A stretch of 64,000 bases of DNA from Streptomyces sp. R44 (GTDB lineage: Bacteria > Actinomycetota > Actinomycetes > Streptomycetales > Streptomycetaceae), in contig NZ_CP163444.1 of assembly GCF_041053105.1 (NCBI RefSeq), positions 2,170,001-2,234,000 on the forward strand. Direction: 5' to 3'. This document shows positions 1 through 64,000 of the stretch, piece by piece. How positions within the stretch are numbered: position 1 is the stretch's first letter; every line of letters starts with the position of its first letter. Below the pieces are notes generated by a model. That model did not search any database, had not been told where the DNA came from, and saw only the letters and a list, made by a program, of their open reading frames with translations. A program made the translations under genes and the position numbers.

Positions 1-487
1 CGATGACGCCGTCGGTGCGGGCGAGGGCGACGGCGGTGTCGGGGGTGAGGACGGCGTTGTCCCGCTGGTAGACGATGACGTCGAGCGAGGTGGCGGCGGC
101 GAGTTCGGTGTAGTGGCGGAGCAGCCCGGCCTGGTCGGCGACGACGAGGTACGGGGGCATGGCGAGGAGCCCGTCGGCGCCGGCCTCCTCGGCGAGGCGC
201 GCGTACCGGACGGCGAGGGCGGTGCCGTAGCCGGTGCCGGCGACGACGGGGACGCGGCCCGCGGTCTCCTCGACGGCGGCGGCGACGCAGTCCCGGAACT
301 CCTCGGGGGTGAGGGCGTGGAACTCGCCGGTGCCGCAGCAGGCGAAGACGGCCGCCGCGCCCGTGTCGACGCCGGCACGGACGTGGGCGCGGAAGGTGGC
401 GAGGTCGACGGAGCCGTCGGGTGCGAAGGCGGTGACGGGGAAGAACAGCAGGCCGTCGAGGCGGCCGGCGAGCGGGGCAGTGGTCAC
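1..487 (-). CDS. kdgD: 5-dehydro-4-deoxyglucarate dehydratase, C-terminus cut by window edge
   Basis: The visible 162 residues are the N-terminal half of a DapA-superfamily TIM-barrel enzyme. The opening LDGLLFFPVTAF, the CGTGEFHALTPEEF segment and the YQRDNAV strand are the form typical of 5-dehydro-4-deoxyglucarate dehydratase (EC 4.2.1.41), which decarboxylates and dehydrates its substrate to 2-oxoglutarate semialdehyde. The Schiff-base lysine lies beyond the window. The start is a GTG at 487 preceded by GGGAGCG; no in-frame ATG lies nearby. The gene is divergent from a uronate dehydrogenase, which feeds the same aldarate pathway, and this supports the specific call over a generic dihydrodipicolinate synthase-like protein. 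Confidence 0.85.
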   Translation of the reverse strand, partial: MTTAPLAGRLDGLLFFPVTAFAPDGSVDLATFRAHVRAGVDTGAAAVFACCGTGEFHALTPEEFRDCVAAAVEETAGRVPVVAGTGYGTALAVRYARLAEEAGADGLLAMPPYLVVADQAGLLRHYTELAAATSLDVIVYQRDNAVLTPDTAVALARTDGVI

Positions 488-520
488 GAGCGCTCCCAGG
501 GAAGTCCGTCGTACATAGTT

Positions 521-531
521 ATGACTTTCAT
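521..531. promoter_or_regulatory. candidate GntR-type operator in kdgD leader
   Basis: ATGACTTTCAT is an ATGA-N3-TCAT inverted repeat inside an unusually AT-rich patch (511-541). It sits just downstream of the predicted kdgD transcription start. FadR/GntR-like repressors often use such short dyads. The regulator is not identified. Confidence 0.35.
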
Positions 532-558
532 CCATATACATGAACGCTGACCTCAGGC

Positions 559-588
559 ACGCTAGAGCAGCCGCGATCGGCCGGTCAA
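559..588 (-). promoter_or_regulatory. predicted kdgD promoter
   Basis: On the minus strand TTGACC (588-583) is followed after 18 bp by TAGCGT (564-559). Both hexamers are close to the streptomycete housekeeping consensus. The expected transcript start is about 65 bases before the GTG start. Confidence 0.5.
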
Positions 589-604
589 GGCGATTGCGCG
601 CGTC

Positions 605-645
605 CGTCAAGCTTCTTGACGCTCCGTCGGGCGCCTCCCTAGCGT
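605..645 (+). promoter_or_regulatory. predicted udh promoter with overlapping 7-bp palindrome
   Basis: CGTCAAG-CTT-CTTGACG (605-621) is a perfect inverted repeat. Its right arm supplies the -35 hexamer TTGACG (616-621), and TAGCGT (640-645) follows after 18 bp. A protein bound to the dyad would cover the -35. The hexamers match those of the divergent kdgD promoter, suggesting coordinated control. Confidence 0.5.
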
Positions 646-702
646 GTCCATGGATGTGAATGCCACTCAGGTGACTGCCACTCGACGGAGGAGACCCGCT
701 CC

Positions 703-1512
703 ATGACCGCACCCCGCACCGTCCTGCTCACCGGCGCCGCCGGGGGCGTCGGCACCCTGATGCGGGAGCTGCTGCCCCCGTACGGCCACGAGCTCCGTCT
801 CCTCGACGTCGCCCCCGTCCCCGGCGCCCCGGACGCGATCACCGCCGACCTCGCGGACCGCGCGGCGCTGCGCGATGCCGTCCGGGGCGTCGACGCGATC
901 ATGCACCTGGCGGGCATCTCCCTGGAGGCCGACTTCGACAAGATCATGGCCGCCAACATCGCCGGCACGCACCACCTCTACGAGGCCGCCCGCGAGGAGG
1001 GCGTCCGGCGCGTGGTCTTCGCCTCCAGCAACCACGCGGTCGGCTTCACCCGGCGCCCGCGCGAGGGCGAGCCGCCGATCCCGGTCGACACCCCGCACCG
1101 GCCCGACACCTTCTACGGCCTCTCCAAGTGCTTCGGCGAGGACCTGGCCCAGCTCTACTGGGACCTGCACGGGATCGAGACGGTCTCCCTCCGCATCGGC
1201 TCCTGCTTCCCGGAGCCCACCTCGGTACGGATGCTCTCGATCTGGCTCAGCCCCGCCGACTGCGCCCGTCTCCTGCACGCCGCCCTCACCGCCGAGGACG
1301 TGGCCCACACCCTCGTGTACGGCTCCTCAGCCAACACGCGCGCGTGCTGGGACCTCTCCACGGCCCGGGCGCTCGGCTACGCGCCGGAGGACGACTCGGA
1401 GGCGTACGCGGAGAAGCTGATCGCCGAGAAGGGCCTCCCGGCCGAGGGCAGCGCGGACGATCTCTACCTGGGCGGCCACTTCTGCGTGGACCCGCCCCGC
1501 TGGCCGCACTGA
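703..1512 (+). CDS. udh: uronate dehydrogenase, NAD-dependent
   Basis: This 269-residue short-chain dehydrogenase/epimerase-fold protein has the nucleotide loop GAAGGVG at residues 11-17, the SSN motif at 108-110 and the catalytic Tyr138 and Lys142 in FYGLSKCFGE. The segments HLAGIS, FASSNHAVGF and RIGSCFPEP match uronate dehydrogenases (EC 1.1.1.203), which oxidise glucuronate or galacturonate to the aldarolactone. A strong GGAGGAG site precedes the ATG. The divergent neighbour is a 5-dehydro-4-deoxyglucarate dehydratase, a later step of the same oxidative uronate pathway. An aldarate dehydratase must lie elsewhere. Substrate preference between glucuronate and galacturonate cannot be read from sequence. 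Confidence 0.87.
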   Translation: MTAPRTVLLTGAAGGVGTLMRELLPPYGHELRLLDVAPVPGAPDAITADLADRAALRDAVRGVDAIMHLAGISLEADFDKIMAANIAGTHHLYEAAREEGVRRVVFASSNHAVGFTRRPREGEPPIPVDTPHRPDTFYGLSKCFGEDLAQLYWDLHGIETVSLRIGSCFPEPTSVRMLSIWLSPADCARLLHAALTAEDVAHTLVYGSSANTRACWDLSTARALGYAPEDDSEAYAEKLIAEKGLPAEGSADDLYLGGHFCVDPPRWPH

Positions 1513-1768
1513 ACGGGCCGCACCGGGCAGGGGGCTCCGGCGGCGCCGTACAGGGGGGTACGCAGGACCCGGCCGGACTGATACGGGGGAGCCGGCCGGG
1601 GCCCGGGCCGCGGTGCGCCTCGGCGCACGTGACCAGCTCACCGTAGGCGCGGTCGAAGATCATCGCGAGCCGCGGAACGCGGCAGCTGTCCGGATTGCGC
1701 GGTGGGTTGGCGCAAAGAAGCAGGCGCGCACACGGCGATGCGCCCCCTGTCTTTCCGGTGCGCCCCCG
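1513..1768. other. intergenic region between udh and the AraC gene
   Basis: No convincing gene is visible in these 256 bases between convergent genes. A small hairpin GTGCGCC-TC-GGCGCAC lies at 1613-1628 and may end transcription of either neighbour. Confidence 0.4.
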
Positions 1769-2773
1769 TCAGCGGCCCGCCCGGAGCGTCCCGGACGGCG
1801 ACTCGCCGAACTTCTCCCGGTAGCGGGCCGCGAACCGCCCCTGGTGGGCGAAACCCCAGCGCCAGGCCACCTCGCTCACGCTCACCTCGTCCGGTGCGGC
1901 CGCCCGCAGCTCCTCGCGGACCCGGTCGAGGCGGACCTCCCGCACGTACGCCATCGGCGACATCCCCACGTACTCCCGGAAGGACTCCTGGAGGCGGCGG
2001 ACGCTCACCCGGGCCAGGGCGGCGAGTTCGGTGGTCGTGAACGGGTGCTCGGGGCGCTCCCGCACCGCGTCCATCGCGCGCTTGACCGGGGCCGGGCGCC
2101 GCGCCTCCCCGGGATGGGCGAGCGCCTCGCGCCAGGGGTGCTCGGCGGCCAGGAGCAGCCCGTTGAGCAGGGCCTCCTGCAAGGGCCTGGCGACCAGCTC
2201 GTGCGTGGCGAGCCCCTCCCCGGCGAGCGCCTCGGCCGCGACCTGGCGGGCGAAGCGGACCCAGCTGAGGCCGGGACCGCGCGTGATGTCCAGGCGGGGC
2301 GCGAAGGCCAGCGGGCCGCGCGGTGCCCGGCCCATCAGCTGTTCGAGGCGGTCGCGCAGCTCGGCCGCGCCGACCTTCACGGACAGGGTCCGGCAGTCCC
2401 CGCTCCAGCGGTCGAGGAAGGTGTCCCCGGCCGGGTCGAGCAGCAGCGCGTCACTGGACGTCGCGACGATCGGGGAGCGGCCGCCCTGGCGCATCTCCAT
2501 CCTGCCGCTGAGCGGCGCGTTCAGGTGGTACGCGCCGAGCTCGCCGAAGCTCATCCGGACGTCGGCGCCGCAGCTGAGGTCGCCGATGACCAGCGGCCCG
2601 AGCGCCACCGTGTCGAAGCGGGCGGCGAAGGGCCGCCGCTCCCGGTCGACGACGGCCATCCGGTTCGCGTAGTAGCGCGCGTCGAGCTCCTCGCGCGCCG
2701 CGTCCACGTCGTCCGTCCGGAACGAGCTCCCGCCCACAGCACCCGCGCCGCGCGCGGCCCCCACACTCCCCAT
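1769..2773 (-). CDS. AraC-family transcriptional regulator
   Basis: This 334-residue protein has an AraC-binding-like N-terminal domain (about residues 25-200) and a C-terminal pair of helix-turn-helix motifs (about 230-330). The recognisable segments are FTTTELAALARVSVRRLQESFREYVG and the second HTH SVSEVAWRWGFAHQGRFAARYREKFGESP. The long N-terminal domain resembles regulators of catabolic operons. Its start ATG overlaps the region of a divergent small gene, so the two may share a control region. No ligand or target can be inferred; the adjacent uronate genes or the small protein are possible targets. Confidence 0.8.
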   Translation of the reverse strand: MGSVGAARGAGAVGGSSFRTDDVDAAREELDARYYANRMAVVDRERRPFAARFDTVALGPLVIGDLSCGADVRMSFGELGAYHLNAPLSGRMEMRQGGRSPIVATSSDALLLDPAGDTFLDRWSGDCRTLSVKVGAAELRDRLEQLMGRAPRGPLAFAPRLDITRGPGLSWVRFARQVAAEALAGEGLATHELVARPLQEALLNGLLLAAEHPWREALAHPGEARRPAPVKRAMDAVRERPEHPFTTTELAALARVSVRRLQESFREYVGMSPMAYVREVRLDRVREELRAAAPDEVSVSEVAWRWGFAHQGRFAARYREKFGESPSGTLRAGR

Positions 2774-2828
2774 GGATCGAAAGAATATTCATATGACGGA
2801 TCTGACCGGGAACGGCAGGATGCGCGGC

Positions 2829-3059
2829 ATGCCACGACCTCATGGATTCGCCTACGAGCAGCGACGCGACGGCTCCGTCGTCCTCACCCACCAGGGCCGC
2901 GCCGCGGGCGTGCTGCGCGGTGGGCGGGCCGGGAAGTTCCTCGCGGAGGTGGAGGCGGGCGACGCCCAGCTGGTCATGGCCCGCTGGACGGGCGCGTACC
3001 GCTTCGGCAACGAACGCCGGGCCAGGAACCACCCCCGTAACCGGACCGGCCGAACCTGA
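2829..3059 (+). CDS. small conserved actinobacterial protein of unknown function
   Basis: This gives a 76-residue basic protein. It has a hydrophobic core VVLTHQGRAAGVLRG, then FLAEVEAGDAQLVMARWTGAY and an ARNHPRN C-terminus, a pattern I recall from small hypothetical proteins of Streptomyces. The ATG at 2829 was preferred because a weak AGGA lies about 9 bases upstream; an upstream in-frame ATG at 2772 would overlap the start codon of the divergent AraC gene. No function is assigned. Confidence 0.55.
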   Translation: MPRPHGFAYEQRRDGSVVLTHQGRAAGVLRGGRAGKFLAEVEAGDAQLVMARWTGAYRFGNERRARNHPRNRTGRT

Positions 3060-3104
3060 CGTGGGTAAGGGAACGGCAAAGGCGCCCGGATCGTTAGCCC
3101 TGGC

Positions 3105-4328
3105 ATGACCGCTATGACCCCCGGCTCGAACATCCCTCTCACCGCCGCGCGCGTGGCGGTGGACGTGGCCGCCCCCGTGCGGCTCGACGTCTCGGGCCTG
3201 CTGCTCGGCGCCAACGGCAAGGTGCGCTCGGACGACGACTTCATCTTCTACAACCAGCCGGCCGGGCCCGGTGTCACCTACCGCTCCGGCGGCGGGACCG
3301 CGCCCGACGCGATCCTGGTGGACACCGGCGCCCTCCCCGCCGGCATCGAGCGGATCGTCGTCACCGCGAGCCCGGACGCCGCCGGCCAGACCTTCCAGGG
3401 CATCGAGCCCACGGCCACCATCCGGAACGCGGACGACGGCGCCGTGATCGCCACGTTCACGCCGCCGCAGCTGGCCACGGAGACGGCGCTCGTGGTCGTC
3501 GAGATCTATCTGCGCAACGGCGCGTGGAAGGCCCGCGCGGTGGGCCAGGGGTACGCGAACGGGCTGGCCGGCATCGCGACCGACTTCGGCGTCTCGGTGG
3601 ACGACGAGCCCGCCGCCGCCCCGGCGCCGACACCCGTCGCCCCGCCGGTGCCGCCCGCGCCGCCGGCCGCCGCGCCGGTGGACCCGCGCATCGCGGCCCA
3701 GGCGCCGCCGGCCCCGGCCGCTGCCCCTGCCGCGGGCCCTGTCTCCACGGGCAAGATCAACCTCGACAAGGGCCGGGTCAGCCTCCAGAAGAACCAGACG
3801 GTGTCCCTGGTCAAGGGCGGCCGGCCGCTGCTCTCGCAGGTCAAGATGGGCCTCGGCTGGGAGCCCGCCTACCGGGGCAAGGACATCGATCTGGACGCCT
3901 CCGTCATCGCGTACGGCCCGCAGCGCAACCACCTGGACAGCTGCTACTTCGGCAAGCTGACCATCCTGGGCGGCTCGGTCAAGCACTCCGGCGACAACCT
4001 CACCGGCGAGGGCGCCGGCGACGACGAGGTGATCACGGTCGACCTCGGCCGTCTCCCCGCCGACGCCACCGGCCTGGTCTTCACGGTCAACTCCTTCTCC
4101 GGCCAGAAGTTCACCGAGGTCGCCAAGGCCTACTGCCGGCTGATCGACGCGGCGACGGGCGAGGAGCTGGTCCGCTTCGACCTCACCTCCGCCGAGCCGC
4201 AGACCGGCGTGATGATGGCCAAGCTGATCAAGCAGTTCTCCGGCGAGTGGGAGATGACGGCGATGGGCGAGTTCGTGAAGTCGCGGACCGTCCGGGGCAT
4301 GGTGAAGCCGGCCGCCCAGGCGCTCTGA
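3105..4328 (+). CDS. TerD-family protein with two TerD domains
   Basis: This 407-residue cytoplasmic protein has two TerD domains, at about residues 5-166 and 217-402, joined by a Pro/Ala-rich linker at about 168-212. The first carries the calcium-site-like SDDDFIFYNQP motif. The second carries GLGWEPAY, DLDASVIAYG and the GEGAGDDEVITVDLGRLP signature. TerD proteins bind calcium and are linked to tellurite and general stress tolerance, and they are abundant in Streptomyces. The ribosome-binding site is poor; an alternative ATG lies at 3114. No other ter genes are adjacent, so this is a stand-alone paralogue. Confidence 0.85.
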   Translation: MTAMTPGSNIPLTAARVAVDVAAPVRLDVSGLLLGANGKVRSDDDFIFYNQPAGPGVTYRSGGGTAPDAILVDTGALPAGIERIVVTASPDAAGQTFQGIEPTATIRNADDGAVIATFTPPQLATETALVVVEIYLRNGAWKARAVGQGYANGLAGIATDFGVSVDDEPAAAPAPTPVAPPVPPAPPAAAPVDPRIAAQAPPAPAAAPAAGPVSTGKINLDKGRVSLQKNQTVSLVKGGRPLLSQVKMGLGWEPAYRGKDIDLDASVIAYGPQRNHLDSCYFGKLTILGGSVKHSGDNLTGEGAGDDEVITVDLGRLPADATGLVFTVNSFSGQKFTEVAKAYCRLIDAATGEELVRFDLTSAEPQTGVMMAKLIKQFSGEWEMTAMGEFVKSRTVRGMVKPAAQAL

Positions 4329-4330
4329 GC

Positions 4331-4348
4331 GGCCGGGTCCCCCCGGTC
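4331..4348. terminator. short hairpin between convergent terD-like gene and acdS
   Basis: GGCCGGG and CCCGGTC can pair (one G-U) around a four-base loop, between two converging stop codons. The stem is short, so the terminator role is tentative. Confidence 0.35.
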
Positions 4349-5363
4349 AGAACAGCGCGCTGTAGGCGTTGAGGGCGGGCTGGCCGCCGAGGTGGGCGTA
4401 GAGCACGGTCGAGTCCCGGCCGATCTCTCCCCGGCCCACCAGATCGACCAGACCCGCCATCGACTTCCCCTCGTAGACGGGGTCGGTGACCATGCCCTCG
4501 GTGCGGGCGGCCAGCCGCATCGCGTCGAGGGTGGTCTCGTCCGGGATGCCGTACACCCCGGCGTGGTAGCGCTCGTCCAGCTCGACGTCGGCCGCCGTCA
4601 CCTCGCGCTCGACGCCGATGAGGGCGGCGGTGTCCCGGGCGATCCGGGTGATCTGCTCGTGCGTCGGTACGGGCTTCGCCGAGGCGTCGATCCCGATGAT
4701 CCGGCGGGCCGGTCCGCCCTCCTCGGCGAGCGCGGCGAAGCCCGCGACCATGCCGGCCTGGGTGGAGCCGGTCACCGAGCAGACGACGACCGTGTCGAAG
4801 AGGACGCCGAGCTCCCGCTCCTGCTCGGCCACCTCGTACGCCCAGTTCGCGAAGCCGAGCCCGCCGAGCCGGTGGTCGGAGGCGCCCGCCGGGATCGCGT
4901 ACGGCTTCCCGCCGCCCTCCTCGACCTCCCGCAGGGCCTGCTCCCAGCTCTCCTTGAAGCCGATGCCGAACCCGGCCTTCACCAGGCGCACGTCGGCGCC
5001 CGCGAGGCGGCTGATCAGGATGTTGCCGACCTTGTCGTAGACGGAGTCGGGCCAGTCGACCCAGCTCTCCTGGACGAGGACGCACGCGAGTCCCGCGCGG
5101 GCGGCGACGGCGGCGACCTGGCGGGTGTGGTTGGACTGGACCCCGCCGATCGAGACGAGGGTGTCGCAGCCCTGGGCGAGGGCGTCGGCGACCAGGTACT
5201 CCAGCTTGCGGGTCTTGTTCCCGCCGTACGCGACACCGGAGTTGCAGTCCTCGCGCTTGGCCCAGAGGGTGGCGCCGCCGAGGTGATGGGTGAGCCGTTC
5301 GAGCGGGTGGACCGGGGAGGGCCCGAAGAGGAGCGGGTAGCGGTCGAAGTCGGTGATCGGCAA
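4347..5363 (-). CDS. acdS: 1-aminocyclopropane-1-carboxylate deaminase
   Basis: This PLP enzyme cleaves ACC, the ethylene precursor of plants, to 2-oxobutyrate and ammonia (EC 3.5.99.7). Signature segments are [22 protein letters not shown] with the predicted PLP lysine at residue 50, [18 protein letters not shown], and [14 protein letters not shown] near the C-terminus. A TTG start at 5363, preceded by CGGGAG, gives 338 residues beginning [16 protein letters not shown], the usual family length and N-terminus. It lies 56 bp downstream of a GntR regulator on the same strand, a likely controller. D-cysteine desulfhydrase is the main alternative for this fold, but the motifs favour ACC deaminase. 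Confidence 0.88.
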
Positions 5364-5419
5364 GGCGGGCTCCCGGTGGGTGACGGCGACTGGTCGACGG
5401 TCCTGGACGCGCTGGGGCC

Positions 5420-6133
5420 CTACGGAGCCGGGGACTCCCCCGGTGCCGAGGAGGGCGCGGGGATGCCCGTGACCTCGGCCACCTCGATGGCGTCGTCCGC
5501 GAGCTGCTCCAGGGCGGCCCAGATCTCCGTGGTGACCCGCACCGCCGCCTCCGCGTCCCCCGCCGCGCACGCGTCGATGAGCCGGGCGTGCAGTTCGGCC
5601 GATCCGCAGCTCCCGGCGTCGCCGAAGAGACGCCGCTCGACGCGGCGGATCAGGGGGGTGTAGCGGGCGATCGTGGCGGCGGCGGCGTGGTTGCCGCTGG
5701 CGACGACGAGGACCTCGTGGAGCTCGTCGTCGGCGTGGAGCGCGGCCTCGACGTCGGAGGCGCGGACGGCCGCGGCGAAGCGCTCGTTGGCCTCGCGCAT
5801 CGTCCGGATGCCCTCGGGGCCGAGCAGCGGGACACCGGTCCTGGCGGTGAGCTCGTGCATCACCCGCACCACCGAGGCGGCGTCCCGGACGACCCGGCTG
5901 ACGGGCCGGGTGACCCGGGTGTAGCTCTGGGGCTTGGACTCGACGAGCCCTTCGTCGCCGAGCCGGGCCAGGGCCTCGCGCACGGGTGCGCGCGAGAGCC
6001 CGAGGCGGTCGGCGAGATCGGCGTCCTTCAGCGACGCGCCGGGCGCGAGGTCGCCGCGCACGATGGCCTCGCGCAGCGCCTCGTACGCCCGGTCACGCAG
6101 CAGGGTCCGGCCCACGGGCCGCAGAGCGTCCAT
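5420..6133 (-). CDS. GntR-family (FCD-domain) transcriptional regulator
   Basis: These 237 residues comprise an N-terminal winged helix ([21 protein letters not shown], then [21 protein letters not shown]) and an FCD ligand domain (about 90-215) with the metal/ligand residues in DDELHEVLV and [10 protein letters not shown]. Its start lies inside a perfect 10-bp inverted repeat and there is no ribosome-binding site, so it is probably leaderless and autoregulated. It is immediately upstream of acdS, making ACC or an amino acid a plausible effector, though this is inference. Confidence 0.85.
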
Positions 6134-6162
6134 GGACTGGCATGTTAGATGTCAGTCCATGG
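6130..6162. promoter_or_regulatory. operator palindrome over promoter and start codon of the GntR gene
   Basis: CCATGGACTG (6130-6139) and CAGTCCATGG (6153-6162) are perfect 10-bp inverted arms with a 13-bp spacer. The spacer contains the minus-strand -10 hexamer TAACAT (6147-6142), which ends eight bases before the ATG. Bound protein would cover promoter and start together. Confidence 0.6.
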
Positions 6163-6205
6163 AGCTGACCAGGGATCAGTTTCGGCCGCGACGGCCCCGA
6201 CCGCC

Positions 6206-7630
6206 TCAGCGGCGGGGCTGGCGGCGCCAGGGGCCGGTGATCGCGACCATGATGCCCGGGGTCTGGATGTTGGCGAAGAGCGTGTCGCCGTCGGGCGAGA
6301 AGACGACGCCGGTGAACTCGCTGTCGTTGAGGTCGTTGCGGGCGATCGGGTAGGTGCGGCCGGAGTCGGTCGCGCCGAAGAGGTGCTGGACGCCTTCGCC
6401 GTCCTCGGCGATGACGAGGCCGCCGTACGGGGAGACGGTGATGTTGTCGGGGCCGTCGAAGGCGCCGTCCTGGTCCGGGGCGGTGTTCACCCCGAGGAGC
6501 ACCTTGAGGGTGAGGGTGCGGCGCTTCGGGTCGTAGAACCAGACCTGGCCGTCGTGCGCGGCTCCGGGGCTCTCCTCGCGCGCGTAGGAGGAGACGACGT
6601 AGGCGCCGCCGTCGGCCCACCACATGCCCTCCAGCTTGCGGGCGCGGGTGACCTGGCCGTCCGTGAACTGCTTGCGGACGGGGGTGGTGCGGGCGTCGCG
6701 GTCGGGGACGTCGACCCAGTCGACGCCGTAGACGGTGCCGATCCGGGTGGCGCGGGACAGGTCGTCGACGAAGCGGCCCGAGGAGTCGATGCACTTGAAG
6801 GCCTGGAGCACGCCGGCGTCGTCGGCGAGGGTACGGAGCCTGCCGCGGCCGTGCTCGAAGTCCTGCGGCGGCACCCAGCGGAAGAGCAGCCCGTTGGGGC
6901 CGGACGCGTCCTCGGTGAGGTAGGCGTGGCCGTGCTTGGGGTCGATCACGACGGCCTCGTGGGCGTACCGGCCGAAGGCCTTGACCGGCTTCGGGTCGAG
7001 GTTGGCGCGGACGTCGCGCGGGTCGACCTCGAAGATGTAGCCGTGGTCCTTGGTCATGCCGTTCTTGCCGGCCAGGTCCTCGGTCTCCTCGCCGGTCAGC
7101 CAGGTGCCCCAGGCGGTGCGGCCGCCGGCGCAGTTGGTGGAGGTGCCGGCGATGCCGACCCACTCGGCGACGGTGCCGTCGCGGTGCACCTCGACGACGG
7201 TGCAGCCGCCGGCCGCGGCCGGGTCGTAGACGAGGCCCTCGGTGAGCGGCACGGGGTGCTCCCACTTGCTGCGGGGGCCCTTGAGCTCGTGGTTGTTGAC
7301 GAGGTACGTGGCGCCGCGCGGGCCGGCGAAGGCGGCGGTGCCGTCGTGGTTGGAGGGGGTGAACTCGCCGGACTCCAGGCGGGTCACGCCGCTGTGGGTG
7401 ACGATGCGGTACGAGAACCCCTCGGGCAGGGCGAGCACTCCGTCGGGGTCGGCGACGAGCGGCCCGTACCCGAGCTCGTGGCCGTGCCCGTGGCCGGCCC
7501 CGAACGCCTCGGGCTCGTCGGAGGCGAGCGCCTCGGGGGCGGTGGCGAGAGCCCCGACGACACCGGTGAGGGCGAGGCCCGCACCGGCGACGGCGGACTG
7601 CTTGGTGAACTCTCTGCGATTGAGCGGCAT
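6206..7630 (-). CDS. phoX: PhoX-family alkaline phosphatase, Tat-exported
   Basis: This 474-residue DUF839/PhoX protein is a predicted calcium/iron-dependent secreted phosphomonoesterase. The N-terminus NRREFTKQSAVAGAG is a twin-arginine signal followed by a hydrophobic stretch and an ALAS cleavage region near residue 37. The body shows PSNHDGTAAF, YLVNNHE, AGTSTNCAGG and WLTGEE, typical of the family's beta-propeller. The ATG at 7630 places the Tat motif at the very N-terminus and follows AGGGAGA. Three 11-bp repeats resembling a PhoP box lie just upstream, consistent with induction by phosphate starvation. Confidence 0.85.
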   Translation of the reverse strand: MPLNRREFTKQSAVAGAGLALTGVVGALATAPEALASDEPEAFGAGHGHGHELGYGPLVADPDGVLALPEGFSYRIVTHSGVTRLESGEFTPSNHDGTAAFAGPRGATYLVNNHELKGPRSKWEHPVPLTEGLVYDPAAAGGCTVVEVHRDGTVAEWVGIAGTSTNCAGGRTAWGTWLTGEETEDLAGKNGMTKDHGYIFEVDPRDVRANLDPKPVKAFGRYAHEAVVIDPKHGHAYLTEDASGPNGLLFRWVPPQDFEHGRGRLRTLADDAGVLQAFKCIDSSGRFVDDLSRATRIGTVYGVDWVDVPDRDARTTPVRKQFTDGQVTRARKLEGMWWADGGAYVVSSYAREESPGAAHDGQVWFYDPKRRTLTLKVLLGVNTAPDQDGAFDGPDNITVSPYGGLVIAEDGEGVQHLFGATDSGRTYPIARNDLNDSEFTGVVFSPDGDTLFANIQTPGIMVAITGPWRRQPRR

Positions 7631-7681
7631 GGTGGTGGGGTCTCCCTGTGATGGCCGATTCTCGCGGGCCACCCTCCCGCG

Positions 7682-7714
7682 TCCCCGAGAACACCGCCTG
7701 AACACCGCGGGAAC
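7682..7714 (-). promoter_or_regulatory. candidate PHO box (PhoP binding repeats) upstream of phoX
   Basis: On the minus strand three units begin GTTC exactly 11 bp apart (at 7714, 7703 and 7692), each followed by a GC-rich tail. PhoP boxes of Streptomyces are 11-bp direct repeats with a GTTCACC core. The repeats end where the -35 would lie for a -10 GAGAAT at 7663-7658. Confidence 0.55.
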
Positions 7715-7761
7715 ACCACCGGGCATCCCCCACCGCCGGCCCCGCGGGGTGCGCCCTCGCG

Positions 7762-9213
7762 TCAGGCCCCCGAAGACCCCGACCGGGAGCGCGCCTTGAA
7801 GGCCGCCTTGCGGGCCTCCTTCGCCGAGGTCTTGTCGCGGTGCAGGCGGCCCATCGCCTCCAGGACCTCCGCCGTCGCCGGGTGTTCGACCCGCCAGGCC
7901 GCCTCGAAGAAGCCGCTGTGGCGGCCGGTCAGGCCCTCGATGAGTTCCTGGAGCTCCTCCAGGTCCCCGTCCGAGTCGAGCTGGGCCGCGATCGTGTCGA
8001 TGGCCAGCCAGAAGATCATCGACTCCGGCGGCGCGGGCACGTCCGCCGCGCCGCGCTCCGCGAGCCAGACCCGGGCGAGGCCGCCGAGTTCCGCGTCGTC
8101 GAGGACCTCCCGGACGGCGGGCTCCGCCTCGGCGCCCAGCAGGGAGAGCGTCTGCTGGCAGTGGAGGCGGCGGAGCGGGGAGCCCGCGTCGGCGCCCCGC
8201 GCGGCGTGCAGCAGCTCGCGGGCGGCGCCGAGCGCGTCGCGGCCGGCCAGCCACGCGGCGGTCTCCTCGCGGGCGGCGGCGGGCGGGTAGCCGGCGATCC
8301 CGTCGAGGAGGACGTCGGCGCCCTTGTCCGTCAGGTCGCCGACGGCGGGCGCGTCCACCCCGGCCTCCAGCATCCGGGCCCGGATGCCGTAGAGCCCGAG
8401 CGGGGTGAGCCGGACCATGCCGTAGCGGCTGACGTCCTCGTCGTCGACGGGCGGCGCGGGCTCCTCGCCCTCCTCGGCCATCAGGGCCTCGTCGACGGGC
8501 TGGTACGCGACGAGCCCGATCGGTTCGAGCAGCCGGAACTGCTCGTCGAGCCGCATCATCGCGTCCGAGACCTGCTCCAGGACGTCGTCGGTGGGCTCGC
8601 CCAAGTCGTCGGGGACGACCATCGACGCGGCGAGCGCGGGCAGCGGTACGGGGCCTTCGCCGGCGCCGCCCTCGCTGACGGTCAGCAGGTAGAGGTTGCC
8701 GAGGACGCCCTCCAGGAACTCGGCCTCCGCCTCGGGGTCCCAGTCGAGCGCCTCGATGTCGATCTCGCCGTCCTCGCCGACGAGCGCGTCCAGGTCGTCG
8801 AGGACGGGCGCGACGGCGTCGGCGAAGACGGCGTCGAAGCCGTCGAGCCAGAGCCCGAGGACGTCCTGCGGCGAACCGCCCGTGACCAGCGCGAGGTTCT
8901 CGCCGGGCTCGGCCCGCCCCGGCAGGTCCTCGGCCTCCCCGTCCTCGACGGCGACGAGTCCGGTGTCGACGGCGAGCCGCCAGGCGTCGCCGGCCCAGGT
9001 CTCGCCGTCCTCGTCGTCGGCGAGGCCCAGGACCTCGGCGGCCTCGGGGAGCTGCTCGTCGACGAGTTCGCCGCCCGCGTCGACCCGGGTCTCGGGTCCG
9101 GCCCAGCGGGCGAGCCGTACGGCCTGGGCGAGGAGGGGGGCGGCCAGGGCGTCCCGCGCCAGCTCCGCGTCCGCACGCAGCCGAACGGGGGGAAGGGTGG
9201 GGTGCTCTGACAT
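7762..9213 (-). CDS. acidic protein of unknown function, 483 residues
   Basis: I do not recognise a named family. The protein is very rich in Asp, Glu, Ala and Leu and has no signal peptide or membrane segment. Much of it looks like helical repeats: the region 300-450 contains several LxxL-type helices. It ends in a strongly basic tail (residues 455-483, with KEARKAAFKARSR). A segment near residues 55-95 (LGLADDEDGETW followed by AWRLAVDTGLV) may be a winged-helix-like fold. The ATG follows GAGGAGACC. It lies downstream of no obvious partner and is probably monocistronic. Confidence 0.7.
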   Translation of the reverse strand: MSEHPTLPPVRLRADAELARDALAAPLLAQAVRLARWAGPETRVDAGGELVDEQLPEAAEVLGLADDEDGETWAGDAWRLAVDTGLVAVEDGEAEDLPGRAEPGENLALVTGGSPQDVLGLWLDGFDAVFADAVAPVLDDLDALVGEDGEIDIEALDWDPEAEAEFLEGVLGNLYLLTVSEGGAGEGPVPLPALAASMVVPDDLGEPTDDVLEQVSDAMMRLDEQFRLLEPIGLVAYQPVDEALMAEEGEEPAPPVDDEDVSRYGMVRLTPLGLYGIRARMLEAGVDAPAVGDLTDKGADVLLDGIAGYPPAAAREETAAWLAGRDALGAARELLHAARGADAGSPLRRLHCQQTLSLLGAEAEPAVREVLDDAELGGLARVWLAERGAADVPAPPESMIFWLAIDTIAAQLDSDGDLEELQELIEGLTGRHSGFFEAAWRVEHPATAEVLEAMGRLHRDKTSAKEARKAAFKARSRSGSSGA

Positions 9214-9313
9214 CTGGGGGGTCTCCTCGACACGTACGGGGGTGGGGTGGGTGAAGGCGAAGGCGCTCGGAGAGCGGTCCTCAGCGTAGACGCATCCGGG
9301 ACCCCGTCCGTCG

Positions 9314-9346
9314 GTTCACGGATCCGTCAGCCTTCGTACACCCGTC
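9314..9346 (+). promoter_or_regulatory. candidate PHO box upstream of the secreted nuclease
   Basis: GTTCACG (9314), CGTCAGC (9325) and GTACACC (9336) start exactly 11 bp apart and each resembles the GTTCACC core. They end just before a TTGACA hexamer at 9352-9357, the position expected for activator binding. No good -10 is visible at normal spacing. Confidence 0.45.
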
Positions 9347-9432
9347 GACTCTTGACAAGTGCACTGCTCTCACAAGAGATTGACGCGCGTAGATTCATCT
9401 GCCGTTCCTCCAAGCACCCTCGGAGCCTCTTG

Positions 9433-11271
9433 ATGTCTTCCTCCATACCGAGATCCGCCGCGGTCTCCGCCGTCGTCGCCGCCGCCCTCGCCTCCGGTCT
9501 GCTCGCGGGTTCGGCGAACGCCGCCGCGGAGGACGCCGCCGCCGGCGTCCGCATCCACGACATCCAGGGCACGACGCGCGTCTCCCCCCTCGTCGGCAAG
9601 CAGGTCACCGGTGTCACGGGCATCGTCACCGGCGTCCGCACCTACGGCTCTCGCGGATTCTGGATCCAGGACCCGAACGCCGACGACAACGCGGCGACCA
9701 GCGAGGGCGTCTTCGTCTTCACGAGTTCCGTCCCGACCGTCGCCGTCGGCGACGCGGTCAGCGTGAACGGCACGGTCACCGAGTACGTCCCCGGCGGCCT
9801 GAACTCCGGCAACCAGTCGCTGACCCAGATCTCCAAGCCCGTGATCACGGTCGTCTCGAAGGGCAACCCCGTCCCGGCCCCGGTGACGATCTCCGGCTGG
9901 TCCGTCCCCGAGGAGTACGCCCCCGAGGGCGACCCCGCCGCGGGCGGCTCGATCAACGGCCTGACGCTGGACCCCGAGACGTACGCCCTGGACTACTACG
10001 AGTCCCTGGAGGGCACCAACGTCCGGATCGACTCCTCGCGGGTGGTCGGCGCCACCGACCCGTACGCGGAGCTCTGGGTGACGGTGAAGCCCTGGGAGAA
10101 CGACAACGAGCGCGGCGGCACGGTCTACGGCTCGTACGAGTCCCAGAACACCGGCCGGCTCCAGATCCAGTCGCTGACCCCGCTGGCCCAGCAGCCGTTC
10201 CCCAAGGCGAACGTGGGCGACCGGCTGACCGGCACCACCGAGGGCCCGCTCGACTTCAACCAGTTCGGCGGCTACACGCTGACCGCCCGCACCCTCGGCA
10301 CCCTCGTCGACGAGGGCCTGGAGCGCGAGACCACGGACAAGCAGCACAAGAACGAGCTGGCCGTGGCGACGTACAACGTCGAGAACCTCGACCCGACGGA
10401 CCCGCAGGAGAAGTTCGACGCGCTCGCGAAGGCGGTCGTCGAGAACCTCGCCTCGCCCGACATCGTCGCCCTGGAGGAGATCCAGGACAACAACGGCGCC
10501 AAGAACGACGGCACCGTCGCCGCCGACGTGACGGTCAAGAAGTTCACGGACGCGATCGTGGCGGCCGGCGGACCGGCGTACGAGTGGCGCTCGATCGACC
10601 CGCAGAACGGCAAGGACGGCGGCGAGCCCGGCGGCAACATCCGTCAGGTCTTCCTCTTCAACCCCGAGCGGGTCTCCTTCACCGACCGCGCGGGCGGCGA
10701 CGCGACCACCGCCACCGCCGTGACGGGCACCAAGGGCCGTGCCGCGCTGACCCTCTCCCCCGGCCGGATCGACCCGTCCAACGCCGCCTGGGAGGCCAGC
10801 CGCAAGCCGCTCGCGGGCGAGTTCGTCTTCCGCGGCCGCACGGTCTTCGTCATCGCCAACCACTTCGGCTCGAAGGGCGGCGACGAGTCCATCGTCTCCC
10901 ACCACCAGCCGCCGAACCGTTCCTCCGACGCCAAGCGACTGCTCCAGGCGCAGGCCGTCAACGCCTTCGTCAAGCAGATCGAGGCCGTCGACAAGCAGGC
11001 CGACGTGCTGGTGGTCGGCGACATCAACGACTTCGAGTTCTCCGGGACGACGCAGGGGCTGACGGACGGCGGCGCGCTGTTCCCGGCCGTGAAGTCGCTG
11101 CCGCTCAGCGAGCGCTACTCGTACGTGTACCAGGGCAACAGCCAGGTCCTCGACCAGATCCTGACCAGCCCGGGCGTCCACCACTTCGAGTACGACAGCG
11201 TCCACATCAACGCCGAGTTCGCCGACCAGGACAGCGACCACGACCCCCAGGTCCTGCGCTTCCGCCCGTAA
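9433..11271 (+). CDS. secreted endonuclease/exonuclease/phosphatase-family nuclease
   Basis: This 612-residue exported protein has a signal peptide (residues 1-32, hydrophobic core VVAAALASGLLAGSANA). An N-terminal OB-like region (about 45-200) follows, then an EEP nuclease domain (about 300-612) with VATYNVENLDP, DIVALEEIQDN, VIANHFGSKGG, VVGDINDFEFS and the terminal SDHDP metal/catalytic motif. The architecture resembles extracellular DNases that release nucleotides from DNA. The ATG at 9433 was chosen because it begins the signal peptide; the frame runs open further upstream without a site. With the nearby PhoX it would form a DNA-to-phosphate salvage route. Confidence 0.82.
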   Translation: MSSSIPRSAAVSAVVAAALASGLLAGSANAAAEDAAAGVRIHDIQGTTRVSPLVGKQVTGVTGIVTGVRTYGSRGFWIQDPNADDNAATSEGVFVFTSSVPTVAVGDAVSVNGTVTEYVPGGLNSGNQSLTQISKPVITVVSKGNPVPAPVTISGWSVPEEYAPEGDPAAGGSINGLTLDPETYALDYYESLEGTNVRIDSSRVVGATDPYAELWVTVKPWENDNERGGTVYGSYESQNTGRLQIQSLTPLAQQPFPKANVGDRLTGTTEGPLDFNQFGGYTLTARTLGTLVDEGLERETTDKQHKNELAVATYNVENLDPTDPQEKFDALAKAVVENLASPDIVALEEIQDNNGAKNDGTVAADVTVKKFTDAIVAAGGPAYEWRSIDPQNGKDGGEPGGNIRQVFLFNPERVSFTDRAGGDATTATAVTGTKGRAALTLSPGRIDPSNAAWEASRKPLAGEFVFRGRTVFVIANHFGSKGGDESIVSHHQPPNRSSDAKRLLQAQAVNAFVKQIEAVDKQADVLVVGDINDFEFSGTTQGLTDGGALFPAVKSLPLSERYSYVYQGNSQVLDQILTSPGVHHFEYDSVHINAEFADQDSDHDPQVLRFRP

Positions 11272-11284
11272 CGACGAATTCCGG

Positions 11285-11998
11285 TCACACGCCCGCGTCG
11301 AGACTCAGCGCGGGCGTGTACCGGCGTACCCGGCTGCCGACGAGCCCCGGGTACTCGTGCACCTTCCGCCAGGCCTCGCTGAGCGGGGCGTACTCCGCCT
11401 GCCACTCGACGTGGGCCTGCTCGCTCTCCCACTCGGCGAGGTTCAGGACGCGGGTGCCGTCCACGGACCGGTGGAAGTGCGCGCCGATCCCGCCGCGCAC
11501 CGCCCGCTTCCCCTCGTCGTCGGCCATCGCGGTGAGCACCGCGTCCACCCAGGCCTCCTGCCGTCCGGCGTCCGGCCCGTCGAAGTCGACCTCGACGGCC
11601 GCGATCGCCCCGGGCACCGCGCCCGCGCTCTCCTCGCCGAGGACGGCGCTGCGGTGCGGCGCCGCGTAGCGGTGCAGCGCCACCCGTTCGATGCCGGGGA
11701 CGGCCGCGTCGATCTCGGCGTTCCGGTCGCCGCGATATCCGGCGACGAACGCGTCGTAGGCCTCCTGGGCGGTCCACTGGGAGTAGTGGAGGAGCGTGTC
11801 CCCGTCCGTGCCGATGTAGACGCTGTACGAGAGCAGCCCCAGGTCGGGCCATTCCTTGCTCTCCCAGGTCCTGCGGATGGCCTCCACGGCCGCCCGCTGC
11901 CGCTCGGGGGTGGCGACCCGCCAGGTGCTGGCCAGGACGGCGCCGACGCCGGGGCGGCGGAGGTCGGGGCGGGCGTCGGGGCGGGTGACGGCGTTCAT
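11285..11998 (-). CDS. antibiotic biosynthesis monooxygenase-domain protein, predicted SoxR target
   Basis: This 237-residue cytoplasmic protein has two tandem ferredoxin-like ABM half-domains. The first contains STWRVATPERQRAAVEAIRRTW and LLHYSQWTAQEAYDAFV; the second contains DAVLTAMADDEGKRAVRGG and LNLAEWESEQAHVEW. The ATG at 11998 follows AGGAGA. The promoter carries an 18-bp SoxR-type dyad, and a monooxygenase of this type is a known member of the small SoxR regulon of S. coelicolor. It probably responds to redox-active metabolites. The substrate is unknown. Confidence 0.8.
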   Translation of the reverse strand: MNAVTRPDARPDLRRPGVGAVLASTWRVATPERQRAAVEAIRRTWESKEWPDLGLLSYSVYIGTDGDTLLHYSQWTAQEAYDAFVAGYRGDRNAEIDAAVPGIERVALHRYAAPHRSAVLGEESAGAVPGAIAAVEVDFDGPDAGRQEAWVDAVLTAMADDEGKRAVRGGIGAHFHRSVDGTRVLNLAEWESEQAHVEWQAEYAPLSEAWRKVHEYPGLVGSRVRRYTPALSLDAGV

Positions 11999-12036
11999 GG
12001 TGGGTCTCCTGTTCCTCGGGTGGCACCACCGTCCTC

Positions 12037-12058
12037 CCTCAACCTTGGTTGAGGTCAA
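12037..12058 (-). promoter_or_regulatory. SoxR box with overlapping -35
   Basis: CCTCAACC-TT-GGTTGAGG (12037-12054) has two perfect 8-bp arms. The minus-strand -35 TTGACC (12058-12053) abuts the dyad, which would lie inside a long spacer, the arrangement used by MerR-family activators such as SoxR. The divergent acetyltransferase gene starts 33 bp away. Confidence 0.75.
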
Positions 12059-12086
12059 GGGGGTCGGCTGTGGGAGACTTCGCGCC

Positions 12087-12530
12087 ATGATCCTTCGCCC
12101 CGCCACCCGCGCCGAACTGCCCGCCGTCCTCGCCCTGCTCGCCGACGAGGACAGGGTGGTGGACCCCGCGTCGGTCCTCGTCACCGAGGCGTACGAGCGG
12201 GCCTTCGCGGACATCGAGGGCGATCCGCGCAACGAGATGCTCGTCCTGGTGGACGGCGACCTCGTCCTGGGCTGCCTCCAGGCCACGTACATCCCGGGGC
12301 TCGGCAAGGGCGGCGCCGAGCGGGCCCTGATCGAGGCGGTCCGGATCAGGGCCGACCGGCGCGGCGGCGGGCTCGGCCGGGAGCTGATGGAGCGGGCCGT
12401 GGCGCGGGCGAAGGAGCGCGGCTGCGCGCTCGTCCAGCTGACCAGCAACAAGCAGCGGACGGAGGCCCACCGCTTCTACGCCTCACTGGGCTTCGCGCGC
12501 AGCCACGACGGCTTCAAGCTGGCGCTCTAA
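12087..12530 (+). CDS. GNAT-family N-acetyltransferase
   Basis: This 147-residue single-domain GNAT protein has the acetyl-CoA loop RADRRGGGLGRELME (about 90-105), a preceding beta-strand LGCLQATYIPGLG, and the C-terminal QLTSNKQRTEAHRFYASLGF typical of the family. GGGAGA precedes the ATG. It is divergent from the SoxR-box gene and its stop codon overlaps the stop of the converging SDR gene by four bases. The substrate is not predictable. Confidence 0.82.
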   Translation: MILRPATRAELPAVLALLADEDRVVDPASVLVTEAYERAFADIEGDPRNEMLVLVDGDLVLGCLQATYIPGLGKGGAERALIEAVRIRADRRGGGLGRELMERAVARAKERGCALVQLTSNKQRTEAHRFYASLGFARSHDGFKLAL

Positions 12531-13264
12531 CCCAACAGGTGCCCGCCGCCGTCGACGAGGAGGATCTCTCCCGTGATGTAGGAGGCGTGGGCGAGGTCGA
12601 AGACGGCGCCGGCGATGTCCTCGGGGCGGCCGACCCGGCGCAGCGGGACGACGCCGGCCACGTGCTCCTTGGCGGCGTCGGCTCCGTCCACCCCGTCGAA
12701 CCAGGGGGTGTCGATGAGGCCGGGCGCGACGGCGTTGACGCGGATGTCGGGGCCGAGGGTCTTGGCGAGGAGCTTCGTCATGTGGTTGACGGCCGCCTTG
12801 GAGACGGAGTACGGGATGGAGCTGCCGCCCGGCCGGACGCCCGCCTGGGAGGAGATCGTCACGATGTTGCCGCCGGTCTTCCGCAGGTGCGGGACGGCGG
12901 CGGTGACGGTCTGCCAGACTCCGATGACGTTGACGTCGTAGAGGTGGCGCCAGACCTCGGGCGAGGCGGCTTCGAGGTCGTCGTGCGGGATGAACCGGGT
13001 GGTGCCCGCGCAGTTGACGAGGAGGTCGAGGCGGCCGTACGCCTCCACGGCGGCCGCGACGAGCCCGGCGGCCTGGGCCTCGTCGGAGACGTCGGCCCGG
13101 ACGTAGACGGCGTCCGGGAGTTCGGCGGCGAGGGCCTCCCCCGCCTCGACGGACCGCCCGGAGTTGACGACGATCCGGTAGCCGGCGTCGGCGAGACGTC
13201 GGGCGACGGCGGCCCCGATGCCGGAGGACGAACCGGTGACGAGTGCGACGCGCTGTTCGCTCAT
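12527..13264 (-). CDS. short-chain dehydrogenase/reductase (classical SDR)
   Basis: This 245-residue classical SDR has TGSSSGIG cofactor binding at residues 10-17, NCAG near residue 90, catalytic Ser in TISSQAG, YSVSK (Tyr and Lys) and the C-terminal GEILLVDGGGHL. These features make it an NAD(P)H-dependent oxidoreductase of the 3-ketoacyl-ACP reductase-like group. The ATG at 13264 follows GGAGAAC. It lies divergent to dapA, but no functional link is evident. Confidence 0.85.
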   Translation of the reverse strand: MSEQRVALVTGSSSGIGAAVARRLADAGYRIVVNSGRSVEAGEALAAELPDAVYVRADVSDEAQAAGLVAAAVEAYGRLDLLVNCAGTTRFIPHDDLEAASPEVWRHLYDVNVIGVWQTVTAAVPHLRKTGGNIVTISSQAGVRPGGSSIPYSVSKAAVNHMTKLLAKTLGPDIRVNAVAPGLIDTPWFDGVDGADAAKEHVAGVVPLRRVGRPEDIAGAVFDLAHASYITGEILLVDGGGHLLG

Positions 13265-13360
13265 GGTGTGCTGTTCTCCATCTCCCCCTGTCGCGCCCGG
13301 CCGATCATGCCAGACGCCATCGTTCACAGAAACTGAATCCTCGAACCAAGCAGATCTAAG

Positions 13361-13390
13361 TGGACCTTCACGGTCGTTCGCGCACAGACT
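13361..13390 (+). promoter_or_regulatory. predicted leaderless promoter of dapA
   Basis: TGGACC (13361-13366) and CAGACT (13385-13390) are separated by 18 bp, and the -10 ends six bases before the ATG. No Shine-Dalgarno sequence is present. Confidence 0.4.
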
Positions 13391-13396
13391 TCTCGA

Positions 13397-14269
13397 ATGA
13401 ACACTGAACGCCCCTTCGGGCGCGCCCTCTGCGCGATGGTCACCCCGTTCGACGCCGCCGGCGGCCTCGACCTCGGCGCCGCGCGCGAGCTCGCCGCCCG
13501 GCTGGTCGCGGAGGGCTGCGACGGCCTGGTCCTGAACGGCACGACGGGCGAGTCCCCGACCACCACGGACACCGAGAAGGCCCAGCTGATCCACGCGGTG
13601 CGGAACGCCGTCGGCCCCGGGCCCGCGGTCGTCGCGGGCGTCGGCACGGCCGACACCCGGCACACCGTCGCCCTCGCCCGCCAGGCGGAGGAGGCGGGGG
13701 CGGACGGGCTGCTCGTCGTCACCCCCTACTACAGCCGTCCCCCGCAGGCGGCCGTCGAGGCGCACTTCCTGAAGGTCGCGGACGCGACCGGTCTGCCGGT
13801 GATGGTCTACGACATCCCGGTCCGCACCGGCACCCGGGTCGAGCCCGCGACGATGCGGCGACTCGCCCGGCACCCGCGGATCGTGGCGGTGAAGGACTGC
13901 TCGTACGACCTGCTGGGCTCGGCCCGGCTGATCGCGGAGACTGGGCTCGCGTACTACTCGGGCAGCGAGGAGCTGAACCTGCCGCTGTACGCGGTGGGCG
14001 GCGCCGGCTACGTCAGCACGGTGGCCAACGTCGTACCGCGTCAGCTGCGGGCGGTCCTGGACGCCTTCGACGCGGGCGACACCGAGGGCGCGGCCCGGCT
14101 CAACGCCCTGACCCTGCCGTTGGCCGAGCTGATGATGTCCTCGGGCCTGCCGGGCACGGTGACCGCGAAGGCGCTGCTCGGCGGTCCGGTGCGCGAACCG
14201 CTGCAGCCCGCCGACCGGGAGACGGCCGACGGGCTGCGGGCTGCGCACGAGGCGCTGGTGAACGCCTGA
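13397..14269 (+). CDS. dapA: 4-hydroxy-tetrahydrodipicolinate synthase
   Basis: This DapA (EC 4.3.3.7) condenses pyruvate with aspartate semialdehyde at the start of the diaminopimelate/lysine branch. The 290-residue TIM barrel has GTTGE at 48-52, Tyr111-Tyr112, Tyr138 in VMVYDIP and the Schiff-base Lys166 in VAVKDCS. Length and motifs are standard. It converges on dapD, another enzyme of the same pathway, with only the stop codons between them. Streptomycetes usually carry more than one dapA paralogue, so this may not be the only one. There is no clear ribosome-binding site. Confidence 0.88.
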   Translation: MNTERPFGRALCAMVTPFDAAGGLDLGAARELAARLVAEGCDGLVLNGTTGESPTTTDTEKAQLIHAVRNAVGPGPAVVAGVGTADTRHTVALARQAEEAGADGLLVVTPYYSRPPQAAVEAHFLKVADATGLPVMVYDIPVRTGTRVEPATMRRLARHPRIVAVKDCSYDLLGSARLIAETGLAYYSGSEELNLPLYAVGGAGYVSTVANVVPRQLRAVLDAFDAGDTEGAARLNALTLPLAELMMSSGLPGTVTAKALLGGPVREPLQPADRETADGLRAAHEALVNA

Positions 14270-15253
14270 TCAGTTGTGGCTGTGCAGGATCTCGTTGAGG
14301 CCGCCCCAGACCGCGTTGTTCGGGCGGGCCTCGACGGCGCCGGTGACCGAGTTGCGGCGGAAGAGGATGTTCGAGGCGCCGGAGAGCTCGCGGGCCTTGA
14401 CGATCTGGCCGTCGGGCAGGGTGACCCGGGTGCCGGCGGTGACGTACAGACCGGCCTCGACGACGACCTCGTCGCCGAGCGCGATGCCGACGCCCGCCTC
14501 GGCGCCGATCAGGCAGCGCTCGCCGATGGAGATGACGACGTTGCCGCCGCCGGAGAGGGTGCCCATGGTGGAGGCGCCGCCGCCGATGTCGGAGCCGTTG
14601 CCGACGACGACGCCGGCGGAGATGCGGCCCTCGACCATCGAGGTGCCGAGGGTGCCGGCGTTGAAGTTGACGAAGCCCTCGTGCATGACGGTGGTGCCGG
14701 CCGCGAGGTGGGCACCGAGGCGGACGCGGTCGGCGTCGGCGATGCGGACCCCGGCGGGCACGACGTAGTCGGTCATGCGCGGGAACTTGTCGATCGAGGT
14801 CACCTGGAGGTGCAGGCCCTCGGCGCGGGCGTTGAGCCGCACCTTCTCGATGTCGTCGACGGCGACCGGGCCGAGCGAGGTCCAGGCGACGTTGGCGAGC
14901 AGGCCGAAGACGCCGTCCAGGCTCTGGCCGTGCGGCTTGACCAGCCGGTGGCTCAGCAGGTGGAGGCGGAGGTAGGCGTCGTGGGCGTCGATCGGCTTCT
15001 CGTCGAGCGAGGCGATGACGGTGCGGACGGCGACCACCTCGACGCCGCGGCGGGCGTCCACGCCGAGGGCCTTGGCGGCGCCCTCACCGAGGGCGTTGAC
15101 GGCCTCGTCGGGGCTGAGGCGCTCGGTGCCGGCCGGGCCGGCCGCTTCGGTCAGCTCGGGGGCGGGGAACCAGGTGTCGAGAACGGTGCCGTCGCCGGCG
15201 ATGGTGGCGAGGCCGGCGGCGACGGCGCCGGTGGTGCGAGGAGCAGTGGTCAT
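14270..15253 (-). CDS. dapD: 2,3,4,5-tetrahydropyridine-2,6-dicarboxylate N-succinyltransferase
   Basis: This 327-residue acyltransferase adds succinyl-CoA to tetrahydrodipicolinate in the succinylase branch of diaminopimelate synthesis. The central part (about 165-290) is a left-handed beta-helix of hexapeptide repeats ([50 protein letters not shown]). [14 protein letters not shown] and the C-terminal [15 protein letters not shown] match the actinobacterial DapD group. The start ATG at 15253 gives the expected length. Confidence 0.9.
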
Positions 15254-15297
15254 GACGGAAAACCTAACCGGCGGGCCCCCGCCCGGGCCAACCGGTC

Positions 15298-15900
15298 TCA
15301 GGTGTCGGTCGAGTCCGTCGGCGGTTCCGACGAGGCCGTGAGCGGCGGATTCGGTCCTTCGTTCAGGACCCGCGCGAGGATCACGCGCGCGTAGACCTCG
15401 TCGTAGGCGCCGTCGGTGAGCAGCACCTGGAGGCAGATGCCGTCCATGACGGCGCCCAGGGCGCGGGCGGTGACGGGGTCGGTGCGGTGGGCCAGGGCGG
15501 CGACGACGGACTCGGTCCACTCGGCGGCGACCGGGCGCAGGGCGGGGCGGCGCAGGGCGGCGAGGTAGAGCTCGTACTCCAGCTCCACGCGGGCGCGTTC
15601 GCCGCCCAGCCACTCCCCCAGGAGCCGGGCGAGCGCGATGGCGAGGCCGGTGTCCGGGTCGGTGAGGGCGGGGTGCTCGCGGAGCAGCCGTCCGAAGCCC
15701 TCGTTGGCCTTGCGGAGCGCCGCGACGAGGAGTTCGTCGAGGGAGGCGAAGTGGTACGTGGTGGAGCCGAGCGGCACGTCGGCCTCGGCGGCGACCGTGC
15801 GGTGACTGAGGCCGCCGATACCGGCGCGTCCGACGACGGTGAGGGCGGCGTCGACGATCCGCTCGCGCCGGTCGGGGTCGTAGCGCCGGGCCCGCGCCAT
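15298..15900 (-). CDS. TetR-family transcriptional repressor
   Basis: This 200-residue protein has an N-terminal TetR DNA-binding domain ([43 protein letters not shown]) and an all-helical ligand domain. Its ATG overlaps the last base of the SMR transporter stop codon (TGATG), so the two are translationally coupled. The natural target is the pair of palindromes in front of the transporter gene. Confidence 0.87.
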
Positions 15901-16220
15901 CAGTGCGCCCCGCCGAGGTTGAGGACGGCGACGCCGGCGACGATGAGGAGGATTCCGGCGATCTTGGCGGGGCCCAGGCTCTCGCCGAGGAAGAGGAAGC
16001 CGATGACGGCGACGGCGGCGGTGCCGACCCCGGACCAGATGGCGTAGGCGGTGCCGACCTGGAGGGTCTTGAGCGCCTGCGCCAGGAGGGCGAAGGCGAT
16101 GAGATAGCCCGCGCCGGTGACGACGGAGGGCCAGAGCCGGGTGAAGCCCTCGCTGTACTTCATCGAGGTGGTGGCGAGTATCTCCGCCGCGATGGCGCCC
16201 GCAAGGAGTCCGTAACCCAT
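15900..16220 (-). CDS. small multidrug resistance (SMR) efflux protein
   Basis: This 106-residue protein has four predicted membrane helices and the SMR signature. The membrane Glu in [22 protein letters not shown] is the proton/drug-coupling residue, and [25 protein letters not shown] is the family's helix-three motif. It would exchange protons for quaternary cations or guanidinium-type compounds. SugE/Gdx and EmrE-type proteins cannot be separated with certainty here. It lacks a Shine-Dalgarno site and is probably leaderless. It is the first gene of an operon with its TetR repressor. Confidence 0.87.
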
Positions 16221-16259
16221 GCGTACGAGCGTACACAGGCTTGCGTACGGGCGTACACA
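16221..16259. promoter_or_regulatory. twin palindromic operators for the SMR-TetR operon
   Basis: Two 17-bp copies, GCGTACGAGCGTACACA (16221-16237) and GCGTACGGGCGTACACA (16243-16259), start 22 bp apart. Each contains GTACG-N2-CGTAC. The spacing of two helical turns fits two repressor dimers on the same DNA face. The minus-strand -10 TACGCT (16233-16228) lies within the first copy. Confidence 0.65.
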
Positions 16260-16283
16260 ACGGTCACCGATACGGTGTCCCGC

Positions 16284-17327
16284 ATGACCTATCCCCCAGG
16301 TCCGCCAGGACCGCCCTACGGCTACGGCTACCCGCCGCCGCCCCCGCCGCCGAAGCCCGGTGTCATACCCCTCGCACCGCTCGGCTTCAGCATGATCCTG
16401 ACGGGCGCCGTCGCCACCTTCGGCCGCTACTGGAAGCAGCTGCTCGGGGTGGCGGGAGCCGTCTACGGGGCGGCGCTGCTGATCGTGGGCGCGGCTCTCG
16501 GCATCGCGTACGCGGCGGTCGGAGACCTCGCCGTCTTCGACCTGCCGGCGGGCCAGGACCCCCGGTGGGAGGACATCCGGCCCCTGCTCATCGCCTTCGG
16601 CTGCGTCTGGCTGGTCGCCATGATCGCGATCATCTGCGCCGGCACCGTGGTGGCGGCCGCCTGCCCGGCCGTGCTCCAGGAAGCGGTCCTCGGCCGGCCC
16701 ACCACCTTCGGCGCGGTCTGGCGCCGGGCCTGGTCCCGGACCCCGGCCGTCCTCGGCACCATGGTGCTGACCACGCTGACGCTGCTGCTCCCGGCGATGC
16801 TCTTCCTGGGGGCCTTCGTCCTTCTGACCGTGGCGCTGCTCGCGGCCCGGACCGGCCCGCTGATCGCGCCGTTCCTGGCGTTCGCCGGCGCGACGGTCAC
16901 CCTGCCGGTCGCGCTCTGGATCTGGGTGAAGTTCAGCCTGGCCCCGGCGGCGGCCGTGATCGAGGGGCAGGGCGCCTTCGCCTCGATGCGCCGGTCCTCG
17001 TCCCTGGTCCGGGGCTCCTGGTGGCGCATCTTCGGCGGCCTGCTCGCCGCCGGCGTGATGGCCTCCGTGGTGAGCTGGCTGATCCAGCAGGTCTTCTCCC
17101 TGCTGATCTCGGCCCCGCTGGCGGCGATGGACTTCTCCAGCGACAACGCCGCCACCCTGATCGCCTCGTTCGCGGTCCTCTTCGGCTTCCTCGCCGTCGG
17201 CCAGCTGATCAGCCAGGCACTCGTCTCCGTCTTCCCGCCCCTGGTCACCGGCCTGCTCTACGTCGACCAGCGGATCCGCAAGGAGAACCTGGCCCCGGAG
17301 CTGGCCCGCGCGGCCGGACTGCTCTAG
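16284..17327 (+). CDS. multi-pass membrane protein with Pro-rich N-terminus
   Basis: The first 25 residues are PPGPPGPPYGYGYPPPPPPPK-like, cytoplasmic and low complexity. Six or so hydrophobic segments follow from about residue 45 to 335. The fold resembles the membrane domain found with glycerophosphodiester phosphodiesterases and in many actinobacterial proteins, but there is no catalytic domain. TACGGT (16271-16276) ends seven bases before the ATG and there is no ribosome-binding site, so a leaderless mRNA is predicted. Function is unknown; the gene is divergent from the SMR operon and may share its control region. Confidence 0.75.
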   Translation: MTYPPGPPGPPYGYGYPPPPPPPKPGVIPLAPLGFSMILTGAVATFGRYWKQLLGVAGAVYGAALLIVGAALGIAYAAVGDLAVFDLPAGQDPRWEDIRPLLIAFGCVWLVAMIAIICAGTVVAAACPAVLQEAVLGRPTTFGAVWRRAWSRTPAVLGTMVLTTLTLLLPAMLFLGAFVLLTVALLAARTGPLIAPFLAFAGATVTLPVALWIWVKFSLAPAAAVIEGQGAFASMRRSSSLVRGSWWRIFGGLLAAGVMASVVSWLIQQVFSLLISAPLAAMDFSSDNAATLIASFAVLFGFLAVGQLISQALVSVFPPLVTGLLYVDQRIRKENLAPELARAAGLL

Positions 17328-17358
17328 ACCCCGCTCCGGACACTGCTCCGGACATGCG

Positions 17359-17390
17359 GAACGGCCGCGCCCCGAAGGGCGCGGCCGTTC
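17359..17390. terminator. bidirectional terminator hairpin
   Basis: GAACGGCCGCGCCC and GGGCGCGGCCGTTC form a perfect 14-bp stem with a CGAA tetraloop between the converging membrane-protein gene and the end of the suf operon. Confidence 0.85.
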
Positions 17391-17406
17391 TCACGTACAC
17401 CTGCGA

Positions 17407-17745
17407 TCAGACGTTGAAGCCGAGCGCGCGCAGCTGCTCGCGGCCGTCGTCCGTGATCTTGTCCGGGCCCCACGGGGGCATCCAGACCCAGTTGATCTTC
17501 AGCTCGCTGACGATGCCGTCCGTCGCGGACTTCGCCTGGTCCTCGATCACATCGGTCAGCGGGCAGGCCGCCGACGTCAGGGTCATGTCCAGCGTCGCGA
17601 CGTTCGAGTCGTCGATGTGGATGCCGTAGATCAGGCCCAGGTTGACGACGTCGATGCCCAGCTCGGGGTCGACGACGTCGTACAGCGCCTCACGGACTTC
17701 TTCCTCGGAGGCCGGCTTCATCGTGGCCTCGGCGTTCTCGGTCAT
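17407..17745 (-). CDS. sufT: SufT/MIP18-family Fe-S assembly factor
   Basis: This 112-residue DUF59 protein is the last gene of the suf operon. It has the family core VVDPELGIDVVNLGLIYG, the conserved Cys in LTSAACPLTDVI and a C-terminal WMPPWGPDKIT. Members help mature or deliver Fe-S clusters. The start codon overlaps the sufU stop by four bases (ATGA), showing coupling. Streptomyces suf operons normally end with this gene. Confidence 0.87.
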   Translation of the reverse strand: MTENAEATMKPASEEEVREALYDVVDPELGIDVVNLGLIYGIHIDDSNVATLDMTLTSAACPLTDVIEDQAKSATDGIVSELKINWVWMPPWGPDKITDDGREQLRALGFNV

Positions 17746-18203
17746 GCCGACTTCCTCTCCGCGTCACCCAGCGCCTGGGCGGTCGCGTCCTTCCACGCCA
17801 TCCAGCTGAGCAGCGCGCACTTCACACGGGCCGGGTACTTGGAGACACCGGCGAACGCGACCGCGTCCTCCAGCACCTCCTCCATCGCCTCGTCCGGCTC
17901 GATCTGGCCCTTGGACTGCATCAGCTCCAGGAAGGTGCCCTGGATCTTCTGCGCCTCGGCCAGCTCCTTGCCGACGAGCAGCTCGTTGAGGACGGAGGCC
18001 GAGGCCTGGCTGATGGAGCAGCCCTGGCCCTCGTACGACACGTCCTCGATGCGCGAGCCGTCGTACTTCACGCGGAGCGTGATCTCGTCGCCGCACGTCG
18101 GGTTGACGTGGTGCACCTCGGCGTCGCCGTCCCGAAGACCGCGCCCGTGCGGGTGCTTGTAGTGGTCCAGGATGACGTCCTGGTACATCGAATCCAGCTT
18201 CAC
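17742..18203 (-). CDS. sufU: SufU, zinc-dependent sulfurtransferase of the SUF system
   Basis: This 153-residue SufU has the zinc ligands Cys37 and Asp39 (NPTCGDE), Cys62 (GQGCSIS) and Cys129 (ARVKCALLSW), all in the positions known from Gram-positive SufU. Family work shows it accepts sulfur from SufS rather than acting as a scaffold. It lies 11 bp after sufS and overlaps sufT. Confidence 0.92.
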   Translation of the reverse strand: MKLDSMYQDVILDHYKHPHGRGLRDGDAEVHHVNPTCGDEITLRVKYDGSRIEDVSYEGQGCSISQASASVLNELLVGKELAEAQKIQGTFLELMQSKGQIEPDEAMEEVLEDAVAFAGVSKYPARVKCALLSWMAWKDATAQALGDAERKSA

Positions 18204-18214
18204 GAGCCGTTCCC

Positions 18215-19483
18215 CTAGCCGAAGAAGTTACGGACGTGCTCCAGCCCCTCGACCAGGGCGTCGACCTCGGCCGGAGTGGAGTACAGATAGAACGACGCTC
18301 GCGTGGTCGCGGGAATTCCGTACCGCAGGCAGACCGGCCGCGCGCAGTGGTGGCCGACCCGGACCGCGATGCCCTGCTCGTCGAGGACCTGGCCCACGTC
18401 GTGCGGGTGGATGTCGCCCAGCGTGAAGGAGATCGCCGCGCCGCGGTCCTCGGCCGTGGTGGGGCCGATGATCCGCAGGTCCGGAACCTCCTGGAGGCGC
18501 CGGACGGCGTACTCGGTGATCGCGTGCTCGTGGCGCGCGATGTTCTCCATGCCGATCGCCGACAGGTAGTCCACGGCCGCGCCGAGGCCGACGGCCTGGG
18601 CGATCGGGGGCGTACCCGCCTCGAACTTGTGCGGGGCCGGCGCGTACGTCGAGGAGTGCATCGAGACGGTCTCGATCATCTCGCCGCCGCCGAGGAAGGG
18701 CGGGAGGTCCTCCAGGAGCTCCTGCCGTCCCCACAGCACGCCGATGCCGGTCGGGCCGCACATCTTGTGGCCGGTGAAGGCCACGAAGTCGGCCTGGAGC
18801 GCCTGCACGTCCAGGACCATGTGCGGGGCCGCCTGGGAGGCGTCGATGCAGACGAGCGCACCGACCTCCTGGGCGCGGCGGATGATGGTCTCCACCGGGT
18901 TGACCGTGCCGAGCAGGTTCGAGACCAGCGTGAACGAGACGATCTTGGTCTTCTCGGTGATGACCTCCTCGATGTTCGAGAGGTCGAGGCGGCCGTCGTC
19001 GGTGAGGCCGAACCACTTCAGCTTCGCGCCCGTGCGCTGCGAGAGCAGCTGCCACGGCACGATGTTGGAGTGGTGCTCCATCTCCGTGATGGCGATCTCG
19101 GTCTCGTGGTCCACGCGGTAGGGCTCGTCGGCCCAGCCCAGCATGTTGGCCACGAGGTTGAGCGACTCCGAGGCGTTCTTGGTGAAGATCACCTCGTCGC
19201 GGCTCGGCGCGTTGATGAAGGCCGCGACCTTGTCACGGGCGCCTTCGTACAGCGCCGTCGCCTCCTCGGCGACCGTGTAGACGCCGCGGTGGACGTTGGC
19301 GTTGTGACGCTCGTAGTACTCGTTGAGCGCGTCGAGGACCTGCCGCGGCTTCTGGGAGGTCGCCGCGGAGTCGAGGTACACGATCTTCTTACCGTCGTGG
19401 ACCACGCGATCCAGGAGCGGGAAGTCCTTGCGGATCGCCTCGGTGTCGAGGAGGCCGGAGAGCCCCAGATGGGCAGAAGTCAC
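18215..19483 (-). CDS. sufS: cysteine desulfurase SufS
   Basis: This 422-residue class V aminotransferase-fold enzyme releases sulfur from cysteine. The PLP lysine is Lys240 in FTGHKMCGPTG and the persulfide cysteine is Cys380 in GHHCARP. The N-terminal YLDSAATSQKP and NVHRGVYTVAEEAT segments are standard. Its start overlaps the sufC stop by four bases. Confidence 0.93.
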   Translation of the reverse strand: MTSAHLGLSGLLDTEAIRKDFPLLDRVVHDGKKIVYLDSAATSQKPRQVLDALNEYYERHNANVHRGVYTVAEEATALYEGARDKVAAFINAPSRDEVIFTKNASESLNLVANMLGWADEPYRVDHETEIAITEMEHHSNIVPWQLLSQRTGAKLKWFGLTDDGRLDLSNIEEVITEKTKIVSFTLVSNLLGTVNPVETIIRRAQEVGALVCIDASQAAPHMVLDVQALQADFVAFTGHKMCGPTGIGVLWGRQELLEDLPPFLGGGEMIETVSMHSSTYAPAPHKFEAGTPPIAQAVGLGAAVDYLSAIGMENIARHEHAITEYAVRRLQEVPDLRIIGPTTAEDRGAAISFTLGDIHPHDVGQVLDEQGIAVRVGHHCARPVCLRYGIPATTRASFYLYSTPAEVDALVEGLEHVRNFFG

Positions 19484-20244
19484 GCGGATGCGCCACCCTT
19501 CACGTACTTGTCGTAGCCCTCGTTCTCCAGCTGGTCGGCGAGCTCGGCGCCGCCGGACTCGACGATGCGGCCGTTCGCGAACACGTGCACGAAGTCGGGC
19601 TTGATGTAGCGCAGGATGCGCGTGTAGTGGGTGATCAGCAGGGTGCCGACCTCACCGGTCTCGCGGACGCGGTTGACGCCCTCGGAGACGATGCGCAGGG
19701 CGTCGACGTCGAGGCCGGAGTCGGTCTCGTCGAGGATCGCGATCTTCGGCTTGAGGAGCTCCAGCTGGAGGATCTCGTGGCGCTTCTTCTCACCGCCGGA
19801 GAAGCCCTCGTTGACGTTGCGCTCGGCGAAGGCCGGGTCCATCTGGAGCTGCTCCATCGCGGACTTGACCTCCTTCACCCAGGTGCGCAGCTTGGGCGCC
19901 TCGCCGCGGACGGCCGTGGCGGAGGTGCGCAGGAAGTTGGAGACCGAGACGCCGGGGACCTCGACCGGGTACTGCATGGCGAGGAAGACGCCGGCGCGGG
20001 CGCGCTCGTCGACCGACATCTCCAGGACGTCCTCACCGTCGAGGGTGACGGTGCCGCCGGTGACCGTGTACTTCGGGTGACCGGCGAGGGAGTACGCCAG
20101 GGTCGACTTGCCGGAGCCGTTGGGGCCCATGACGGCGTGGGTCTCGCCCTGCTTGATGGTCAGGTCGACGCCCTTGAGGATCTCGCGGGGGCCGTTCTCC
20201 GCCTCGACGGAGACGTGCAGGTCGTGGATTTCGAGCGTAGCCAT
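19480..20244 (-). CDS. sufC: Fe-S assembly ATPase SufC
   Basis: This 254-residue ABC-type ATPase has Walker A GPNGSGKST, signature FSGGEKKRHEILQ, and Walker B KIAILDETDSGLDVDAL. The SufC-specific ETDSGLD is present. It partners with SufB and SufD. The ATG at 20244 begins ATLEIHDLHV; an in-frame ATG 39 bases further upstream lacks support. Confidence 0.92.
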   Translation of the reverse strand: MATLEIHDLHVSVEAENGPREILKGVDLTIKQGETHAVMGPNGSGKSTLAYSLAGHPKYTVTGGTVTLDGEDVLEMSVDERARAGVFLAMQYPVEVPGVSVSNFLRTSATAVRGEAPKLRTWVKEVKSAMEQLQMDPAFAERNVNEGFSGGEKKRHEILQLELLKPKIAILDETDSGLDVDALRIVSEGVNRVRETGEVGTLLITHYTRILRYIKPDFVHVFANGRIVESGGAELADQLENEGYDKYVKGGASA

Positions 20245-20251
20245 GGGTGAC

Positions 20252-20569
20252 TCAGGACTCCTGGGTGACGGAGACGAGCACATCGTCCCCTTCGATCTTT
20301 ACGGGGTATACGGGGACGGGGCGCGTCGCGGGAAGGCCGGAGGGCTTGCCGGTGCGCAGGTCGAAGCTGGAGCCGTGCAGCCAGCACTCGATCGCGCAGT
20401 CCTCGATCTCGCCCTCCGAGAGGGAGACGTTCGCGTGCGAGCAGATGTCGTTGATCGCGAACACCTCGCCCTCGGTGTGCACGACCGACACCGGCGTGCC
20501 GTCGACCTCGACCCGCTTCGGGGTGTCGGCCTCCAGCTCGCTCAGCGCGCAGACTCGGACGAAGGCCAT
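20252..20569 (-). CDS. Rieske-type ferredoxin inside the suf operon
   Basis: These 105 residues form a single Rieske domain. The 2Fe-2S ligands are Cys-X-His in DICSHANVSL and Cys-X2-His in ECWLHGSSFDL, and the protein is soluble with no signal or anchor. Such proteins are usually annotated as non-heme oxygenase ferredoxin subunits, but its constant place between sufD and sufC in actinomycetes suggests a role in cluster assembly or electron supply. Its ATG overlaps the sufD stop by one base (TGATG). Confidence 0.88.
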   Translation of the reverse strand: MAFVRVCALSELEADTPKRVEVDGTPVSVVHTEGEVFAINDICSHANVSLSEGEIEDCAIECWLHGSSFDLRTGKPSGLPATRPVPVYPVKIEGDDVLVSVTQES

Positions 20570-21750
20570 CAGACGGAGGCCTCCAGCTCGGCCTCGATCT
20601 TGGCGAGGAGCCGCTCCTGGACGTCGGGCAGACCGATCTGCTGGACGAGCTCCGCGAAGAAGCCGCGGACGACGAGGCGGCGGGCCTCGGCCTCCGGGAT
20701 GCCACGGGCCATCAGGTAGAAGAGCTGCTCGTCGTCGAAGCGGCCGGTGGCCGAGGCGTGACCGGCGCCGGCGATCTCGCCGGTCTCGATCTCCAGGTTC
20801 GGCACGGAGTCGACGCGGGCACCGTCCGTGAGGACCAGGTTCCGGTTGAGCTCGTACGTGTCGGTGCCCTCGGCGGCGGCCTCGATGAGCACGTCGCCGA
20901 TCCAGACGGCGTGCGCGTCCTGGCCCTGCAGCGCGCCCTTGTAGGCCACGTTGGACTTGCAGTGCGGGACGTTGTGCGTGACCAGGAGGCGGTGCTCCTG
21001 GTGCTGGCCGGCGTCGGTGAAGTACAGGCCGAAGAGCTCGGCCTCGCCGCCGGGGCCCTCGTACGCGACCCGCGGGTGGATGCGGACGACGTCGCCGCCG
21101 AAGGTGACGACGACCGACTTGAAGGAGGCGTCGCGGCCGACCAGGGCGTTGTGCTGGCCGACGTGGACGGCCTTCTCGTCCCAGTCCTGGACGGAGACGA
21201 CGGTCAGCTTCGCGCCGTCGCCGAGGACGTAGTCCACGTTGGCGGCGAGCACCGCGTCACCGGTGTGGTCGATGACCACGACGGCCTCGGCGAAGGCGCC
21301 GAGCTCGATCAGCTGGTGGCCGTAGGCGACGCCGCCCTGGCCGTGCACGGAGATGCGGATCGGCTCGGTGAGCACCGCCTCCTTGGCGACGGTGACGACG
21401 CCGGCCTTCTCGAAGGAGGAGTACGCCTGGGCGGCGACGCGGTCGACGGGCGTGCCGGCCTTGCCGAGGCGCTCGTCGTCGCGGCCGACGGTCTCCACGG
21501 TGACGCCCTCGGGGGCCTCGACCTCGACCTTGACGCCCTCGCCGGAGGCGACGGCGGTGCCGTCGTGGAGGCCGCGCAGGCGCGCCAGCGGGGTGAACCG
21601 CCACTCCTCCTCGCGGCCGTGCGGGACGGGGAAGTCCGCGACGTCGAAGGACGGGGGCGCGCTCATGCGCGTGGCGACGGTGGACTCGGCGGCCACCGCG
21701 ATCGAGCCGGCGGTGGTGGAGCCCGCCGGGATGTTCTGAGCCTCAGCCAT
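20569..21750 (-). CDS. sufD: Fe-S cluster assembly protein SufD
   Basis: This 393-residue SufD has the beta-helical core of the SufBD family and the C-terminal SATGRFDDEQLFYLMARGIPEAEARRLVVRGFFAEL motif region. With SufB and SufC it forms the scaffold complex that builds clusters. The N-terminus carries HGREEEWRFTPL, typical of SufD. It follows sufB after a 66-bp gap. Confidence 0.92.
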   Translation of the reverse strand: MAEAQNIPAGSTTAGSIAVAAESTVATRMSAPPSFDVADFPVPHGREEEWRFTPLARLRGLHDGTAVASGEGVKVEVEAPEGVTVETVGRDDERLGKAGTPVDRVAAQAYSSFEKAGVVTVAKEAVLTEPIRISVHGQGGVAYGHQLIELGAFAEAVVVIDHTGDAVLAANVDYVLGDGAKLTVVSVQDWDEKAVHVGQHNALVGRDASFKSVVVTFGGDVVRIHPRVAYEGPGGEAELFGLYFTDAGQHQEHRLLVTHNVPHCKSNVAYKGALQGQDAHAVWIGDVLIEAAAEGTDTYELNRNLVLTDGARVDSVPNLEIETGEIAGAGHASATGRFDDEQLFYLMARGIPEAEARRLVVRGFFAELVQQIGLPDVQERLLAKIEAELEASV

Positions 21751-21816
21751 GGCTGTCGTCTTGCTCTCTTCCTGCGTACGTAAAGAAAACTGGTCGCTGC
21801 GGGGCGGTGCGGGGCC

Positions 21817-23232
21817 TTAGCCGACCGCACCCTCCATCTGCAGCTCGATCAGCCGGTTGAGCTCCAGGGCGTACTCCATGGGGAGCTCCTTGGCGATGGG
21901 CTCGACGAAGCCGCGGACGATCATCGCCATGGCCTCGAACTCGGTGAGGCCGCGGCTCATCAGGTAGAAGAGCTGGTCCTCGGAGACCTTGGAGACGGTG
22001 GCCTCGTGGCCCATGGAGACGTCGTCCTCGCGCACGTCCACGTAGGGGTACGTGTCGGAGCGGGAGATCGTGTCGACGAGCAGCGCGTCGCAGAGCACGT
22101 TGGACTTGGCGCCCGGGGCACCCTCGCCGATCTCGATGAGACCGCGGTAGGAGGTGCGGCCGCCGCCTCGCGCCACCGACTTGGAGACGATGTTGGAGGA
22201 GGTGTTCGGGGCCATGTGGACCATCTTGGCGCCGGCGTCCTGGTGCTGGCCCTCGCCCGCGAAGGCGATGGACAGGGTCTCGCCCTTGGCGTGCTCGCCC
22301 ATGAGGTAGACGGCCGGGTACTTCATGGTGACCTTGGAGCCGATGTTGCCGTCGACCCACTCCATGGTGGCGCCCTCGTAGGCGACGGCGCGCTTGGTCA
22401 CCAGGTTGTAGACGTTGTTCGACCAGTTCTGGATGGTCGTGTAGCGGCAGCGGCCGCCCTTCTTCACGATGATCTCGACGACCGCGGAGTGCAGCGAGTC
22501 CGAGGAGTAGATCGGGGCGGTGCAGCCCTCGACGTAGTGGACGTAGGCGTCCTCGTCGACGATGATCAGCGTCCGCTCGAACTGGCCCATGTTCTCCGTG
22601 TTGATACGGAAGTAGGCCTGGAGCGGGATCTCGACGTGCACGCCCTTCGGCACGTAGATGAACGAGCCGCCGGACCAGACGGCCGTGTTCAGGGAGGCGA
22701 ACTTGTTGTCGCCGACCGGGATGACGGTGCCGAAGTACTCCTTGAAGAGCTCCTCGTGCTCCTTCAGCGCGGTGTCGGTGTCGACGAAGATGACGCCCTG
22801 CTCCTCCAGGTCCTCGCGGATCTGGTGGTAGACGACCTCGGACTCGTACTGGGCGGCGACACCGGCGACGAGGCGCTGCTTCTCCGCCTCCGGGATGCCG
22901 AGCTTGTCGTACGTGTTCTTGATGTCCTCCGGCAGGTCCTCCCAGGACTCGGCCTGCTTCTCGGTGGACCGCACGAAGTACTTGATGTTGTCGAAGTCGA
23001 TGCCGGAGAGGTCGGAGCCCCAGGTCGGCATGGGCTTCTTGTCGAAGAGCCGCAGACCCTTGAGACGCAGCTTGAGCATCCACTCGGGCTCGTTCTTCTT
23101 CGAGGAGATGTCGCGGACGACGTCCTCGTTGAGACCGCGCTTGGCGGCGGCACCGGCCGCGTCGGAGTCGGCCCAGCCGTACTCGTACCGACCCAGGCCC
23201 TCGAGCTCGGGGTGGCTGATCTCGGTGGTCAT
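21817..23232 (-). CDS. sufB: Fe-S cluster scaffold protein SufB
   Basis: This 471-residue SufB is the main scaffold subunit. The segments [55 protein letters not shown] (Cys and conserved residues for cluster building) and the [21 protein letters not shown]-terminus are all present. Its start overlaps the sufR stop by four bases. Confidence 0.93.
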
Positions 23233-23954
23233 GCGGGGTTCCTCCCGGCCGTGCTTGCGGATGCTGATTCGGTGGTCTGTGGGGCGCCGTGCGGGATGAA
23301 CGTGGTGCAGACGCCGTCACCATGCGCGATGGTGGCCAGACGCTGGACGTGCGTTCCCAAGAGGCGGGAGAAGAACTCCGTCTCCGCCTCGCACAGCTGG
23401 GGGTACTGCTCGGCGACGTGGGCTACCGGGCAGTGGTGCTGGCAGAGCTGCTCGCCGACCGGCGCGTTCCGCGCAGTGGCAGCGTACCCGTCCGCCGTGA
23501 GGGCCTTGGCCAGTGCCTCGGTCCGCTGCTCGGGCTCGGCCGACTCGACCGCCTCGCGGTACGCCCCGGCCTGGGCCTCGATCCGGTCGCGGGCGAAGGC
23601 GGCGACGGCCGCCTCTCCTCCGGCGTTGCGCTCGATCCAGCGGAGCGCCTCGACGGCGAGGGAGTCGTACGACTGGTCGAAGGCGTCCCGGCCGCAGTCG
23701 GTGAGCGCGAAGACCTTCGCGGGGCGACCGCGCGAACGGGTCCCGTAGACGCGCTGCTCGCGGGCTTCGACGACGTTCTCGGCGACCAGCGAGTCGAGGT
23801 GGCGGCGGACGGCGGCCTGGGTGAGGCTGAGCCGCCCGGCGAGGTCGGCGACGGTCGAGGGACCGTGGTCCAGGATCGACCGCGCGACCCGGTTGCGCGT
23901 CGAACGCTCTCGGGTCGCGAGTTCCTCCACCGGAGCCGCGCCAACGTTTTTCAC
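23229..23954 (-). CDS. sufR: SufR, Fe-S-sensing repressor of the suf operon
   Basis: This 241-residue regulator has an N-terminal winged helix ([34 protein letters not shown]). Four cysteines, 171, 175, 188 and 216, show the same spacing (4, 13, 28) as the cluster ligands of mycobacterial SufR. SufR homologues bind a 4Fe-4S cluster and repress suf when clusters are plentiful. The start is a GTG at 23954 with no ribosome-binding site. A CAAC-N6-GTTG operator ends on this GTG, so the gene is almost certainly autoregulated and probably leaderless. Confidence 0.92.
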
Positions 23955-23967
23955 AACGCCATTGTTG
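23954..23967. promoter_or_regulatory. SufR operator CAAC-N6-GTTG
   Basis: CAAC-GCCATT-GTTG matches the known SufR dyad exactly. It ends on the first base of the sufR GTG and overlaps the -10-like AACAAT of the minus strand. A -35 TTGTCA lies at 23990-23985. Confidence 0.75.
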
Positions 23968-24024
23968 CGTAATTAATCGCGAGGTGACAAGCGGCGTCCG
24001 GGCCGGTCACGGTGCCGTGCATCA

Positions 24025-24045
24025 CTCAGGTAAGGCTTACCTGAG
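24025..24045. promoter_or_regulatory. DtxR/DmdR-type iron box between sufR and an ABC exporter
   Basis: CTCAGGTAAG-G-CTTACCTGAG is a perfect 21-bp palindrome. Its inner 19 bp match the iron-box consensus TTAGGTTAGGCTAACCTAA at 15 positions. It sits about 35 bp upstream of the sufR -35 and 79 bp before the divergent ABC gene. Confidence 0.65.
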
Positions 24046-24110
24046 CTGCGGAAACGATCATTCGTGGGATGAATCCACGCCCCGCGCACCCGGGTCCCCG
24101 ACGGGCTCTC

Positions 24111-24116
24111 TAGACT
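24111..24116 (+). promoter_or_regulatory. -10 hexamer of leaderless ABC transporter operon
   Basis: TAGACT ends seven bases before the ATG at 24124 and no Shine-Dalgarno sequence intervenes. Confidence 0.55.
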
Positions 24117-24123
24117 TCCCGGC

Positions 24124-25059
24124 ATGTCAATCGAGTCCGTCGGCAGCGCCGTCCAGGTACGTGGCCTGCTCAAGCGGTACGGGAACAAGACCGCCGTCGA
24201 CGGCCTCGACCTCGACGTGCGCGCGGGCACCGTCACCGCCGTCCTCGGCCCCAACGGGGCCGGCAAGACCACCACCATCGAGACCTGCGAGGGCTACCGC
24301 AGGCCGGACGGCGGCACCGTCCGCGTCCTCGGCCTCGACCCGATCGCCGACGCCGCCGCCCTGCGCCCCAGGATCGGCGTGATGCTCCAGTCGGGTGGCG
24401 TCTACTCCGGCGCCCGCGCCGACGAGATGCTCCGCCACATGGCGAAGCTGCACGCCCACCCGCTCGACGTGGACGCCCTCGTCGAGCGGCTCGGCCTCGG
24501 CTCCTGCGGCCGCACCACCTACCGGCGCCTCTCCGGCGGCCAGCAGCAGCGCCTCGCGCTCGCCATGGCCGTCGTCGGCCGCCCCGAGCTCGTCTTCCTC
24601 GACGAGCCCACCGCCGGACTCGACCCGCAGGCCCGCCGCGCCACCTGGGACCTCGTCCGCGAGCTGCGCGCCGACGGCGTGACCGTGGTCCTCACCACCC
24701 ACTTCATGCAGGAGGCCGAGGAGCTCGCCGACGACGTCGCCATCGTCGACGCCGGCCGGGTCGCCGCCCAGGGCAGCCCCGAGGAGCTCTGCCGCGGCGG
24801 CGCCGAGAACACCCTGCGCTTCACCGGCCGCCCCGGCCTCGACCTCGGCTCCCTGCTCAAGGCGCTGCCGGACGGCTCGGCCGCCGCGGAGACGCTCCCC
24901 GGCACGTACCGGATCACCGGCACCGTCGACCCGCAGCTGCTCGCCACGGTCACCACCTGGTGCGCCCAGCACGGCGTCATGCCCGACGGCATCTCCGTCG
25001 AACGCCACACCCTCGAAGACGTCTTCATGGAACTGACCGGCAAGGAGCTGCGCGGATGA
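24124..25059 (+). CDS. ABC transporter ATP-binding protein (drug/DrrA-like)
   Basis: This 311-residue ATPase has Walker A GPNGAGKTTTIE, Q-loop VMLQSGGVY, signature LSGGQQQRLALAMAVVG, Walker B LVFLDEPTAGLDP and a C-terminal extension (about 225-311) typical of CcmA/DrrA-type exporters. It overlaps its permease gene by four bases. It is divergent from sufR with an iron box between, so iron-linked control is possible. The substrate is unknown. Confidence 0.87.
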   Translation: MSIESVGSAVQVRGLLKRYGNKTAVDGLDLDVRAGTVTAVLGPNGAGKTTTIETCEGYRRPDGGTVRVLGLDPIADAAALRPRIGVMLQSGGVYSGARADEMLRHMAKLHAHPLDVDALVERLGLGSCGRTTYRRLSGGQQQRLALAMAVVGRPELVFLDEPTAGLDPQARRATWDLVRELRADGVTVVLTTHFMQEAEELADDVAIVDAGRVAAQGSPEELCRGGAENTLRFTGRPGLDLGSLLKALPDGSAAAETLPGTYRITGTVDPQLLATVTTWCAQHGVMPDGISVERHTLEDVFMELTGKELRG

Positions 25060-25838
25060 GCACCGGTACGTACGCGCCGAAGCCGGGGGCCGCCCCCGTC
25101 GGGCGGATGATCGCCGCGCAGACCGCCCTGGAGGCCAGGATGCTGCTGCGCAACGGCGAGCAGCTGCTCCTGACGGTGATCATCCCCTCGCTGCTCCTGG
25201 TGCTCTTCTCCACCGTCGACATCGTCACTGTGCCTGTTTCGAAGACGGGCGGCGCCGGCAAGGCCGTCGACTTCCTCGCCCCCGGCGTCCTCGCCCTGGC
25301 CGTGATGTCCACCGCCTTCACCGGCCAGGCCATCGCGACCGGCTTCGAGCGGCGGTACGGGGTGCTCAAGCGGCTCGGAGCCTCACCGCTCCCCCGCTGG
25401 GCGCTGATGGCCGCCAAGACGCTCGCCGTCCTCGTCACCGAGGTCCTCCAGGTCGTGCTGCTGACGGCGATCGCCCTGGCCCTCGGCTGGTCCCCGCACG
25501 GAGACCCCGTGTCCGTCCTGCTGCTCCTGGTCCTCGGCACGGCCGCCTTCTCCGGGCTCGGCCTGCTGATGGCCGGCACCCTGAAGGCCGAGGCCACCCT
25601 CGCCGCCGCGAACCTGGTCTTCCTGCTGCTCCTGGTGGGCGGCGGGGTCATCGTCCCGCTGGAGAAGTTCGGCGCCGCGGGCGACGTCCTCGCGCTGCTC
25701 CCGATCTCGGCGCTCTCCGACGGCCTGCGCGACGTCCTCGGGCACGGGGCCTCGATGCCGTGGGGCGACGCGGCGATCCTGGCCGTCTGGGCGGTCCTGG
25801 GGCTCGGGGCGGCGGCGAAGTTCTTCCGCTGGGAGTAA
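25056..25838 (+). CDS. ABC-2 type permease
   Basis: This 260-residue integral membrane protein has about six helices and the ABC-2 pattern FLAPGVLALAVMSTAFTGQAIATGFERRYGVLKRLGASPL. A long cytoplasmic N-terminus precedes the first helix. The start ATG at 25056 overlaps the ATPase stop (ATGA). Together they form a two-component exporter of the drug or lipid type. Confidence 0.87.
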   Translation: MSTGTYAPKPGAAPVGRMIAAQTALEARMLLRNGEQLLLTVIIPSLLLVLFSTVDIVTVPVSKTGGAGKAVDFLAPGVLALAVMSTAFTGQAIATGFERRYGVLKRLGASPLPRWALMAAKTLAVLVTEVLQVVLLTAIALALGWSPHGDPVSVLLLLVLGTAAFSGLGLLMAGTLKAEATLAAANLVFLLLLVGGGVIVPLEKFGAAGDVLALLPISALSDGLRDVLGHGASMPWGDAAILAVWAVLGLGAAAKFFRWE

Positions 25839-25898
25839 CCGTAAGGTTCCGTTCCGCCACATACGCCCCCCTCGTGAAAGCGCGCACAAGCGCCGCCC

Positions 25899-25904
25899 TA
25901 CGAT
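25899..25904 (+). promoter_or_regulatory. -10 hexamer of leaderless ctaA
   Basis: TACGAT ends seven bases before the GTG start of ctaA. This predicts a leaderless transcript. Confidence 0.5.
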
Positions 25905-25911
25905 AGGGCCC

Positions 25912-26871
25912 GTGCTGACCCCCCTCGCCTCCATCGCCCAGCGCTGGACCCCGTCCCCCCGGACGCTCCGGCGCGCCGCGCTCGCCGCCGTCGTGATGAG
26001 CGTCCTCATCATCGTCACCGGCGGCGCGGTCCGGCTGACCGGTTCCGGTCTCGGCTGCGACACCTGGCCGAAGTGCACGGACGACAGCCTCATCGTGACG
26101 CCCGAGCAGGGCTACCGCGGCGCGATCGAGTTCGGCAACCGGATGCTGACGTACGTCCTGTCGGCGGCGGTCGGCTGGGCGATCGTCTCCGCCCGCTCCA
26201 CCAAGCCCTGGCGCCGCGGGCTCACCCGGCTCGCCTGGGCCCAGTTCTGGATCGTGATGAGCAACGCCGTCATCGGCGGCATCACGGTCTGGATGGGGCT
26301 CAACCCGTGGACCGTGGCCGGTCACTTCCTCGCCGCGAACTCCCTGCTCACGGTCGCCGTCGTCACCTGGCACCGCACCGGCGAGGGCGACACCGCCCCC
26401 CGGCCGCGCGTGCCGCGCCCGGTCCGGAAGCTCTCCTGGGCCATCACGATCGTCTCGGGCCTGCTGATCGTGCTCGGCACGACGGTCACCGGCGCCGGCA
26501 AGCACGCCGGTGACAGCAGCGACGTCCCGCGCATGCCGTGGGACTGGACGAACGCCGCCCACGTCCACGCGATCGCCGCCTGGGTCGTCTGCGCCCTCGC
26601 GCTCGCGATGTGGCTGGTCCTGCGGGTGGTGGACGCCCCGGACGACACCCGCGCCCGCGCCCGCGACCTGCTGATCGTGCTGCTCGCGCAGGGCGGCATC
26701 GGGTACGTCCAGTACTTCACCGGAGTCCCCGAGCTCCTGGTCGCCGCGCACATGCTCGGCTCCTCGCTGATGTGGATCGCGGTCCTGCGCCTGGCCCTGA
26801 GCCTGCGCGAGCGCCCGCTCGCCACACCCGACATCCCGGCCCAGGCGGACCCGGAACTCGCGACCGCCTGA
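25912..26871 (+). CDS. ctaA: heme A synthase (COX15/CtaA)
   Basis: This 319-residue protein has eight predicted membrane helices. VTGGAVRLTGSGLGCDTWPKC carries the conserved cysteine pair loop, and heme-binding histidines occur in VAGHFLAANS, NAAHVHAIAAW and LVAAHMLGSSLMW. The enzyme oxidises heme O to heme A for cytochrome oxidase. The partner enzyme ctaB lies 2.6 kb downstream on the other strand. The start is a GTG. Confidence 0.9.
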   Translation: MLTPLASIAQRWTPSPRTLRRAALAAVVMSVLIIVTGGAVRLTGSGLGCDTWPKCTDDSLIVTPEQGYRGAIEFGNRMLTYVLSAAVGWAIVSARSTKPWRRGLTRLAWAQFWIVMSNAVIGGITVWMGLNPWTVAGHFLAANSLLTVAVVTWHRTGEGDTAPRPRVPRPVRKLSWAITIVSGLLIVLGTTVTGAGKHAGDSSDVPRMPWDWTNAAHVHAIAAWVVCALALAMWLVLRVVDAPDDTRARARDLLIVLLAQGGIGYVQYFTGVPELLVAAHMLGSSLMWIAVLRLALSLRERPLATPDIPAQADPELATA

Positions 26872-26903
26872 TCCACCAGGGCCGGGTCCGCGGCCGTCCG
26901 GAG

Positions 26904-26938
26904 CCTCCGGGGCCCCGCACCGCGCGGGGCCCCGGAGG
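26904..26938. terminator. bidirectional terminator downstream of ctaA
   Basis: CCTCCGGGGCCCCGC and GCGGGGCCCCGGAGG form a perfect 15-bp stem around a five-base loop, between converging genes. Confidence 0.85.
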
Positions 26939-26958
26939 TGTCCGTCTAGACGGACACC
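26939..26958. repeat. perfect 20-bp palindrome covering a stop codon
   Basis: GTGTCCGTCTAGACGGACAC is self-complementary. It directly abuts the preceding terminator and includes the TAG stop of the minus-strand gene. Confidence 0.6.
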
Positions 26959-27863
26959 GGCCCGCGCAGCGGCCCCTCGGGCAGATAGCCGGAGCGGACC
27001 CCCGGCTCCCAGCCGTGCGCCAGGTGCGCGAGCGCGGCCAGCGCGACGGCGCCCGTGGGCAGCAGGGTCCTCGGCTTCGGATCGGGACCGACACCCGCGC
27101 GGTGCTCCTCCAGCCGCTCCGCGAGCGCCCGCTCGAAGGCCTCGCGGTCGTCGTCGAGCAGCACGCGCAGCAGCCGCTGGTCCGGGCTGAGGGGACCCGC
27201 CTCGTCGAGGGCCCGCGCCGCGCCCGCGCGCTCCTCCGCGCCGGGCCGCCGCACCGGGACGGGCCCGGATACGGCACCGGGGTAGGCCCCGCTCACGACG
27301 GTCAGGTACGCGCACAGCGCGTCCATCTCGGCGAGGTCCGCCGGCTCCGAGACCGAGTCGAAGCGCGAGTACGGGACTCCGGAGCGGATCGCGGGCGCGT
27401 AGTCCTCCCGGAGCAGCGGGCCGATCACCCGCCGCCGCTCCCAGGCCAGCCCGCTGATCAGGCACAGGACGAAGGTGTCGACCCAGGTCCTGGCGGTGGG
27501 CACCCGGTGGTCCCGGTCCCAGCTCTCCTCGAAGAGCTGGTCGTCGCTGGAGAGCGTCCGGTCGGCGAGGGGCAGCGGGACGTCCCAGTCGCCGCCGGGG
27601 AAGCACCCGATGCCCAGCACGCCGAGGGCGCACTCGGCGGCGGTGAGCAGCGCCGTCCGCGAGGCGTCCGCGGCGAGCGCGGGGTCCTCCAGGGTGCGGG
27701 CCCCGACGTGGTCGAGGAGCTGGTCGCGCAGCTCCCCGAGCGCCGACAGCGACATCCCGCCGTAGCGGAGGTCGTGCCAGCGGTCGAAGGTCAGCCTCCG
27801 GGCGTCCTGCGACGCCTTCTCGATCCTCGTCCCGTCGACCTCGTGCCGTGCCACTTCCCGCAT
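26946..27863 (-). CDS. possible Imm49-family immunity-like protein
   Basis: This 305-residue soluble protein is mostly helical. The segments ALGVLGIGCFPGGDWDVPLPL, TWVDTFVLCLISGLAWERR and GPLLREDYAPAIRSGVPYS resemble what I recall of streptomycete proteins annotated as immunity 49 family, but this cannot be tested here. The ATG at 27863, preceded by GGGGAGCGGAG, was preferred over an in-frame start 54 bases upstream with no such site. No toxin gene is adjacent, so if it is an immunity protein it is an orphan. Confidence 0.5.
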   Translation of the reverse strand: MREVARHEVDGTRIEKASQDARRLTFDRWHDLRYGGMSLSALGELRDQLLDHVGARTLEDPALAADASRTALLTAAECALGVLGIGCFPGGDWDVPLPLADRTLSSDDQLFEESWDRDHRVPTARTWVDTFVLCLISGLAWERRRVIGPLLREDYAPAIRSGVPYSRFDSVSEPADLAEMDALCAYLTVVSGAYPGAVSGPVPVRRPGAEERAGAARALDEAGPLSPDQRLLRVLLDDDREAFERALAERLEEHRAGVGPDPKPRTLLPTGAVALAALAHLAHGWEPGVRSGYLPEGPLRGPVSV

Positions 27864-27938
27864 GCTCCGCTCCCCGTGATCCGTTCGATCGTGCCCGGGA
27901 ACGCTACCAACGGGCACTGACGGTCCGGGGCCGCCGGG

Positions 27939-29015
27939 TCACGCCAGCCGGTAGACCCGTTTCGCGTTCCCCGCCGCGATCATCGTCGCCACCCGCTGCG
28001 CGTCCGTACGGGACCAGGCGCCGTCCATGACCCACTCGCCGAGCACCCGGGTGAGGGCCGAGCGGAAGGTGCTGGCCGCGACCACGTGGAGTTCGGGGAG
28101 GCCCTGGGCGCCGCTGGAGAACAGCAGCTTGCCGAAGGGGGCGCGCTCCAGGACCTCGGCGAGGACGGCCGCCGCCCGGGCCCCCGTGTGGGCGAGGACC
28201 GGGCCGAGGTCGGCGTACACGTGCGGGTGAAGTCCGGTGAGGTGGGCGGCCGCGCGGTGGTGCGGGTAACGGTGCAGGAGCACCAGTTCGGCGCCGAGCC
28301 CCGCGGTGGCGGCGGCGAAGCCGTTCAGCGCGGCCGGATCCTCCGTGTGCAGCTGGAGGGGACGCCCCGCCGTCACCGCGATCCACAGCAGATGGCGCAG
28401 CAGGACGGCGTCGGTGAGCCGGCCGCCGGCCGGGCGGCCGGCCAGCCAGCGCCCCGCCGCTCCCCGTACCTCTCCGGGACCGGGCGGCTCGGGCGCGCTC
28501 GCGGACGCGAAGGCCGCGGAGGCGAAGGCCACGGCGCCCGCGGCGGCCCCGTGGACGGCGTCGGCGAGGTTGCAGAGGAAGGACTCGACGGTGCCCGAGG
28601 TGTCGGCGATCTGTTCGGCGAGGGGTTCGAGGCGGACGATCTCATGGGCCTCGGCGGCCCCCGCCGCGCCGAGCTCGGCGGGGCGGGTGAGGTCGCCGGG
28701 CAGCCCGGTGTCGACCAGATAGGTGGAGATCCCGGAGGCGCGGAGCAACCGGCGGCCGGCCTCGGCGGCGCCGAGTTCCCGGCGGCGGGCGAGGTAGCGG
28801 GCGGGCGGGCAGTGCGGTTCGAGACCGAGGAGCGGCGGACACCAGCGGCGGACGGCGAAGCCGGTCTGGGTGTCGAAGAAGGTGGTGCCCGCGGCGGGCA
28901 GCACGCCGCCCCCGCCCAGGTGCGCACCCAGCTGGGCCTCGAAGGTGCCGAGGCCGAGCTCCGTACGGAGCACCCCGTGGCAGTACTGGTCCACCAGGTG
29001 CGGCGTGTCGATCAT
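27939..29015 (-). CDS. amidohydrolase-family protein, possibly with altered metal site
   Basis: This 358-residue TIM-barrel protein resembles the amidohydrolase_2 group that includes FluG N-terminal domains. Visible segments are LVDQYCHGVLR, RPLQLHTEDP, ELVLLHRYPHHR, VYADLGPVL and LLFSSGAQGLPELHVVA. In relatives I recall, the last segment normally reads SSDA-x-G-LPE, so the catalytic or metal-binding Asp appears to be Gly here. Activity is therefore uncertain. GGGAGC precedes the ATG at 29015; the reading frame extends further upstream without a start signal. Confidence 0.72.
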   Translation of the reverse strand: MIDTPHLVDQYCHGVLRTELGLGTFEAQLGAHLGGGGVLPAAGTTFFDTQTGFAVRRWCPPLLGLEPHCPPARYLARRRELGAAEAGRRLLRASGISTYLVDTGLPGDLTRPAELGAAGAAEAHEIVRLEPLAEQIADTSGTVESFLCNLADAVHGAAAGAVAFASAAFASASAPEPPGPGEVRGAAGRWLAGRPAGGRLTDAVLLRHLLWIAVTAGRPLQLHTEDPAALNGFAAATAGLGAELVLLHRYPHHRAAAHLTGLHPHVYADLGPVLAHTGARAAAVLAEVLERAPFGKLLFSSGAQGLPELHVVAASTFRSALTRVLGEWVMDGAWSRTDAQRVATMIAAGNAKRVYRLA

Positions 29016-29030
29016 CTCGGGGGGCTCCCT

Positions 29031-29050
29031 GTGTGGACGTGTCTCCACAC
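29031..29050. promoter_or_regulatory. inverted repeat upstream of the amidohydrolase gene
   Basis: GTGTGGA-N6-TCCACAC lies 16-35 bases before the start codon. It could be an operator or a leader hairpin. Confidence 0.35.
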
Positions 29051-29095
29051 GTCCTAACGGGTGAGCCCCGCGCGAGGTTGTTGCCTCAGCCGTGG

Positions 29096-29416
29096 TCAGC
29101 TGTTGGAGGGTCCGCCGATCTGGATACCGGCCATCCGGGTCCACTCGTACGGGCCGGTGGCGACCTTGGCGGCGAACTCGCCGTCGAACTCCTCGTGGAG
29201 GGTCAGACCGGCCTTCTCGGCGGCCTTGGTCGCGACCTCGTACGTCGGCGCGACGAGGTCGCCCCAGCCGCCGTCCGTGCCGACCAGGACGATCCGGGTG
29301 CCCGCCTGGCCGATGTGCGCGAGGTGCCCCTCGGAGCCGCCGTGGGCCTTGGAGAAGGCCTGGATCTCCTTGGCGAGCCTGGCCGCCTTGCGCTCTGCCT
29401 GCTTCGTTTCTGCCAT
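29096..29416 (-). CDS. conserved actinobacterial protein of unknown function, 106 residues
   Basis: This small soluble protein begins AETKQAERKAARLAKEIQAF, a charged helix, followed by a compact domain with RIVLVGTDGGWGDLVAPTYEVA and GPYEWTRMAGIQIGG. I do not recognise a function. The minus-strand hexamer TAGCAT (29429-29424) ends seven bases before the ATG and there is no ribosome-binding site, so a leaderless mRNA is predicted. The ctaB terminator separates it from ctaB. Confidence 0.7.
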   Translation of the reverse strand: MAETKQAERKAARLAKEIQAFSKAHGGSEGHLAHIGQAGTRIVLVGTDGGWGDLVAPTYEVATKAAEKAGLTLHEEFDGEFAAKVATGPYEWTRMAGIQIGGPSNS

Positions 29417-29450
29417 GACACGGATGCTACCGAGGGGTAGATCGAACGGC

Positions 29451-29492
29451 GACGGCCGGGCCATGTGGGCTGTCCCACGTGACCCGGCCGTC
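29451..29492. terminator. terminator of ctaB
   Basis: A 19-bp stem with two G-U-type mismatches (29451-29469 with 29474-29492) and a CTGT loop lies just after the ctaB stop codon. Confidence 0.8.
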
Positions 29493-29520
29493 GGCCGGAC
29501 GCGATCAGATGAGCGGTGTC

Positions 29521-30468
29521 TCAGCGGAGGAAGGGGTCCACCGCGACCGCCACGAAGAGCAGCGAGACGTAGGTGATGGACCAGTGGAAGAGGCGCATCT
29601 CCTTGAGCTTGGCGCCCGTCACCTCGGCCTTGGCGCGGTTGAGGAGCGCGTGCGCCTCCCAGAGCCACCAGCCGCCGGTGAGCAGCGCCACGGCGGTGTA
29701 GAACCAGCCGGTGTAGCCGAGCGGGGTGAGGAGCAGGGAGACGGCGACCATGACCCAGCTGTAGATCACGATCTGCTTGGCGACGACCTTGTTGGAGGCG
29801 AGCACCGGCAGCATGGGCACGCCCGCGCGTGCGTAGTCGTCCTTCACCTTCATCGACAGCGGCCAGTAGTGCGGCGGCGTCCAGAAGAAGATGACGAGGA
29901 AGAGGATGACCGCGGCCCACGACATCGAGTTCGTCACGGCCGACCAGCCGATGAGCACCGGCAGGCAGCCGGCGATGCCGCCCCAGACGATGTTCTGGGC
30001 GGTGCGCCGCTTGAGGATCATCGTGTAGACCACGACGTAGAAGAGGAGCGCGCCGAGCGAGAGCGCGGCGGACAGCCAGTTGACGAGCAGGCCGAACCAG
30101 AGCGTCGAGACCACGGCGAGGGTGAGTCCGAAGACCAGGCCCTCGCGCGGGGTGAGCACGCCGGTGACGAGCGGACGCTGGGAGGTGCGGTCCATCAGGG
30201 CGTCGATGTCGCGGTCGATGTACATGTTCAGCGCGTTGGCGCCGCCCGCGGAGAGGTAGCCGCCGAAGCAGGTGGCGAGCACCAGCCACAGGTCGGGCAC
30301 GCCCTGCTCGGCGAGGAACATCACCGGAACGGTCGTGATGAGCAGAAGCTCGATGATCCGCGGCTTGGTCAGCGCCACGAATGCCTTGACGCGGGCCCCG
30401 AACGGCCGATGGCCCCCCGGGCTGGGAGTCAAGACGACCCCTGCGGGTCGGGACTCGACGGCCGTCAC
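29521..30468 (-). CDS. ctaB: protoheme IX farnesyltransferase
   Basis: This 315-residue UbiA-family membrane enzyme converts heme B to heme O (EC 2.5.1.141). It has the prenyl-diphosphate motif [23 protein letters not shown] and the second Asp-rich loop [15 protein letters not shown], with about nine membrane helices. The GTG at 30468 was chosen because AGGGG stands six bases upstream; another GTG two codons earlier is too close to that site. It works with ctaA. Confidence 0.9.
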
Positions 30469-30815
30469 GCACACCCCTGACAGAGAAATTCCCAGCAAGC
30501 TCCCCGGGTGAAGACGGGGCAAAGCTTGCGCGTACCACGCCACTGTAGACGTTGCCCAGACGCCGATCTTCGCGGGGGTGGGGTCGTGTTGGTGCGGTAC
30601 GTCCCAAGGGGTGGACACGGTTCGGGGGGACTCCCGGCGTGGCTCGGGAGGCGAACTCCCACGACCACCGGCACTCTTGCTGTGTCCTTCTCTTTCTCCG
30701 CTCATATGAGGGGCATGGACACGAAAAGAGGGGCGTTCTGCGGGGGTAGGCTCGACAACGCCGGTACACCCTCAGTCACCGGCTTCAGACATGTGGAGAG
30801 GAGCCCTGACCCAGG
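30469..30815. promoter_or_regulatory. divergent control region of ctaB and tkt
   Basis: This 347-bp region holds no convincing gene. On the minus strand TACAGT (30547-30542) is a candidate ctaB -10. On the plus strand TAGGCT (30747-30752) is a candidate tkt -10, giving a leader of about 55 bases, but no good -35 is visible for either. GGAGAGGAG lies just before the tkt GTG. Confidence 0.45.
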
Positions 30816-32903
30816 GTGAGCACTAAGCCGACCACCACAGACCTCGAGTGGACCGAGTTGGACCAGCGGGCCGTCGACACCGCCCGCATCCTGGCCGCGG
30901 ACGCCGTACAGAAGGTCGGCAACGGCCATCCCGGTACGGCGATGAGCCTGGCGCCCGCCGCGTACACCCTCTTCCAGAAGGTGATGCGGCACGATCCGGC
31001 CGACCCCGAGTGGGTCGGGCGCGACCGGTTCGTCCTCTCCGCCGGACACTCTTCCCTGACCCTCTACACCCAGCTGTACCTGGGTGGCTTCGGTCTTGAG
31101 CTGGACGACCTGAAGGCCTTCCGCACCTGGGGCTCGAAGACCCCCGGCCACCCGGAGTACGGCCACACCGCCGCCGTCGAGACGACCACGGGCCCGCTGG
31201 GCCAGGGTGTCGCGAACGCCGTGGGCATGGCGATGGCCGCCCGCTTCGAGCGTGGTCTGTTCGACCCGGAGGCCGCCACCGGCACCTCCCCGTTCGACCA
31301 CCGCGTCTACGTGATCGCCGGTGACGGCTGCCTGCAGGAGGGCATCTCCGCGGAGGCGTCCTCGCTCGCCGGCCACCAGAAGCTCGGCAACCTGATCCTG
31401 CTGTGGGACGACAACCACATCTCGATCGAGGGCGACACCGAGACGGCCGTGTCCGAGGACACGATGAAGCGGTACGAGGCGTACGGCTGGCACGTCCAGC
31501 GCGTCGAGCCGCAGGCCAACGGCGACCTGGACCCGGCCGCGCTGTACACGGCGATCAAGGCCGCCGAGGCCGAGACCGAGCGTCCGTCGTTCATCGCGAT
31601 GCGCTCGATCATCGCCTGGCCCGCCCCGAACGCGCAGAACACCGAGGCCGCCCACGGCTCGGCGCTCGGCGACGAGGAGATCGCGGCCACCAAGCGCCTC
31701 CTGGGCTTCGACCCGGAGCAGACCTTCGAGGTCGGCGACGAGGTCATCGCCCACACCCGTGCGCTCGGCGACCGCGGCCGTGAGGCCCGCGCCGCGTGGG
31801 AGAAGCAGCTCGCCGAGTGGCGTACGGCCAACCCGGAGCGCGCCGCCGAGTTCGACCGCATCCAGGCGAACGAGCTGCCGGCCGGCTGGGCCGAGAAGCT
31901 CCCGGTCTTCGAGCCGGGCAAGGGTGTCGCCACCCGTGCCGCCTCGGGCCAGGTCCTGCAGGCGCTCGGCGCGGTGATCCCGGAGCTGTGGGGCGGCTCG
32001 GCCGACCTCGCCGGCTCCAACAACACCACGATCGACAAGACGTCCTCCTTCCTCCCGGAGGGCAACCCGCTGCCGGAGGCCGACAAGTACGGCCGCACGA
32101 TCCACTTCGGCATCCGCGAGCACTCCATGGCCGCGGAGATGAACGGCATCGCGCTGCACGGCAACACGCGCATCTACGGCGGCACCTTCCTGGTGTTCTC
32201 CGACTACATGCGCAACGCGGTGCGGCTCTCCGCGCTGATGCACCTGCCCGTGACGTACGTCTGGACCCACGACTCGATCGGTCTGGGCGAGGACGGCCCG
32301 ACGCACCAGCCGGTGGAGCACCTGGCCTCGCTGCGCGCGATCCCGGGTCTGAACGTGGTCCGTCCGGCCGACGCCAACGAGACGGCCCTGGCCTGGCGCG
32401 AGATCATGCAGCGCCACACCAAGGTCTTCGGCAAGGGCGCCCCGCACGGTCTGGCGCTCACCCGCCAGGGCGTGCCGACGTACGCGCCGAACGAGGACAC
32501 GGTCAAGGGCGGCTACGTGCTGTTCGAGGCCGAGGGCGGCTCGCCCGAGGTCGTGCTGATCGGCACGGGCTCCGAGGTGCACCTGGCCGTCGAGGCCCGT
32601 GAGCAGCTCCAGGCCGCCGGCGTCCCGACCCGTGTGGTCTCGATGCCGTCCGTGGAGTGGTTCGAGGAGCAGGACCAGGCGTACAAGGACTCGGTCCTGC
32701 CGCCGTCGGTGAAGGCCCGGGTCGCGGTCGAGGCCGGTATCGGTCTCACCTGGCACAAGTACGTCGGTGACGCCGGCCGGATCGTCTCCCTTGAGCACTT
32801 CGGTGCCTCGGCGGACGCGAAGGTCCTCTTCCGCGAGTTCGGTTTCACGCCGGAGGCGATCGTCGCCGCCGCGCGGGAATCCGTGGCCGCCGCCGCGCGC
32901 TGA
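30816..32903 (+). CDS. tkt: transketolase
   Basis: This 695-residue thiamine-diphosphate enzyme of the non-oxidative pentose-phosphate pathway has [13 protein letters not shown] near the N-terminus, the ThDP/Mg motif [32 protein letters not shown], and the substrate segment [19 protein letters not shown]. It starts at a GTG. It is the first gene of a five-gene operon with tal, zwf, opcA and pgl. Confidence 0.93.
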
Positions 32904-32940
32904 CGTCCATACGTACGACTTAATTGGAGATGCAACTCCC

Positions 32941-34059
32941 ATGACAGACGCTCTCAAGCGCCTCTCCGACGAAGGCGTCGCGATCTGGCTGGACGACCTC
33001 TCGCGCCAGCGGATCACGTCCGGCAACCTGGCCGAGCTGATCGACCAGAGCCACGTGGTCGGTGTCACCACGAACCCGTCCATCTTCCAGAAGGCCATCT
33101 CGGAGGGGCACGGCTACGACCAGCAGCTGGCCGACCTCGCCGCCCGCAAGGTGACCGTCGACGAGGCCATCCGCATGATCACGACGGCGGACGTCCGTGA
33201 CGCCGCCGACATCCTGCGGCCGGTCTTCGACGCGACGGACGGCCAGGACGGCCGGGTCTCCATCGAGGTCGACCCCCGTCTCGCCCACGAGACGGCCGCG
33301 ACCATCGCCGAGGCCAAGCAGCTGGCCTGGCTGGTGGACCGCCCCAACACCCTGATCAAGATCCCGGCCACCAAGGCGGGTCTGCCGGCGATCACCGAGG
33401 TCATCGGCCTCGGCATCAGCGTCAACGTCACGCTGATCTTCTCGCTGGAGCGCTACCGCGCGGTCATGGACGCCTACCTGGCGGGTCTGGAGAAGGCCCG
33501 CGAGCGCGGCCTCGACCTGTCGAAGATCCACTCGGTGGCGTCCTTCTTCGTGTCCCGCGTGGACTCGGAGATCGACAAGCGCCTGACCGCCCTCGGCACC
33601 GACGAGGCCAAGGCGCTCAAGGGCAAGGCCGCCCTGGCCAACGCCCGTCTGGCCTACGAGGCGTTCGAGGAGGTCTTCTCCTCGGACCGCTGGGCCGCCC
33701 TCGACAAGGCGCAGGCCAACAAGCAGCGACCGCTGTGGGCCTCGACCGGCGTCAAGGACCCGGCGTACAAGGACACCCTGTACGTCGTGGACCTGGTCGC
33801 CCCCGGCACGGTGAACACCATGCCGGAGGCCACCCTGGAGGCCACCGCCGACCACGGCGAGGTCACCGGCGACACCATCCGCGGCACCTACGCGCAGTCG
33901 CGGGCCGAGCTGGAGGCCGTCGAGAAGCTGGGCATCAGCTACGACGACGTCGTCCAGCTCCTGGAGGACGAGGGCGTCGACAAGTTCGAGGCGTCCTGGA
34001 ACGACCTGCTCAAGTCCACCGAGGCGGAGCTTCAGCGCCTCGCACCTTCGGAGGCGTAA
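32941..34059 (+). CDS. tal: transaldolase
   Basis: This 372-residue transaldolase is of the long actinobacterial/cyanobacterial type. The Schiff-base lysine is in [14 protein letters not shown]. Other marks are [30 protein letters not shown] and [25 protein letters not shown] lies 11 bases upstream. It follows tkt by 37 bp. Confidence 0.93.
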
Positions 34060-34064
34060 GCACT

Positions 34065-35597
34065 TTGAGCGCAGTCCACGGAGCCAACCCGCTCCGTGAC
34101 GCCGCAGACCGACGGCTCCCGCGCATCGCGGGGCCGTCGGGCCTGGTGATCTTCGGCGTCACGGGCGATTTGTCCCGTAAGAAGCTGATGCCCGCCGTCT
34201 ACGACCTGGCCAACCGCGGCCTGCTGCCGCCGGGCTTCTCGCTCGTCGGCTTCGCCCGCCGCGAGTGGGCGGACGAGGACTTCGCGCAGGAGGTCTACGA
34301 GGCCGTCAAGCAGCACGCGCGCACCCCCTTCCGCGAGGAGGTGTGGCAGCAGCTCATCCAGGGCATGCGGTTCGTCCAGGGCGACTTCGACGACGACACG
34401 GCCTTCGAGCAGCTCAAGTCGACCATCGAGGAGCTCGACAAGGCGCAGGGCACGGGCGGCAACTTCGCCTTCTACCTGTCCGTGCCGCCGAAGTTCTTCC
34501 CGCTGGTCGTCCAGCAGCTCAAGAAGCACGGCCTCGCCGACCAGAAGGACGGCTCCTGGCGCCGCGCGGTCATCGAGAAGCCCTTCGGGCACGACCTGGT
34601 CTCCGCGAAGGAGCTCAACGAGGTCGTCCACGAGGTCTTCCCGCCGGACGCCGTCTTCCGGATCGACCACTACCTCGGCAAGGAGACCGTCCAGAACATC
34701 CTGGCGCTCCGCTTCGCCAACACCCTCTTCGAGCCGATCTGGAACCGGTCGTACGTCGACCACGTGCAGATCACCATGGCCGAGGACATCGGCATCGGCG
34801 GCCGCGCCGGCTACTACGACGGCATCGGCGCCGCCCGTGACGTCATCCAGAACCACCTGCTCCAGCTGCTCGCGCTGACCGCGATGGAGGAGCCCGCCTC
34901 CTTCGACGCCGACGCGCTGGCCGCCGAGAAGACCAAGGTCCTCGGCGCGGTGAAGCTGCCCAAGGACCTGGGCAAGTCCACGGTCCGCGGCCAGTACGCG
35001 GCCGGGTGGCAGGGCGGCGCCAAGGCCGTCGGCTACCTCCAGGAAGACGGCATCGACCCCCAGTCGAAGACCGACACCTACGCGGCCATCAAGCTGGAGA
35101 TCGACAACCGCCGCTGGGCGGGCGTCCCGTTCTACCTGCGGACCGGCAAGCGCCTGGGCCGCCGCGTCACCGAGATCGCGGTCGTCTTCCAGCGCGCCCC
35201 GCACTCCCCCTTCGACCACACCGCGACCGAGGAGCTCGGCCGCAACGCCATCGTCATCCGGGTCCAGCCGGACGAGGGCGTGACGGTGCGGTTCGGCTCC
35301 AAGGTGCCCGGCACCCAGATGGAGATCCGGGACGTGTCCATGGACTTCGCGTACGGCGAGTCCTTCACGGAGTCCAGCCCCGAGGCGTACGAGCGGCTCA
35401 TCCTCGACGTCCTGCTCGGCGACTCCAACCTCTTCCCGCGGGTCGAGGAGGTCGAGCTGTCCTGGAAGATCCTCGACCCGATCGAGCAGTTCTGGGACAC
35501 GCACGGCAAGCCCGCGCAGTACCAGTCCGGGACCTGGGGTCCGGTCGAGGCGGACGAGATGCTCGCACGAGACGGCAGGAGCTGGCGCCGGCCATGA
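34065..35597 (+). CDS. zwf: glucose-6-phosphate 1-dehydrogenase
   Basis: This 510-residue enzyme (EC 1.1.1.49) opens the oxidative pentose-phosphate pathway. It has the NADP loop VIFGVTGDLSRKKLMPA and the active-site motif RIDHYLGKETVQNILALRFAN. The start is TTG at 34065: GGAGG inside the end of tal is ten bases upstream and the resulting SAVHGANPLRD N-terminus is usual for streptomycete Zwf. Only five bases separate it from tal. Confidence 0.92.
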   Translation: MSAVHGANPLRDAADRRLPRIAGPSGLVIFGVTGDLSRKKLMPAVYDLANRGLLPPGFSLVGFARREWADEDFAQEVYEAVKQHARTPFREEVWQQLIQGMRFVQGDFDDDTAFEQLKSTIEELDKAQGTGGNFAFYLSVPPKFFPLVVQQLKKHGLADQKDGSWRRAVIEKPFGHDLVSAKELNEVVHEVFPPDAVFRIDHYLGKETVQNILALRFANTLFEPIWNRSYVDHVQITMAEDIGIGGRAGYYDGIGAARDVIQNHLLQLLALTAMEEPASFDADALAAEKTKVLGAVKLPKDLGKSTVRGQYAAGWQGGAKAVGYLQEDGIDPQSKTDTYAAIKLEIDNRRWAGVPFYLRTGKRLGRRVTEIAVVFQRAPHSPFDHTATEELGRNAIVIRVQPDEGVTVRFGSKVPGTQMEIRDVSMDFAYGESFTESSPEAYERLILDVLLGDSNLFPRVEEVELSWKILDPIEQFWDTHGKPAQYQSGTWGPVEADEMLARDGRSWRRP

Positions 35598-36646
35598 AGA
35601 CCGACCTGACGGACACCACGTCCTCCAAGATCAACAAGGCGCTGGTGCTCGGGCGGCGGGCGATCGGCACGCCGGCCGTCGGCATGGTGCTCACCCTCGT
35701 GATCGTCACCGACGAGGAGAACGCCTACGACGCGCTGAAGGCGGCCAACGAGGCGTCCCGCGAGCACCCCTCGCGGACCCTCGTCGTCATCAAGAGGGTC
35801 TCGCGCTCCCCGCGGGACCGTGCCAAGGCGCGGCTCGACGCCGAGGTCCGCCTCGGCGCCGACGCCAGCACCGGCGAGACGGTGGTGCTCCGGCTGTACG
35901 GCGAGGTCGTCGACCACGCCCAGTCGGTGGTGCTGCCGCTGCTCCTCCCGGACGCCCCCGTCGTCGTCTGGTGGCCGGTGAACGCGCCGTCCGACCCGGC
36001 GAACGACCCGCTGGGCGCGCTCGCCCAGCGCCGGGTGACCGACACGTACGCCGCCGAGCAGCCCATCCAGGAGCTGACCGCGCGCGCGGACGCGTACACC
36101 CCGGGCGACACGGACCTCTCGTGGACCCGGATCACCCCGTGGCGTTCGATGCTGGCCGCCGCGCTCGACCAGGTCGTGTGCGAGGTCACCTCGGCCGAGG
36201 TGGAGGGCGAGGAGTTCAACCCGAGCGTCGAGCTGCTCGCCATGTGGCTGGCCGACCGGCTGAAGGTGCCGGTGCGGCGCTCGAAGTCGGCGGGCCCCGG
36301 TCTCACCTCCGTACGGATGGAGACCAACGCCGGCCCGATCGTCCTCGACCGGCCGGACGGCTCGCTCGCGACGCTCTCCATAGAGGGCCAGCCGGACCGC
36401 GCCGTGGCGCTCAAGCGCCGCGAGACGGCCGAGCTGATCGCGGAGGAGCTGCGCCGGCTCGACCCGGACGACACCTACGCGACGGCGCTCAGGTTCGGTG
36501 TGGAGCGGCTGGACGAGGAGGCGGCGACGACCGCCCCCGAGCCGGTCGCGGAGGCGGTGACGGAGGCGGAGGCGGTCGTGGAGACGGCCCCCGCCGCCAA
36601 GCCCGCCGCGAAGAAGACCCCGGCCAAGAAGGCGGCGGCCAAGTGA
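35594..36646 (+). CDS. opcA: OpcA, assembly/regulatory protein of glucose-6-phosphate dehydrogenase
   Basis: This 350-residue OpcA is required for activity of Zwf in cyanobacteria and actinobacteria. VVVWWPVNAPSDPANDPLG and TDLSWTRITPWRSMLAAALDQ are characteristic. The last 50 residues are low complexity: an acidic Glu/Ala stretch followed by AAKPAAKKTPAKKAAAK, a basic tail. Its ATG overlaps the zwf stop by four bases. Confidence 0.92.
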   Translation: MKTDLTDTTSSKINKALVLGRRAIGTPAVGMVLTLVIVTDEENAYDALKAANEASREHPSRTLVVIKRVSRSPRDRAKARLDAEVRLGADASTGETVVLRLYGEVVDHAQSVVLPLLLPDAPVVVWWPVNAPSDPANDPLGALAQRRVTDTYAAEQPIQELTARADAYTPGDTDLSWTRITPWRSMLAAALDQVVCEVTSAEVEGEEFNPSVELLAMWLADRLKVPVRRSKSAGPGLTSVRMETNAGPIVLDRPDGSLATLSIEGQPDRAVALKRRETAELIAEELRRLDPDDTYATALRFGVERLDEEAATTAPEPVAEAVTEAEAVVETAPAAKPAAKKTPAKKAAAK

Positions 36647-37425
36647 GCGCCCCCCAGCTGGTCGTCCACCGCGACAAGGAGCTGATGGCCGAGGCCGCCG
36701 CGGCCCGGCTCATCACCCGGATCGTGGACGCCCAGGCCGCCCGCGGCTCCGCCTCGGTCGTGCTGACCGGCGGCCGGAACGGCAACGGCCTGCTCGCGGC
36801 GCTCGGCGCGGCGCCCGCGCGGGACGCGGTCGACTGGTCGCGGCTCGACCTGTGGTGGGGCGACGAGCGGTACCTGCCCGAGGGCGACCCCGAGCGGAAC
36901 GTCACCCAGGCCCGTGCCGCGCTGCTCGACCGGGTGCCGCTGGACCCGGCGCGGGTGCACGCCATGCCCGCCTCGGACGGTCCGTACGGCAGCGACGTCG
37001 ACGCCGCCGCGGCCGCGTACGCGGAGGAGCTGGCCGCCGCCGCGGGTCCCGGTGACCACGGCGGGGTGCCGACCTTCGACGTGCTGATGCTGGGCGTCGG
37101 CCCTGACACCCATGTGGCCTCGCTCTTCCCGGAGCTGCCGGCGGTCCGCGAGACCGAGCGGACGGTGGTCGGGGTGCACGGCGCGCCGAAGCCGCCGCCG
37201 GTCCGCGTCTCGCTGACGCTTCCGGCGATCCGGGCGGCCAAGGAGGTCTGGCTGCTCGCGGCCGGTGAGGACAAGGCGAAGGCCGCGGCGATCGCGCTGT
37301 CGGGCGCGCGCGAGGTGCAGGCCCCGGCGGCCGGTGCCTACGGCCGCTCGCGGACGCTGTGGCTGCTCGACGCGGCGGCCGCGTCGGAGCTGCCGCGGAG
37401 CCTGTACCCGCCGGCCTCGGCCTGA
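36643..37425 (+). CDS. pgl: 6-phosphogluconolactonase
   Basis: This 260-residue NagB/DevB-type lactonase has ASVVLTGGRNGNGLLAAL, the WWGDERYLPEGDPERN active-site loop and VLMLGVGPDTHVASLFPEL. It hydrolyses the lactone made by Zwf. The GTG start overlaps the opcA stop (GTGA), completing the operon. 6-Phosphogluconate dehydrogenase is not in this window. Confidence 0.9.
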   Translation: MSAPQLVVHRDKELMAEAAAARLITRIVDAQAARGSASVVLTGGRNGNGLLAALGAAPARDAVDWSRLDLWWGDERYLPEGDPERNVTQARAALLDRVPLDPARVHAMPASDGPYGSDVDAAAAAYAEELAAAAGPGDHGGVPTFDVLMLGVGPDTHVASLFPELPAVRETERTVVGVHGAPKPPPVRVSLTLPAIRAAKEVWLLAAGEDKAKAAAIALSGAREVQAPAAGAYGRSRTLWLLDAAAASELPRSLYPPASA

Positions 37426-37436
37426 CGCACCTGTAC

Positions 37437-37472
37437 GGAGGCCCGGTTCACCTGTCGGTGGGCCGGGCCTCC
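37437..37472. terminator. terminator between pgl and the PH-domain gene
   Basis: GGAGGCCCGG and CCGGGCCTCC form a 10-bp stem with a 16-base loop that includes the stop codon of the minus-strand gene. Confidence 0.6.
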
Positions 37473-39046
37473 GGCATGTGTGCGGGCTCCGTCTGTACGG
37501 GCTCCGCTCGTGCGGGCTCCGTTCCTGCGGGCTCCGTTCCTGCGGGCTCCATTCCTGCGGGCTCCAGGAAGGGCGCGAGGAGTTCCGGTACGGCTCCGGC
37601 GGCGAAGGTCAGGCCCTGGCTCTCGCCCGCGTCGAGGATGTCGTAGGCCCCCTCGCCCGCCGCCGTCGTGGCGGTGAGGGTCAGCAGGCCGGCGCGGCGC
37701 TGGAAGTACGACTGCTTGACGGTCCAGCCGATGACGCCGGAGCGCTGGAGGGCGACCGTCGTCCGCCGCACGGTGCCCGAACGGGTCACCAGATAGGCGC
37801 CGCTGACGCCGTGTCCGAGGGCGCGGTACGCGTCGAGGGCGAGCGGCACCGCGAGCGGGGTGAGGACGAGGGCGCAGCCGGCCGCCACGTACAACAGCAC
37901 CGGGGTGAGCAGCAGGCCGAGGACGGCGAGGACCGCGGCGGGTCCGAGGGCGGTCCACAGGGCCCAGCGCAGCCGCCGGGCACGGGCGGCCCGGGGGTGG
38001 CCGGCGAGGGCTGCCCCGGTGGGCGGCTCCTGCTCGCGCAGGACCTGGGCGGCGACCCGCTCGGCACGCTCCCGGGGGACGGCGGGCAGCAGGTTCTTCA
38101 GGTCGGCGTGCTTGTCGTCGTCGTCCTGGGCGAGGCCGGTGGCGACGGCGTCGACGCGGGCGGCCCCGAACAGCCGCGCACCGAGGGGCTCGACGAGCTC
38201 GATCCCGCGCAGCCGGCGTTCCTCCAGGCTGACCGAGCGGGCGGTGAACAGGCCGCGGCGGACGCGGAGGGTGCCGCCGGGCTCGCGCTCCAGGCGGTAG
38301 TTCCACCACATCTCGATCCAGAGTCCGAGGGCGCCGACGGCCCCGACGGCGGTGGCGAGCAGCACCAGGTCGACGACGACCCAGGTCAGGGACGTGTCCT
38401 GGAAGCGGTCCCCTATCCAGTCGATGACCTCGCCCTGGGCGCCGAACCACTCGCTGACCTGCATGACGGCGCCCGCCGCGGCGCCGCCGAGGGCGGGGGC
38501 GAGGAAGGAGACGGGGGCGTAGCGGATCCAGCGCGGGTCGAGGGTGGCGAGGGTGCGGTCGTCCCCGGTTTCCTCGGGGGCGGCGGTGCGGGCGAGGAGC
38601 TCGTGGCGGAGCCGCTCGCCCTCGGCGCGGGTGACCAGGTCGAGTTCGAGGGTGGACTCGCCGCCGGTGTGCTCGCCGGTGCCGATCCGGACCTTGACGA
38701 GGCCGAGGACGCGCTGGAGGGGGTTGGCGGTGAGGTCGACGCTGCGGATCCGCTCTCGGGCGAGGGAGCGGCGCTTCAGCAGCAGGAGCCCGGTGTGGAG
38801 GTCGACCCGCTCGGGGCCGACGCGGTAGCGGGTGCGGCGCAGCCGGATCCAGTCGGCGGCGGTGCCGGCGAGGACGAGCAGGGCGGCGCCGGCGAGGACC
38901 CAGGCGACGGCCTGCCAAAGCGGCCTGCCGCCCGAGAGGCCCGCCACGGCCGGGAGGGCCGCGCCGCCGGCCACCCCGCAGAGGACGGCGGCGCCGGCGA
39001 GCAGGGTCCGCGGGTCGAGCCGCCGCCACTGCTCCTCCTCGCTCAT
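37448..39046 (-). CDS. bacterial PH-domain (YdbT-like) membrane protein
   Basis: This 532-residue membrane protein has several hydrophobic segments (about 18-65, 190-260, 390-440) separating three bPH2-type domains. Each domain contains a pattern such as YRVGPERVDLHTGLLLLKRRSLARERIRSVDL. Such YdbS/YdbT pairs are linked to cell-envelope stress in Firmicutes, but their role is not defined. The C-terminus carries six EPxxx pentapeptides encoded by a 15-bp tandem repeat. It overlaps its partner by four bases. Confidence 0.82.
   Translation of the reverse strand: MSEEEQWRRLDPRTLLAGAAVLCGVAGGAALPAVAGLSGGRPLWQAVAWVLAGAALLVLAGTAADWIRLRRTRYRVGPERVDLHTGLLLLKRRSLARERIRSVDLTANPLQRVLGLVKVRIGTGEHTGGESTLELDLVTRAEGERLRHELLARTAAPEETGDDRTLATLDPRWIRYAPVSFLAPALGGAAAGAVMQVSEWFGAQGEVIDWIGDRFQDTSLTWVVVDLVLLATAVGAVGALGLWIEMWWNYRLEREPGGTLRVRRGLFTARSVSLEERRLRGIELVEPLGARLFGAARVDAVATGLAQDDDDKHADLKNLLPAVPRERAERVAAQVLREQEPPTGAALAGHPRAARARRLRWALWTALGPAAVLAVLGLLLTPVLLYVAAGCALVLTPLAVPLALDAYRALGHGVSGAYLVTRSGTVRRTTVALQRSGVIGWTVKQSYFQRRAGLLTLTATTAAGEGAYDILDAGESQGLTFAAGAVPELLAPFLEPAGMEPAGTEPAGTEPARAEPVQTEPAHMPEARPTDR
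37480..37569. repeat. 15-bp tandem repeat, six units, in the PH-domain gene
   Basis: Six adjacent 15-base units share the core GCGGGCTCC. They encode EPAGM, EPAGT, EPAGT, EPARA, EPVQT and EPAHM-like pentapeptides at the protein C-terminus. The central units are nearly identical, so copy number is likely to vary. Confidence 0.85.
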
Positions 39047-39543
39047 GTGGCGTCCCCGGGGGTGGCCCGGGTGAGGAGGGTGAGCCGCTCGGCGAGTGCG
39101 GCGGCGAGCTCGTGGTCGAGTCCCTCGATGCGGATCGCCCCCTTGGAGGAGGCGGTGGTGACGGTGACGGTGGCGAGCCGGAGCGCCTGCTCCAGCGGGC
39201 CGCGTACGGTGTCGACCGTCTGGATCCGGGACATCGGGGCGATCCGCCACTCCTGCCAGAGGGCGCCGGTGCGCACGTAGACGGCCTCGTCGGTGACCTC
39301 CCAGCGGTGCACCCGGAACCACCAGGCGGGGAAGAACGCGGTGCAGGCGAGGCCCAGGGCCGCCACGGCCCCGGCCGCGAGCAGCAGCCAGAACCGGGCG
39401 GACCCGATCAGCGCGCCGAGCACGGCCAGGACCACCACCGGGACGGCGGTGGTCACGAGCAGCTGGACCCGCCACCAGGTGACGGCCCGTGTGTCGACGG
39501 CGTTCCTGGGCGGCCGCAGCCGCACCGCGTTCTCCCCCGTCAT
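39043..39543 (-). CDS. bacterial PH-domain (YdbS-like) membrane protein
   Basis: This 166-residue protein has two membrane helices (about 26-72) followed by one bPH2 domain, WEVTDEAVYVRTGALWQEWRIAPMSRIQTVDTVRGPLEQALRLATVTV. It is the small partner of the following gene, with an ATGA overlap. It ends a run that starts only four bases after the pgi stop region. Confidence 0.85.
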   Translation of the reverse strand: MTGENAVRLRPPRNAVDTRAVTWWRVQLLVTTAVPVVVLAVLGALIGSARFWLLLAAGAVAALGLACTAFFPAWWFRVHRWEVTDEAVYVRTGALWQEWRIAPMSRIQTVDTVRGPLEQALRLATVTVTTASSKGAIRIEGLDHELAAALAERLTLLTRATPGDAT

Positions 39544-39547
39544 CCGG

Positions 39548-41209
39548 TTACCGTCCGCGCAGCGAGCGGTAGACCGAGACGAGTCCGGCGGTGGAGCTGT
39601 CGAGTTGCCCGGCTCCCTCGCCCTCCGTCAGGACCGGTTCGATCTTCTTGGCGAGGACCTTGCCGAGTTCGACGCCCCACTGGTCGAAGGAGTCGATGTT
39701 CCAGATGGCGCCCTGGACGAAGACCTTGTGCTCGTAGAGCGCGATCAGCTGGCCGAGGACGGACGGGGTGAGCGCCTCGGCGAGGATCGTGGTGGTCGGG
39801 TGGTTGCCCTGGAAGGTCTTGTGCGGGACGAGTTCCTCGGCGACGCCCTCGGCCCGTACCTCCTCGGGCGTCTTGCCGAAGGCGAGCGCCTGGGTCTGGG
39901 CGAAGAAGTTGGCCATGAGCAGGTCGTGCTGGGCGACGAGCCCGGGCGGCAGGTCGTCGACGGGCCGGGCGAAGCCGATGAAGTCGGCCGGGATGACCTT
40001 GGTGCCCTGGTGGATCAACTGGTAGTAGGCGTGCTGCCCGTTGGTGCCAGGGGTGCCCCAGACGACGGGGCCGGTCTGCCAGTCGACGCGGTTGCCCTCG
40101 CGGTCCACCGACTTGCCGTTGGACTCCATGTCGAGCTGCTGGAGGTAGGCGGTGAACTTGGACAGGTAGTGCGAGTACGGCAGGACGGCGTGCGACTGGG
40201 CGTCGAAGAAGGCGCCGTACCAGACGCCGAGGAGGCCGAGGAGCAGCGGCGCGTTCTCCTCGGGCGGGGCGGTGCGGAAGTGCTCGTCGACGAGGTGGAA
40301 GCCGTCGAGCATCTCGCGGAAGCGCTCCGGGCCGATGGCGATCATCAGGGAGAGGCCGATGGCGGAGTCGTAGGAGTAGCGGCCGCCGACCCAGTCCCAG
40401 AACTCGAACATGTTCGTGGTGTCGATGCCGAACTCCTCGACCTTCTCGGCGTTGGTCGAGAGGGCCACGAAGTGCTGGGCGACGGCCTCCTGACCGGCCT
40501 TCAGCCCGGCGAGGAGCCAGCTGCGGGCCGAGGTGGCGTTGGTGATCGTCTCGATGGTGGTGAAGGTCTTCGAGGCGACGACGAAGAGGGTCTCGGCGGG
40601 GTCGAGGTCGCGGACGGCCTCGTGGAGGTCGGCGCCGTCGACGTTGGAGACGAAACGGAACGTCAGGTCCCGCCGGGTGTAGGAGCGCAGGACCTCGTAG
40701 GCCATGGCGGGGCCGAGGTCGGAGCCGCCGATGCCGATGTTCACGATGTTCTTGACGGGCTTGCCGGTGTGGCCGGTCCACTCGCCCGCGCGGACCTTGT
40801 CGGCGAAGGCGGCCATCTTGTCGAGGACGGCGTGGACGCCGGGGACGACGTTCTCCCCGTCGACCTCGACGACGGCCCCGCGGGGGGCGCGCAGCGCGGT
40901 GTGGAGGACGGCGCGGTCCTCGGTGGTGTTGATCTTCTCGCCGCGGAACATGGCGTCGCGGAGCTCGGCGACGCCGGTGACGGCGGCGAGTTCACGCAGC
41001 AGGGTCAGCGTCTCGTCGGTGACGAGGTGCTTGGAGTAGTCCAGGTGGAGGTCACCGACGCGCAGGGTGTTGCGGGTGCCCCGCTCCGGGTCGGCGGCGA
41101 ACAGTTCGCGCAGATGGGTCTCGCCCAGCTGCTCACGGTGCTTGCCGAGGGCCGCCCACTCGGGCAGCCGGTTGAGCCTGATACGGCCTTCGCTGGTCAT
41201 CTCGGACAT
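39548..41209 (-). CDS. pgi: glucose-6-phosphate isomerase
   Basis: This 553-residue Pgi has [43 protein letters not shown] and [17 protein letters not shown]. It interconverts glucose-6-phosphate and fructose-6-phosphate and so links the nearby glycolytic and pentose-phosphate operons. AAGGAA precedes the ATG. Confidence 0.94.
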
Positions 41210-41257
41210 CGCCCATTCCTTCTCAATACTGCTTGTCTGCCCCGCTGCACCCCCAAC

Positions 41258-42475
41258 CTAATTGATCAGGGGGCCCAACGACGCGACGGCGAGCGCGAAC
41301 AACGCCGCCGCGAGGAGGGCCGGTGTGTGCGGTCCGAGACCGGCGGCCGCGGCGCCGCCGAGGAGGGCCCCGAGCGGGGCTCCCGCGACGGCGAGGGTGC
41401 GGAAGGCCGCGGCGACGCGGCCGAGCATCCCTTCGGGGGCGCGCTCCTGCATGAGGGTGGTCTGCTGGACGTTCCACACCGTCCCCATCAAGCCGAACAC
41501 CGCCATGGCCCCGATCGATACCGCGAGGACGGGCACCGCGCCCATCAGGACCAGGCAGCCGGTCTGGACGGCCCCGGCGAGGAACACGGCGCGTATCCGT
41601 CCGGTCCGCTCGGCGAGCCGCCGGGCGAGGAAGCCGCCGGCGACGGCACCGAGGGCGTAGGCGGTGATGGTGGCGGCGTATCCGCTGTCCCCCGCGTGGA
41701 GGCCGTCGGTGACGAGGACGACGAGGGTGGCGATGAGGGCGCCCATGCCGATGTTGCACAGGGTGGTGGCGGTGCAGAGCCATCGCAGGTGCCGGTCCGC
41801 GCGCAGGACGGCGAGTCCTTCGGCCATCTCGGCGCGGAGGGTGGACCCGGCCGGGCGGGGCGGCCGTTCGGGTGCGCCGGTGCGCAGGGAGGCGACGAGG
41901 AGGGCGGCCAGGACGTACGTGACGGCGTCGGCCGCGTACGGGACGGCGGGCCCGGCGAGGAGCAGGACGGGCACGGCGGGTCCGGCGAGGAGGCCGCCGG
42001 CGAGCTGCTGACCGGTCATCAGACGGGCGTTGGCCGCGGCCAGGGTCTCGGCCGGGACGAGCGCCGGCAGCAGGGCGGTCGCCGCGTTGTCGAAGAGGGT
42101 CTGCAGGGTGGTCAGGGCGAAGGCGAGGAGGAGCAGCAGGGCGATGCCGGCGTGCCCGAGGGCCACGGCCGCGGCGAAGGCGGCCACGAGTCCGCCGCGG
42201 ACGAGGTCGACGGCCCACATGGCCCGGCGCTGGTCGACGCGGTCGGCGACGGCCCCGCCGAGGAGCCCGAAGAGCAGCCAGGGCAGGAAGCCGCAGGCGG
42301 TGACGGAGGCGATGAGGAACGGGTCGTCGGTGAGCACGGCGGCGAGCAGGGGCAGTGCGGCGGTCCGCAGCGAGTCGCCGAACCGGGAGACGACCGCGGC
42401 CGTCCACAGGCGTCCGAAGCCGCCCCGCCAGGCGGGCGCCGCCCTGGTGCCGCCCACTGCCTCCGTCGCCGCCAC
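41258..42475 (-). CDS. MFS-family exporter
   Basis: This 405-residue protein has 12 predicted helices and the MFS loop GGAVADRVDQRRAM between helices two and three, with NVQQTTLMQERAPEGMLGRV in the second half. It resembles the MFS_3/macrolide-exporter group. The start is GTG at 42475 with AGGGGG upstream. The substrate is unknown; no biosynthetic cluster is adjacent. Confidence 0.85.
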   Translation of the reverse strand: MAATEAVGGTRAAPAWRGGFGRLWTAAVVSRFGDSLRTAALPLLAAVLTDDPFLIASVTACGFLPWLLFGLLGGAVADRVDQRRAMWAVDLVRGGLVAAFAAAVALGHAGIALLLLLAFALTTLQTLFDNAATALLPALVPAETLAAANARLMTGQQLAGGLLAGPAVPVLLLAGPAVPYAADAVTYVLAALLVASLRTGAPERPPRPAGSTLRAEMAEGLAVLRADRHLRWLCTATTLCNIGMGALIATLVVLVTDGLHAGDSGYAATITAYALGAVAGGFLARRLAERTGRIRAVFLAGAVQTGCLVLMGAVPVLAVSIGAMAVFGLMGTVWNVQQTTLMQERAPEGMLGRVAAAFRTLAVAGAPLGALLGGAAAAGLGPHTPALLAAALFALAVASLGPLIN

Positions 42476-42552
42476 AACGCCCCCTCGGTCCGGTGCTCCC
42501 CTGTGCGACCGACCGTAGAGGACGCCACTGACAGTGGCCGTTCCGGCCGGTC

Positions 42553-43332
42553 TCAGTGGCCGCCGCGGTGCAGCCTGCCCTCGTAGCGGGCTTCGAGGAG
42601 GAGGTTGCGCTCGTGGCCGCCGGGGGTGTTGGCGGAGACGTACACGGGAGGTTCGTGTCCCTCGGCGAGGAGGAGGGCGAGGGTCTCCGCGACGGTCATC
42701 TGGACGAGGAGCGCGGAGGTGAGGGTGGAGATCCCGCAGGCGGCGCCGCCGCCGGGGAGCGGGAGGACGGCGTCGCCGGTGGGGGCGCAGTTGTCGAGGA
42801 CCACGTCGGCGAGGTCGGCGAGCCGCCTGCCGCTCGCGTGGAGGGCGGGGACGGCGCGGGCGTGTGCGAGCGAGGTGAGGGCGAGGAGCCGGTGTCCGGC
42901 GCCGGTCACTTTCACCGCCAGGTCGACGACCGCGTTGTTGACGCCGGAGCTGGAGATGATCACGAACAGGTCCTGCGGGCGGGGGTCGGCGAGGGCGTAC
43001 AGCCGTTCGGCGAGTCCTGGGGTGCGTTCGAGGAGCGGGTCGGCGAGGACGGCGGGGTCCTCTCCGCCGCGCAGCACGAGGTCGGCGAGCGAGAGGCGGT
43101 TGGTGGGGACCAGGCCGCCGGCGCGGCCGGCGATCTCCAGGGCGGCGGCCTGGGAGTGGCCGGTCCCGAAGGCGTGGATGACGCCGTCGGCGGCCACGCA
43201 GTCGGCGAGGAGCCGGGCCGCGCGCGGGACGGCGTCCGCGTTGGCGGCGACGGCGCGCTCGACGGCGTCCCGGGCCCGGTCGGCGAACGGCGCGGCGCCG
43301 AGCTCGTCGGGCCGGGGCAGGGCGGCGGACAT
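42553..43332 (-). CDS. SIS-domain (sugar isomerase fold) protein
   Basis: This 259-residue SIS protein has an N-terminal helix bundle and the phosphosugar-binding strands GVIHAFGTGHSQAAALEIAGRAGG and DLFVIISSSGVNNAVVDLAVKVTGAGHRLLALTSL. It resembles UPF0309-type proteins and, more distantly, MurQ etherase; it lacks a GNAT or extra domain. The ATG at 43332 follows GGAGG; an upstream in-frame GTG at 43365 lacks a site. It would bind a phosphorylated sugar, but the reaction is unknown. Confidence 0.8.
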   Translation of the reverse strand: MSAALPRPDELGAAPFADRARDAVERAVAANADAVPRAARLLADCVAADGVIHAFGTGHSQAAALEIAGRAGGLVPTNRLSLADLVLRGGEDPAVLADPLLERTPGLAERLYALADPRPQDLFVIISSSGVNNAVVDLAVKVTGAGHRLLALTSLAHARAVPALHASGRRLADLADVVLDNCAPTGDAVLPLPGGGAACGISTLTSALLVQMTVAETLALLLAEGHEPPVYVSANTPGGHERNLLLEARYEGRLHRGGH

Positions 43333-43365
43333 GGCGGAGGCCTCCACTGGTTCGGTCGCTGACAC

Positions 43366-43414
43366 ACGAACGGGCCTTGCCCGCGAACCGAGTTCGCGGG
43401 CAAGGCCCGTTCGT
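43366..43414. terminator. perfect 23-bp hairpin terminator
   Basis: The arms 43366-43388 and 43392-43414 are perfectly complementary with a three-base CGA loop. It lies downstream of the RbpA-family gene and upstream of the SIS gene on the same strand. Confidence 0.88.
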
Positions 43415-43433
43415 CACACCGTCACACCACGCT

Positions 43434-43769
43434 TCAGATCTCGCCGCGCAGTTTGGCCAGCGCCTCGGCGAGGATCGCCTCGCCGTCCGCGTCGCTGCGC
43501 CGCTCACGCACATAGGCGAGGTGGGTCTTGTACGGCTCCGTGCGCGGCGGGTCCGGCGGGTTGTCCCGGTCCTGGCCCGCCGGGAAGCCGCAGCGCGGGC
43601 AGTCCCAGGTATCCGGGACCGCCGCGTCGCTGGCGAAGCTCGGCTGCGTCTCGTGCCCGTTCGAGCACCAGAAGGAGATGCGGAGGCGCGGTGCCGACTC
43701 GCCCCGCTCGGCCTCCCCCATCGGCCCCGCTCCGACCCGGCTTCCCCGGATCGCGTTGCCACTTGCCAC
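43434..43769 (-). CDS. RbpA-family RNA polymerase-binding protein (paralogue)
   Basis: This 111-residue protein has the RbpA layout: N-terminal tail GNAIRGSRVG, a zinc-ribbon-like core with cysteines in FWCSNGHE and WDCPRCGFP, and the C-terminal sigma-interaction helix THLAYVRERRSDADGEAILAEALAKL. The sequence differs from the main streptomycete RbpA (THWDMLMERR form), so it is more likely the second family member. RbpA proteins bind principal sigma factors and help open promoters. It starts at GTG with GGGAG upstream; TAGACT (43814-43809) is a candidate -10. Confidence 0.82.
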   Translation of the reverse strand: MASGNAIRGSRVGAGPMGEAERGESAPRLRISFWCSNGHETQPSFASDAAVPDTWDCPRCGFPAGQDRDNPPDPPRTEPYKTHLAYVRERRSDADGEAILAEALAKLRGEI

Positions 43770-43846
43770 GGTCGTAACTCCCTGCGTGATGGTGCTCGAA
43801 GATGCCCCAGTCTACGTAAGGCCCAACGCGCGTCCAGTGATTGGAG

Positions 43847-44083
43847 TTACCGGTCCAACTTCATCAGCAGACCAAGTACCACAATGCAGGAGAACCAGAG
43901 CAGACCGACCACGACCGTGATCCGGTCGAGGTTCCGCTCGGCGACCGAGGAGCCGCCGACGGAGGACTGCATGCCGCCTCCGAACATGTCGGAGAGGCCG
44001 CCGCCCTTTCCCTTGTGCATCAGCACGAGCAGCATCAGCAGCGCGCTGAAGACGATCAGGGCGATCGAGAACCCCATAACCAC
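43847..44083 (-). CDS. secG: protein-export membrane protein SecG
   Basis: This small two-helix subunit of the Sec translocon has FSALLMLLVLMHKGKGGGLSDMFGGG and ERNLDRITVVVGLLWFSCIVVLGLL. The GTG at 44083 (78 residues) was chosen because GAGGAAG lies at a better distance than for the ATG at 44077. A longer reading frame upstream is not supported. It sits between tpiA and the RbpA-family gene, its usual place in actinomycetes. Confidence 0.9.
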   Translation of the reverse strand: MVMGFSIALIVFSALLMLLVLMHKGKGGGLSDMFGGGMQSSVGGSSVAERNLDRITVVVGLLWFSCIVVLGLLMKLDR

Positions 44084-44115
44084 GGCTGGACCAACTTCCT
44101 CGGACTTATACGGAC

Positions 44116-44141
44116 GGGGGCCGGGCACCTGCCCGACCCCC
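44116..44141. terminator. terminator between tpiA and secG
   Basis: GGGGGCCGGGC pairs with GCCCGACCCCC (one G-U) around ACCT, just downstream of the tpiA stop. Confidence 0.7.
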
Positions 44142-44174
44142 GCAAGGGTACGACGTAACTCCGCTACCGCATAC

Positions 44175-44966
44175 TCACTGGTCGCGGAAGCGCACGATCT
44201 TGACGAACTCGTCGGCGTCCAGCGCCGCGCCGCCCACCAGGGCGCCGTCGACGTCCGGCTGCGCCATGATCGCGGCCACGTTGCCGGCCTTGACCGAGCC
44301 GCCGTACTGGATGCGGACCTTGTCGGCCAGCTCCTGCGAGTACAGCTCGGCGAGGCGGCCGCGGATCGCCCCGCAGACCTCCTGGGCGTCCTCGGGCGTG
44401 GCGACCTCGCCGGTGCCGATGGCCCACACCGGCTCGTACGCGATCACGATCGTCTCGGCCTGCTCGGCCGGGACGTCCTTCAGGCCGCCGTCGACCTGCG
44501 CGAGGGTGTGCTCGACCTGGTTGCCCGCCTTGCGGACGTCCAGGCCCTCACCGACGCAGAGGATCGGGGTCACGCCGTGCTTGAAGGCGGCCTTCACCTT
44601 GGCGTTGCAGACCTCGTCGTTCTCGGCGTGGTACTGGCGGCGCTCGGAGTGGCCGACGGCGACGTAGGCGGCCTTCAGCTTGGACAGCATCAGGCCCGAG
44701 ATCTCGCCGGTGTAGGCACCGGAGTCGTGCGCCGAGATGTCCTGGGCGCCGTACTTGATCTTGAGCTTGTCGCCGTCGACCAGGGTCTGGACGGACCGCA
44801 GGTCGGTGAAGGGGACCAGGACCGCGACCTCACAGGCGTCGTAGTCCTTGTCGGTCAGGGCGAAGGCGAGCTTCTGGACGTGGGCGATGGCCTCGAGGTG
44901 GTTGAGGTTCATCTTCCAGTTGCCCGCCATCAGCGGGGTGCGGCCAGAAGAAAGGGATGCAGTCAT
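44175..44966 (-). CDS. tpiA: triosephosphate isomerase
   Basis: This 263-residue TIM barrel has [14 protein letters not shown] (catalytic Lys), [13 protein letters not shown] (catalytic His) and [13 protein letters not shown] (catalytic Glu), plus the phosphate loop [11 protein letters not shown]. It lies seven bases after the pgk stop, in one operon with pgk and probably gap. Confidence 0.94.
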
Positions 44967-44973
44967 AAAGGGG

Positions 44974-46185
44974 TCAGTCCTCCAGTGCGACGAGGCCGGG
45001 GAGCTTCTTGCCCTCGAGGTATTCGAGGGAGGCGCCGCCGCCGGTCGAGATGTGGCCGAAGGCATTCTCGTCGAAGCCCAGGGTGCGGACGGCCGCGGCG
45101 GAGTCGCCACCGCCGACCACCGTGAAGGCCGGGGAGTCGACGAGCGCCTGGGCGACCGCCTTGGTGCCCTCGGCGTAGTCGGGGTGCTCGAAGACGCCCA
45201 TCGGACCGTTCCAGAAGACGGTGCCGGCGTCGGCGAGCTTCGCGGCGTAGAGCTTACGGGTCTCCGGACCGATGTCCAGGCCCTCCTGGTCGGCCGGGAT
45301 CGCGTCCGCGGCGACCGTGGTGGGGTTGGCCGGAGCCTTGGTCTTCAGGTCCGGGAATTCGGCCGAGACCAGCACGTCGACGGGGAGCACGAACTCCACG
45401 CCGCGCTTCTCGGCCCGCGCCAGGTACTCCAGGACCGCCGGGATCTGGTCCTCCTGGAGCAGCGAGATGCCGACCTCGTGGCCCTTGGCCTTGAGGAAGG
45501 TGTACGCCATGCCGCCGCCGATGAGGATGCGGTCGGCCTTCTCCAGGAGGTGGTCGATCACGCCGAGCTTGTCGGAGACCTTGGCGCCGCCGAGGACGAC
45601 CACGTACGGCCGCTGGACCTCGTCCGTGAGCTTCTTCAGGACGCCGACCTCGGTGGCGATGAGGTAGCCGGCGGCGTGCGGGAGGCGCGCCGGGAGGTCG
45701 AAGACCGAGGCGTGCTTGCGGTGCACGGCGCCGAAGCCGTCGCCGACGTACAGGTCGGCGAGGGCCGCGAGCTCGTCCGCGAAGGCGCCGCGCTCGGCGT
45801 CGTCCTTCGAGGTCTCGCCGGCGTTGAAACGCAGGTTCTCGATGACGGCCACCTGGCCGTCGGCGAGGCCGGCGACGGCGGCCTTGGCCGAGTCGCCGAC
45901 GGTGTCGGTCGCGAACGCGACCTCGGCGCCCAGCAGTTCACCGAGGCGCGTGGCGGCCGGGGCGAGCGAGAAGGCCGGGTCCGGGGCACCCTTGGGGCGG
46001 CCCAGGTGCGAGGCGACCACGACGCGGGCACCCGCGTCGGCGAGCGCCTTGACCGTGGGGACGACGGCGCGGATGCGGCCGTCGTCGGTGATCTTGGTGC
46101 CTTCGAGCGGCACGTTGAGGTCGGCACGCACGAACACGCGCTTGCCTGCGACGCCGGCTTCGAGAAGCTCGTCGATCGTCTTCAT
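44974..46185 (-). CDS. pgk: phosphoglycerate kinase
   Basis: This 403-residue kinase has the N-terminal substrate motif [13 protein letters not shown], the [12 protein letters not shown] segment and the C-terminal nucleotide motif [13 protein letters not shown]. It makes ATP from 1,3-bisphosphoglycerate. It is separated from gap by a hairpin-containing spacer. Confidence 0.94.
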
Positions 46186-46224
46186 CTGTTAACAGACTCC
46201 TTGGTACGCGGTGGAGCACACAAA

Positions 46225-46264
46225 CAGGGCTCGCACAGCGCGACGTTGCGCTGCCCGAGCCCTG
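46225..46264. terminator. hairpin between gap and pgk (attenuator or processing site)
   Basis: CAGGGCTCG-N2-CAGCGC pairs with GCGCTG-N2-CGAGCCCTG around a six-base loop. Both flanking genes run the same way, so it may partly terminate, or protect the gap mRNA end, rather than end the operon. Confidence 0.6.
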
Positions 46265-46290
46265 CTCCCATCGAAAACCCGCCCTGAAGC

Positions 46291-47388
<1,098 letters not shown>

Positions 47389-47447
47389 CCTCCCCGGCTG
47401 CCCGCGAGTGACATCCTGCGCAGCCGTGCGAGCCCGGAAAGTGAGGG

Positions 47448-47488
47448 AAAACGGCCGACGGCCCGTGCCTACCGACGGGTACGGGCCG
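47448..47488 (-). terminator. terminator of the zinc carboxypeptidase gene
   Basis: On the minus strand CGGCCCGT (47488-47481) pairs with ACGGGCCG (47466-47459), followed by GTCGGCCGTTTTCC with a short T-run. Confidence 0.6.
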
Positions 47489-47518
47489 CCTTGGGACCTT
47501 TGTCCCGACTACTCTCCG

Positions 47519-50470
47519 TCAGCGCCGGAGAGCTCCGAGGGCCCGCCCGAGGAGCCGTGCGCGCTCCGCCGTGCCGGGCACGTGCTCCAGGCCGAAGCCG
47601 AGGAGGACGGTGTCGCGGGTGGTGACCGCGGCCTGGGAGTGGAACAGCGCCGCGGAGCGCGTCCAGTCGGAGGCGTTGCCGGGGCTGCCGGCCGGGGCGC
47701 CCGGCGCGGACCAGGCGCCGAGGGAGGTCTCGAAGCCCTCCGCCTCGGTGCTGGTCCCGGTGACGAGCCGGGTGTCGTCGACGAAGGCGCCCATCTCTCC
47801 CGTACCGGGGTCGGAGATGTACGAGATCGCGAGCTCGACCTTCTTGCCCGCCCAGGCGCTCAGGTCGACGGAGGCCTGCCGCCAGCCGTTGGAGGGGCCG
47901 GTGAAGGCGTTCCAGGAGCCGGTGGTGCCGGTGGGCGCGCAGCCGTCCTCGCCGACGGTGAGGTAGTGGGCGAGGAAGGGGTGGCCGCGGACGTAGTAGC
48001 CCTCGCCGCAGTCTGCCGGGGGCTGGGCGGAGGTGCCGCCGTTGACGTCGGGCAGGGTCGTCCAGTCGTCCTGGCCGACGGTGTGGGCCTCGACGACGAG
48101 GTTGTCGTAGCCGGGCTCGGTGTCGTAGCTGACCTGGAAGTCCAGACGGGGCTTCGATCCGGCGGCGACGCCGCTGAGGTCGACGGTCCTCGCGAGCCGC
48201 GCCCAGGTGTCGTCGGCGTGCTTGACGGCCGCGAACGTGGAGCCCTCGGCGGGCTCGAAGGGGGTGCGGATGCCGGGGTAGTCGCCGGCGGAGGCGCTGC
48301 TCGCGAACTGCGGGAACTGCTCCGGCTTCAGCGTGTCGGAGGTGACGGTGTACGCGCCCGCGTTGTCCAGCGGGTTGCCGGCGGCGGCGGCGAGCGTCGC
48401 GCCGGTGCCCGCGAAGGCGCCCGTGCCGGCGAAGGCGGGCGGGTTCTTGAGGCCCGCGCGGTGGTAGGCGCCGAGGTAGTACTGGGCGAAGTCGTTGGAC
48501 TCGGCCCGGCCGATCTCGGTGAGCCCGCCGGACTTCTCACCGGCGTTGATCAGCTTGCCGCCCTCGTTGAGGTAGGCGCGGACGGCGAGCTGGGCGGCGC
48601 CGGAGGGGCGCTCGGCGCCGGTGTACCAGACGACGGTACGGAAGTGGGAGAGGACGCCGAGGGCGTCCGGGGCGCCCTGGGTGGCGACGTCCCAGACGGC
48701 GGCCGCGCGCTTGTTGTCGGCGAGCGCCTTCACATAGTCGGCGGTGTGCTGTGCGGCGGTGGTGCCGCCCTCGTCGGCGAGGACGAGGACGTCGCCGCGG
48801 GGACGCTCGGCCACCTTGTACGTGAAGGGGGCGGATGAGGTGGCCCTGCCCTCGCGGGTGCGGGCGGTGAACCAGACCTCGACGGAGTCGCCGGGGCGGG
48901 CTCCCTCGACCTCGGCGCGGTACTCGTCGAAGTACAGGTTGTCGTCGCCGCCGAAGGTCTCGCCGCCCTTCCAGGCCTCGACCTCCTCGCTGTGGGTGCG
49001 GCCGCCGTTGATCCGGTACTTCAGGGTCTTGGCGCGCAGCGACTTGCGGGCGGTGACGGCGACCTCCTGCTCCGCGCCGCGGGCGTAGGAGGTGGTGAAG
49101 GTCTTCGGGGTGAGGTCGGAGGCGTCGATGCCGACCGGGGAGACGGGCCGGTCCGGGTGGGCGGCGGTCTCCGCGACGGCGAGCGCGAAGGGGATGTTCT
49201 TGGCGAACTCGGCCTGGATCAGCTTCTCGTCGTCCGGGAAGGTGAAGACGGAGGCGCAGTCGCCCGGGTTCCACGCGTCGTTCGGGTCGACGCGGGAGGC
49301 GGTGGCACAGGTCGACATCTCCGGGGTGAACATCTGCATCCCGTTGACGTTGGCGGCGTGTCCGTCCGCCTCGCCGTTGGTGATGTACAGCTCCGAGGAG
49401 ACCTGCGGCCGGTAGCCGGGCACGGCCGACTTCTGCGGGGTGCCGGCGAGGGCCTTGAGGGCCACGTCGTCGGGGGTGTCGGTGGCGACCTGCCAGCCGA
49501 CGCCGTACAGCAGGAGCTGGGCGGCCGAGTGGTAGTTGATGCCGTACGCGAAGCCGATGCGCTTCTGGAAGGCGTCGAGGGCCCGCGTCTCGGGCTCCGA
49601 CATGGGGCCCTTGCCGCGGAAGGTCTCGTCGGCCGGGTCGGGGGACGAACCCTCGTCGTCGTAGCCCCACTTGTAGGCGAAGTTGCGGTTGAGGTCGACG
49701 CCGTCGCCGGGGCCGATCCTCCCGTCGCCGTCGTTGTCGTGGAGGTTCTTCCGCCACTGCCGGTTGGCGGGGTCGGCGTGCGTGAAGTCGTAGCCGTCCG
49801 GGTTGGCGGAGAGCACGAACCACAGCTCGGTGGAGTCGACGATGCGGGTGATCCGCTCGTCCTTGCCATAGTTAGCGAGGTAATAGTGCATCAGCCGCCG
49901 GGTCATCTCGGGGGTGATCCACTCGCGCGCGTGCTGGTTGGACATGTACAGCGTGGCGGGCTTCGAGCCGTCCTTGGTGCGCGGGGCGCCCTTGGTCAGC
50001 TTGAGGGCGAGGATGTCCTGCCCCTTGAGGGTCTTGCCGATGGAGACGACCTTGGTGAGCCCGGGGTTGGCCCGCGCGGTGTCCAGGATCTCCTGCTTGA
50101 GGCCGCCCTGGCCGCCGTACGGGCGGAAGACGCCGTCCCCGGCCGCGGCGACCCGCTTCTCGGCCTGGGCGGTGAGGCTGTGCTCGGCGATCTCGACGCC
50201 CTGGCCGCGCAGCTGCCCGGCCTGCCGTCCGGTGAGGAAGAGCTCGACCGTCGCGGAGCCCTTCGCCGGGACCTGCTCGGTGAGTTCATGGGCGTCGGCA
50301 CCGGCGTCGAGGAGCAGCGGGACCTGCTCCTGGGTGACCTCGGCGCGCCAGACGGAGAGGGCGTCCCCGCCGTCCCGGTCGTTCGGCTGCGCTCCGGCGA
50401 CGGGTGCCGCCGCCACTCCGGCGATCAGCAGTGAAGCCGCGGCGAGGATCGATCTCGCTCTGCGTCTCAT
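47519..50470 (-). CDS. secreted M14-family zinc carboxypeptidase, 983 residues
   Basis: This exported enzyme has a signal peptide (residues 1-27, RRRARSILAAASLLIAGVAAAPVAGAQ), a propeptide-like segment and an M14 catalytic domain (about 125-440). The zinc residues are in MSNQHAREWITPE (His and Glu) and INYHSAAQLL (His). A Ca-like loop DNDGDGRIGPGDGVDLNRNF follows SANPDGYDF. The long C-terminal part (about 450-983) has beta-rich domains suited to substrate or wall binding. It is much longer than a plain carboxypeptidase. AAGGGGGG precedes the ATG. Confidence 0.87.
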   Translation of the reverse strand: MRRRARSILAAASLLIAGVAAAPVAGAQPNDRDGGDALSVWRAEVTQEQVPLLLDAGADAHELTEQVPAKGSATVELFLTGRQAGQLRGQGVEIAEHSLTAQAEKRVAAAGDGVFRPYGGQGGLKQEILDTARANPGLTKVVSIGKTLKGQDILALKLTKGAPRTKDGSKPATLYMSNQHAREWITPEMTRRLMHYYLANYGKDERITRIVDSTELWFVLSANPDGYDFTHADPANRQWRKNLHDNDGDGRIGPGDGVDLNRNFAYKWGYDDEGSSPDPADETFRGKGPMSEPETRALDAFQKRIGFAYGINYHSAAQLLLYGVGWQVATDTPDDVALKALAGTPQKSAVPGYRPQVSSELYITNGEADGHAANVNGMQMFTPEMSTCATASRVDPNDAWNPGDCASVFTFPDDEKLIQAEFAKNIPFALAVAETAAHPDRPVSPVGIDASDLTPKTFTTSYARGAEQEVAVTARKSLRAKTLKYRINGGRTHSEEVEAWKGGETFGGDDNLYFDEYRAEVEGARPGDSVEVWFTARTREGRATSSAPFTYKVAERPRGDVLVLADEGGTTAAQHTADYVKALADNKRAAAVWDVATQGAPDALGVLSHFRTVVWYTGAERPSGAAQLAVRAYLNEGGKLINAGEKSGGLTEIGRAESNDFAQYYLGAYHRAGLKNPPAFAGTGAFAGTGATLAAAAGNPLDNAGAYTVTSDTLKPEQFPQFASSASAGDYPGIRTPFEPAEGSTFAAVKHADDTWARLARTVDLSGVAAGSKPRLDFQVSYDTEPGYDNLVVEAHTVGQDDWTTLPDVNGGTSAQPPADCGEGYYVRGHPFLAHYLTVGEDGCAPTGTTGSWNAFTGPSNGWRQASVDLSAWAGKKVELAISYISDPGTGEMGAFVDDTRLVTGTSTEAEGFETSLGAWSAPGAPAGSPGNASDWTRSAALFHSQAAVTTRDTVLLGFGLEHVPGTAERARLLGRALGALRR

Positions 50471-50560
50471 GTGCCCCCCTTGCTGTTGTCAGTCACGAAG
50501 GTGAACAGACGCCAGGCTCTTGGGCGCTCATAGGACTGTCAAGGGTGCCTCGCGGGTGTA

Positions 50561-50598
50561 CGAAAAAGCTGCCGGTGCCTCAGAAAGGCACCGGCAGC
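50561..50598 (-). terminator. intrinsic terminator of the uvrC-rapZ-yvcK-whiA operon
   Basis: A perfect 13-bp stem (50568-50580 with 50586-50598) is followed on the minus strand by TTTTTCG. This is a textbook T-tailed terminator, uncommon in this GC-rich genome. Confidence 0.88.
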
Positions 50599-50613
50599 GC
50601 GGAGTTCGCGGTT

Positions 50614-50634
50614 CCGTACGGATCTCCCGTACGG
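50614..50634. repeat. second small hairpin after whiA
   Basis: CCGTACGG-ATCTC-CCGTACGG, where each arm is itself palindromic, lies between the whiA stop and the main terminator. Confidence 0.5.
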
Positions 50635-50635
50635 C

Positions 50636-51625
50636 TCAGCCGACCAGGCTGTCGTCCAGCTCCTCCGTCAGGTTGGACTCGGTCCCGGGGATGCCCAGGT
50701 CCTGCGCCCGCTTGTCGGCCATCGCGAGGAGCCGGCGGATCCGCCCGGCCACCGCGTCCTTGGTCAGCGGCGGGTCGGCGAGCGCGCCCAGCTCCTCCAG
50801 GGAGGCCTGCTTGTGCTCCATGCGGAGCCGGCCGGCGGCGGCGAGGTGCTCGGGCACCTCCTCGCCGAGGATCTCCAGGGCGCGCTGCACCCGGGCGCCC
50901 GCGGCGACCGCGGCACGGGCCGAGCGGCGCAGGTTGGCGTCGTCGAAGTTGGCCAGGCGGTTGGCGGTGGCGCGCACCTCGCGCCGCATCCGCCGCTCCT
51001 CCCAGGCGAGCACCGACTCGTGCGCGCCGAGCCGGGTGAGCAGGGCGCCGATCGCGTCGCCGTCGCGGACGACGACCCGGTCCACGCCCCGTACCTCCCG
51101 GGCCTTCGCCGCGATGGAGAGCCGGCGGGCCGCGCCGACCAGGGCGAGGGCCGCCTCGGGACCCGGGCAGGTCACCTCCAGGGAGGAGGAGCGGCCGGGC
51201 TCGGTCAGCGAACCGTGCGCGAGGAACGCGCCGCGCCAGGCCGCCTCGGCGTCACAGGTCGCACCGGAGACCACCTGCGGGGGAAGGCCCCGGATGGGGC
51301 GGCCGCGGCCGTCCACGAGCCCCGTCTGCCGGGCCAGCTGGTCGCCGCCGGCCACCACCCGCACCACGAAGCGCGAGCCGCGCCGCAGCCCGCCGGGGGC
51401 CATCACGATCAGCTCGGAGCTGTGCCCGAAGATCTCCAGGATGTCCCGCTTGAGGCGGCGGGCCGCCATCGCGGTGTCCAGCTCCGCCTCGATCACGATG
51501 CGGCCGCTCACCAGGTGCAGACCGCCCGCGAACCGCAGGATCGACGAGACCTCTGCCTTCCTGCAGCAGGTCCGGGTGACGGGAAGCCGGGAGATCTCGT
51601 CCTTCACCGCTGCCGTCATCGCCAT
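50636..51625 (-). CDS. whiA: sporulation transcription factor WhiA
   Basis: This 329-residue developmental regulator acts with WhiB to start sporulation septation in Streptomyces. It has the LAGLIDADG-like N-terminal domain ([26 protein letters not shown] and [13 protein letters not shown]) and a C-terminal HTH ([33 protein letters not shown]). The sequence is nearly the same as I recall for S. coelicolor WhiA. Its first bases overlap the end of yvcK by ten. Confidence 0.96.
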
Positions 51626-52641
51626 GGGCCGATCCTTCCATGCATCCGAAAAATACGGTCGTACGCGGCGGCCAACAGCTCCGGGTCATGCTTCGCGGAG
51701 CCGTCGGGCCCGGCCACCGGCGCCAGCTCGACCGCGGCACCGAGCCGCTTGGCGGCATCGGCGAGGGACTCGCGGTCGGGCACGGCGGCCTCGTCGGCCA
51801 GCACCACGTCCAGGGCGAGTTTAGGGGCGTGTCGTCCCAAAACCTCCAAATGACGCTGCGGGGAGAAGCCCTCGGTTTCTCCGGGCTGCGGCGCGAGGTT
51901 CAGCGACAGCACCTTTCGGGCCTTCGTCTCGATCAGGGCGTCGAGGAGCTCGGGGACCAGGAGGTGCGGGATCACCGAGGAGAACCAGGAGCCGGGACCG
52001 AGCACCACCCAGTCCGCGTCCAGGACGGCCGCGACCGCCTCGGGCACGGCCGGCGGGTCGTGCGGCACGAGGTGCACGGACTGCACGTCGCCGGGCGTGA
52101 GCGCCACGGTGGCCTGGCCGCGCACGGTGTCCACGTCGTCCGGCCGCTCCGGGTCGTGGCCCCTGACCAGGGCCTGGAGCTCCAGGGGCACGGCGGACAT
52201 GGGCAGCACCCGGCCCTGGGCGCCGAGCAGCCGGCCGACCAGGTCGAGGGCCTGGACGGGGTCGCCGAGCTGCTCCCAGAGGGCGACGATCAGCAGGTTG
52301 CCGACGGCGTGGCCGCCCATCTCGCCCTTGGACTGGAAGCGGTGCTGGATGACCCGGGCCCAGGTCTGGCCCCAGTCGTCGTCGCCGCAGAGCGCGGCGA
52401 GCGCCTTGCGCAGGTCGCCCGGGGGCAGCACGCCGAGCTCCTCCCGGAGCCGGCCGCTGGAGCCCCCGTCGTCGGCGACGGTGACGACGGCGGTGAGGTC
52501 GCCGGTGATCCGGCGGAGGGCGGCCAGGGAGGCCGACAGGCCCATGCCGCCGCCCAGCGCGACCACCTTGGGCTGGGTGCCGCGCCTGCGGAGCGTACGC
52601 CGCACCGCGAGGGTGGAGGTACGCCGACGGTACGGCTTCAC
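51616..52641 (-). CDS. yvcK: YvcK-family (gluconeogenesis factor/UDP-sugar-binding) protein
   Basis: This 341-residue protein has the Rossmann motif [17 protein letters not shown], then [36 protein letters not shown] and [19 protein letters not shown]. YvcK proteins bind UDP-N-acetylglucosamine in Gram-positive relatives and affect growth on gluconeogenic carbon and cell shape. The start is GTG, overlapping the rapZ stop (GTGA). Confidence 0.9.
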
Positions 52642-53600
52642 TCGCGCCCCATGTCCCGGTGGACGACGACGGTCTCGACCCCTTCGGAGGCGAGGCGGGC
52701 GGCGAGGCGCTCGGCGGTGGCGACGGAGCGGTGCTTGCCGCCCGTGCAGCCCACGGCGATGGTCACGTACCGCTTGCCCTCGCGGCGGTAGCCCGCGGCG
52801 ATCAGCTGGAGCAGCTCGGTGTAGCGGTCGAGGAACTCCTTGGCACCCGGCTGGTTGTAGACGTAGTTCGACACCTCCTCGTTGAGGCCGGTGAAGGGGC
52901 GCAGCTCGGGGACCCAGTGCGGGTTCGGCAGGAAGCGCATGTCGACGACGAGGTCGGCGTCGACCGGCAGTCCGTACTTGAAGCCGAAGGACATCACGGT
53001 GGCCCGGAGCTCGGGCTCCTCGTCGCCGGCGAACTGGGCGTCCATCTTGGCGCGCAGCTCGTGGACGTTGAGGCTGGAGGTGTCGATCACCAGGTCGGCG
53101 TCGCCGCGCAGCTCGCGCAGCAGGTCGCGCTCGGCGGCGATGCCGTCGGTGATGCGGCCGTCGCCCTGGAGCGGGTGCGGCCTGCGGACCGACTCGAAGC
53201 GCCGGACCAGGGCCTCGTCGGAGGACTCCAGGAAGACGATCCGGCGGGTGACCTGCTTGGCGTCCAGGTCGGCGAGGGACTCCCTGAGGTTGTCGAAGAA
53301 CTGCCGGCCGCGGACGTCCACGACGACGGCGATCCTGGCGACGTTGCCCTGGGAGCGGGCGCCGAGCTCCACCATGGTGGGGATCAGCGCGGGCGGCAGA
53401 TTGTCCACGACGAACCAGCCGAGGTCCTCCAGGCACTTCGCCGCGGTGGACCGGCCGGCTCCGGACATGCCGGAGATGATCACCAGTTCGGGAATGGCCG
53501 CCTCGGCGCCGTTGTCGCCGGCGGTCTCCTTCGTGCCCGTACTCACGTGTCCTGCTCCGTCTTCTCGGTCGTGCTCGTCGTGCGTGTGGCGCTCGCTCAT
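52638..53600 (-). CDS. rapZ: RapZ-family nucleotide-binding protein
   Basis: This 320-residue protein has the Walker A motif GMSGAGRST (residues 44-52), [19 protein letters not shown]-like [30 protein letters not shown] and [17 protein letters not shown]. In enterobacteria RapZ is an RNase adaptor for amino-sugar control; in Gram-positives (YvcJ) the role is less clear. The first 35 residues are a charged, poorly conserved tail. Its start overlaps uvrC by four bases... that is, it begins within the uvrC stop codon (ATGA). Confidence 0.9.
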
Positions 53601-55597
53601 GCGGTGGTGCCCCCGTCGTCTTCCATGATCTCTCCTGTGGCCGTGTTCACGGCGGGTGCGGCGGGGGCCGCCTGGGCCAGGGCCACGGCGACCGCCTCCG
53701 CGGTCTTCCGGCCGAAGCCGGGGACCTCACAGATCTGCTCGATTGTCGCCTGCTTCAGCCGCTTCACCGAGCCGAAATGCTTGATCAAGGCCTGTTTGCG
53801 CGACTCCCCGAGGCCGGGGACGGCGTCGAGCGGGCTGGTCCGGAGGCGTTTGGTCCGCTTGGACCGCTGATAGCGGATGGCGAAGTCGTGAGCCGTGTCA
53901 CGCACCCGCTGGAGCAGATAGAGCCCCTCGCTGGAGCGGGGCAGGACGACCGGGTCGTCCTCGCCGGGCAGCCAGACCTCCTCCAGGCGCTTGGCGAGAC
54001 CGCAGACCGCGACGTCGTCGATGCCGAGCTCGTCGAGGGCCCGGCGGGCCGCGGCGACCTGCGGCTGCCCGCCGTCGACGACGACGAGCTGCGGCGGGTA
54101 CGCGAAGCGCTTGGGCCGCCCGTCGTCCTGGGCGTCCTCGGCGGGGACCTCGCCGCCGGCCTCCCCCTCCGCGAGGGCGCCCCACTCCCCCGTACGGTCC
54201 TTCTCGGCGAGGTACCGCTTGAAGCGGCGGCTGATCACCTCGTGCATGGACCGGACGTCGTCCTGGCCCTCGAAGCCCTTGATCTGGAAGCGGCGGTACT
54301 CGCCCTTGCGGGGCAGCCCGTCCTCGAAGACGACCATCGAGGCGACGACGTCCTCGCCCTGGAGGTGCGAGATGTCGAAGCACTCGATCCGCAGCGGCGC
54401 CGAGTCCAGGTCCAGGGCCTCGGCGATCTCCTCCAGGGCCCGGGAGCGGGTGGTCAGGTCGCTGGCGCGCTTGGTCTTGTGCAGCACGAGCGCCTGCTGG
54501 GCGTTGCGCGCGACGGTCTCCATCAGGTCCTTCTTGTCGCCGCGCTGCGGGACGCGCAGCGAGACGAGGGAGCCGCGGCGGCCGGAGAGCCAGGCGGAGA
54601 CGGCCTCCGTGTCCTCGGGCAGCGCCGGGACCAGGACCTCCTTGGGGACGGCGTCGCCGCTCTCCTCGCCGTACAGCTGCTGGAGCGCGTGCTCGACGAG
54701 CCCCGCCGTGTCGACGGCCTCGACCTTGTCCGTGACCCAGCCGCGCTGGCCCCGGACGCGTCCGCCGCGCACGTGGAAGATCTGGACGGCGGCCTCCAGC
54801 TCGTCCTCGGCGAGGGCGATCAGGTCGGCGTCGGTGGCGTCGGCGAGGACGACCGCGTTCTTCTCCATGGCCTTGCGGAGGGCCTCTATGTCGTCGCGGA
54901 GGCGGGCGGCCTTCTCGTACTCCATGTCCTCGGCCGCGATCATCATCTGCTTCTCGAGCCTGCGGATGTACGTGCCGGTGCGGCCGGCCATGAAGTCGCT
55001 GAAGTCCTCGGCCAGTTCGCGGTGCTCCTCGGGCGTGACCCGGCCGACGCAGGGCGCCGAGCACTTGCCGATGTAGCCGAGGAGGCAGGGCCGTCCGGCC
55101 GAGGCGGCGTTACGGAACACCCCCGCGGAGCACGTCCGCACGGGGAACACCCGCAGCATCAGGTCGACGGTCTCGCGGATCGCCCACGCGTGCGCGTAGG
55201 GACCGAAATAGCGCACGCCCTTCTTCTTGTGCCCGCGCATGACCTGGACGCGCGGGAACTCCTCGTTCATCGTCACCGCGAGATACGGATAACTCTTGTC
55301 GTCCCGGTACTTCACGTTGAACCGGGGGTCGAACTCCTTGATCCAGGAGTACTCCAGCTGCAGCGCCTCGACCTCGGTGGACACCACGGTCCACTCCACG
55401 GAGGCGGCCGTCGTCACCATCGTGGCCGTGCGCGGGTGCAGGCTCGTCAGCGGCTGGAAGTAGTTCGCCAGCCGCTGGCGCAGGGACTTCGCCTTCCCGA
55501 CGTAGATCACCCGGCGGTGCTCGTCGCGGAACTTGTAGACCCCCGGGGAGTCGGGGATCTGACCCGGCTTGGGGCGGTAGCTGGAGGGGTCTGCCAT
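53597..55597 (-). CDS. uvrC: excinuclease ABC subunit C
   Basis: This 666-residue nuclease of nucleotide excision repair has a GIY-YIG domain ([31 protein letters not shown]), a UVR motif ([21 protein letters not shown]), an RNase H-like endonuclease domain and C-terminal helix-hairpin-helix motifs ([21 protein letters not shown]). The minus-strand hexamer TAGGGT (55610-55605) ends seven bases before the ATG; GGGGAG is too close to work as a normal site, so a leaderless mRNA is likely. It heads the operon that ends with whiA. Confidence 0.94.
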
Positions 55598-55655
55598 GCT
55601 CCCCACCCTACTGGCGGGGACCGACACTCAGGGCGGGCGCGCTCGTTGGCCGTGC

Positions 55656-56408
55656 ATGGCTCAGGAGACTTCAGGACGGCTGCCGGACCGGGTGTGCGTG
55701 ATCACGGGCGCGGCGAGCGGAATCGGCCGGGCGACGGCGGAACGCTTCGTACGGGAGGGCGCGCGGGTGGTGGCCACGGACATCGACGCGGACCGCCTCG
55801 CGGGGGTGGCCGGAGTGACCCCGGTGGTCGGGGACGTCTCCCGGGAGGAGGACGCCCGGAGGATGATCGACACGGCGGTGGAACGCTTCGGACGGCTGGA
55901 CGTGCTGGTGGCGAACGCCGGTGTGATCCCGCTGCTCTCCGTCACGGAGGCCGAGGCGGCGGACTTCGACCGGGTGATGGCCGTCGACGGCCGGGGCATG
56001 TTCCTGACCTGCAAGTACGCGATCGAGGCCATGCTCGTCACGGGTGGCGGGGCCATCGTGTGCACCTCGTCGATCTCGGGCGTGGCCGGGCAGGCGCGGC
56101 AGGCGGTGTACGGCCCGGCGAAGTTCGTCGCGACCGGCCTGACGAAGCACCTGGCGGTGGAGTGGGCCGAGCACGGGATCCGGGTCAACGCGGTGGCCCC
56201 CGGCACCATCGAGACCGAACGCGTGGCCGCCGCGCGCGTGGAGCCGGGCGGCCCCGAGTACCTCGCGGAGATCGTCGGGGCGCACCCGATGGGCCGCTTC
56301 GGAACGCCGGAGGAGGTGGCGGCGGCGATCCTGTTCCTGGCGTCGGAGGAGGCGTCCTTCATCACGGGCGCGATCCTGCCGGTGGACGGGGGGTACTTGG
56401 CCCGCTGA
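55656..56408 (+). CDS. short-chain dehydrogenase/reductase
   Basis: This 250-residue classical SDR has TGAASGIG cofactor binding, NAGVIPL, catalytic Ser in CTSSISG and YGPAK, where the usual YxxxK Tyr and Lys are kept. The acidic VATDIDAD after the second strand favours NAD over NADP. It ends GAILPVDGGYLAR. No ribosome-binding site is seen. It is divergent from uvrC, and the large palindromic element follows its stop. Confidence 0.83.
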   Translation: MAQETSGRLPDRVCVITGAASGIGRATAERFVREGARVVATDIDADRLAGVAGVTPVVGDVSREEDARRMIDTAVERFGRLDVLVANAGVIPLLSVTEAEAADFDRVMAVDGRGMFLTCKYAIEAMLVTGGGAIVCTSSISGVAGQARQAVYGPAKFVATGLTKHLAVEWAEHGIRVNAVAPGTIETERVAAARVEPGGPEYLAEIVGAHPMGRFGTPEEVAAAILFLASEEASFITGAILPVDGGYLAR

Positions 56409-56437
56409 GGGGCGCGGGGGGGCCGCGCCCGCTGCCC

Positions 56438-56644
56438 GTGTGGGCAATCGTCCCGCTGGGGCGGGACGGGTGGGCACACGGGACGGCGCCTTCTCGCGGC
56501 GCCTCCGCGTTCCGCGCCTGGACCCGCACCGGATGCGCGGCGCGCACGTGGTGCGGGTCCAGGCTCGGGAGCCTCTGGCGCCGGCAAGGGCGCCGTTCCG
56601 TTGTGCCCACCCGTTCCGCCCCGGCGGAACGCATGCCCACAACG
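56438..56644. repeat. about 210-bp imperfect palindrome with an internal hairpin in each arm
   Basis: The left arm (56438-56530) and right arm (56550-56644) are about 80% complementary around a 19-bp centre. The inner 14 bp (56517-56530 with 56550-56563) pair perfectly. Each arm also holds its own perfect 8-bp hairpin: CGTCCCGC-TGGG-GCGGGACG (56449-56468) and CGTTCCGC-CCCG-GCGGAACG (56612-56631). The two hairpins differ by paired changes that keep base pairing. The element lies between converging genes and could act as a bidirectional terminator. It could also be a dispersed palindromic repeat or MITE-like remnant. No terminal target duplication was evident. Confidence 0.8.
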
Positions 56645-56653
56645 GGGGGGCCG

Positions 56654-57400
56654 TCAGGTGGCGCGGCGGCGCAGGCGCCTCGTCGCCAGGGCCAGGGCCA
56701 CGAGCCCGCCCGCCCCCGCCGCCGCGGAGCCCGCCGCGACACCAGCCCCCTCGTCCGGCCTCGCCGCCGCGTCGTAGCCCCCCGCCGCCCCCTTCCTCGC
56801 ATACGCGGACCCCGGCAGTTTGTCGCCGTACGCCCGGGCGACCCGCTCCCGGTAGGCCGCGAGGCTCGTCCCGTCGCGTCCGACGGCCCGTACCGCGTCC
56901 TCGTCCAGCGGCAGCACCTTCGCCCCCTTCTGGACGTACCAGGCGTCGATCTGCGGCTCCCGGAAGACGAGGCCGCCGCGGCCCATCTCCGCGTACCGGA
57001 TCTCGTCGTCGCCGGTGGCGATGTTCACCACCTGCCAGCCGCCGGACTGCTCGACCGTCCACAGCGAGGCCTTCTGCCCGTCCGAGGCCACGGCCCTGCT
57101 GGCGCGGAACTCGACGCGGGCGACCGGTGCCCCGGGCTTCCCGGCGACGAAGTCCGGGGAGAGGAGCCGCACCGGGACGGACGCGCCGTCGACGCGCGGC
57201 GCGGCCGCGGCGGGGGCGAGGGCCCCGTCGCGGGCGAAGAACCGGGACAGGGTGTCGAGGGTCCCCGGCGCGGAGGCCGCCTGTTCGGGGGTGGGCGCGG
57301 GCGGCGGGCCCCCGGCGGCGGCCGAGGGAAGCGTCCCGAGGGCGACGAGCGCGGCGGCGAGGAGGCCGATGGTCGTGGCGCGTGCGTTCATGGTCGTCAC
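56654..57400 (-). CDS. exported, C-terminally membrane-anchored protein of unknown function
   Basis: This 248-residue protein has an N-terminal signal sequence (TTIGLLAAALVALGTLPSAAAG), an extracellular domain (about 35-205) and a C-terminal hydrophobic helix ending in a positive tail (GAGGLVALALATRRLRRRAT), the topology of a wall-facing membrane anchor without an LPXTG motif. The start is placed at GTG 57400, overlapping the peptidase stop (GTGA); an ATG at 57391 is possible. I do not recognise the domain. Coupling to the secreted cysteine peptidase suggests they work together. Confidence 0.7.
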   Translation of the reverse strand: MTTMNARATTIGLLAAALVALGTLPSAAAGGPPPAPTPEQAASAPGTLDTLSRFFARDGALAPAAAAPRVDGASVPVRLLSPDFVAGKPGAPVARVEFRASRAVASDGQKASLWTVEQSGGWQVVNIATGDDEIRYAEMGRGGLVFREPQIDAWYVQKGAKVLPLDEDAVRAVGRDGTSLAAYRERVARAYGDKLPGSAYARKGAAGGYDAAARPDEGAGVAAGSAAAGAGGLVALALATRRLRRRAT

Positions 57401-57993
57401 GCCCCGATCCGGTAGAGCGAGTGGGTCCAGGAGAAGGAGTTGTTGTTGACGTACCAGGCGTGCGAGGCCCAGTTGTAGCGGTCGCTGGAGGGCCAGGGGT
57501 CGCCCCAGTAGACCCAGCTGTTCGCGTCGTCGTAGCCGTAGATCACGTGCATGTGGCCGCCGCCGCTCGACCACTGGATGCGGGTCTCGACGGGCCGGTC
57601 GGCGTTGATCTCGGTCTGGACGGTCGAGTACCGCAGCCAGCCGTCGACGTACGAGCCGGGGCTGATGCCAGCCCAGCTCAGTCCGGTCTGGACGTTGCCG
57701 AGCGTGGCCTGCCAGTTGGGGCAGTCGTAGCCCTGCTGGCGGTTGAAGGCGGCGTTGCAGAACTGGTTCTGGCTGTAGTTCCGGCCGTACCAGGTGGCGA
57801 TGGTGTTGCCGCTCGCCGCCCAGCACCAGTTGGTCTTCTGCTGGGCCTGCATGGTGATGTTCAGCCGCTTGGTGGCGAGGGCGGAGACCCCCTCCTCCGA
57901 GGGCGCGGCGGACGCGGCGGAGGCCGTGGTCGTGGGGACGAGGAAGAGGGCGGCCGCGGCGAGTGCCGCGAGTTCGGTCAGTCTTCTGCGCAT
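57397..57993 (-). CDS. secreted papain-like (C39-type) cysteine peptidase
   Basis: This 198-residue exported protein has a signal peptide (RRRLTELAALAAAALFLVPTTTASA) and a papain-like fold. The catalytic Cys is in QKTNWCWAASGNTIA, the His in SGGGHMHVIYGYD and the Asp in YWGDPW. Such proteins are annotated as papain-like cysteine protease AvrRpt2-like or C39 family. Extra cysteines (FCNAAF, YDCPNW) could form a disulfide outside the cell. It is coupled to the anchored protein downstream. Confidence 0.82.
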   Translation of the reverse strand: MRRRLTELAALAAAALFLVPTTTASAASAAPSEEGVSALATKRLNITMQAQQKTNWCWAASGNTIATWYGRNYSQNQFCNAAFNRQQGYDCPNWQATLGNVQTGLSWAGISPGSYVDGWLRYSTVQTEINADRPVETRIQWSSGGGHMHVIYGYDDANSWVYWGDPWPSSDRYNWASHAWYVNNNSFSWTHSLYRIGA

Positions 57994-58229
57994 CGCGTTC
58001 CTCCCAGGGTGGGGGGTGGGGATGTGGGGAGTCGGAGGAGCGCGTCCGGACGCTGGTCAGGAGCATCGACCGTTGTCCGGACCGGGTCAACACGCTTCAA
58101 TGCGGGGTGACATCGGACTGTGAACGGTGTGACCCGGGTGTGAACGGACACCCATGGCCCACCTGCCCGCCCACCCCTCGCGGCGCGACGGTCCGTGCCC
58201 CCGTCGTGAACGTTCACCGAGGAGTCCTC
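57994..58229. promoter_or_regulatory. divergent control region with repeated TGTGAMC and a 12-bp palindrome
   Basis: TGTGAAC, TGTGACC and TGTGAAC begin at 58119, 58128 and 58139. A perfect palindrome GTGAACGTTCAC lies at 58206-58217, just before the GAGGAG site of the HTH gene. The shared GTGAAC half-site suggests one regulator, possibly the product of that gene. No further coding region is seen. Confidence 0.45.
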
Positions 58230-59159
58230 GTGAGCCACACCGAGGCCGATCTGGTGCAGTTGCTGCACACCGGCCCCTTCCATCTGGCGCTGCGCACCGC
58301 GCTCGCCGTGCGCGGGCTGCCGCTGCAGCGGGTGCAGCACCATCTCGCGCACCGGGGCGTGAAGGTCGGGGTGACGAGTCTGAGCTACTGGCAGCAGGGC
58401 GCCCGCCGTCCCCAGCGGCCGGAGTCCCTGAAGGCCGTCCGGGCCCTGGAGGAGGTGCTCCAGCTGCCCGGGAACTCGCTGCTGCGGCTCCTGACCGAGG
58501 ACGCGGCCGCCCGCTCCGAGGTGGAGCGCCCGGCGGCCCGCTCGTACCGCTCACTGGTGGAGGCCTCGGGCTCGGTCGAGGAGCTGCTCGCGGGGCTCGA
58601 GTCCCCGACGGACGGCGGGCTGCACACGGTGGGGCACCACGAGCGGGTACGGATCGGGGCGGGGCGGGAGCTGGTGGGGCGCGAGTCGCATCACGTGGTG
58701 CGGGCGCACCGGGACGGTGTGGACCGCTATCTCGCCATCCACCACGGCGACCCGGGCTGCGACCCGTCCCGGGTGGTGGTGCGGGCGGTGGAGAACTGCC
58801 GGACGGGGCGGGTGCGGTGGCACGCCGGGACGGGCGTGCTGGTCGCGGAGCTGCTCTTCGACGTGCGGCTGCGGGCCGGGGACACGTACCTGTTCTCGTA
58901 CGGCTTCGAGGACGGTACGGCGGGGCCGAGCGGGGAGTACGTGCGCGGGTTCAGCTTCGCGGGCGGGCAGTACGTGCTCCAGGTCCGCTTCGACGAGGCG
59001 GCGCTGCCGGTGCGGTGCCGGAGGTTCGCGCAGGCCTCGGCGGGGGCGCCGCGCGGCGGCCGTGCGGAGCTGACCCTGAGCGGCCGGCACCGCACGGTGC
59101 ACCTCGTGGAGCAGGGGGTGCGCCCGGGGATCCTGGGGATCGACTGGGACTGGGCGTGA
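58230..59159 (+). CDS. XRE-like HTH protein of unknown function, 309 residues
   Basis: The N-terminus (about 15-90) contains a probable helix-turn-helix, LPLQRVQHHLAHRGVKVGVTSLSYWQQGARRPQRPESLKAVRALEEVLQLP. The rest (about 120-309) is beta-rich, with HHVVRAHRDGVDRYLAIHHGDPG and YLFSYGFEDGTAG, and ends LGIDWDWA. I do not recognise the C-terminal domain. The GTG at 58230 follows GAGGAG at five bases, which fixes the start. A perfect GTGAACGTTCAC palindrome precedes it, suggesting autoregulation. It looks like a conserved streptomycete family. Confidence 0.75.
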   Translation: MSHTEADLVQLLHTGPFHLALRTALAVRGLPLQRVQHHLAHRGVKVGVTSLSYWQQGARRPQRPESLKAVRALEEVLQLPGNSLLRLLTEDAAARSEVERPAARSYRSLVEASGSVEELLAGLESPTDGGLHTVGHHERVRIGAGRELVGRESHHVVRAHRDGVDRYLAIHHGDPGCDPSRVVVRAVENCRTGRVRWHAGTGVLVAELLFDVRLRAGDTYLFSYGFEDGTAGPSGEYVRGFSFAGGQYVLQVRFDEAALPVRCRRFAQASAGAPRGGRAELTLSGRHRTVHLVEQGVRPGILGIDWDWA

Positions 59160-59162
59160 GTC

Positions 59163-59588
59163 TCAGGCCCCGGGGCCTGCGACCAGCTTGCCGTCCTCGA
59201 CGCGGATCGGGACCTCGGGGAGCGGGACGGTGGCGGGGCCCTGGATCGCCTTGCCGGTCGTCACGTCGAAGCGGCTGCCGTGGCAGGGACAGTTGCCCTC
59301 GTTCTCCTCGACCTTGTCGAGGACGCAGCCGGCGTGCGTGCACTGGGCGCTGAAGGCCTTGTACTGGCCCTTGGCGGGGCAGCTCACGACGAGCCGCTGC
59401 TCGCGGTAGAGCTTGGAACCGCCGACCGGGATCTCGTCCGGGGCGCCGAGCGGGACCGGGGCGGTCGGGGTCGGGACCTCGGCGTGGCCGAGCTTGGACT
59501 CGGTGGAGCAGGCGGCGACTCCCAGCCCGGCGGCTCCGGCGAGGGCCGCGCCTTTCAGTACGGTGCGGCGGCTGGACTGGCCGGACAT
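59163..59588 (-). CDS. Tat-exported Rieske 2Fe-2S lipoprotein
   Basis: This 141-residue protein has a twin-arginine signal with a lipobox (SRRTVLKGAALAGAAGLGVAAC) and a Rieske domain. The ligands are in QCTHAGCVL and CPCHGSRFD. It would be a lipid-anchored electron carrier on the outer face of the membrane. Its partner oxidase is not in view. A perfect 16-bp palindrome CAGGCCCCGGGGCCTG (59164-59179) covers its last codons and may end both this gene and the converging HTH gene. Confidence 0.88.
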   Translation of the reverse strand: MSGQSSRRTVLKGAALAGAAGLGVAACSTESKLGHAEVPTPTAPVPLGAPDEIPVGGSKLYREQRLVVSCPAKGQYKAFSAQCTHAGCVLDKVEENEGNCPCHGSRFDVTTGKAIQGPATVPLPEVPIRVEDGKLVAGPGA

Positions 59589-59752
59589 GAGCGCTCCACG
59601 GTGAGATCGGGGACAAGACACCCCATGGGTGACCGACCCGACGATACCGGCGCCCCCTCCCGCCCTGTCGGCCGGGCCTGACCTGGGAGGTCCTCCCCGG
59701 GCCCGGGGTGGGGACGCGGGCAGGACCCCCTGTCGGGGGCCCTGCCCGGACC

Positions 59753-62700
59753 TCACGCCTTGCGGGTGCGGGTCGTCGCCTTCTTCGCGGCGGCCTTGGT
59801 GGCCGTGGCGGCCTTCTTCGCGGGGGCCACCGCCTTGGTCGCGGTCTTCTTGGCGGGGGCCTTCGCCGCCACCGTCTTCGCCGCCGGCTTCTTCGCCGCC
59901 GCCTTCTTCGAACCGCGGGCCGCCGGGATCGTCCCCGCGGCGTCGCTGATCCGCTCGGCGCCGAGGATCTCGCGGAGGAACTTGCCGGTGTGGCTCGCCG
60001 GGACCGAGGCGACCTCCTCGGGCGTGCCCTCGGCGACGACCAGACCGCCGCCGCTGCCGCCCTCCGGGCCCATGTCGATGACCCAGTCCGCGGTCTTGAT
60101 GACATCGAGGTTGTGCTCGATGACGATCACCGAGTTCCCCTTGTCGACCAGGTTGGACAGGACCTTGATCAGCTTCGAGATGTCCTCGAAGTGGAGACCG
60201 GTGGTCGGCTCGTCGAGGACGTACACGGTGCGGCCCGTCGAGCGCTTCTGGAGCTCGGAGGCGAGCTTCACGCGCTGCGCCTCGCCGCCGGAGAGCGTCG
60301 GCGCGGACTGCCCGAGGCGGACGTAGCCGAGTCCGACCTCGTTGAGCGTGCGCAGGTGCCGGGCGATCGTCGGGACGGCCTCGAAGAAGTCGAGGGCCTC
60401 CTCGATCGGCATGTTCAGGACCTCGGCGATGGACTTGCCCTTGTAGTGGACCTCCAGGGTCTCCCGGTTGTACCGGTCGCCGTGGCAGACCTCGCACGGG
60501 ACGTAGACGTCCGGGAGGAAGTTCATCTCGATCTTGATCGTGCCGTCGCCGGAGCAGTTCTCGCAGCGGCCGCCCTTGACGTTGAAGGAGAAGCGGCCGG
60601 GCAGGTAGCCCCGGACCTTGGCCTCCATCGTCTCGGCGAAGAGCTTGCGGACGTGGTCGAAGACGCCGGTGTACGTCGCCGGGTTCGACCGCGGGGTGCG
60701 GCCGATCGGGGACTGGTCGACGTGCACGACCTTGTCGACTAGCTCGTCGCCGTCCACGCGCGTGTGCCGTCCGGGCACCGACTTGGCGCCGTTCAGCTCG
60801 CGCGCCAGGTGGGTGTAGAGGATGTCGTTGACCAGGGTCGACTTGCCGGAGCCGGAGACGCCGGTGACGGCGGTGAGGACGCCCAGCGGGAAGGAGACGT
60901 CGATGTCCCGCAGGTTGTTCTCGCGGGCGCCGTGCACGGTGAGCGCACGTCCGGGGTCCGCCGGGCGGCGGATGTCCGGGGTGGCGATCGCCTTGCGGCC
61001 GGACAGGTACTGCCCGGTCATCGACTCCTTGTTGGCGAGGAGCTCCTTCAGGGAGCCGGAGTGGACGACCTTGCCGCCGTGCTCGCCGGCGCCGGGGCCG
61101 ATGTCGACGACCCAGTCGGCGACCTTGATGGTGTCCTCGTCGTGCTCGACGACGATGAGCGTGTTGCCCATGTCCCGGAGCCGGACCAGGGTCTCGATGA
61201 GCCGGTGGTTGTCGCGCTGGTGGAGGCCGATGGACGGCTCGTCGAGCACGTAGAGCACGCCGACCAGGCCGGAGCCGATCTGGGTGGCGAGCCGGATGCG
61301 CTGGGCCTCGCCGCCGGAGAGCGTGCCGGCCGCCCGGTTGAGCGAGAGGTAGTCCAGGCCGACGTCGACGAGGAAGCGCAGCCGCTCGTTGACCTCCTTG
61401 AGGACCCGCTCGGCGATCTTCTTGTCACGGGCGTTGAGCGTGAGGCGGGAGAGGAACTCGGCGCAGTCGCTGATCGACATCGCGGAGACCTCGGCGATGG
61501 ACCGGTCCATGACCGTGACCGCGAGGACGATCGGCTTGAGGCGGGAGCCCTCGCAGGTGGGGCAGGGCACCTCGCGCATGTAGCCCTCGAAGCGCTCGCG
61601 GCTGGAGTCGCTCTCGGCCTCGGTGTGGCGCCGCTTGACGAAGGAGACGGCGCCCTCGAAGGCCGGGGTGGTGTACGCCCGCTCGCGGCCGTACCGGTTC
61701 CGGTAGCGGACCTCGACCTGGGTCTTGTGGCCGTGCATCAGGGCCTTCTTGGCGCGCTGCGGCAGCCCGGCGTACGGGATGTCCGTGCGGAAGCCGAGGG
61801 CCTGGGAGAGTCCGCCGATGAGCCGGCCGAAGTACTCCTTGGTGTGGCCGTGCGACCAGGGGTGGATGGCGCCCTCGTCGAGGGACTTCTCCTCGTCGGG
61901 GACGATCAGCTCCGGGTCGACCTCCATGCGGGTGCCGATGCCGGTGCAGTCGGGGCAGGCGCCGAAGGGCGAGTTGAAGGAGAAGGAGCGCGGCTCCAGC
62001 TCCTCGAAGGAGAGGTCGTCGTACGGGCAGTAGAGGTGCTCCGAGTACATCCGCTCGCGCTCGGGGTCGTCCTCGGCGAGGTCGACGAAGTCGAGCACGA
62101 CCATGCCGCCGGAGAGTCCCAGCGCGGTCTCGACGGAGTCGGTGAGCCGGCGCTTGGCGCTGTCCTTCACGGTGAGGCGGTCGACGACCACCTCGATCGT
62201 GTGCTTCTCCTGCTTCTTCAGCGTCGGAGGTTCGCTCAGCTGGATGGTCACGCCGTCCACGCGGGCGCGGCTGTAGCCCTTCGTCTGCAGGTCGGCGAAG
62301 AGGTCGACGAACTCGCCCTTCCGCTCGCGCACGAGCGGGGAGAGCACCTGGAAGCGGCTGCCCTCGGGGAGCTCCAGGACCTTGTCGACGATGGCCTGCG
62401 GCGACTGGCGGGAGATGGGGCGGCGGCACTCGGGACAGTGCGGCTTGCCGATGCGGGCGAAGAGCAGGCGGAGGTAGTCGTAGACCTCCGTGATGGTGCC
62501 GACCGTCGAGCGCGGGTTGCGCGAGGTCGACTTCTGGTCGATGGAGACGGCGGGCGACAGACCTTCGATGAAGTCGACGTCCGGCTTGTCCATCTGGCCG
62601 AGGAACTGCCGGGCGTACGAGGAGAGCGACTCGACGTACCGGCGCTGCCCCTCGGCGAAGATCGTGTCGAACGCGAGGGAGGACTTGCCCGACCCCGAGA

Positions 62701-62797
62701 GCCCGGTGAAGACGATGAGGGAGTCACGCGGGAGGTCGAGCGAGACGTTCTTGAGGTTGTGCTCGCGAGCGCCACGGACGATGAGACGGTCGGCCAC
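59753..62797 (-). CDS. uvrA: excinuclease ABC subunit A with Lys/Ala-rich C-terminal tail
   Basis: This 1014-residue UvrA finds DNA damage in excision repair. It has two ABC modules (Walker [10 protein letters not shown] and GVSGSGKST, signatures LSGGEAQRI and LSGGEAQRV) and zinc fingers ([20 protein letters not shown] with CEVCHG). The last 60 or so residues are a low-complexity Lys/Ala/Pro/Thr tail ([30 protein letters not shown]), like actinobacterial histone-like proteins. The GTG at 62797 gives the usual [16 protein letters not shown] start. No clear LexA box is visible upstream. Confidence 0.95.
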
Positions 62798-62940
62798 GCC
62801 GGTCCGCACCTTTCTTGAGAGAGCGGATGTGCCTGACACACCCAACAACCAAGGATGCCGGATGCTTCCGTCGAGCCTATAGCACGCACATTCGATTTCC
62901 GTCCGCACCGAGACCGCTTCACCCGAATGAGTGGCGGCGC

Positions 62941-62946
62941 TAGGGT
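62941..62946 (+). promoter_or_regulatory. -10 hexamer of a leaderless gene
   Basis: TAGGGT ends seven bases before the ATG at 62954, with no Shine-Dalgarno sequence. Confidence 0.5.
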
Positions 62947-62953
62947 CGGCGCC

Positions 62954-63643
62954 ATGATCGACCACGAAATCGACCTTGCCTCCGTACGCGAGGCGACCGA
63001 GCGGCTGCTGACCGCGGCCGCCTCATGGGACAACGCGGCGACGGCCGAGCCGTCACGGCTTCCCGGCTGGACGCGCGGCCACGTGCTCGCCCACGTCGCC
63101 CGTAACGCCGACGCTCTGGTCAACGTCCTCCAGGGCCGTCCCATGTACGCCGACGCCGCCACCCGCGACGCCGACATCGAGCGCGACGCCGCCCGCCCGC
63201 TCGACGTCCACCTCGCCGACCTGCGCGAGTCCGCCGACCGCTTCCAGGCCGTGGGTGCCGAGCCCGCCGACTGGAGCCGCACGGTCGAGCTCCGCAACGG
63301 GGTCACCGACAGCGCCTCCCGGATCCCCTTCCGCCGCTGGGTGGAGGTCGCCCTCCATCACGTCGACCTCGGCGTCGGCTACGAGCTGGAGGACCTGCCC
63401 GAGGAGTTCGTGCAGCGCGAGATCGACTTCCTGACGGAGCGGTTCACCGGCAACGCGGCCGTGCCGCCGACCCGGGTCCTGACCGAGGACGGCGCGGGCA
63501 GCTGGACCACCGGCTCCGCGGAGGGCTCCGAGGTGACCGTGAGCGGCCCCGCCCCCGAGCTCCTCGGCTGGCTCGCCGGCCGTCGCGACGGCTCCGCCCT
63601 GAAGGTCGCGGGCGGCTCCCTGCCGGAGCTTCCGCCGCTGTAG
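62954..63643 (+). CDS. maleylpyruvate isomerase-family, mycothiol-dependent-type protein
   Basis: This 229-residue DinB-like protein has an N-terminal four-helix bundle with the metal-binding histidine in [20 protein letters not shown] and the later [15 protein letters not shown], the usual metal triad. A C-terminal SCP2-like domain (about 165-229) ends in [10 protein letters not shown]. Family members use mycothiol, the actinobacterial thiol. The reaction is not known for this member. A leaderless start is likely. Confidence 0.85.
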
Positions 63644-63666
63644 CCGCCACTGTCACTCCCCGGGGC

Positions 63667-63672
63667 TAGTCT
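63667..63672 (+). promoter_or_regulatory. -10 hexamer of the MBL hydrolase gene
   Basis: TAGTCT ends six bases before the ATG at 63679. GAGG is too close to the start to act as a ribosome-binding site. Confidence 0.45.
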
Positions 63673-63678
63673 GAGGCC

Positions 63679-64000
63679 ATGACGTACAGCGGAGTGGTGA
63701 AGGTCGGCGGCGCGGCGGACGTGCACGAGCTCACGGACCTGATGATCTCGAAGGTCGCGGTCGGCCCGATGGACAACAACGCGTATCTGCTGCGCTGCCG
63801 GGCGACCGGCGAGCAGCTGCTGATCGACGCGGCCAACGAGGCCGGGACGCTGCTCACGCTGATCGGTGACGACGGCATCACGGCCGTCGTCACCACCCAC
63901 CGGCACGGCGACCACTGGCAGGCCCTGGAGGAGGTCGTCGCCGCGACCGGCGCCACGACGTACGCGGGCGCGTACGACGCGGAGGGCATCCCGGTCCCGA
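63679..64000 (+). CDS. MBL-fold metallo-hydrolase, C-terminus cut by window edge
   Basis: The visible 107 residues show the metallo-beta-lactamase fold: a leading beta-sheet (MDNNAYLLRCRATGEQLLIDAAN) and the zinc motif HRHGDH in VTTHRHGDHWQALEEV. The family includes glyoxalase II-like thiol-ester hydrolases. It follows the mycothiol-dependent-type gene by 35 bp in the same direction, but has its own promoter-like hexamer. The frame is still open at the window end. Confidence 0.85.
   Translation, partial: MTYSGVVKVGGAADVHELTDLMISKVAVGPMDNNAYLLRCRATGEQLLIDAANEAGTLLTLIGDDGITAVVTTHRHGDHWQALEEVVAATGATTYAGAYDAEGIPVP

What the first reader, a model, noticed from the sequence alone, without database searches (positions are those of the whole stretch)
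56438..56644. Large imperfect palindrome with covarying local hairpins in both arms
Between a converging SDR gene and an anchored-protein gene lies an inverted repeat of about 93 bp per arm, roughly 80% complementary, with a perfect 14-bp core. Each arm also folds on itself (CGTCCCGC/GCGGGACG on the left, CGTTCCGC/GCGGAACG on the right). The arms differ at these stems by paired C-to-T and G-to-A changes that keep both local stems intact. That is the mark of selection on local structure, not just on the long hairpin. The element could switch between one long cruciform and two small hairpins. Role options are a bidirectional terminator, a dispersed palindromic repeat, or a degenerate mobile element.
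Basis: partly seen in the sequence, partly recalled or inferred. Interest (0 to 1): 0.75.

Follow-up and report, generated by a model that had tools for sequence, protein, structure and literature searches.

The report
Dispersed hairpin repeats without known mover
The odd palindrome is one of at least 66 closely related DNA hairpin pairs scattered mostly behind genes on a Streptomyces chromosome; it looks like a known class of miniature mobile DNA, but the enzyme that normally moves that class was not found in this genome.

Summary
The palindrome is real and far beyond chance. It is one of at least 66 copies in its own 8.89-Mb Streptomyces chromosome. Each copy is an inverted pair of ~46-nt hairpins, one C-type and one T-type (53 of 53 copies in which both arms could be scored; 13 could not). 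Inside this genome the arms do not covary, but the single hairpin unit, found in 70 of 295 Streptomyces genomes, covaries strongly. Copies sit 3' of genes and shun divergent gaps (3 of 66). Neighbouring species carry or lack the element at the same sites. Where a site is shared, the copies are no more alike than random copies, and 2 of 12 are inverted. The architecture is that of REPINs, but their RAYT/Y1 transposase was not detected here. Best reading: a REPIN-like non-autonomous mobile hairpin pair with an unidentified mover. A terminator role is possible but unproven; the fold switch is untested.

The parts
56436..56645 (.). whole element: inverted pair of hairpin units with spacer, one copy of the dispersed family
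56436..56481 (+). C-type unit: outer stem CCGTGTG/CACACGG, conserved GTGGGCA repeats, inner stem CGTCCCGC/GCGGGACG (stem-loop 56449-56468)
56485..56503 (.). spacer hairpin GGCGCC-TTCTCGC-GGCGCC, loop variable between copies
56517..56563 (.). central palindrome with perfect 14-bp arms and a loop that varies strongly between copies
56577..56594 (.). spacer hairpin GGCGCC-GGCAAG-GGCGCC
56598..56645 (-). T-type unit, inverted relative to the C-type unit: outer stem CCGTTGTG/CACAACGG, inner stem CGTTCCGC/GCGGAACG (stem-loop 56612-56631)
55698..56408 (+). flanking SDR-family gene, stop codon 27 bp from the element

Best explanation
It is one copy of a REPIN-like, non-autonomous mobile element: two short hairpin units in inverted orientation that spread as a pair. 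Shown: dispersal, the pair architecture, constraint on the unit hairpin across the genus, difference in occupancy between species at orthologous sites, and absence of locus-specific sequence inheritance at shared sites. Inferred: a trans-acting enzyme recognises the two small hairpins, probably in single-stranded DNA, and copies or moves the pair; copies last mainly 3' of genes because those landing in promoters or genes are selected out; repeated insertion at preferred spots or ectopic gene conversion keeps copies alike. The mover is not a RAYT/Y1 transposase recognisable in this genome.
For: At least 66 copies in the genome in both orientations. Inverted C+T pair in 53 of 53 copies with both arms scorable. 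Near-invariant arms with variable hairpin loops. Genus-wide covariation of the unit: outer pair 1 T-A 57, C-G 34, G-C 5 of 99; inner pair 4 T-A 63, C-G 23, G-C 9 of 99. Element found at 5 of 15 (one only half) and 3 of 14 orthologous sites in two related species, with 9 short-gap sites lacking it. At shared sites the partner copy ranks 10th to 47th of 66 in similarity, and 2 of 12 are inverted. No target duplication seen by eye, as with ssDNA transposition (recalled knowledge). Single units occur as often with as against the neighbouring gene, 22 and 25, which favours a DNA-level element over a directional RNA.
Against: No movement has been observed. No mover identified: Y1_Tnp absent from G000 and RAYT model below cut-off in all 14 genomes searched. 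Loss by palindrome deletion can mimic an empty site: one 'empty' site holds a collapsed relic, and two more may hold remains. The polarity (gain or loss) was not established with an outgroup. Shared-site results fit conversion without transposition as well.
Confidence: 0.6

Rival explanations
1. A host-used 3' element: a bidirectional transcript end or a block to 3' exonucleases, kept and copied behind many genes because it is useful.
For: 62 of 66 copies lie in convergent or tandem gaps; very stable hairpin readable from both strands; near-invariant stems. Bidirectional 3' ends exist in Streptomyces (PMC8269248, passages).
Against: No T-tract by the scan. At copy 2383909 the element lies, by eye, between two other terminator-like hairpins. 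In two related species 10 of 15 and 11 of 14 sites lack it. No strand bias of single units. No RNA data were available.
Confidence: 0.17
2. Protein-binding or chromosome-organising site, like some roles proposed for BIMEs in enterobacteria (recalled), concentrated in the core of the linear chromosome.
For: All 73 arm matches lie at 1.23-7.67 Mb of 8.89 Mb; the motif GTGGGCA is conserved on both sides of the inner hairpin (partly fixed by the search pattern).
Against: Patchy: exact units in 70 of 295 genomes of the genus, copy number from 1 to 125 among them; occupancy differs between close species. No binding protein known.
Confidence: 0.12
3. An ordinary MITE moved by a DDE transposase.
For: Inverted arms, small size, many copies, presence or absence between species.
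Against: No target duplication seen by eye at the cleanest empty sites (no formal test). Each arm is itself a covarying hairpin. In 59 loci from other genomes scanned with 1.5-kb flanks, units that co-occur are at most 271 bp apart (start to start), so no larger element with the same ends appeared.
Confidence: 0.08

Closest known systems
REPINs (REP doublets forming hairpins), PMC3116915 (abstract and passages seen)
   Same: Two short palindromes in inverted orientation with a spacer, forming one long hairpin or a less stable local fold; many copies in extragenic DNA; non-autonomous.
   Different: No RAYT found in the carrier; the two ends are always of different type in the 53 scorable copies; pair spans ~210 bp against 71 bp between 16-mers of GI REPINs.
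REP elements with RAYT transposases, PMC2817692 (passages seen)
   Same: Short imperfect palindrome with GTGG 5' of it (GTAG or GTGG in the REPs of that paper's table); high copy number; singles and pairs.
   Different: GTGG is separated from the inner palindrome by five bases; no cognate RAYT; the find for Streptomyces and Actinobacteria in that paper gave 0 hits.
MITEs
   Same: Small, inverted ends, no coding capacity.
   Different: No target duplication seen; arms are hairpins themselves.
Intrinsic or bidirectional terminators of Streptomyces (PMC8269248, passages)
   Same: Stable hairpin close to stop codons.
   Different: No T-tract; dispersed as one conserved sequence; occupancy differs between close species.

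Membership tests
REPIN | two REP-like palindromes as an inverted pair | tested here: met
   53 of 66 copies aligned in full; 53 of 53 with both arms scorable have the inverted C+T pair
REPIN | many copies in extragenic DNA of one genome | tested here: met
   66 copies, 1 of them scored inside a called gene by my own gene caller
REPIN | GTAG/GTGG-type tetranucleotide at the foot of the palindrome | tested here: inconclusive
   GTGG is present in the unit but five bases away from the inner stem
REPIN | RAYT (Y1 HUH) transposase in the genome | tested here: not met
   PF01797 none in G000; NF047646 over cut-off in 0 of 14 genomes, weak below-cut-off matches in G267 and G284; of the control genomes one is over the cut-off
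REPIN | observed excision or insertion intermediates | not testable with these tools
   no reads available
DDE-type MITE | target-site duplication | tested here: inconclusive
   none seen by eye in 12 occupied/unoccupied alignments; no formal test
DDE-type MITE | related autonomous element with the same ends | tested here: inconclusive
   none in 59 loci; Pfam scan of 132 neighbour ORFs showed no transposase in the 25 of 188 families listed, single-member families not shown
intrinsic terminator | hairpin followed by T-tract | tested here: not met
   0 found in window 55600-57500
intrinsic terminator | RNA 3' ends at the hairpin | not testable with these tools
   no RNA data
Rfam RNA family | match over the family's gathering score | tested here: not met
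   only matches below gathering score (3; 5, in 18 loci of other genomes)

The most novel reading that the evidence does not exclude
A genus-specific REPIN-like hairpin element that spreads without any RAYT or Y1 transposase, by an undescribed hairpin-recognising enzyme or by recombination alone, with rapid whole-copy replacement at shared sites and regularly unlike arms that may tune the balance between the long and the local fold.
Probability: 0.4. Interest if true: 0.78.

Novelty: new variant of a known kind. Interest (0 to 1): 0.62.

Why it matters
REPINs are proposed to depend on RAYT transposases (PMC3116915 and PMC2817692, passages). A high-copy family with signs of rapid turnover in genomes where none was detected would mean an unrecognised mover, a recently lost one, or a RAYT-free way of spreading. 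Streptomyces genomes are widely used and engineered, and ~210-bp palindromes behind dozens of genes bear on transcript ends, assembly and recombination. The covariance model of the unit gives a handle for finding a partner gene.

Tried and rejected
Terminator by T-tract: none found. Rfam identity: only sub-threshold matches. Covariation inside the own genome: none, neither on the long hairpin (0 of 61 pairs with both sides changed) nor on the local hairpins (1 of 54 pairs, not above shuffles); both calls used 53 of the 66 copies (200-235 bp; 12 longer and 1 shorter left out). Autonomous parent: none in 59 loci scanned; Pfam scan of 132 neighbouring ORFs inconclusive for single genes because 25 of 188 families were shown. 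RAYT: not detected in G000. In-place inversion by crossing over within the arms as the cause of the inverted shared-site copies: judged unlikely because the inverted S. tanashiensis copy at 2383909 has two intact, unmixed arms.

Literature: searches listed nothing that describes this repeat. Six arm 14-15-mers were searched as words; one occurs in one held paper, on colon cancer, which I did not open. Only open-licence PMC papers were searched, and no supplements were read. PMC11109978 analysed S. avermitilis among 50 genomes and counts 250 'mobile/repeat sequence candidates', so this motif might sit in its supplement. Papers, what was seen: PMC3116915 abstract and passages; PMC2817692, PMC4681348, PMC12306157, PMC8269248, PMC11109978 passages; PMC6006769 searched for three words with no hit; all others search listing only. 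That IS200/IS605-type transposition leaves no target duplication, BIME roles in enterobacteria and MITE traits are recalled.

Limits: the copy number is a lower bound, because only places listed (some lists cut) were fetched. Gene calls are from my own codon-usage script, looked over only in the window. The gap control (36 other gaps over 80 bp in the same loci) leaves out the element-bearing gaps and so is biased against convergent ones; I therefore rest on divergent gaps, 13 of 36 there and 10 of 24 in the window. In one search the columns fixed by the search pattern are invariant by selection, and two of the five measures are less clear (pairs with change on both sides 6 against 5.4 shuffled, 177 of 500 as high; pair types 19 against 15.6, 15 of 500). 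The PF01797/unit cross-table was tallied by hand. One search printed 45 of the 80 loci. One of 30 loci (L327, a weaker second match of the same query piece) was left out.

Full report
OBSERVATION. The palindrome at 56436-56645 lies between an SDR gene (stop at 56408) and a convergent gene (stop codon at 56654). Its arms match at 86 of 108 aligned columns. The fold is far more stable than in shuffles (z -9.98 as DNA; -12.87 as RNA). The stated local stems and the 14-bp core are there.

FAMILY IN THE OWN GENOME. A search of the genome (G000, one contig of 8,892,027 bases) with the element scored 40 of 240 candidates; it returned 40 places, the window's own and 39 others at 87-94% identity, one of them matching only 193 of 241 bases. 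A profile built from 30 copies and run on 72 fetched loci plus the window gives 66 copies of at least 140 bp, 65 of them over 200 bp, besides shorter pieces. Exact patterns give 57 C-type units and 64 T-type units. The arms are almost invariant, while the hairpin loops vary. In 53 of 53 copies in which both arms could be scored, one arm is C-type and the other T-type; of the 13 others, 12 are the long copies printed, which carry an inserted palindrome in an arm. So the 'covarying' difference between the arms is a fixed family trait. Within the genome there is no covariation on the 53 copies aligned: 0 of 61 long-hairpin pairs and 1 of 54 local pairs, not above shuffles.

FAMILY IN THE GENUS. 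A degenerate pattern for the single unit hits 70 of 295 Streptomyces genomes, with 0 for the reversed control pattern. This is a lower bound: the covariance model later found weaker matches in genomes without an exact pattern match, such as G067 and G133. In the other genomes sampled the unit is mostly single; inverted pairs occur in relatives of G000 and a few others. On 99 distinct units the free stem positions change together: outer pair 1 T-A 57, C-G 34, G-C 5; outer pair 2 G-C 90, C-G 5, T-A 1; outer pair 3 C-G 38, G-C 20, T-A 10; inner pair 4 T-A 63, C-G 23, G-C 9. The covariation score is 0.192, against a shuffled mean of 0.067 (0 of 500 as high) and 0.010-0.078 with slid partners. The count of pairs with both sides changed (6) is not above shuffles (5.4), because few positions were free; cells with both sides changed are (154 against 57.4, 0 of 500). 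Beyond outer pair 3, 42-46 of 99 units pair. The tool warns that relatedness alone can beat shuffles; the slid controls keep relatedness and stay far lower. I take this as the real evidence that the small hairpin is under constraint. A covariance model found the unit in 11 of 246 genomes of the class, all in the one genus (1 of 103 genera), with filters that lose weak matches. No Rfam family matches.

PLACEMENT. Of 66 copies, 27 lie between convergent genes, 35 between tandem genes, 3 between divergent genes and 1 was scored inside a called gene. Divergent gaps make up 3 of 65 against 13 of 36 other gaps over 80 bp in the same loci (P = 7e-5). Units of other species behave alike: 28 convergent, 47 tandem, 2 divergent, 10 inside, 4 at a locus edge (91 of the 99 units; 8 units in seven loci of the G000 type left out). 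In tandem gaps 22 units read with the genes and 25 against. In G000, elements come close to stop codons and mostly keep 75 bp or more from start codons. This fits both removal of insertions from promoters and a function at 3' ends. All 73 arm matches fall within 1.23-7.67 Mb.

TURNOVER. At the window's own site the element is present, in the same orientation, in G162, G270, G004 (partly deleted) and G249 (T-arm largely lost), absent from G224 and G015, and replaced by another gene in G268. Strain CB02261 has partial matches behind the same gene, but the SDR gene is not in the locus. S. narbonensis, S. zaomyceticus and Root431 have gaps of 1.3-1.9 kb without a match. Sixteen further G000 sites were sought in S. 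tanashiensis and S. nymphaeiformis: 5 of 15 found sites (one only half an element) and 3 of 14 carry an element. Of the 21 site comparisons without one, 9 leave a gap of at most 48 bp, 5 leave 76-136 bp, 4 hold 0.7-1.2 kb of other DNA and 3 lack one flank. One of the nine, 3709396 in S. tanashiensis, holds a collapsed hybrid hairpin, as expected when the inside of a palindrome is deleted; 1651104 and 5643961 may also hold remains. No target duplication was seen by eye. Where a site is shared, the copies are not specially alike: in 12 comparisons the G000 copy of the same site ranks 10th to 47th of 66, mean 27, where 33.5 is expected for unrelated copies. Two of the 12 are inverted, at least one with both arms intact. 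So occupancy is partly shared, but sequence is not inherited locus by locus; copies seem to be replaced, by re-insertion at preferred spots or by ectopic conversion. Gain and loss were not polarised with an outgroup.

MOVER. The architecture is that of REPINs. REPINs go with RAYT transposases, so I looked for these. Y1_Tnp (PF01797) occurs in 98 of 295 genomes but not in G000; 30 of 70 unit-bearing and 68 of 225 other genomes have it (P = 0.06), and 3 of 13 genomes with ten or more units (tallied by hand; test). The RAYT model NF047646 reaches its cut-off in none of 14 genomes, including G000, S. tanashiensis and S. nymphaeiformis; two (G267, G284) have weak matches below it. The element therefore works like a REPIN but fails one defining membership test. 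A RAYT lost recently, or too diverged for these models, is not excluded.

VERDICT. The best account is a REPIN-like non-autonomous mobile hairpin pair. How it moves, whether it ends transcripts and whether it switches folds are open.

Noticed in passing
12 long G000 copies (243-265 bp), e.g. G000:C1:1031534-1031798 and 2044081-2044340; also L310, L303 (S. tanashiensis) and L322, L309 (S. nymphaeiformis): A second palindromic repeat (mostly of the type GGGGGTCCCCCC...GGGGGAGGG, ~40 bp) is inserted in an arm hairpin, in most copies at the same place in the stem, in C-arms and in T-arms: palindromes nested in palindromes.
   Followed up: partly
G000:C1:6184148-6184266 and similar places beside other copies: Tandem 39-bp repeats of part of the T-type unit lie next to the T-arm of some copies.
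   Followed up: no
G000:C1, whole chromosome: All 73 arm matches lie between 1.23 and 7.67 Mb of 8.89 Mb, none in the outer parts; not corrected for gene content.
   Followed up: partly
central loops of the 53 aligned copies (alignment A1, about columns 106-130): Loop halves look shuffled between copies: left-hand variants such as GGAT and their complements ATCC on the right occur in different copies, as if conversion acted in both orientations (by eye).
   Followed up: no
window 57397-57993: Beside the unclassified convergent gene lies a papain-like cysteine protease gene (PF12385, PF13529).
   Followed up: no
L098 (G268), same intergenic position as the window element: In place of the element there is another gene of about 1 kb, probably for a secreted protein judging by its start (by eye).
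   Followed up: no
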